From positions 1 through 21,541 of IMG/VR virus record IMGVR_UViG_3300021964_000653: a DNA stretch of 21,541 bases; one strand, 5' to 3'. Position 1 is the first letter of the stretch. Every line of letters starts with the position of its first letter. Source of the stretch: a virus. Of the stretch, positions 1 to 21,541 are shown in pieces. The notes below the pieces were generated by a model that was not told the origin of the DNA, did not search any database, and saw only the letters and a program-made list of their open reading frames with translations. The position numbers and the translations under genes were made by a program.

Positions 1-1074
1 CAGAGATATGAGAAGGAAAAATCTAAAAGTATTGAACGAGAGATATCCATTCTCGACAACAACCAGATGGCTATCAAGATTGCAATGAACTCTTTCTATG
101 GAGCGTTAGCAAATAAATATTTCAGATATTTTGATCAACGTGTTGCAGAGGCAATAACTGTATCAGGTCAGTATACTATTCGATGGGCTGAGAAGATTCT
201 TAATGAATATCTAAACAATATACTGAAGACTAACGAAGACTATGTGATTGCGATTGATACCGATTCTGTGTATCTCAACATGAGTCCATTGGTACAGAAG
301 ATACTACCAAATGAGACAAACAAGACAAAGATCGTAGACTTTCTAAACAAAGCATCAGGAGAAATTGAGAAACATCTAGATAAAGGATATCAACATCTTG
401 CTGACTATATGAAAGCACCACAACAGAAGATGGTGATGAAACGTGAAATCATCGCCGATAAAGCCATCTGGACAGCGAAGAAACGATACATTGCACATGT
501 ATGGGACAGTGAAGGTGTGAGATTTGCTGAACCAAAGTTGAAAGTGACTGGTATTGAAGCCGTTCGTTCTTCTACTCCGCAGATAGTCAAAGAATTGATT
601 ATGGATACACTGAAGAAGGTGGTAACTCAAAGTGAAGATGAAGTTCAGAAATGGATTGAAGAGTTACGAGAAAAGTGGATGGATCTAACACCAGAAGAAA
701 TCGCCTTCCCTCGTGGTGTATCAGATGTTCGAAAGTTTGAAGATAGCTCAAGTCTATATAAATCTGGTACACCAATTCATGTTCGTGCTGCTTTATTGTA
801 CAATGACCAACTGAAAAAACTTAAATTGACTGGTCAGTATGAACAAATTCAATCTGGTAACAAGATGAAGTTTCTATATCTGAAAATGCCAAATCCTATC
901 ATGGAGAATGTTATAGGATTTGTAACTGTGTTGCCAAAAGAGTTTGAGTTGGCACAATATATTGACTATGATACTCAGCTTGAGAAAACTTTTCTAGATC
1001 CAGTCAAAATTATTCTTGATGCTATGGGTTGGAATGCTGAGAAACAAAACAACTTGGAGGATTTTTTTACTTGA
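1..1074 (+). CDS. 43: Family B DNA polymerase, C-terminal part (T4 gp43-like)
   Basis: Partial gene; the 5' part lies outside the window, and the frame is open from base 1. It is the replicative DNA polymerase of a T4-like phage. Visible family B motifs: motif B as QMAIKIAMNSFYG (bases 64-102, K-x3-NSxYG type) and catalytic motif C as DTDSVYL (around 259-279). A KREIIADKAIWTAKKRY block and the AEPKLKVTGIEAV/RSSTP block follow, as in gp43 palm/thumb regions. About 357 residues are present. The last residues, QNNLEDFF followed by T and the stop, fit a canonical clamp-binding PIP box (Q-x-x-L-x-x-F-F), matching the role of the gp43 tail in binding the sliding clamp. The TGA stop lies inside the -35 box of the next promoter. 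Confidence 0.96.
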   Translation, partial: QRYEKEKSKSIEREISILDNNQMAIKIAMNSFYGALANKYFRYFDQRVAEAITVSGQYTIRWAEKILNEYLNNILKTNEDYVIAIDTDSVYLNMSPLVQKILPNETNKTKIVDFLNKASGEIEKHLDKGYQHLADYMKAPQQKMVMKREIIADKAIWTAKKRYIAHVWDSEGVRFAEPKLKVTGIEAVRSSTPQIVKELIMDTLKKVVTQSEDEVQKWIEELREKWMDLTPEEIAFPRGVSDVRKFEDSSSLYKSGTPIHVRAALLYNDQLKKLKLTGQYEQIQSGNKMKFLYLKMPNPIMENVIGFVTVLPKEFELAQYIDYDTQLEKTFLDPVKIILDAMGWNAEKQNNLEDFFT

Positions 1075-1099
1075 CAAAAAATAAAATCTTTGGTATTAT
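1071..1099 (+). promoter_or_regulatory. Early sigma70-type promoter P1
   Basis: TTGACA at 1071-1076, a 17-bp spacer, and extended -10 TGGTATTAT with the hexamer at 1094-1099. The predicted start of transcription is about 1106. The -35 overlaps the polymerase stop codon (TGA 1072-1074). It drives the nuclease-like gene and methyltransferase. It shares its -10/leader with the promoter at 8362: bases 1098-1134 equal 8389-8425 exactly. Confidence 0.88.
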
Positions 1100-1129
1100 A
1101 TAAACATGATGAACGAAGGAGTGAATGAA

Positions 1130-1699
1130 ATGTCAACAGATCTGAGTATGCTTTTTGAAAACAATGGTGGACCTATCAGCCCTATCCAACGCAAGGTTGA
1201 TCCTTGGGTTGGAACTCTGTATGAAAATTACGTTTTTCTGAATAACAATCAGAAGGGTAGCTTCGGAGAAGAGGTAGTATCTGCGTATTTTGAAAAGATT
1301 CTGGGTATTAGGGTTAACCCCCGTGAGAATGCCGGCCATGACTGTATCATCGGTAATGAGAAGGTTGAGATTAAGTTTAGTCTTGCCCAACAGTTACCGA
1401 ACAACGGAAATGCGACGAAGCATAACCAGTTTATGCTGAATCACGTATCTGTTGGAAAGGATTGGGACCGATTAGTATTCTTTGGTATTAACATGAACAA
1501 TGAAAATGTACATTTTTGGTTCACTAAGGAAGATTTTACCAATCGTTATCGCGAGTTAGAGCTTTTCAGCGCCCAACAGGGCGGCGATAAGCTTGATAAT
1601 GACGATTGGATGTGTTCCAAGATTGCGCGGACGCCACGTTCTCGGTCACGATATTTTCTTGTGGACCAGGATTGGGTTTACCCAATGGAATCTTGGTAA
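1130..1699 (+). CDS. PD-(D/E)XK-type nuclease candidate
   Basis: 189 aa from the ATG at 1130, which has a good Shine-Dalgarno (GAAGGAG, 1115-1121). An in-frame ATG at 1106 would add MMNEGVNE but sits at the predicted transcription start. The region around residues 45-84 reads like a restriction-endonuclease fold: a helix with GEEVVSAYFEKILG, then GHD (D71), then EIK (E80-x-K82) in a following strand, i.e. the D...ExK catalytic pattern. The next gene, 23 bp downstream, is a DNA methyltransferase, so the pair may be a restriction-modification or self-protection unit. The motif reading is direct; the nuclease activity and pairing are inference. No specific named family is recognised. Confidence 0.8.
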   Translation: MSTDLSMLFENNGGPISPIQRKVDPWVGTLYENYVFLNNNQKGSFGEEVVSAYFEKILGIRVNPRENAGHDCIIGNEKVEIKFSLAQQLPNNGNATKHNQFMLNHVSVGKDWDRLVFFGINMNNENVHFWFTKEDFTNRYRELELFSAQQGGDKLDNDDWMCSKIARTPRSRSRYFLVDQDWVYPMESW

Positions 1700-1722
1700 C
1701 AATTAATAAGAGGATAAGTTGA

Positions 1723-2805
1723 ATGGAAAAAACAATTTTACATAATGGAAATTGTTTGGATGTTCTTAAAACAATGGAGGAAAATAGTGTAGATAGTATT
1801 GTCACTGATCCACCTTATGGCATTAACTTCATGGGTAAGAAGTGGGATTATGACGTTCCATCAGTAGAAATTTGGCAAGAGTGTTTGCGTGTTCTAAAAC
1901 CCGGTGGATATCTACTCGCATTCTCAGGAACACGAACGCAACACCGTATGGCAGTTCGTATCGAAGATGCTGGATTTGAAATTCGTGATATGATTGCGTG
2001 GGTGTATGGGAGTGGTTTTCCGAAGTCTCATAATGTCAGTAAAGCGATTGATAAAACTGCAAAAGACGATTCTAAGAAATGGGAAGGTTGGGGTACAGCA
2101 CTTAAACCTGCCCTAGAGCCAATCACTGTTGCTCGTAAACCATTAGAAGAAAAGACTGTCGCTAAGAATGTCTTGAAGTATGGCACTGGCGCTATCAATA
2201 TTGATGAGAGTAGAGTTGGTAAAGGTGCTAAAAAATGGAACAAACCTAAAGGCGGAATATGGAAAACCGAATCAGAAATCAAGGCTGTTCTTATAGATAA
2301 TCCTCTGGGTCGTTTTCCCGCCAATCTTATTCACGATGGATCTGATGAAGTGACGGAATTATTTCCATCTGATAAAAATTCCGTTGCACGGTTCTTTTAT
2401 GTACCCAAAGCATCAAAGAAAGATCGCAATGACGGATTAGAATCCTTTGAGGAAAAGACAACGGCATCAGCAGAGTTTAGACCAAATCATATGGAGAAAG
2501 CAGAGAACGGTGAAGACGGCAGTCCATATGGTCGTTGGACACCAACAAAGAACAATCATCCTACAGTCAAGCCAACTGACTTGATGCGTTATCTTGTCAA
2601 TATGGTTACGCCAAAGGGTGGCACAACTCTTGATCCGTTTATGGGTAGTGGGTCAACAGGACGTGGAGCGATGATTGGAGACTTCAACTTCATAGGCATT
2701 GAACTTGACTCAGACTATTATGAAATCGCAAAGGCAAGAATAGAAGCAACCAAAAAAGAAGAATCTTTATCTTTAGAAAAATTTGTTGGAGAGACTAATG
2801 GCTAA
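1723..2805 (+). CDS. Site-specific DNA methyltransferase (N6-adenine/N4-cytosine, beta-type order)
   Basis: 360 aa, ATG after AGAGGATAAG. Transfers a methyl group from S-adenosylmethionine to the exocyclic amine of adenine (or N4 of cytosine) in DNA. Motif IV is TDPPYGINF (DPPY at residues 29-32). The SAM-binding motif I, DPFMGSGSTG, comes late (residues 304-313), preceded by NHPTVKPTDLMRYL. This order (IV, target domain, I) is the beta class of amino-methyltransferases. The middle (about residues 100-280, with EPITVARKP and YGTGAINIDE) is the usual variable target-recognition part of phage enzymes. The stop overlaps the next start (ATGGCTAA). It may protect phage DNA against host restriction or against the upstream nuclease candidate. 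Target sequence cannot be read from here. Confidence 0.95.
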   Translation: MEKTILHNGNCLDVLKTMEENSVDSIVTDPPYGINFMGKKWDYDVPSVEIWQECLRVLKPGGYLLAFSGTRTQHRMAVRIEDAGFEIRDMIAWVYGSGFPKSHNVSKAIDKTAKDDSKKWEGWGTALKPALEPITVARKPLEEKTVAKNVLKYGTGAINIDESRVGKGAKKWNKPKGGIWKTESEIKAVLIDNPLGRFPANLIHDGSDEVTELFPSDKNSVARFFYVPKASKKDRNDGLESFEEKTTASAEFRPNHMEKAENGEDGSPYGRWTPTKNNHPTVKPTDLMRYLVNMVTPKGGTTLDPFMGSGSTGRGAMIGDFNFIGIELDSDYYEIAKARIEATKKEESLSLEKFVGETNG

Positions 2806-3256
2806 TAAAAACATATGGGACGATATGGATATGACCGGATGGACTTCTGGTCTTACAGCCGTTGATGAGGACACATATCGTAAGAAGGTCATTGAAGAAG
2901 AAGACTTGGTTAGAGCAGATAAACCTGCTCTTGCTGCTAAAGATGATTTGGCATCGCTTGAACAACGACTTGAAAGAAAGTTAGATAGTTTAAGAAATAT
3001 GGAAAAAAAAGTTGACACATTACTTAGTTTGATATATGATAATGATGCCATCGTAGAAGAACGAAAACAACTAGCAGACAGTGTTGCCAATCAGAAAGTG
3101 AATGAGATGGCAAAGATTGTTATGCCGCTGCTTTCAAGTTTGTATAGGACACAAAACCAGGAGTATATCCATTGGCCTGATCGTGGTCCTATCATTCAAA
3201 AACAAATGGAAAAAGTTGAAGCGATTCTAAATGGATCTTTTTTTGAGGAGAAATAA
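2798..3256 (+). CDS. Coiled-coil hypothetical protein upstream of uvsX
   Basis: 152 aa from ATG 2798, which has GGAGAG 5 bases upstream and overlaps the methyltransferase stop. An ATG at 2783 would add five residues but lacks a comparable ribosome site. Residues about 45-80 (DDLASLEQRLERKLDSLRNM and onward) have heptad-like spacing and probably form a coiled coil. The C-terminus contains YIHWPDRGPIIQKQMEKVE, a conserved-looking block. Its stop overlaps the uvsX start, so it is translationally coupled with the recombination/replication genes. Function is not recognised. Confidence 0.88.
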   Translation: MANKNIWDDMDMTGWTSGLTAVDEDTYRKKVIEEEDLVRADKPALAAKDDLASLEQRLERKLDSLRNMEKKVDTLLSLIYDNDAIVEERKQLADSVANQKVNEMAKIVMPLLSSLYRTQNQEYIHWPDRGPIIQKQMEKVEAILNGSFFEEK

Positions 3257-4332
3257 TGTCTGATTTTTTTAAACAAATCGTGAAGGAACTCAACGATGAA
3301 AACACTCATCTTTTATCCGATGGTGGTAATTCTTCTGAGTTTTCTGGGTGGGTTGATACTGGGTGTTTCATTCTTAATGCTCTTATCAGTGGCAGTCTTT
3401 ACGGCGGTGTGTCAAATAACAAAATCACTGCTCTCGCTGGCGAAGAAGCAACGGGAAAGACTTTCTTTGCTCTAGGAATGGTCAATAACTTTTTACAAAA
3501 AAACGATCACGCCGGAGTAATCTATTATGATACTGAAGCAGCAGTAACACAGGAAATGATGTCTACTCGTGGTATTGACATTCATCGTATTGTTGTATCT
3601 GAACCACAAACAATTCAGCAGTTTCGACATAATGCGTTACAAGTTTTAGAAAGATACACAGAACACAAAAATAATAGACCACCAATGATGATGGTTCTTG
3701 ATTCTCTCGGTCAATTATCTACAACAAAAGAAATGGAAGATAGTACCGAGGGTAAAGAAACTCGGGATATGACCAAGGCGCAAGTAATTAAGGCTGCGTT
3801 TCGTACTCTAGGTCTACGTTTATCTAAAGCGCAGGTTCCGATGATTATTACAAACCATACATATGATGCAGTTGGTTCTTATATACCAACGAAAGTAATG
3901 TCTGGTGGTTCTGGTCTAAAGTATACCGCTTCTACAATTCTTTTTCTTTCAAAGAAAAGAGATAAAGATACTGAAAAGGATGAAGGTAATCTAATCAAAG
4001 TTACCACACAAAAGTCACGTTTTACCAAGCCAAATAAGACGATTGAGGTACGTTTGAACTATACGACTGGTTTGGATCGTTACTATGGTCTCCTTGAACT
4101 TGCTGAGAAGTACGATGTTATAAAGAAGGTATCAACTCGTTATGAGTTTCCTGATGGATCTAAACATTTTGCTAAAGCAATTAATACAGACCCTGAGAAG
4201 TTTTTTACAGAAGATATTATGGAAAGACTAGAACAGGCTGCTGCAAAGGAATTCAAATATGGAGAAGAAAGAGAACTTTTTGGCGATTACGGAGAAACAG
4301 ATCAGAGTGAGACGGATAGTGCCGAAGATTGA
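3256..4332 (+). CDS. uvsX: UvsX-like RecA-family recombinase
   Basis: 358 aa. Forms ATP-dependent filaments on single-stranded DNA and drives strand exchange for recombination-dependent replication and repair. Walker A is GEEATGKT at residues 62-69; Walker B is the MMMVLDSLGQLS strand near residue 145. The MSGGSGLKYTAST block and the following KSRFTKPNK basic loop match the RecA/UvsX core and DNA-binding loop region. Length is typical of UvsX. SD GAGGAG precedes the ATG, which overlaps the previous TAA. The neighbouring gp41-type helicase and gp43 polymerase support the assignment. No UvsY candidate is seen in the window. Confidence 0.95.
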   Translation: MSDFFKQIVKELNDENTHLLSDGGNSSEFSGWVDTGCFILNALISGSLYGGVSNNKITALAGEEATGKTFFALGMVNNFLQKNDHAGVIYYDTEAAVTQEMMSTRGIDIHRIVVSEPQTIQQFRHNALQVLERYTEHKNNRPPMMMVLDSLGQLSTTKEMEDSTEGKETRDMTKAQVIKAAFRTLGLRLSKAQVPMIITNHTYDAVGSYIPTKVMSGGSGLKYTASTILFLSKKRDKDTEKDEGNLIKVTTQKSRFTKPNKTIEVRLNYTTGLDRYYGLLELAEKYDVIKKVSTRYEFPDGSKHFAKAINTDPEKFFTEDIMERLEQAAAKEFKYGEERELFGDYGETDQSETDSAED

Positions 4333-4702
4333 TCTTGAAGAATTTTCACAGTATAATGATACTTATGAGATAGCAGATCATCTAGATGATGGTAAATCAA
4401 CTGTACCTATTAAGTTGACAGACAAACGTTATAATGGTACAATCATTAGATACAATACAATATCTGTAAAAGAAATCGATAAAAAAGACGAAGCAACTTT
4501 GAAATTTGATTTTGATTTCGTAGAAAATCCACATAAATTGACTGAAAATAATATTCATTTCAATAATCATCTTGGTGGAATTCTAGTACATATTATCATC
4601 ACTGCTTTGAATGAAAAGGAAGAAAATGAGACTGGAAACACAGATACTGAGTCATCTCATTCACAACGAGAATTATTCGAGGAAAGTTCTTCCATTTCTT
4701 AA
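4319..4702 (+). CDS. Small acidic protein between uvsX and helicase
   Basis: About 127 aa if started at GTG 4319 (then PKIDLEEFSQYNDTYEI). This start gives a 14-base overlap with uvsX but only a weak ribosome site. The alternative ATG 4259 has a better SD (AAAGGA 4245-4250) but would overlap uvsX by 74 bases, so the start is uncertain. The chain looks like a small beta-rich fold (PIKLTDKRYNGTIIRYNTIS, EATLKFDFDFVENP) ending in a Ser/Glu-rich tail that overlaps the helicase gene by 77 bases. Proteins of similar shape occur at this position in other T4-like phages, but no function is recognised. Confidence 0.78.
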   Translation: MPKIDLEEFSQYNDTYEIADHLDDGKSTVPIKLTDKRYNGTIIRYNTISVKEIDKKDEATLKFDFDFVENPHKLTENNIHFNNHLGGILVHIIITALNEKEENETGNTDTESSHSQRELFEESSSIS

Positions 4703-6002
4703 AGATGAGTATTTCAATGATTTCACAGAAAAAACTCTGTATCGATATATCAAGAAACACGTTGAAGAATACAACACTCTACCGACTGTAGAGATTCTTG
4801 GTATCACACTTGATAATGATGAAGTAGACGAAAGCGACTTCGAACCATGTATCAAATATCTTTCCCAACTCACAGAACGTGAGATTGATGAACAATGGCT
4901 GACTGACAGGACAGAAAAGTTCTGTCAGGAACGTGCTATTCATAATGCTATCATGAAATCCATTCATATTATGGATGGAAAAGAGAAGGAGACAAAGGGC
5001 GCAATTCCAGAAATTCTTTCCGAAGCTCTCTCTATTAGTTTTGATAATCACATTGGTCATGATTGGCTAGAAGACTTCTCCGACCGTTATGACTTCTATC
5101 ATAAAATAGAAAATCGTATTGCGTTTGATCTAGACTATCTTAATAGCATTACTAAAGGTGGGCTTCCACAGAAAACTTTAACTTGTATTCTTGCTGGCAC
5201 CGGTGTCGGAAAATCTCTTGCTATGTGTCACTTTGCGGCTGCTAATTTAATGGATAATCGTAAGGTTCTCTATATCACAATGGAGATGGCAGAAGAACGG
5301 ATTGCTGAACGCATCGATGCTAATCTTCTAGATGTACCATTGAAAGAACTAGAAGAACTACCTAAAGCAGCATATATGAAGAAGGTTGATAGAGTTAGAG
5401 ATAAGACAGAAGGTAGATTGATTATCAAAGAATATCCTACTGCCACTGCTGGTGTCGGGCATTTTAGACATCTACTGAATGAACTTCGTTTGAAAAGAAA
5501 CTTTGTTCCAGATATCGTGTATGTTGATTATCTCAATATCTGCGCTTCTATGCGATTAAAGTATGGTGCTAATGTCAATAGTTATACATATATCAAATCA
5601 ATTGCTGAAGAGATGAGAGGATTATCTGTAGAGAAAAACATCCCAATCGTCACGGCAACTCAAACTACACGGTCTGGTTATACAAACTCTGATCCTGGGC
5701 TTGAAGATACATCTGAGTCTTTTGGACTACCTGCTACTGTAGATTTGATGTTTGCTTTGGTCACTAGTGAAGAGTTAGAAAATCTCAATCAGATTATGGT
5801 CAAACAGTTGAAGAATCGTTTTAACGACCCAACCGATAAAAAAAGATTCGTCGTGGGGGTTGACAGAGGTAAGATGAGATTATATGATGTAGAACAATCA
5901 GCACAGGAGGAAATGATTGATGATCGCCCTATAATGGATAATACCGACTTTGGTGACAGATATGAAAACGATTTTAAGAAAAAATTCGCAGCATTGAGGT
6001 GA
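4626..6002 (+). CDS. 41: DnaB-like replicative helicase (T4 gp41-like)
   Basis: 458 aa from ATG 4626, preceded by AAGGAAG (4616-4622); an upstream in-frame ATG (4611) is less well placed. Hexameric 5'-3' helicase that unwinds DNA ahead of the phage fork and works with primase. Walker A AGTGVGKS lies near residues 190-197. KVLYITMEMAEERIAERIDA and NLLDVPL match the gp41 signature after Walker A, and PDIVYVDYLNICAS is the Walker B strand. IPIVTATQTTR resembles the DnaB sensor/H4 region, and RFVVGVDRGKMRLYD is the C-terminal strand block. It follows uvsX by one small gene, the usual arrangement in T4-like phages. Confidence 0.96.
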   Translation: MRLETQILSHLIHNENYSRKVLPFLKDEYFNDFTEKTLYRYIKKHVEEYNTLPTVEILGITLDNDEVDESDFEPCIKYLSQLTEREIDEQWLTDRTEKFCQERAIHNAIMKSIHIMDGKEKETKGAIPEILSEALSISFDNHIGHDWLEDFSDRYDFYHKIENRIAFDLDYLNSITKGGLPQKTLTCILAGTGVGKSLAMCHFAAANLMDNRKVLYITMEMAEERIAERIDANLLDVPLKELEELPKAAYMKKVDRVRDKTEGRLIIKEYPTATAGVGHFRHLLNELRLKRNFVPDIVYVDYLNICASMRLKYGANVNSYTYIKSIAEEMRGLSVEKNIPIVTATQTTRSGYTNSDPGLEDTSESFGLPATVDLMFALVTSEELENLNQIMVKQLKNRFNDPTDKKRFVVGVDRGKMRLYDVEQSAQEEMIDDRPIMDNTDFGDRYENDFKKKFAALR

Positions 6003-6007
6003 GAGAG

Positions 6008-6217
6008 ATGTATATTTTTGAAGAATATCCGATTGAAGATGGAAAGAAACCACATTATGGAATTCGTGAATTCGATGGGATCTTGGGTGAAGACAGAATT
6101 ATTGCTTATGGAACTGATGAGAACAAATTAAAGAGGGTGTTTCGAAATTTGAAACGAAGTGGTGGATTCGAAAATATGACACCAAAATTTTTCAAAACCG
6201 TGCATTTTTTTGGTTGA
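6008..6217 (+). CDS. Hypothetical 69-aa protein
   Basis: Start ATG 6008 is chosen because GAGGTGA (5996-6002), which overlaps the helicase stop, is a near-perfect SD 5 bases away. A GTG at 5999 is also in frame. The sequence MYIFEEYPIEDGKKPHYGIR leads into KLKRVFRNLKR, suggesting a small alpha/beta protein with a basic helix. It ends with TGA inside the -35 region of the next promoter. No family recognised. Confidence 0.75.
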   Translation: MYIFEEYPIEDGKKPHYGIREFDGILGEDRIIAYGTDENKLKRVFRNLKRSGGFENMTPKFFKTVHFFG

Positions 6218-6242
6218 AAAAAAATAAAATCTCTGGTATTAT
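6214..6242 (+). promoter_or_regulatory. Early sigma70-type promoter P2
   Basis: TTGAAA 6214-6219, 17-bp spacer, TGG then TATTAT at 6237-6242; transcription start about 6249. The -35 contains the stop codon of the preceding gene (TGA 6215-6217). The leader resembles the other class I leaders but reads ATCATG instead of ATGATG. Confidence 0.8.
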
Positions 6243-6271
6243 ATAAACATCATGAACAAAGGAGAAAGAAA

Positions 6272-6538
6272 ATGAAAGTACTAGTCAACGAAGTAGAGAA
6301 CGAGGGTCTTGATTCTCTTCTGGGGCAAACCGTTACGCTATGGTGCGGCGTGTACATCTACACCGGCAAGCTGGTGGGGGTGAATAGCACCTGCGTTAAG
6401 CTAGAAGATGCGATGCTTGTCTATGAAACGGGGGAATTCACCTCTACAAAGTGGAAGGAAGCTCAATCGCTCAGTACCGATAGCTGGTACGTGCAGGTCC
6501 AGTCTATTGAAAGCTTTGGCGTTATGAACAAGTCATAG
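6272..6538 (+). CDS. Small beta-rich protein, possibly Sm/SH3-like barrel
   Basis: 88 aa, SD AAAGGAG. The pattern GQTVTLWCGVYIYTGKLVGV, then CVKLEDAMLVYETG, then WYVQVQSIESFGV is a run of short strands with tight turns, which suggests an Sm-like or SH3-like small barrel; this is a fold guess, not a family match. Composition is more GC-rich than the helicase gene. A short upstream ORF in its leader (ATG 6252, MNKGERK) ends with TGA overlapping this start, so translation may be coupled. Function unknown. Confidence 0.85.
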   Translation: MKVLVNEVENEGLDSLLGQTVTLWCGVYIYTGKLVGVNSTCVKLEDAMLVYETGEFTSTKWKEAQSLSTDSWYVQVQSIESFGVMNKS

Positions 6539-6612
6539 TGACGAAGCGGGATAGCTACTTGCCTAGATCCGGGTCAGGGCCAGGGTCTGGGTCTGGGTCT
6601 GGGTCTGGGTAG
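6538..6612 (+). CDS. Possible 24-aa Gly-Ser repeat ORF (first of three)
   Basis: GTG 6538 overlaps the preceding TAG stop (TAGTG). It reads TKRDSYLPRSGSGPG and then (SG)n up to TAG 6610-6612, which is itself built into the ribosome site of the next ORF. There is no clear SD and the start is non-ATG, so this is weak. It is listed because it keeps the same Ser-X phase as the two following ORFs. Confidence 0.2.
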   Translation: MTKRDSYLPRSGSGPGSGSGSGSG

Positions 6613-6617
6613 GGAGG
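6571..6617 (+). other. G-quadruplex-type motif running into a ribosome site
   Basis: Eight runs of GGG (6571, 6577, 6583, 6589, 6595, 6601, 6607, 6612) are separated by loops of 3,3,3,3,3,3,2 bases, mostly TCT. This exceeds the G3N1-7 x4 rule and resembles telomeric repeats in form. The last run is part of GGGAGG, the SD of the ORF at 6623. Both the coding-strand DNA and the mRNA could fold. The motif is seen directly; a regulatory effect is inference. Confidence 0.7.
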
Positions 6618-6626
6618 TAATTATGA
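6604..6626 (+). repeat. 23-bp linker, copy 1 (stop + SD + start)
   Basis: Contains TCTGGG, the stop TAG, the SD GGGAGG and ATG A. The second copy at 6785-6807 differs at one base (T6622 versus C6803). It joins one Ser-X ORF to the next. Confidence 0.9.
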
Positions 6627-6793
6627 CAAGTGGCTATTGGTCTAGGACTAGGTCTAGGACTAGGACTAGGTCTAGGTCTGGGTCTAGGTCTAAGTCTTGG
6701 TCTGGGTCTGGGTCTGGGTCTAGGTCTTGGTCCGGGTCTTGGTCTGGGTCTTGGTCTTGGTCTAGGTCTGGGTCTAGGTCTAGGTCTGGGTAG
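6623..6793 (+). CDS. Ser-Arg/Gly/Trp dipeptide-repeat ORF 1
   Basis: 56 aa. ATG 6623 has a strong SD, GGGAGG, 5 bases upstream. After MTSGYW comes an alternating Ser-X chain, X being Arg, Gly or Trp (for example SRSGSRSKSWSGSGSGSRSW), ending SRSRSG and TAG. The start codon is followed by repeats in the Ser-X phase, as in the next ORF although that one lies in another absolute frame. If translated, the product is a short, basic, disordered peptide; SR/RGG-like chains are known in other organisms to bind RNA or self-associate, but nothing here proves that. It could instead be non-coding repeat DNA with chance ribosome sites. Confidence 0.4.
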   Translation: MTSGYWSRTRSRTRTRSRSGSRSKSWSGSGSGSRSWSGSWSGSWSWSRSGSRSRSG

Positions 6794-6807
6794 GGAGGTA
6801 ATCATGA
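6785..6807 (+). repeat. 23-bp linker, copy 2 (stop + SD + start)
   Basis: One mismatch from 6604-6626, at an offset of 181 bp. Carries the TAG of ORF 1, the SD GGGAGG and the ATG (6804) of ORF 2. Confidence 0.9.
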
Positions 6808-7037
6808 TAACTACTCGACAGAAGGTTAGGTCTGGGTCTTGGTCTGAGTCTGGGTCTTGGTCCGGGTCTGGGTCTTGGTCTGGGTCTTGGCCTTGGTCTG
6901 GGTCTGGGTCTAGGTCTAGGTCCTGGTCTAGGTCTGGGTCTTGGTCTTGGTCTAGGTCTTGGTCTGGGTTTAGGGCTAGGTCTAGGTCTGGGTCTCGGTC
7001 TAGGTCTGGGTCTTGGTCTAGGTCTGGGAGTATATAA
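6804..7037 (+). CDS. Ser-Arg/Gly/Trp dipeptide-repeat ORF 2
   Basis: 77 aa. ATG 6804 follows GGGAGG with the same spacing as ORF 1. MITTRQKV precedes the repeat (RSGSWSESGSWSGSGSW and onward) and the chain ends SRSGSI with TAA 7035-7037, just beyond the array. Ser codons are almost all TCT and the partner codon is NGG, so one variable base decides Arg, Gly or Trp. The 11-base gap to ORF 1 and the shared linker suggest tandem duplication of a small gene. The reading is a proposal: the antisense and other sense frames are also open, and the only support for this frame is the ribosome site and start. Confidence 0.42.
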   Translation: MITTRQKVRSGSWSESGSWSGSGSWSGSWPWSGSGSRSRSWSRSGSWSWSRSWSGFRARSRSGSRSRSGSWSRSGSI

Positions 7038-7073
7038 GAGTGGTGTATCTGTTGTTTAGGGACAATTTTTCCC

Positions 7074-7102
7074 TTGACAAAAAATAAAATTCCTGGTATT
7101 AT
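7074..7102 (+). promoter_or_regulatory. Early sigma70-type promoter P3
   Basis: TTGACA 7074-7079, 17-bp spacer, TGG then TATTAT 7097-7102; start about 7109, which is the first base of ATGATGAACGAG. Drives the SprT-like gene and what follows, up to the terminator at 8141. Confidence 0.88.
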
Positions 7103-7132
7103 ATAAACATGATGAACGAGGGAGTCAATCAG

Positions 7133-7444
7133 ATGTTTCGTATCGATCAGACCACCGTCCAAGCACATTTTGCCATGTTGAATGCCATGCATTTTGATGG
7201 TGAATTGTACGTAGACGAGTTCTGGATTGATGAATCAGATGACGATTTCTGTGGTGTAGATGAAGTGGATGGTGAGATTGTCATTGGCATGTGTAAGGAA
7301 TACGACGATGAACATCAGTTCATTTGTCTCCTTGCTCATGAAATGACTCATGTTTGGCAGATCCAGAATGGATACGATGGTGGGCATGATGGTGAGTTTC
7401 TGACCGTTGCGAAACGATTGGAAAAGAGTGATATATATATCTAA
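7133..7444 (+). CDS. Mini SprT-like zinc metalloprotease domain
   Basis: 103 aa from ATG 7133 (SD GAGGGAG). An in-frame ATG at 7109 would add MMNEGVNQ but coincides with the predicted transcript start. The active-site motif HEMTH is at residues 69-73 and a third likely zinc ligand is H85 in GGHDGEF, the HExxH...GHxxxF/W layout of SprT-like peptidases. The protein is only a minimal domain, with an acidic N-terminal half. Phage homologues are usually of unknown target; a role in clearing proteins from DNA is possible by analogy with SprT/Spartan. Its last 18 codons lie inside a 69-bp sequence that is repeated 500 bp downstream. Confidence 0.88.
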   Translation: MFRIDQTTVQAHFAMLNAMHFDGELYVDEFWIDESDDDFCGVDEVDGEIVIGMCKEYDDEHQFICLLAHEMTHVWQIQNGYDGGHDGEFLTVAKRLEKSDIYI

Positions 7445-7456
7445 AGGAGATCGAGA
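7388..7456 (+). repeat. 69-bp direct repeat, copy 1
   Basis: Identical to 7888-7956 at an offset of exactly 500 bp. This copy holds the end of the SprT-like gene (stop 7442-7444) and the SD AAAGGAG of the following gene. The bases just outside (T7387/G7887 and G7457/A7957) differ, so the limits are sharp. Confidence 0.98.
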
Positions 7457-7459
7457 GAG

Positions 7460-7903
7460 ATGACAGTTTCAGTGTTCTCTGCGGCTAAGCGTCTGTGTGA
7501 GCTAAACGATTGGTCAATATCAAATTTAGAGCTTCAAAAGCTGCTCTATTTGGCTCACATGGTTCGGCTTGGTCGGACCGGCGAGCCGTTGATAGATGGC
7601 GGTTTCGAAGCCTCGAACTATGGTCCCGTCCAGCCGTCGCTGTACCACCGCGCGAAAGTTTTTGGTTCAGATCCCGTGGGCAATGTATTTCACACCGCTG
7701 GACCAGTCGTCCCTGGTCAGGACCTAGACGCGATTCAAGAAATCTCCGAACAGTTGAAAGGTGCGGCGCCAGGGAAACTGGTTGCGATCACGCATTGGGA
7801 ACAAGGCGCCTGGGCAAAGCACTATCATCCTAGCTATCGTGGTATGCCGATCCCGAACGAAGACATCCAGCAAGAGTATTTGGACAGGATGGTGAGTTTC
7901 TGA
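7460..7903 (+). CDS. Panacea-domain (SocA/GepA-like) protein, possible antitoxin
   Basis: 147 aa, ATG 7460 with AAAGGAG in the repeat upstream. The N-terminal half carries the family pattern: LELQKLLYLAHMVRLGRTGE, then FEASNYGPVQPSLYHR. Panacea (DUF4065/SocA) proteins are best known as antitoxins that neutralise varied toxins, and as proteolytic adaptors (SocA). No toxin partner is evident beside it, so it could be a solitary antitoxin that counters host toxin-based defence; this is inference. The gene is GC-rich (36 of 60 bases at 7561-7620, against 24 of 60 at 7201-7260) and sits between 69-bp direct repeats, so it looks recently acquired. The last codons (MVSF and stop) are supplied by the second repeat copy. 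Confidence 0.88.
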   Translation: MTVSVFSAAKRLCELNDWSISNLELQKLLYLAHMVRLGRTGEPLIDGGFEASNYGPVQPSLYHRAKVFGSDPVGNVFHTAGPVVPGQDLDAIQEISEQLKGAAPGKLVAITHWEQGAWAKHYHPSYRGMPIPNEDIQQEYLDRMVSF

Positions 7904-7956
7904 CCGTTGCGAAACGATTGGAAAAGAGTGATATATATATCTAAAGGAGATCGAGA
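7888..7956 (+). repeat. 69-bp direct repeat, copy 2
   Basis: Perfect copy of 7388-7456. Here it provides the last codons of the Panacea-type gene in a different frame and the SD (AAAGGAG) for the 54-aa ORF that starts immediately after it. Recombination between the two copies would remove exactly 500 bp and restore a SprT-like gene followed by the 54-aa ORF. Confidence 0.98.
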
Positions 7957-8121
7957 ATGTACGAAGATATTCTCAAAGCACTAAGGGAGTCACTTCTTCG
8001 TGGTGGAGATGACTTCGATATCGTAGAACGGGCATCGATTCGTTCTATGTCTCCTCGTATTAAGGTCAAGGAAATCTATGACCATATGGTATATGAGGAT
8101 AAGCAACGAGAGGCATCGTAA
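7957..8121 (+). CDS. Hypothetical 54-aa protein
   Basis: ATG 7957 directly follows repeat copy 2, whose AAAGGAG lies 8-10 bases upstream. The product starts MYEDILKALRESLLRGGDDF and ends DHMVYEDKQREAS; it is probably mainly helical and charged. Before the Panacea insertion it would have been the gene immediately after the SprT-like gene, using the same ribosome site. No family recognised. Confidence 0.65.
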   Translation: MYEDILKALRESLLRGGDDFDIVERASIRSMSPRIKVKEIYDHMVYEDKQREAS

Positions 8122-8123
8122 AC

Positions 8124-8135
8124 ACTATCGATAGT
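8124..8135. other. 12-bp perfect palindrome
   Basis: ACTATCGATAGT lies between the 54-aa ORF and the terminator. It could be a small operator or chance; there is no further support. Confidence 0.3.
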
Positions 8136-8140
8136 CTCGG

Positions 8141-8187
8141 AAATGCCCAGCTAGTTTTCTCCTGTTGCGCTAGTTGGGCATTTTTTT
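8141..8187 (+). terminator. Intrinsic terminator
   Basis: 14-bp stem (8141-8154 with 8170-8183) containing one G-U pair, a 15-base loop, and a run of seven T (8181-8187). It ends the transcript of the SprT/Panacea unit and abuts the next promoter (-35 at 8189). Confidence 0.9.
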
Positions 8188-8188
8188 C

Positions 8189-8217
8189 TTGACAAAAAAC
8201 AAAATTTCCATTATAAT
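8189..8217 (+). promoter_or_regulatory. Early sigma70-type promoter P4
   Basis: TTGACA 8189-8194, 17-bp spacer, consensus TATAAT 8212-8217, no TG extension. The predicted start, about 8224, is the A of an ATGATG start codon pair, so the transcript may be leaderless. Confidence 0.85.
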
Positions 8218-8223
8218 TTATGA

Positions 8224-8394
8224 ATGATGACAAAAATCTCGTACATTGAGAAGGGTAAAGATTCCTGGAATCTTGTCGTTCTTAGTCTTGATAAGAGTGA
8301 TGAGAAGACCGAGATATTTTCGTATCAGACAAAAAAAGATGCTGAAGATGCAAAAAAGTTGTTGACAAAAATTAATTCTTTTGTTATGATATAA
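8224..8394 (+). CDS. Hypothetical 56-aa protein, possibly leaderless
   Basis: ATG 8224 (or the adjacent ATG 8227) reads MMTKISYIEKGKDSWNLVVL and ends INSFVMI with TAA. A strand-strand-helix pattern is visible (ending KKDAEDAKKLLTKI). No SD precedes it and the promoter places the transcript start at the first base of the ATG. Its last codons contain the next promoter. It is short and unrecognised, so moderate confidence only. Confidence 0.5.
   Translation: MMTKISYIEKGKDSWNLVVLSLDKSDEKTEIFSYQTKKDAEDAKKLLTKINSFVMI
8362..8390 (+). promoter_or_regulatory. Early sigma70-type promoter P5
   Basis: TTGACA 8362-8367, 17-bp spacer, TGT then TATGAT 8385-8390; start about 8397. It lies entirely inside the 3' end of the 56-aa ORF. 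Bases 8389-8425 are identical to 1098-1134. Confidence 0.85.
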
Positions 8395-8425
8395 ACATGA
8401 TGAACGAAGGAGTGAATGAAATGTC
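8389..8425 (+). repeat. 37-bp leader repeat shared with 1098-1134
   Basis: Exact copy of the -10 end, untranslated leader, SD and first codons found at 1098-1134 before the nuclease-like gene. The two downstream proteins are unrelated. Confidence 0.95.
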
Positions 8426-8729
8426 TCTAGTAGGTCATAGTATCGGTGAATTGACCAGTGTCAAGTTTTCTGAAATGCGGAAGACTCGGGTTTCCGAAAG
8501 TGGCGCTAAGTATGTTGTCTGGTTTGAGTTGACTGAGACTGGTAATCTGGTTGAGTTAGATACCGACTCGGTGGAACATTCCAAGACTCTGATTGATGCT
8601 TGGTTAGGTCACGATCCTGATATGCGGTTTCTTACTGCTTCGTATCGGAAGGTCAAGACTGATGGTAGTCTTGGAAAGTGTGAAGAGATTATCAACAGGG
8701 ATTTCGATTATCTCGATCTGGATTTGTGA
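8421..8729 (+). CDS. Hypothetical 102-aa protein
   Basis: ATG 8421 with SD GAAGGAG; the in-frame ATG at 8397 falls on the predicted transcript start. Begins MSLVGHSIGELTSVKFSEMR; contains YVVWFELTETGNLVELD and ends DFDYLDLDL. Probably a small alpha/beta protein with an acidic tail. First gene of a run of small genes (8421-9163). Function not recognised. Confidence 0.8.
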   Translation: MSLVGHSIGELTSVKFSEMRKTRVSESGAKYVVWFELTETGNLVELDTDSVEHSKTLIDAWLGHDPDMRFLTASYRKVKTDGSLGKCEEIINRDFDYLDLDL

Positions 8730-8736
8730 GGATGAG

Positions 8737-8847
8737 ATGCGTAACTACATCGCGAAAGATTTACGGACTCCAAAGTACCGTAAACGTGTAGTGTCTTCCA
8801 AAAAACACTACATCCGTAAACTCAAACATAAAGGTGAGTTATCATGA
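8737..8847 (+). CDS. Small basic conserved-type phage protein (36 aa)
   Basis: ATG 8737 follows GAGGA (8728-8732). The product MRNYIAKDLRTPKYRKRVVS continues with SKKHYIRKLKHKG and is strongly basic (about a third Lys/Arg/His). Small proteins with an AKDLRTPKYR-type core seem to recur in large phages; the recollection is not checked here. A nucleic-acid binding role is possible. Its TGA overlaps the next ATG (ATGA). Confidence 0.7.
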   Translation: MRNYIAKDLRTPKYRKRVVSSKKHYIRKLKHKGELS

Positions 8848-8975
8848 ACTCAATTGTGTCGTTTGTAGTAGGTTGTATCGTTGGATACGTTGTAGCGACT
8901 AATCCTGAAATAGCAAATCACGCTGGTGATTTGCTTCAATCTGCTGGAACTCTAGTGAAGGGAAATATCCAATGA
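8844..8975 (+). CDS. Single-pass small membrane protein (43 aa)
   Basis: Begins MNSIVSFVVGCIVGYVVATN, a hydrophobic segment of about 17 residues at the extreme N-terminus with a GxxxG-like small-residue pattern, followed by a soluble tail ending LVKGNIQ. Likely anchored in the host inner membrane. ATGA overlaps at both ends (8844-8847 and 8972-8975) place it in an operon. No family recognised. Confidence 0.68.
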   Translation: MNSIVSFVVGCIVGYVVATNPEIANHAGDLLQSAGTLVKGNIQ

Positions 8976-9163
8976 AGTACGTAGTGAAGCTGAAGTACAA
9001 CGGAACTGACAATCGTATCTTTGACAATCCGAAGGATGCAGTTGATTGTTATCAGAAACATTTGAAGGATCTTGATATGCCCTCTTTGTGGGGTAGTCTT
9101 GAAAGCAAGATTGAAGAGATGCAATGGATCGAAAAGTTGCAAATCATTGAAAATAAGTGTTGA
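8972..9163 (+). CDS. Hypothetical 63-aa protein
   Basis: Start overlaps the preceding stop; AAGGGA lies about 7-12 bases upstream. Reads MKYVVKLKYNGTDNRIFDNP, then DAVDCYQKHLKDLD, a strand-strand-helix layout, and ends with a helix. The TGA at 9161-9163 lies within the next -35 box. Function unknown. Confidence 0.75.
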   Translation: MKYVVKLKYNGTDNRIFDNPKDAVDCYQKHLKDLDMPSLWGSLESKIEEMQWIEKLQIIENKC

Positions 9164-9188
9164 CAAAAATACCAAAGTTTGGTATTAT
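9160..9188 (+). promoter_or_regulatory. Early sigma70-type promoter P6
   Basis: TTGACA 9160-9165, 17-bp spacer, TGG then TATTAT 9183-9188. The -35 overlaps the stop codon 9161-9163. Followed by the class II leader (9187-9235). Confidence 0.88.
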
Positions 9189-9235
9189 AACTATACTGAA
9201 TGAAACGAGCTAACAAGGAGATACATCATGGCTCA
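9187..9235 (+). repeat. 49-bp leader repeat, copy 1
   Basis: Identical to 9610-9658 (offset 423). Includes the end of the -10, the leader, the SD AAGGAG and the first two codons (ATGGCT). An overlapping out-of-frame ORF (ATG 9200, MKRANKEIHHGS) lies across the ribosome site in both copies. Confidence 0.97.
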
Positions 9236-9536
9236 AAACACGCAAATGACTCGGGTTCAAAGGGTACAATGGCTGGAGGAAGTTTACATCAATACGGTCC
9301 TCCCAGAACTTCGCGCACCTGGAAATTTACTACAGTCTCACACTGCGGCTTGTGATTTCGTACTCAAGAAGCGTTCGGCCGAAATACTAGAGGTGTTTCC
9401 GGCTTGGAAGAATCTGCCTGATAATTTGCATACTCCAAAGCAGGACCCGTCTCGAACGAAGGTCACCAAGGGTGCGGCCGCCCGGATGGTGTTGCCGGGT
9501 CTCTATAAGAAACTCCAAGGTCTGATGCAAGGATAA
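9228..9536 (+). CDS. Hypothetical 102-aa protein
   Basis: SD AAGGAG, ATG 9228. Begins MAQNTQMTRVQRVQWLEEVY, likely helical throughout, with a basic C-terminal half (TKVTKGAAARMVLPGLYKKL). GC content is higher than in neighbours (a NotI site, GCGGCCGC, lies near 9474). Single-gene transcription unit: own promoter and own terminator. No family recognised. Confidence 0.8.
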   Translation: MAQNTQMTRVQRVQWLEEVYINTVLPELRAPGNLLQSHTAACDFVLKKRSAEILEVFPAWKNLPDNLHTPKQDPSRTKVTKGAAARMVLPGLYKKLQGLMQG

Positions 9537-9542
9537 TAAGGA

Positions 9543-9579
9543 AACTGGCAGGAATTTATCCTGCCAGTTGCTTATTTTT
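9543..9579 (+). terminator. Intrinsic terminator
   Basis: Perfect 11-bp stem AACTGGCAGGA / TCCTGCCAGTT (9543-9553, 9559-9569), 5-base loop, then GCTTATTTTT. Directly followed by the next promoter at 9583. Confidence 0.92.
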
Positions 9580-9582
9580 CAC

Positions 9583-9611
9583 TTGACAAAAATACCAACC
9601 TTTGTTATGAT
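9583..9611 (+). promoter_or_regulatory. Early sigma70-type promoter P7
   Basis: TTGACA 9583-9588, 17-bp spacer, TGT then TATGAT 9606-9611. Drives DUF932 and the following small genes. Confidence 0.88.
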
Positions 9612-9658
9612 AACTATACTGAATGAAACGAGCTAACAAGGAGATACATCATGGCTCA
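9610..9658 (+). repeat. 49-bp leader repeat, copy 2
   Basis: Perfect copy of 9187-9235, in front of the DUF932 gene. The first 16 bases of both promoters (from TTGACA) are also identical. Confidence 0.97.
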
Positions 9659-10580
9659 TATGGTTGAAACGATGGCGTACGCTGGTGAAGTTCCGTGGCA
9701 TGGTCTGGGTAAGAAGGTTCTTCCCGATCTGACTCCAGAACAAATGCTTTACGAAGCTGGTCTTGACTGGACCGTAGAGAAGATTCCGGCGTTTGCTGAA
9801 GTCAATGGCGAAAAGGTCGCTGTTGGTAAGTCTGTTCTGGTTCGTTCCAGTGACAACAAGATTCTCGATGTCGTTGGTGACGATTGGTGTGAGACTCAGA
9901 ACGCTGAAGCGTTTGGTTTCTTCGCCGACTTCGTTAGTGAAGGTAACATGGAGATGCATACTGCTGGTTCACTTCGTGGTGGTCAGATGGTGTGGGCTCT
10001 TGCTAAGGTAAAGGATGAGTCGTTTGAACTGTTTGGTAAGGATCGTGTTGATTCTTATCTGCTGTTCTCTAACCCTCATATGTATGGTAAGAGCATTGAT
10101 GTTCGGTTCACTCCGATTCGAGTGGTTTGTAACAACACTCTGACACTTTCTCTTAGTGAGGGTAGTAAAAATGGTGTCAAGGTTTCCCATCGGACTAAGT
10201 TCAACTCTGAACAGGTTAAGGAAACGATGGGTATCGCCTCGTTCAAGTTGACCGAGTATAAGAAGCAAGCTGAGTTTATCGCTTCGAAGCGGTTCACTGA
10301 AGAGTCAAAGGTAGAATATCTTGAGCGCCTGTTTCCTGTTCTTGGTGAAGCCAAGCGTAAGGAACGGTCGAAGTCTGCTGCTGCAGTCCTAGACATCCTT
10401 GACACTCAGCCTGGTGCTGAGATGGGTGAAGGAACGTTCTGGCAGTTGTACAACGGTGTTACCTACCATGTTGACCATCAGATGGGTCGTAACTCGGACA
10501 ATCGGATGAACTCCGCTTGGTTCGGTGGTGGTGTCAAGAAGAAGCAAGAGGCTCTCGCCCTTGCTGTTGAGATGGCATGA
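9651..10580 (+). CDS. DUF932 phage/plasmid-like protein
   Basis: 309 aa, SD AAGGAG. Recognised as DUF932 (phage/plasmid-like protein) from the N-terminus AYAGEVPWHGLGKKV, the middle SYLLFSNPHMYGKSIDVRFTP, and IRVVCNNTLTLSLSE. The C-terminal region GTFWQLYNGVTYHVDHQMGR, then NRMNSAWFGGGVKKK is the usual ending of the family. Such proteins are common on phages and plasmids; biochemical function is not established. It heads a tightly coupled operon of small genes (ATGA overlap with the next). Confidence 0.93.
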   Translation: MAHMVETMAYAGEVPWHGLGKKVLPDLTPEQMLYEAGLDWTVEKIPAFAEVNGEKVAVGKSVLVRSSDNKILDVVGDDWCETQNAEAFGFFADFVSEGNMEMHTAGSLRGGQMVWALAKVKDESFELFGKDRVDSYLLFSNPHMYGKSIDVRFTPIRVVCNNTLTLSLSEGSKNGVKVSHRTKFNSEQVKETMGIASFKLTEYKKQAEFIASKRFTEESKVEYLERLFPVLGEAKRKERSKSAAAVLDILDTQPGAEMGEGTFWQLYNGVTYHVDHQMGRNSDNRMNSAWFGGGVKKKQEALALAVEMA

Positions 10581-10762
10581 GTAACGGGTTTTCAGAGGGA
10601 GAGTTCTATCGGACTCTCCCCCAACTCGTCACTGTAAGAGAGTCTGAAGACTCTATCATGGTCAAGTGGAATGATGGATCACAGAATATCTTTGAAAAGA
10701 ATTCAGAGAAACATGAATGGTTTCGTAGACTGTTCATCAAAAACAAGGAGTATAGAGCATGA
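10577..10762 (+). CDS. Hypothetical 61-aa protein
   Basis: ATGA overlap with DUF932 at 10577-10580. Contains LVTVRESEDSIMVKWNDGSQ, a strand-turn-strand, then a charged helix ending FIKNKEYRA. No family recognised. Coupled translation with DUF932 is likely. Confidence 0.75.
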   Translation: MSNGFSEGEFYRTLPQLVTVRESEDSIMVKWNDGSQNIFEKNSEKHEWFRRLFIKNKEYRA

Positions 10763-10938
10763 TTGCAGCAGATTTTCATATGATGGGTAATCTAGAACGA
10801 ATGGTTCTAGAAGATATGCATCAGTGGTTCGCTAAGGATGGAAAGGTATTGGTGTTTGATGACGTTGAGTCGGTGAAAACAAAGAGAACTGTGCCTTATA
10901 AGAAGGCAGTAGAATTATATTGGAAGGAGAAGATCTAA
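10759..10938 (+). CDS. Hypothetical 59-aa protein
   Basis: Starts in an ATGA overlap with the preceding gene (AAGGAG upstream at 10745-10750) and ends in a TAATG overlap with the next. Begins MIAADFHMMGNLERMVLEDM and ends AVELYWKEKI. No homology recognised; it is supported only by its coupled position and ribosome site. Confidence 0.65.
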   Translation: MIAADFHMMGNLERMVLEDMHQWFAKDGKVLVFDDVESVKTKRTVPYKKAVELYWKEKI

Positions 10939-11120
10939 TGAAAAAGTTAGAATTTGAAGTGGAAACAATTAATGCAGTTTTACAGTATCTTGGAAACCGA
11001 CCATACAATGAAGTTAATCAATTAATTCAAAAGTTGTTTAACGAGGCACAGGGACAACTTTCTATGTCTGATAATTCGAATCAACTAGAGACTGATGAGA
11101 GTGAGAATGAGCGATCGTGA
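10938..11120 (+). CDS. Small helical phage protein (60 aa)
   Basis: ATG 10938 with GGAAGGAGAAG just upstream. The ATG at 10920 lies earlier but has no site. Core EVETINAVLQYLGNRPYNEV, then NQLIQKLFNEAQGQL, looks like a conserved two-helix phage family, followed by an acidic Ser/Glu tail. Overlaps the deaminase start by 14 bases. Function unknown. Confidence 0.75.
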   Translation: MKKLEFEVETINAVLQYLGNRPYNEVNQLIQKLFNEAQGQLSMSDNSNQLETDESENERS

Positions 11121-11550
11121 CCTAAAGTTTCTGAACAACTTGTTCATTATGGCTAGGGATCTAGATGCAACGGGAGGCAGTCGTTTGGCTGCCTCTCTTG
11201 TTTATAAGAACAAGATTATCTCTTATGGTATGAATCTGAACAAGTCCCATACGTTTCAAGCAAATCATGCTAAGAACGATGAAGCGATCTATTGGCACGC
11301 GGAAACGAATGCTGTATATAATGGTTTGAAGACGGTTGGTAGTGATTTAGATCCTACAAAGAAAGAATTGGCTGGAATGACTCTTTATGTTGCAAGAGCA
11401 AAGCATCCATCCGGTAATAGTGAAGGATGGATTTGGGGTAATAGTAAGCCTTGCATTGGTTGTATGTCTTGTCTTTATAAATATGGTATAAAGCGAATTG
11501 TCTATTCAATGGATGAGACAGGACACTACGGAGTTATTAATAATGTTTGA
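11107..11550 (+). CDS. Zinc-dependent (deoxy)cytidylate deaminase-like protein
   Basis: 147 aa from ATG 11107; an ATG at 11095 would add MRVR. Catalytic motif HAE at residues 64-66 and PCIGC at 115-119 give the His/Cys/Cys zinc site and the proton-shuttling Glu of the deaminase superfamily. In T4-like phages such enzymes convert dCMP to dUMP and feed dTMP synthesis. The insert between the motifs (GMTLYVARAKHPSGNSEGWI) is somewhat unlike classical dCMP deaminase, so another nucleotide or nucleic-acid deaminase is possible. Its stop overlaps the next start. Confidence 0.88.
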   Translation: MSDRDLKFLNNLFIMARDLDATGGSRLAASLVYKNKIISYGMNLNKSHTFQANHAKNDEAIYWHAETNAVYNGLKTVGSDLDPTKKELAGMTLYVARAKHPSGNSEGWIWGNSKPCIGCMSCLYKYGIKRIVYSMDETGHYGVINNV

Positions 11551-12667
11551 TTTATGGGGTGGAAATCGAGAAGAAAATATTAGAGAGGCAAAGAATATGG
11601 TGCTTAGATTTAGACAGTATAATGATTTACAAGAAGGTGAAAGGGTTAATACTACCCAAAATGCCTCAGTAACCGAATTATTTCCAGCAATTGCTTTTAA
11701 CTCAAATAAGAAACCAAGTACAGTAGAAGAATTTAAGAAATTTATTTATACATTAGATATTAATTCTCCACAGGTTAAAAAGTCATGGGATCCTAAAGAT
11801 CAAGAAAAAGTAATAGAAACTATTTCAAAGCTTTCTTCTATGGAAGAAAGATTCGTTAAAACAAAAATGGAAAATGCTATTGGTGTTGTTAATTTTTTAT
11901 ATGAACTTCATGCAACAAAACCTATTAATAAAGTTGTATGGGGGTATAGAGTAAAACCTAGAGGGGTACCTAAAAATCATGCTGGTGATATTTTTGTTTT
12001 TTTCAAAGATAAAGACGTAATTGGTGTTAGTTTAAAAGCCGGTACTGCAAAATCAAAAGAACCCCTTAAAAATACATACGTTGGAAAACAATATAGAAAA
12101 TTAAAAATTGATACAAAAGATTTACAATATGATTTGTGGGATAAAGTCTATTCTAAATTGCCTGGTATAGAAGAAGTTGCAACAAAAGATAATTATGTTA
12201 AAAACTCTAAAGTTACAAAACTTTATATTGATTATTTTGTAGAGAATGAAACTGAAGCAAATAAATTATATCATGAAATGTTAGTAGTTTGTAGAGAACA
12301 TTTTTGTAAAGTTATTAATGATCTGGATACTGATACATTTATTAAATGGGTTCAGGATACTTTTAATTTACAAAGAAAAGAAGAAAAAGTTCCATTAATT
12401 TTAGTTAAAGCAGTTAAAATGACAGCCGAACAAAAGAGTGATGATATTGTTGATATGATGCCCCTTGTCACAAATCATCATGCGTATCTTAATAAAAAAT
12501 CTGTACAAGAATATTTAATTGATATTCACTCCCCTAGTGATAAGAAAACTATGAAAATGGCTATTCGTTCTTCCAGAGGAGTTAGACCAGAAAAAGGAAC
12601 AAGCGGTCAAGGTAGACTTGGACAATATCTAGAATTAAAAATGCTATATAACGGAGTTATCAATTAG
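11543..12667 (+). CDS. Very AT-rich protein with nuclease-like D...SxK motif
   Basis: 374 aa from ATG 11543 (GGAG at 11530-11533); upstream ATG 11498 lies deep in the deaminase gene. Composition is extreme: 14 of 60 and 10 of 60 G/C in 12061-12120 and 12181-12240, far below neighbours, which points to separate origin. The block KNHAGDIFVFFKDKDVIGVS followed by LKAG resembles the D-x(n)-(E/S)xK strand pair of PD-(D/E)XK nucleases, with Ser in place of Glu. The C-terminus carries RSSRGVRPEKGTSGQGRLGQ. It is adjacent to a second protein with a similar VGISLK block. Function is not established; the nuclease idea is inference. Confidence 0.85.
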   Translation: MFDLWGGNREENIREAKNMVLRFRQYNDLQEGERVNTTQNASVTELFPAIAFNSNKKPSTVEEFKKFIYTLDINSPQVKKSWDPKDQEKVIETISKLSSMEERFVKTKMENAIGVVNFLYELHATKPINKVVWGYRVKPRGVPKNHAGDIFVFFKDKDVIGVSLKAGTAKSKEPLKNTYVGKQYRKLKIDTKDLQYDLWDKVYSKLPGIEEVATKDNYVKNSKVTKLYIDYFVENETEANKLYHEMLVVCREHFCKVINDLDTDTFIKWVQDTFNLQRKEEKVPLILVKAVKMTAEQKSDDIVDMMPLVTNHHAYLNKKSVQEYLIDIHSPSDKKTMKMAIRSSRGVRPEKGTSGQGRLGQYLELKMLYNGVIN

Positions 12668-12678
12668 GAGTTTTACCA

Positions 12679-14019
12679 ATGGCAATGTTAGGTGCTAACG
12701 AGTCTAAATTTAACAAACCATATTTAGAAATGGTAGCAAGCAATATACGAGGCAACAAACCAATCAAATTCAAAGATGGTACATTCACAATTGATGCTAA
12801 AGATAGTAACATGAAGGCTTTGATTGTTGCCATAGACAAAAAGAATCAATCTGGTGTAGACAGAATTTTAAAATCTGGATCCAAATATGTCCCAGTGTTT
12901 GTTACCACAGATGGAAAGATATTCACTTGGTCTCAGATAGATAAAAGTCCATTCTCAGGTATCGCAAAGAAATCTGATGGTGTCACTACTGCTCAACAAG
13001 AACGTGCTTCGATGTATGCAATTGAAATGGGATTAAACAAGAACGGTTATAGAGATAAGTCTATGTTTCTAAAAGACTGTTATGATGGTCTCAAGAAACG
13101 TTACCCTGATATGGATGGTATATGGGAAGAAGGATTCTTTCAACAACAGATAACTGTTGCTAGAGAGATTCCAAACAATTCAAACTATTCATACTCTCGT
13201 GATGATGGTTTTATGGAAGATATCAGCAAATTGGTTAAAGAGTTTGGTATTAAGAAGAAAGATACATGGAATCCAGCCGATATATGGATAGTTGAAAAAC
13301 CAAAAGAACAGATGAAGAAACTCAAAGCATGTAAAAGTCTTGGTGAGTTGAACGCTGAGTTGCGTACCATGTTCAACAATCATATGGTTGTCGGAATATC
13401 GCTTAAGAAACTTTCCGGAAAAACAGCCCTATGGGAAGTGGTCAACGTTGATCTAAGCCAATTTGAGAATAAAACTTCTTATGTACTAGGTGATGTTAAA
13501 TGCAATCTTAAACAAGATGGTGCAACCGATAGTATAGTATTCGTCAAGAATGGTTCAAATGTTGTTGGCAAATTTCAGATACGACAAAACTCGGCAGGAA
13601 TGGCAAACCTCAAGGTAGAGGGAACTGCACAGGGACAAGGAGCCGCACGACTTGGTAAGGTTCCATTGGAAATGCTCAAAGATCTCATGAAGGATTATAA
13701 AATCAATTACAATAACGATCACAATAAGTTTCCTAAGACTGGCAAAGACTTCATAACAAAACAAAACAAGTATGTAAAAATGTTCAATGCCATTCATGGA
13801 AACACAGATACAGGAATTCAGAAGACAGACTTTGTGTTCAATATCGTCGATATGTATAACAAAAAAAATGATATTGCTGTTAGTAAGTTGATGCAAATTG
13901 AATTTTTATATGAAATGTATCGTTTGAGTAAAACCAAACTAAACGATTTTGTGACAAGTATGTATTTCTTGGCACAAAAGAAAGGTCCTCAGTTTGGACC
14001 ATTCGGTAAGTTGTATTAA
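12679..14019 (+). CDS. Large phage protein with nuclease-like motif
   Basis: 446 aa, ATG 12679 with TAGGAG upstream. Residues about 198-250 read WNPADIWIVEKPKEQ, then MVVGISLKKLSGK, again an Asp-strand followed by a GISLK strand as in PD-(D/E)XK-like folds. The C-terminal third (QGQGAARLGKVP, then helices) parallels the GQGRLGQ block of the preceding protein, so the two may be distant relatives. Large proteins of this type occur in T4-like marine phages without a known function. Normal composition for this phage, unlike its neighbour. Confidence 0.88.
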   Translation: MAMLGANESKFNKPYLEMVASNIRGNKPIKFKDGTFTIDAKDSNMKALIVAIDKKNQSGVDRILKSGSKYVPVFVTTDGKIFTWSQIDKSPFSGIAKKSDGVTTAQQERASMYAIEMGLNKNGYRDKSMFLKDCYDGLKKRYPDMDGIWEEGFFQQQITVAREIPNNSNYSYSRDDGFMEDISKLVKEFGIKKKDTWNPADIWIVEKPKEQMKKLKACKSLGELNAELRTMFNNHMVVGISLKKLSGKTALWEVVNVDLSQFENKTSYVLGDVKCNLKQDGATDSIVFVKNGSNVVGKFQIRQNSAGMANLKVEGTAQGQGAARLGKVPLEMLKDLMKDYKINYNNDHNKFPKTGKDFITKQNKYVKMFNAIHGNTDTGIQKTDFVFNIVDMYNKKNDIAVSKLMQIEFLYEMYRLSKTKLNDFVTSMYFLAQKKGPQFGPFGKLY

Positions 14020-14050
14020 ATTTTATACAATAGAAAACGGAAATAAGAAG

Positions 14051-15292
14051 ATGATTAAATTCAAACAACACCTAACAGAATCCAAAGAGGGTAAAAATGT
14101 TCACTTGGAGCATATCGAAGATCTCGTCTTTAATGAAGGGGTTACTGGAACACGTCGAGCTATTCTTTTTCTCCGCAGCGTTCGTGATATGCTTAGTGGT
14201 TCCTCTTCTAAATCTATTAACATTACAACTAAGTGGGATGGCGCTCCTGCCATTTTTGCAGGTGTGGATCCAGAAGATGGTAAGTTCTTTGTAGCGAAAA
14301 AAGGTCTATTCAATATCAATCCGCAGATGTTTAAATCTGTTGACGATATCAAGAAAGAAGGAATGTCATCAGCACTAGAAAGTAAGTTCGTTACTGCTTT
14401 CACAGAATTCTCCAAGTTAGGTATCAAGTCTGGTGTCTATCAAGGCGATTTGATGTTTACCAGTGAAGACCTATCAAAAGAAAAGATTGAAGGTCAAGAC
14501 TATCTTACATTCCAACCAAACACTATCGTCTATGCAGTTCCTATGGGTACTCCTCTAGCAAAGACAATTCGTAGAGCAAAGATTGGTATTGTCTGGCATA
14601 CTACATATACTGGCAAGACAATCCAGAGTATGAAATCTTCTTTTGGTAAAGGTATTGTCAATAAGATGAAATCTGTGCCTTCAGTGTGGATGGACGATGC
14701 TACATATAAAGACGTATCTGGTACCGCCACTTTCACAGAGACAGAGACAAAACAACTGACCAGTATTCTATCTCAGGCTGGTAAATTATTCCAAAAATTA
14801 CCAGCGGCTGCACTAAACGATATTGCTGGAGAGGACGAGTTTCTAATTCGTCTCAAAGCATTCAATAACTCTAAGGTACGTGCTGGCAAATCTATTGTCA
14901 GTTCTCGGGCTCATGTAAACGAGTTAGTCAAGTATTTCAGAGAATACTATGAGAAAGAAGCATCAAAGAGAAAGTCACCAAAAGGTCAACAAGACCAATT
15001 GGAAAAGATGAAAAAGTTGATGATTTATTTTGACAAACATCAAAAAGATCTGTATACTATCTATGATGTCGTAATTCTTCTGACAAAGGCAAAGGAAATG
15101 ATTGTCAATAAACTGAATCAAGCAAGTTCACTGCCAACATTTTTACGAACCTCTGCGGGATTTAGGGTAACCAATCAAGAAGGTTATGTAGCAATTGATC
15201 ATTTAGAAGGTGGTGCAGTGAAACTTGTAGATCGTATGGAATTTAGTAAAGCAAACTTTTCAGCGGATGCGATAAAAGGATGGCAGAAGTAA
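14051..15292 (+). CDS. KWDG nucleotidyltransferase/ligase-like phage protein (DUF6267-like)
   Basis: 413 aa from ATG 14051, preceded by AAGAAG; an upstream in-frame ATG at 13994 is inside the previous gene. ITTKWDGAPAIFAGVDPEDG (Lys61) matches the KxDG motif of covalent nucleotidyltransferases (DNA/RNA ligases, capping enzymes). It is followed by FVAKKGLFN, GVYQGDLMF and TIVYAVP, plausible motif III-IV strands, and KIGIVWHTTYTG. It resembles a family I know as DUF6267 in T4-like phages. The first residues, MIKFKQHLTES, resemble the capsid-targeting peptide of T4 internal proteins with an L-x-E cleavage site. Whether it ligates, caps or is structural is unknown. Confidence 0.88.
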   Translation: MIKFKQHLTESKEGKNVHLEHIEDLVFNEGVTGTRRAILFLRSVRDMLSGSSSKSINITTKWDGAPAIFAGVDPEDGKFFVAKKGLFNINPQMFKSVDDIKKEGMSSALESKFVTAFTEFSKLGIKSGVYQGDLMFTSEDLSKEKIEGQDYLTFQPNTIVYAVPMGTPLAKTIRRAKIGIVWHTTYTGKTIQSMKSSFGKGIVNKMKSVPSVWMDDATYKDVSGTATFTETETKQLTSILSQAGKLFQKLPAAALNDIAGEDEFLIRLKAFNNSKVRAGKSIVSSRAHVNELVKYFREYYEKEASKRKSPKGQQDQLEKMKKLMIYFDKHQKDLYTIYDVVILLTKAKEMIVNKLNQASSLPTFLRTSAGFRVTNQEGYVAIDHLEGGAVKLVDRMEFSKANFSADAIKGWQK

Positions 15293-15432
15293 ACAATAGA
15301 GGATACACAGAAAGAGAATGGTTTCGTATTGTAGGTTGGAGTTCAGTACCAGAGGAGTATAAGTATGTACCCAGTTCAGATAACAGAGTCAGCGAAGACG
15401 TATCTGACGAACATGAAAAAGAAACACAATAA
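15280..15432 (+). CDS. Possible 50-aa overlapping ORF
   Basis: ATG 15280 (AAAAGG just upstream) overlaps the previous stop by 13 bases and the next gene by 68. Product MAEVNNRGYTEREWFRIVGW then SSVPEEYKYVPSS has a protein-like composition, but the long overlap with the iron-sulfur carrier makes it doubtful. Confidence 0.33.
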   Translation: MAEVNNRGYTEREWFRIVGWSSVPEEYKYVPSSDNRVSEDVSDEHEKETQ

Positions 15433-15676
15433 AAAGTACATTCATTTATCGGTAGACAGCGGCGGTTGTAGTGGGTTTCAATACAAATGGGACTTTGCTG
15501 ATACTGTAGAGGAAGGCATGTTGATAGATGACATTATTGTACTTGACAATCTGGCTGAGTTTTACGTTATTGGTTCTACTGTAGATTATGTAACAGAACT
15601 CGGTGGTTCTTATCTAAAGGTGGTCAATCCGAATAGTAAAGCCCAGTGTGGTTGCGGAGAAAGTTTTAACGTTTAA
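15365..15676 (+). CDS. A-type iron-sulfur cluster carrier (IscA/ErpA/HesB family)
   Basis: 103 aa, SD GAGGAG. A-type carriers hold and pass Fe-S clusters to client enzymes. The three family cysteines are present: C35 in SGGCSGFQY and C95/C97 in the C-terminal AQCGCGESF. Length is typical. The start ITESAKTYLTNM matches the family N-terminus. In a phage it is an auxiliary metabolic gene, perhaps maturing or sustaining a cluster-containing enzyme during infection; the client is not visible here. The last gene before the late promoter at 15681. Confidence 0.94.
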   Translation: MYPVQITESAKTYLTNMKKKHNKKYIHLSVDSGGCSGFQYKWDFADTVEEGMLIDDIIVLDNLAEFYVIGSTVDYVTELGGSYLKVVNPNSKAQCGCGESFNV

Positions 15677-15680
15677 TTTT

Positions 15681-15688
15681 TATAAATA
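15681..15688 (+). promoter_or_regulatory. T4-type late promoter
   Basis: Exact TATAAATA, the T4 late -10 element, in the 48-bp gap after the iron-sulfur carrier and about 44 bases before the 965-aa ORF. No -35 is expected for late promoters. Implies late expression, i.e. virion assembly time. Confidence 0.75.
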
Positions 15689-15724
15689 TGTTCAGGTAAG
15701 TCTAAGGAAAACCCTGGAGATAAA

Positions 15725-18622
15725 ATGAGTAAGACAGTTTTCGCCTTTGGGCGCATGAATCCCCCAACAATCGGACATGAAAAACTTGCTGATAAAGTTT
15801 ACAGCGAGGCTAAACGTCGTGGGGCAATGCCACATATATTTCTTAGTCATACACAGAATGCTAAGAAAGATCCTCTTCCATACAATACGAAAATTGATAT
15901 TGCCAAGAAGTCGTTTGGCAAAGCCGTCACTAAGTCTTCTGCCAAGACTATCATTCAGGTGATGCAAGAACTAGAGAAAATGGGACACACAGAAGTTATT
16001 CTGGTTGCTGGTAGTGATCGTGTTCCTGAGTTTAAAGCATTTCTAGCAAAGTATAACGGCAAAGATTATAACTTTGATAAGATTGAAGTTGTGTCTGCTG
16101 GAGAACGAGATCCAGACGCTGAAGGTGTTGCTGGTATGTCTGCTTCTAAACTTCGTGGTATTGCAAAAGCAGGCGATTATGACACATTCAAACAAGGGAT
16201 GCCATCTAAACTAAGAGAAACTGATAAGAAGAAAGTTTATGACACTATTAGATCTGTAATGGAGTCTGTTGAAGAAGAATGGGAAGATATTTCCGATGAA
16301 GAACTGGATGAATTATTTGATGAAATAATGGATGACGATTGGCAAGATGATATTGATTGGTCCGTAGAAGGTCCTATTACATGTGATGACGATTTAATGT
16401 CAGAGGAAAGAAAACCTTTAACATTACAACAAAGAATGAAAAAACGTTTACAGATGAGACGACTTGCACCTATTATTGCAAGAAAAAGAAAAATTACTCT
16501 ACGTAGAATGGCAAGAAGAACGCAGTTAGTTAAAAGATCAAGAAAAGCAGCAATCTTATTATTAAAGAAAAGAGTTGCTGGTGCAAAAGGCAAACAATAT
16601 AGAACACTATCACCTTCAGAAAAGATTGGTATTGATAGATTAGTAGCAAAGAAACTACCATTAGTTTCTAGAATAGCAAAAAGACTGCTTCCAAAAATTG
16701 TAAAAAAAGAACAAGAAAGATTTCGTAATCTTAACAAAAATGAACAGTTTGATAACTATATCAATGAACTTTATTTCAAAGTAGACGTAGAAGGTATGCC
16801 TACGGTCTATATGGATGCACCTAGTGCCTCTACTATTCGTAGCAAGCTTCGTAAAGTTATTAGAAATCCAGAAGAAAACATTCATGATATTGAGAGAGTA
16901 GAAAGGGCAGATATTGTAAAAGCGTTCCGTCTAAGAGCGCAAAATCCTGGTGCGCCATTAGAAGTAGATGAAGAAACACTTTGGGAAGAAGTCGCCCAAG
17001 ATCCTGATGTTAAAGACAAAGAAGGAACTCAACCTAAGAAATATTATTCTGGTTTGAAAAAGTCTACAAAAGATGCTAGAGATACGCATTTCAAAAAAAG
17101 TGCTAAAATGGATGATGATAATCCAGCGGCATATAAGCCAGCTCCCGGCGATGCTGGTGTTGAAACCAAACCATCTAAGTATACTAAGAAGTATAAGCAG
17201 ATGTTTGGTGAAACAGTCACAACCAACCAGCTTTCTGATTTAGAAAAATTTGGTGATAGATTGTTAGATAAGTTTTACGAATCATATGAACTTGATGAAG
17301 GTTTAAACGATCCTGGTATATTCAAAGCAGTATTTTTAGCAGGTGGTCCTGGTTCTGGTAAATCGTTTATTGTAGGTAGAACTGGTTTAGTAGGGTTAGG
17401 TTTCAAATTAGTAAACTCGGATCCAATTTTTGAATTAGGTTTAAAAAATGCTGGATTGAATACAACTCCAGAAGATATCTACTCAACAAAAGGAAAAACT
17501 ATACGAGATCGCGCTAAGGCTCTTACTAAAAAACAACATTCTTTATATATAAATGGTAGACTTGGTTTAGTAATTGATGGTACTGGTAAAGATTATCAAA
17601 AAATTCAAAAACAAAAAGAACAACTAGAAGCTATGGGTTATGAAACTGCTATGATTTTTGTCAACACAGATGAAGATACAGCACTTAAAAGAAATCTTGA
17701 ACGAGATAGAAGTCTTCCTGATGAAGAAGTGACAAAAATGTGGAAGTCTGTACAGAACAATTTAGGTAAGTTTCAGAATAGTTTTAAATCCAAATTCTTT
17801 ATTGTAGATAATTCAGAAGGTTCTAATTTTGAAGCCGCTTCTACCTCTGTTTACAAAAAAATATCTGGATGGATGAAACAAGAACCACGTAATAAATTTG
17901 CACAAAACTGGATTAGTCAAGCTAAGTCTGCTAGAGACATCAATGAAGAGTTTGTGCAATATATGTATCTTGAAGAGAACTCTTTAGAAGGTCTACAGAA
18001 GAAAGCAGAGAAGTCTGGTATCTCTTATAGTATTCTAAAGAAAGTATATGATAGAGGTATGGCGGCGTGGCGTACAGGTCATCGTCCAGGTACTACACCA
18101 CAACAATGGGCATATGCTCGTGTGAATTCATTTATCACCGGCGGCAAGACACGAACAACTGCTGATGCTGATTTGTGGAAGAATGTTCGTAAAGAAGAAC
18201 TATCCATTGATGAGAAGTTCTCTCTTCAATTTGAAGAAGGTGGCGCTGGTGAGTATGGTAGTGATAAAGTAACCAAGAAGTATAAAAAAGATACTCCAGG
18301 TGAAACTAATGAAGGTGATGTTATGGATGCAACAAAAGCAAGACATGCCAGAGAAAAAGAAGACATTAAAAGAAAACACGATAGAGAAATGGATGCATCA
18401 AGACTTAGAGATGCCCGTACAAAGAATAGAATGACAAGTAGAAATGAAGAGTTTGAAAACTTATTTAAAAAAGACTTAAATGAATCTTTTGAGATGGCAA
18501 CGACTTCTGGTATTGGTGTTACCTATTTCGCTAAAGATCTAGGTATTAAGACTCAAGCAGGATTTGCTTTGCATCCTTCAGTTTTAGTAGATGAGGAGGA
18601 GGAAGATAATGACGACATTTAA
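15725..18622 (+). CDS. Multi-domain nucleotidylyltransferase / P-loop kinase protein, likely head-associated
   Basis: 965 aa, SD TGGAGA. Order: residues 1-175, nucleotidylyltransferase (RMNPPTIGH, with T15-x-x-H18; MSASKLR 138-144); 185-225 very acidic; 230-335 a strongly basic helical domain (RMKKRLQMRRLAP to LLPKIVKKE); 345-410 a second copy-like block with SASTIRSKLRK; 435-495 a module with KKYYSGLKKSTKDARDTHFK; 535-720 a P-loop kinase (GGPGSGKS 540-547); 760-820 a module with VYDRGMAAWRTGHRPGTTPQ; acidic/charged C-terminus. The enzyme pair recalls NadR (NMN adenylyltransferase plus kinase), but the substrate is unknown. YELDEGLN (523-525), YLEEN and LSIDEK fit prohead-protease sites. GC varies along the gene (25% at 17401-17460, 43% at 15961-16020), so it is a mosaic. 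Confidence 0.9.
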   Translation: MSKTVFAFGRMNPPTIGHEKLADKVYSEAKRRGAMPHIFLSHTQNAKKDPLPYNTKIDIAKKSFGKAVTKSSAKTIIQVMQELEKMGHTEVILVAGSDRVPEFKAFLAKYNGKDYNFDKIEVVSAGERDPDAEGVAGMSASKLRGIAKAGDYDTFKQGMPSKLRETDKKKVYDTIRSVMESVEEEWEDISDEELDELFDEIMDDDWQDDIDWSVEGPITCDDDLMSEERKPLTLQQRMKKRLQMRRLAPIIARKRKITLRRMARRTQLVKRSRKAAILLLKKRVAGAKGKQYRTLSPSEKIGIDRLVAKKLPLVSRIAKRLLPKIVKKEQERFRNLNKNEQFDNYINELYFKVDVEGMPTVYMDAPSASTIRSKLRKVIRNPEENIHDIERVERADIVKAFRLRAQNPGAPLEVDEETLWEEVAQDPDVKDKEGTQPKKYYSGLKKSTKDARDTHFKKSAKMDDDNPAAYKPAPGDAGVETKPSKYTKKYKQMFGETVTTNQLSDLEKFGDRLLDKFYESYELDEGLNDPGIFKAVFLAGGPGSGKSFIVGRTGLVGLGFKLVNSDPIFELGLKNAGLNTTPEDIYSTKGKTIRDRAKALTKKQHSLYINGRLGLVIDGTGKDYQKIQKQKEQLEAMGYETAMIFVNTDEDTALKRNLERDRSLPDEEVTKMWKSVQNNLGKFQNSFKSKFFIVDNSEGSNFEAASTSVYKKISGWMKQEPRNKFAQNWISQAKSARDINEEFVQYMYLEENSLEGLQKKAEKSGISYSILKKVYDRGMAAWRTGHRPGTTPQQWAYARVNSFITGGKTRTTADADLWKNVRKEELSIDEKFSLQFEEGGAGEYGSDKVTKKYKKDTPGETNEGDVMDATKARHAREKEDIKRKHDREMDASRLRDARTKNRMTSRNEEFENLFKKDLNESFEMATTSGIGVTYFAKDLGIKTQAGFALHPSVLVDEEEEDNDDI

Positions 18623-19142
18623 GAATCATTTAATTTCAGAATCTATTAAGTATCATATTGCAAAAGATATTCCTTTTGCCGAATCTATTTTTAGATATGG
18701 TTCAGAAAAATACTTTGAAGTAATTAATGAAGTTCGTAGAAGATATGAAGAAGAGGGTCTAGAACTTACACCTCTTGACGAAGATTTTCTTAATAGTGAT
18801 ATTGGAAATTTTGATGAAGTAGATGGTGTTGATGTTCCTCTAGACTTTCCTATGATAGATGAAGAAGAGACACCAGAATTAAACAAACCAAAAAGAGGTG
18901 GACCTAAGAAGTATTATGTTTATGTGAGAGATCCATCAACTAAGAATATTAAGAAAGTGACTTGGGGAGATACAACAGGGCTAAAGGTAAAACTCAATGA
19001 TCCTGGAGCACGAAAGTCATTTGCAGCAAGACATAGATGTCATATGCAAAATGATAAAACAACAGCGGCGTATTGGGCTTGTCGTCTTCCTTATTATGCA
19101 AAGAGCCTTGGGTTAAGTGGCGGAGGCTCCTTCTTTTGGTAA
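18609..19142 (+). CDS. Predicted virion-internal protein with conserved C-terminal module
   Basis: 177 aa from ATG 18609, with AGGAGGA upstream inside the preceding gene. The N-terminus MTTFKNHLISES resembles T4 capsid-targeting peptides, with I-S-E/S as a possible protease site. An acidic middle is followed by a compact module from about residue 100: KKYYVYVRDPSTKNIKKVTW, then ARKSFAARHRCH, AAYWACRLPYYAKSLGL and GGGSFFW. This C-terminal module looks like a conserved domain of marine T4-like phages, function unknown. Two Cys and several His could bind metal. Confidence 0.85.
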   Translation: MTTFKNHLISESIKYHIAKDIPFAESIFRYGSEKYFEVINEVRRRYEEEGLELTPLDEDFLNSDIGNFDEVDGVDVPLDFPMIDEEETPELNKPKRGGPKKYYVYVRDPSTKNIKKVTWGDTTGLKVKLNDPGARKSFAARHRCHMQNDKTTAAYWACRLPYYAKSLGLSGGGSFFW

Positions 19143-19417
19143 TATATACTGATAATGGTGATATTAGAACATTTGATAACCCAAATGAAGATGATTTAGT
19201 TTGGCATAGAGATAAAGAAAATAGACACATAGATGTATTAGAAGGTGAAGGTTGGTCATTACAATATGAAGATGAGTTACCAACTGAAATGCATGTAGGT
19301 GATGAATTTTATATACCAGAAATGGTATTTCACAGATTGATAAAAGGTTCAACAAAACTAGTATTAAGGTTAGAAAAATATGAAAAGTCTGGAAAACACT
19401 ATAAGAAGTCTGTTTAG
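19136..19417 (+). CDS. Cupin-like small protein
   Basis: 93 aa if it begins at TTG 19136, which has GGAGG 9 bases upstream; the in-frame ATG at 19073 would overlap the previous gene by 70 bases and adds an unconvincing Leu/Arg-rich tail. The sequence TDNGDIRTFDNPNEDDLVWH, then DVLEGEGWSLQYE, then GDEFYIPEMVFHRLIKGS is the G-x-E/G-D-x-x-x-I-P...H pattern of a small cupin barrel. The family usually binds a metal or small ligand; the role in the phage is unknown. Confidence 0.75.
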   Translation: MVIYTDNGDIRTFDNPNEDDLVWHRDKENRHIDVLEGEGWSLQYEDELPTEMHVGDEFYIPEMVFHRLIKGSTKLVLRLEKYEKSGKHYKKSV

Positions 19418-19637
19418 GGATGGGCACAGTTATCTACAAGAAGACGGACATACTGATGTTGTTAGTATGATTACTAAACTACAGTCTCTCGCTGAAGATG
19501 CTCAACAACTACAAGAAGTACTACAGGCTATGGACAAAGAGAGTTCACTACCAACTTGGCTAACAAACAAAATTGCAGTAGCCGGAGACCATCTAAACTC
19601 TGCTAGAGACTATCTAGTCAATCAGAGTGCAGGATAA
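19380..19637 (+). CDS. Helical hypothetical protein (85 aa), putative head-associated
   Basis: ATG 19380 overlaps the cupin-like gene by 38 bases; the ribosome site is weak. N-terminal MKSLENTIRSLFRDGHSYLQ then ED gives an L-Q-E site near residue 20. The rest is helical: MITKLQSLAEDAQQLQEVLQ, then PTWLTNKIAVAGDHLNSARD-YL. The C-terminal helix block resembles one common in T4-like phage late proteins. Followed by the late promoter at 19638. Confidence 0.75.
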   Translation: MKSLENTIRSLFRDGHSYLQEDGHTDVVSMITKLQSLAEDAQQLQEVLQAMDKESSLPTWLTNKIAVAGDHLNSARDYLVNQSAG

Positions 19638-19645
19638 TATAAATA
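19638..19645 (+). promoter_or_regulatory. T4-type late promoter
   Basis: Exact TATAAATA 26 bases before the ATG at 19671, in an intergenic gap. Expected transcript start near 19650, just upstream of the SD AGAGGAAA. Confidence 0.75.
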
Positions 19646-19670
19646 ATAGAAAAACATAGAGGAAATAAAA

Positions 19671-20150
19671 ATGTCTTACATTCTAACTCCCACAGGGCGT
19701 CGTTATCTTCGTGAAGAAACCGAAGTTGACCTTGATGAAGATGCTTCAAATTTCAAATCTGCTGTTGCTCGTATCAAGAAAGCAAAAAGTGCTAAAGATT
19801 TAGAGAAACTTGAAAAATCTTTTGAACGTGTATATAAACAAACGGGTGCGCTTACGGATAAAGAGTTTGGACAACTTGATGATATGATTTCCGACAAATT
19901 AGTAAAAATAGAAGAGAAAAAAGACGGCGAAGATGTTAAAGATACCATGCATGATTGTGCTACTCATGTAGTACATGAAGAATATGGCGAGGGTATTACT
20001 ATCTCTGAACAACATGCGGATCCAGATGAGAATGGTCAAGTTGAGTGGTATACAGTTGTTTTTCGCAATGGTCTAACAGAGAAGGTTTCTACTAAAGACA
20101 TTGAAATCACCAAATCCGAATCCCACATGCATAGTAAAAAGAAGAAATAA
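19671..20150 (+). CDS. Predicted processed late protein with Tudor/SH3-like tail
   Basis: 159 aa. N-terminus MSYILTPTGRRYLREETEVD then LDED contains two possible prohead-protease sites (YLRE and DLDE). Residues about 25-85 form a helical coiled segment. From about residue 92, CATHVVHEEYGEGITISEQH then GQVEWYTVVFRNGLTEKVST is a small beta domain that recalls the Tudor-like domain at the end of PcrA/UvrD-type helicases, as found alone in many phages. The Lys-rich end (HSKKKK) may touch DNA. A late promoter precedes it. The function is not known. Confidence 0.85.
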   Translation: MSYILTPTGRRYLREETEVDLDEDASNFKSAVARIKKAKSAKDLEKLEKSFERVYKQTGALTDKEFGQLDDMISDKLVKIEEKKDGEDVKDTMHDCATHVVHEEYGEGITISEQHADPDENGQVEWYTVVFRNGLTEKVSTKDIEITKSESHMHSKKKK

Positions 20151-20151
20151 A

Positions 20152-21441
20152 ATGTTCCCTAAGAATCTCTTTAATAGCCCCGATGATCTTGTTAAAGTCG
20201 TCACAGAAATTATGACGGGTAAAAGCAAGAAAGAAGCGTTAGATCCTGTAGATGCGAAGGCATTAAAGGGTTCTCATGCTGATCGTAAAGACAAAGACAT
20301 TGATAACGATGGTGATGTAGATAGTTCAGATGAGTATCTACACAATCGTCGTAAAGCCGTAAAGAAGACAATGAAAGAAGCCACCAAGGTCAAAGAGAAC
20401 GATGATAATGACGATGATGATATGGAAGATGACGAAGATGAAATGACCGGTGCTCAAAAGAACGATATGGATGGCGACGGTAAGAACGACAAAAAGAAAA
20501 AGAAAAAGAAAAATGATGAGTTAAGTGATAAACCTGACAAGATCGACACTAAACCATCAATGGACGATGCTCGTACAATGATGGCAAAAGAAGAAGTTGA
20601 CCTTGATGAAGGATTAGCAAAACATATTATTAGAGGTGACAATTATGTTGGTGTTCCAGATCGTGTAGTTGCTTTAGCAAAACAAAAAGTTAAAAAAATG
20701 AATATATCTACTGTCGACGATCATAGTAAGGCAATGCACAAGGCACTTTCGGATCTAGGATGGCAAATGACTGTAAGTGGAAAGTATGTCAGAGAAGAAG
20801 TTGAACTTGATGAAGAACCAAAAACACTTAAACTCGCTCAAGATTCAGCAGTAAGAAATGCAGTTTCTAAAATTCATTCTTTGATGAAAGTTAGAAAAAT
20901 TAGTCCTTCTCAAGCATACGCGGAATGGGAAAAGGGGACAACTTTTGGTCTTAAATTGAAAGCGCAAGTCAGAGATTCATTGTCATCGCTTCATGAAATG
21001 TCTGATGTTCAGATGAAGAAGCGTGAAGAAATTGTTAAAGGTATGAAGAAAAACAGTGGTGATCTGAAAAAACGTTATGGCGATCGTTGGAAAGATGTTA
21101 TGTATGCAACTGCTACAAAACAAGCGATGAAAGAAGAAGTAGAAATTGATGAAGCTCGTGGACGGCCAAAGAAAGAAGATGATGTATCCTCTGATTCTAA
21201 CTTTGTTATGCAAATGAGGAAAGCAATTTCTCTAAATGGTAATAAAGTAAACTTCTTAGACGGTTCGTCATCACAAGTTTCTAGTAGAGATGCACAACAA
21301 TTTATGATAGCATATAATAAACAAAAATCTTCTATCGATAAAGGTAGATTAATGAGAAGCGCCCATAAAAGCTTGAAACATTTTAAAATGGCTCAACAAG
21401 GTAAAATTGAAAAGCCAAAAAATCCATTAGACTTAGATTGA
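20152..21441 (+). CDS. Modular acidic EF-hand protein, probable head-internal polyprotein
   Basis: 429 aa from ATG 20152, one base after the preceding stop; an in-frame ATG 20101 is inside the previous gene. Residues 49-60 are a complete EF-hand/dockerin-type calcium loop (D-x-D-x-D-G-D-V-D-x-x-D). Residues 80-145 are extremely acidic then poly-Lys. Three modules follow, each introduced by nearly the same peptide: KEEVDLDEG (to residue 154), REEVELDEE (to 222), KEEVEIDEA (to 335). Each has the L/I-x-E pattern of the T4 gp21 prohead protease. The third module is preceded by KRYGDRWKDVMYATATKQAM. The protein could be cut in the prohead into several packaged peptides; this is inference. Confidence 0.87.
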   Translation: MFPKNLFNSPDDLVKVVTEIMTGKSKKEALDPVDAKALKGSHADRKDKDIDNDGDVDSSDEYLHNRRKAVKKTMKEATKVKENDDNDDDDMEDDEDEMTGAQKNDMDGDGKNDKKKKKKKNDELSDKPDKIDTKPSMDDARTMMAKEEVDLDEGLAKHIIRGDNYVGVPDRVVALAKQKVKKMNISTVDDHSKAMHKALSDLGWQMTVSGKYVREEVELDEEPKTLKLAQDSAVRNAVSKIHSLMKVRKISPSQAYAEWEKGTTFGLKLKAQVRDSLSSLHEMSDVQMKKREEIVKGMKKNSGDLKKRYGDRWKDVMYATATKQAMKEEVEIDEARGRPKKEDDVSSDSNFVMQMRKAISLNGNKVNFLDGSSSQVSSRDAQQFMIAYNKQKSSIDKGRLMRSAHKSLKHFKMAQQGKIEKPKNPLDLD

Positions 21442-21451
21442 GGAGAAAGTA

Positions 21452-21541
21452 ATGTCAGAAAGTGAATTGAAAAAAATGTCAAAAAAAGAGTTAGAAGAAC
21501 ATGGTAGAACTATTGGTATTGAATTAGATAGACGCGAATCA
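21452..21541 (+). CDS. Partial gene at window end
   Basis: ATG 21452 follows a good SD (GAGGAGAAAG, 21440-21449). The 30 visible residues, SESELKKMSKKELEEHGRTI then GIELDRRES, resemble the short helical KKELEEYGRTxGIELDRR motif seen in T4-like phage late proteins, related in appearance to small DNA-binding or SAP-like domains. It runs off the end of the window. Confidence 0.75.
   Translation, partial: MSESELKKMSKKELEEHGRTIGIELDRRES

Follow-up and report, generated by a model that had tools for sequence, protein, structure and literature searches.

A predicted acidic Sm-fold protein and Ser-X repeat peptides encoded side by side in widely different phages

Introduction

Is a block of tandem NGGTCT hexamers in a phage genome a set of genes, a DNA or RNA element, or a repeat that happens to be open, and, if it is coding, with what would its products work? 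This question is raised by a 21.5-kb virus record from a T4-like phage (the window, by which we mean the whole stretch of DNA analyzed), whose + strand carries genes that, from reading their translations, we take to be RecA/UvsX-like and replicative helicase-like. A first-pass annotation had read the hexamers as chains of Ser alternating with a second residue X (hereafter SX), a reading of which the coding part has stood while the upstream Sm-fold gene (6272-6538), half of the system, had been missed.

Among annotated phages, megablast with the window gave no match; a distant match in Synechococcus phage S-SCSM1, a Gly/Ser-rich stretch within a 2600-aa virion protein, was discarded, no relation being shown. 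In a literature search outside which most subscription journals lay, no paper was found on such a module, on such peptide strings or on phage hexamer arrays. The Sm-like and SX pair is undescribed, and it is present in hundreds of phage sequences.

Organization of the locus

The features of the locus are the following, the SX ORFs and their SDs being read from the sequence:

6214..6242, + strand: predicted sigma-70-type promoter of the module (TTGAAA-17-TATTAT, the second hexamer being preceded by TG); its unit recurs at 7074-7102
6272..6538, + strand: unannotated gene of an 88-aa acidic protein of predicted Sm fold, family A1 (AlphaFold2 model, structural matches, alignment)
6538..6612, + strand: SX ORF 1, 24 aa, MTKRDSYLPRSGSGPGSGSGSGSG; GTG start, TAG end, leader MTKRDSYLPRS
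6615..6622, + strand: SD and spacer of SX ORF 2 (ggaggtaatt region); SD identical in the near-identical phage L011
6623..6793, + strand: SX ORF 2, 56 aa, MTSGYWSRTRSRT...; kept in L011
6796..6803, + strand: SD and spacer of SX ORF 3, repeating the element that precedes ORF 2
6804..7037, + strand: SX ORF 3, 77 aa, leader MITTRQKV followed by (R/G/W)-S repeats; identical in L011
7063..7124, + strand: the ~60-bp promoter unit once more (84% identity with 6203-6264), marking the right-hand limit of the inserted module

The NGGTCT units span 6571-7028, with TRF scores of 293-334 for the main block and 51 GGTCT cores between 6584 and 7026; TRF and the sequence thus confirm the array and its three ORFs (24, 56 and 77 aa) as first annotated. 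The duplicated stop/SD/start element said to link the ORFs was also found, GGGTAGGGAGGTAAT(T/C)ATG being present twice with GGAGG 5 nt before the ATG. ORF 1 starts at the very end of the Sm-like gene, whose TAG stop shares its G with the GTG start (one-base overlap), and the leader of ORF 2 is atypical. Regarding the frames, the remark that the two main ORFs lie in different absolute frames and keep one Ser-X phase extends to all three ORFs, which occupy three different absolute frames with a common X-Ser phase. L011 departs from the window at 15 substitutions and one gap of 12 nt (two units), and ORFs 2 and 3 with their SDs are kept.

Coding evidence in the hexamer arrays

Comparison with other phages is the most informative evidence on what the array is. 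GGTCG, GGTCA and GGAGC arrays lie at exactly the same place behind the partner gene in other phages and encode the same chain. Sorted by their dominant Ser codon, the 241 non-redundant linked ORFs are of TCT (139), TCG (62), AGC (25), TCA (13), TCC (1) or AGT (1) type, with a median Ser-codon purity within an ORF of 1.0, and Arg is encoded by AGG (109 ORFs pure) or CGG (48 pure), seldom by a mixture; in one locus (L568), Lys AAA takes the place of most Arg, and in another (L549) the peptide is free of Gly. Since the Ser and Arg codons are swapped between phages while the X-Ser chain stays, comparative sequence evidence shows that selection acts on the SX peptide as a protein and that the three ORFs of the window are genuine genes. 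The uniform codons within one ORF would follow from unit-wise homogenization within each phage, and the observed purity fits such a gain and loss of units.

The X positions carry Gly (30.6%), Arg (30.2%) and Trp (27.9%). The bases found at the first X position form the sets AGT (130 ORFs), CGT (56), ACGT (13) and others (18); none of the linked SX ORFs showed an A/C/G set, in which Trp would be missing. In 4989 hexamers of TCT-type arrays, non-consensus bases amount to 64.7% at N1, 11.4% at G2, 3.6% at G3, 4.8% at T4, 4.5% at C5 and 2.2% at T6, in agreement with the earlier statement that variation is concentrated at the first base of NGG. Changes are thus most frequent at the first X base and least frequent at the two wobble positions, and it is here that the first-pass annotation has to be amended: the low variation of TCT and GG is real, but it does not argue for coding as had been proposed, low wobble variation alone pointing away from it.

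This constancy is what a GGTCT core acting as a DNA or RNA element (a binding site, a G-quadruplex or an RNA ligand, such as one bound by the Sm-like protein) would predict, the reading frame being a by-product in which changes at N create no stop in the Ser frame. The same partner gene is however followed elsewhere by a GGTCG, GGTCA or GGAGC block, and nothing stays constant but the X-Ser chain so encoded, with its in-frame start and leader. The Ser-codon swaps lead us to reject such a core, the main alternative of the first annotation, as a general explanation and to regard it as highly improbable here, and they strongly support the view that the blocks code for Ser-X chains and are not a motif of the DNA or RNA. 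An Rfam search returned nothing above the gathering score and one sub-threshold chance match.

A selfish or neutral microsatellite, open by chance, is the other non-coding reading. GGTCT hexamer arrays exist in bacterial chromosomes, and the phage arrays do change length by whole units; nevertheless, the inspected chromosomal arrays are mostly single-unit runs (RSRSRS, WSWSWS, GSGSGS) or lie inside other ORFs, with neither partner gene nor leader, whereas the phage arrays keep three unit types near-equal, one partner family and a start with leader. Arrays that change length freely, shift frame and lose their SDs had been named beforehand as what would tell against coding; they were not seen, close pairs differing by whole units (12, 6, 48 and 48 nt). 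We consider it extremely unlikely that the array is such a microsatellite, and the class of non-coding tandem repeats was rejected, six Ser and two Arg codons serving one chain and 167 of 167 arrays being Ser-coding. Coding SX chains are the reading retained below.

An upstream partner of predicted Sm fold

The 88-aa A1 protein was modeled by AlphaFold2 with a pLDDT of 94.3 and a pTM of 0.83, and, in structural comparison, this model best matches Sm/LSm proteins (Z up to 10.6), including yeast Sm in the spliceosome and archaeal SmAP heptamers (Z about 10). Arrays whose records lack A1 led to a second family of small genes directly upstream, A2, which is homologous to A1 (hhalign 96.4%, E 1.3e-9) and whose model (pLDDT 95.9) likewise matches Sm/LSm structures with Z up to 9.8. 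Both models have the Sm fold, defined by an N-terminal helix, which may be short, and a five-stranded and strongly bent barrel.

Sequence searches gave a different picture. The A1 protein has no Pfam match and nothing below E 0.2 in PHROGs; for A1 and A2, no Pfam LSm/Hfq match was found, and the PDB sequence search returned nothing better than E 0.68. No Hfq relative is among the best 50 structural matches listed for the two models. By inspection of a 40-member alignment, the A1 consensus (YIYTGKLVGVNxTCVKLExA ... YVQxxxIESFG) is without MN and without RG, that is, the RNA-contacting motifs of Sm1 (D-x-x-M-N) and Sm2 (R-G) were not found in it. As the models have the fold and both the motif and the profile searches failed, we term the A1 and A2 proteins Sm-fold, on the strength of the predicted structures, and not members of LSm or Hfq. 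Being acidic and, in A1, devoid of the canonical RNA-contacting motifs, the Sm-like protein may not bind RNA itself.

Spread and linkage of the two genes

At least 79 A1 relatives were found in viral contigs from unrelated surroundings, most with an NGGTCT array just behind the gene, and candidate relatives in one viral collection number at least 258 for A1 and at least 363 for A2. Apart from one MAG contig and two deposited genomes of uncultured phages, the relatives come from metagenomic virus contigs. Both deposited genomes, from Manatee Spring, hold the same module as the window, deposited without function: in MW202825.1 the A1 gene, next to SX, is unannotated, and in MW202573.1 the A2 and 43-aa SX products (UOF78857.1 and UOF78858.1) are hypothetical proteins.

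When period 6 alone was demanded, with no demand for Ser, a hexamer array lay directly downstream in 167 of the 181 distinct Sm-like loci among those listed (A1 and A2 together), an evident array being absent behind about 8% of the Sm-like genes. All these arrays proved to be of Ser type, 164 with Ser at at least 70% of alternate positions and three degenerate; no period-6 array of a non-Ser kind was found among the 167. The nearest open ATG is in the Ser frame at 125 of them, in another frame at 30 and absent at 12. Taking the families separately, an SX ORF stands just downstream in 182 of the 192 A1 gene copies listed (copies, not de-duplicated loci), 50 with an offset of -1, and downstream in 64 of the 73 listed A2 loci with enough sequence, 27 with that offset; A2-linked SX ORFs use all six Ser codons. 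The commonest arrangement in relatives is indeed an Sm-like stop overlapping the SX start (offset -1, ATGA). An obvious SD precedes 91 of the 241 SX starts, and many others rely on the stop/start overlap.

Many arrays without A1 in their record led to A2, and some, in fragmentary contigs, have no recognized partner. A 113-kb record (L205) has tandem SX-like ORFs (about 1820-2700) that are Ser-rich at X too (SSSWSTS), with the leader MIQKIIRTNRS and no recognized partner gene. One contig (L206) bears two A1-type genes in tandem, each with its own SX ORF behind, and in two A1-bearing loci a distinct, though similar-looking, MLRSMAMLGS-type repeat lies upstream of the A1 gene (L102:3903-4175, L158:3306-3761).

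Outside phage records, the chromosomal GGTCT arrays were dismissed as SX relatives, being ordinary microsatellites, with one exception (L325/L569): a short contig of a Patescibacteria MAG (JANLHH010000148.1, genome G033) that carries an A1 gene and SX ORFs, and that may either stem from a phage and have been binned with the MAG or point to a host. A prophage search found A1 or A2 in none of 398 genomes of one phylum and, among 380 genomes of a second phylum, only in G033; no module was found in the plasmids searched.

Properties of the peptides and signs of partnership

SX peptides consist of a leader of 5-15 residues and 10-45 Ser-X repeats, with Arg, Trp and Gly sharing the X positions about equally. 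Leaders differ according to the partner: those linked to A1 are basic (MATKRTKYRS, MIRGKKQKWS, MRGLKQKYRS; K+R 39%), whereas those linked to A2 (MNQAILRAGFD-type) are of the MNQAILRAGFDR, MIILKANEW or MTAAILANPNTLW types (K+R 10%), and at least three K/R occur within the first nine residues in 79 of 109 A1-linked against 5 of 98 A2-linked leaders, a comparison of two lineages uncorrected for shared descent. The Sm-like protein has a median charge of -4 in both branches, all members being negative, and the SX peptide has a median of +10, with 239 of 241 positive. From these sequence properties, the acidic Sm-fold protein probably binds the basic SX peptide directly, through the leader, by which each peptide would dock onto the Sm-like branch that it accompanies.

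The X residues follow one another much as in shuffled chains, identical neighbors being slightly fewer than in shuffles, and the share of Trp scatters as a binomial would (sd 0.091 versus 0.092). A composition that is kept together with a near-random order suits a sticker-and-spacer chain and would not be expected of a folded or sequence-specific peptide.

Opposite charges would also suit an anti-host effector or toxin acting on membranes, ribosomes or a defense protein, with the Sm-like protein, translated ahead of it from a shared message, as its chaperone or antidote. A small acidic gene followed by a small basic one with an overlapping start, as well as the accessory cassette position of the module (see below), agree with such a role, and the Arg/Trp richness recalls cationic antimicrobial peptides. 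However, a toxin with a defined target would not usually come as one to six tandem ORFs for each partner gene, with free length change and near-random X order, and in two loci (L116, L157) SX copies stand away from or before the partner gene. We judge this role, the strongest of the rival readings, unlikely and favor, in what follows, a sticker-and-spacer chain working with its Sm-fold partner.

Promoter copies and cassette exchange

In the window, the module sits between two copies of the promoter unit (promoters 6214-6242 and 7074-7102). Two relatives (L002, L003), 98% identical to the window in the helicase protein, lack the module at this site and have one promoter copy, a hybrid whose left half is like the left copy of the window and whose right half is like the right copy. 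By its sequence, this hybrid is the apparent footprint of an exchange between repeated promoters. Other close relatives (L005-L008) have a different cassette between two promoter copies at the same site, which suggests that the promoter-bounded site is a general exchange point. The ~60-bp sigma-70 unit, with an MMNEG(V)N start context, occurs in the window at 1063-1133, 6203-6264, 7063-7124 and 8362-8427, and such recurring units apparently serve as recombination sites for gene cassettes.

A second repeat of the window, ~76 bp long and made of the 3' end of a SprT-like gene with its SD, occurs directly at 7381-7456 and 7881-7956 and flanks a Panacea/SocA-like antitoxin gene (7460-7903, PF13274). 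As three relatives (L002, L003, L009) lack this gene and have the ~76-bp sequence once, the gene is a recent insertion in the window.

In other phages, the recognized neighbors of the module, a rough sample chosen by ORF length, are mostly methyltransferases, helicases, RecT/Sak4 proteins, polymerases and integrases. This bears on a possible role in the virion, in which the Sm-like ring would be a structural or genome-retention piece and SX a packaged DNA-binding peptide. Small basic peptides accompany DNA in some phages. Moreover, an Sm-fold ring, that of host Hfq, gates the head-neck of T4 (PMC12270204). Yet the module lies behind an early-type promoter among replication genes in the window, its neighbors in other phages belong to replication, recombination and methylation, and the close relatives L002 and L003 live without it at this site; a virion role is quite improbable. 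Taken together, sequence comparison shows the two genes to be conserved together across widely different phages and, here, to form an accessory cassette between early-type promoter copies.

Proposed function

We put at about even the chance that the pair is a two-part early accessory phage module, made of an acidic Sm-fold protein and of sticker-and-spacer peptides that bind nucleic acid and self-associate. The SX chain would work by composition and not by order, with Arg and Trp as stickers and Ser and Gly as spacers. Slightly less assured is the activity itself: going by its composition, SX may bind RNA or DNA in a multivalent manner and self-associate, while the Sm-like protein would load, nucleate or restrain it during early infection. 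More tentatively, the pair may be a phage RNP or DNA-protein condensate system in which Sm-fold rings would carry many free-standing (Arg/Gly/Trp)-Ser chains in early infection and be exchanged between phages as a cassette.

If true, phages would have an Sm-fold protein whose partner is Arg-rich and of low complexity, and the module would bear on the way in which phages, at an early stage of infection, organize nucleic acid or disarm their hosts. SX peptides escape ordinary annotation, being of low complexity, masked by BLAST and often under 70 aa. They offer a natural protein series of near-fixed composition, random order and swapped codons, and hence a test of whether composition alone carries function.

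Comparison with known systems

Bacterial Hfq has an intrinsically disordered tail (PMC5606850), and the phage pair resembles it in that an Sm fold would work with a disordered charged segment. In Hfq, however, the tail is acidic and covalent, whereas in the phage pair the body is acidic and the chain basic and separate, and no sequence relation was found. The gating of the T4 neck by host Hfq shows that phages can also put Sm rings to other uses (PMC12270204).

SR proteins and RS domains share with SX the alternation of Ser and Arg, low complexity and basic character. It is from this likeness to eukaryotic SR chains that the first-pass annotation drew a possible RNA-binding and self-associating role. 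A survey has tied viral RS-domain proteins to nucleic-acid packaging and processing, phages being unmentioned in it, and its RS-domain threshold is S+R of at least 70% (PMC9479744). SX chains fall short of this value, Ser making up about half and Arg about 15% of their residues; X is Arg in about a third of cases and Trp or Gly in the rest, and the SX ORFs hold a leader and repeats only, without an RRM, as free-standing peptides of about 40-90 aa.

Sticker-and-spacer condensate chains are close to SX in their Arg and aromatic stickers, their Gly/Ser spacers and a composition kept with nearly random order. They differ from SX, which has a regular Ser at every second residue, is of phage origin and is known from sequence alone.

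The eukaryotic and archaeal Sm/LSm proteins (SmB/D1/D3, SmAP) are akin to the A1 and A2 proteins in predicted fold, size and strand order, with structural Z of about 10. In the phages, a gene of its own encodes the Arg-rich low-complexity part, the Sm-like protein is known as a single-chain model, A1 is without the canonical RNA-contacting motifs, and neither A1 nor A2 has a detectable LSm sequence relation. SmB, SmD1 and SmD3 carry Arg-Gly-rich tails. By analogy, the condensate reading, itself tentative, would make the phage pair a possible prokaryotic-virus counterpart of this arrangement of an Sm core plus low-complexity tails.
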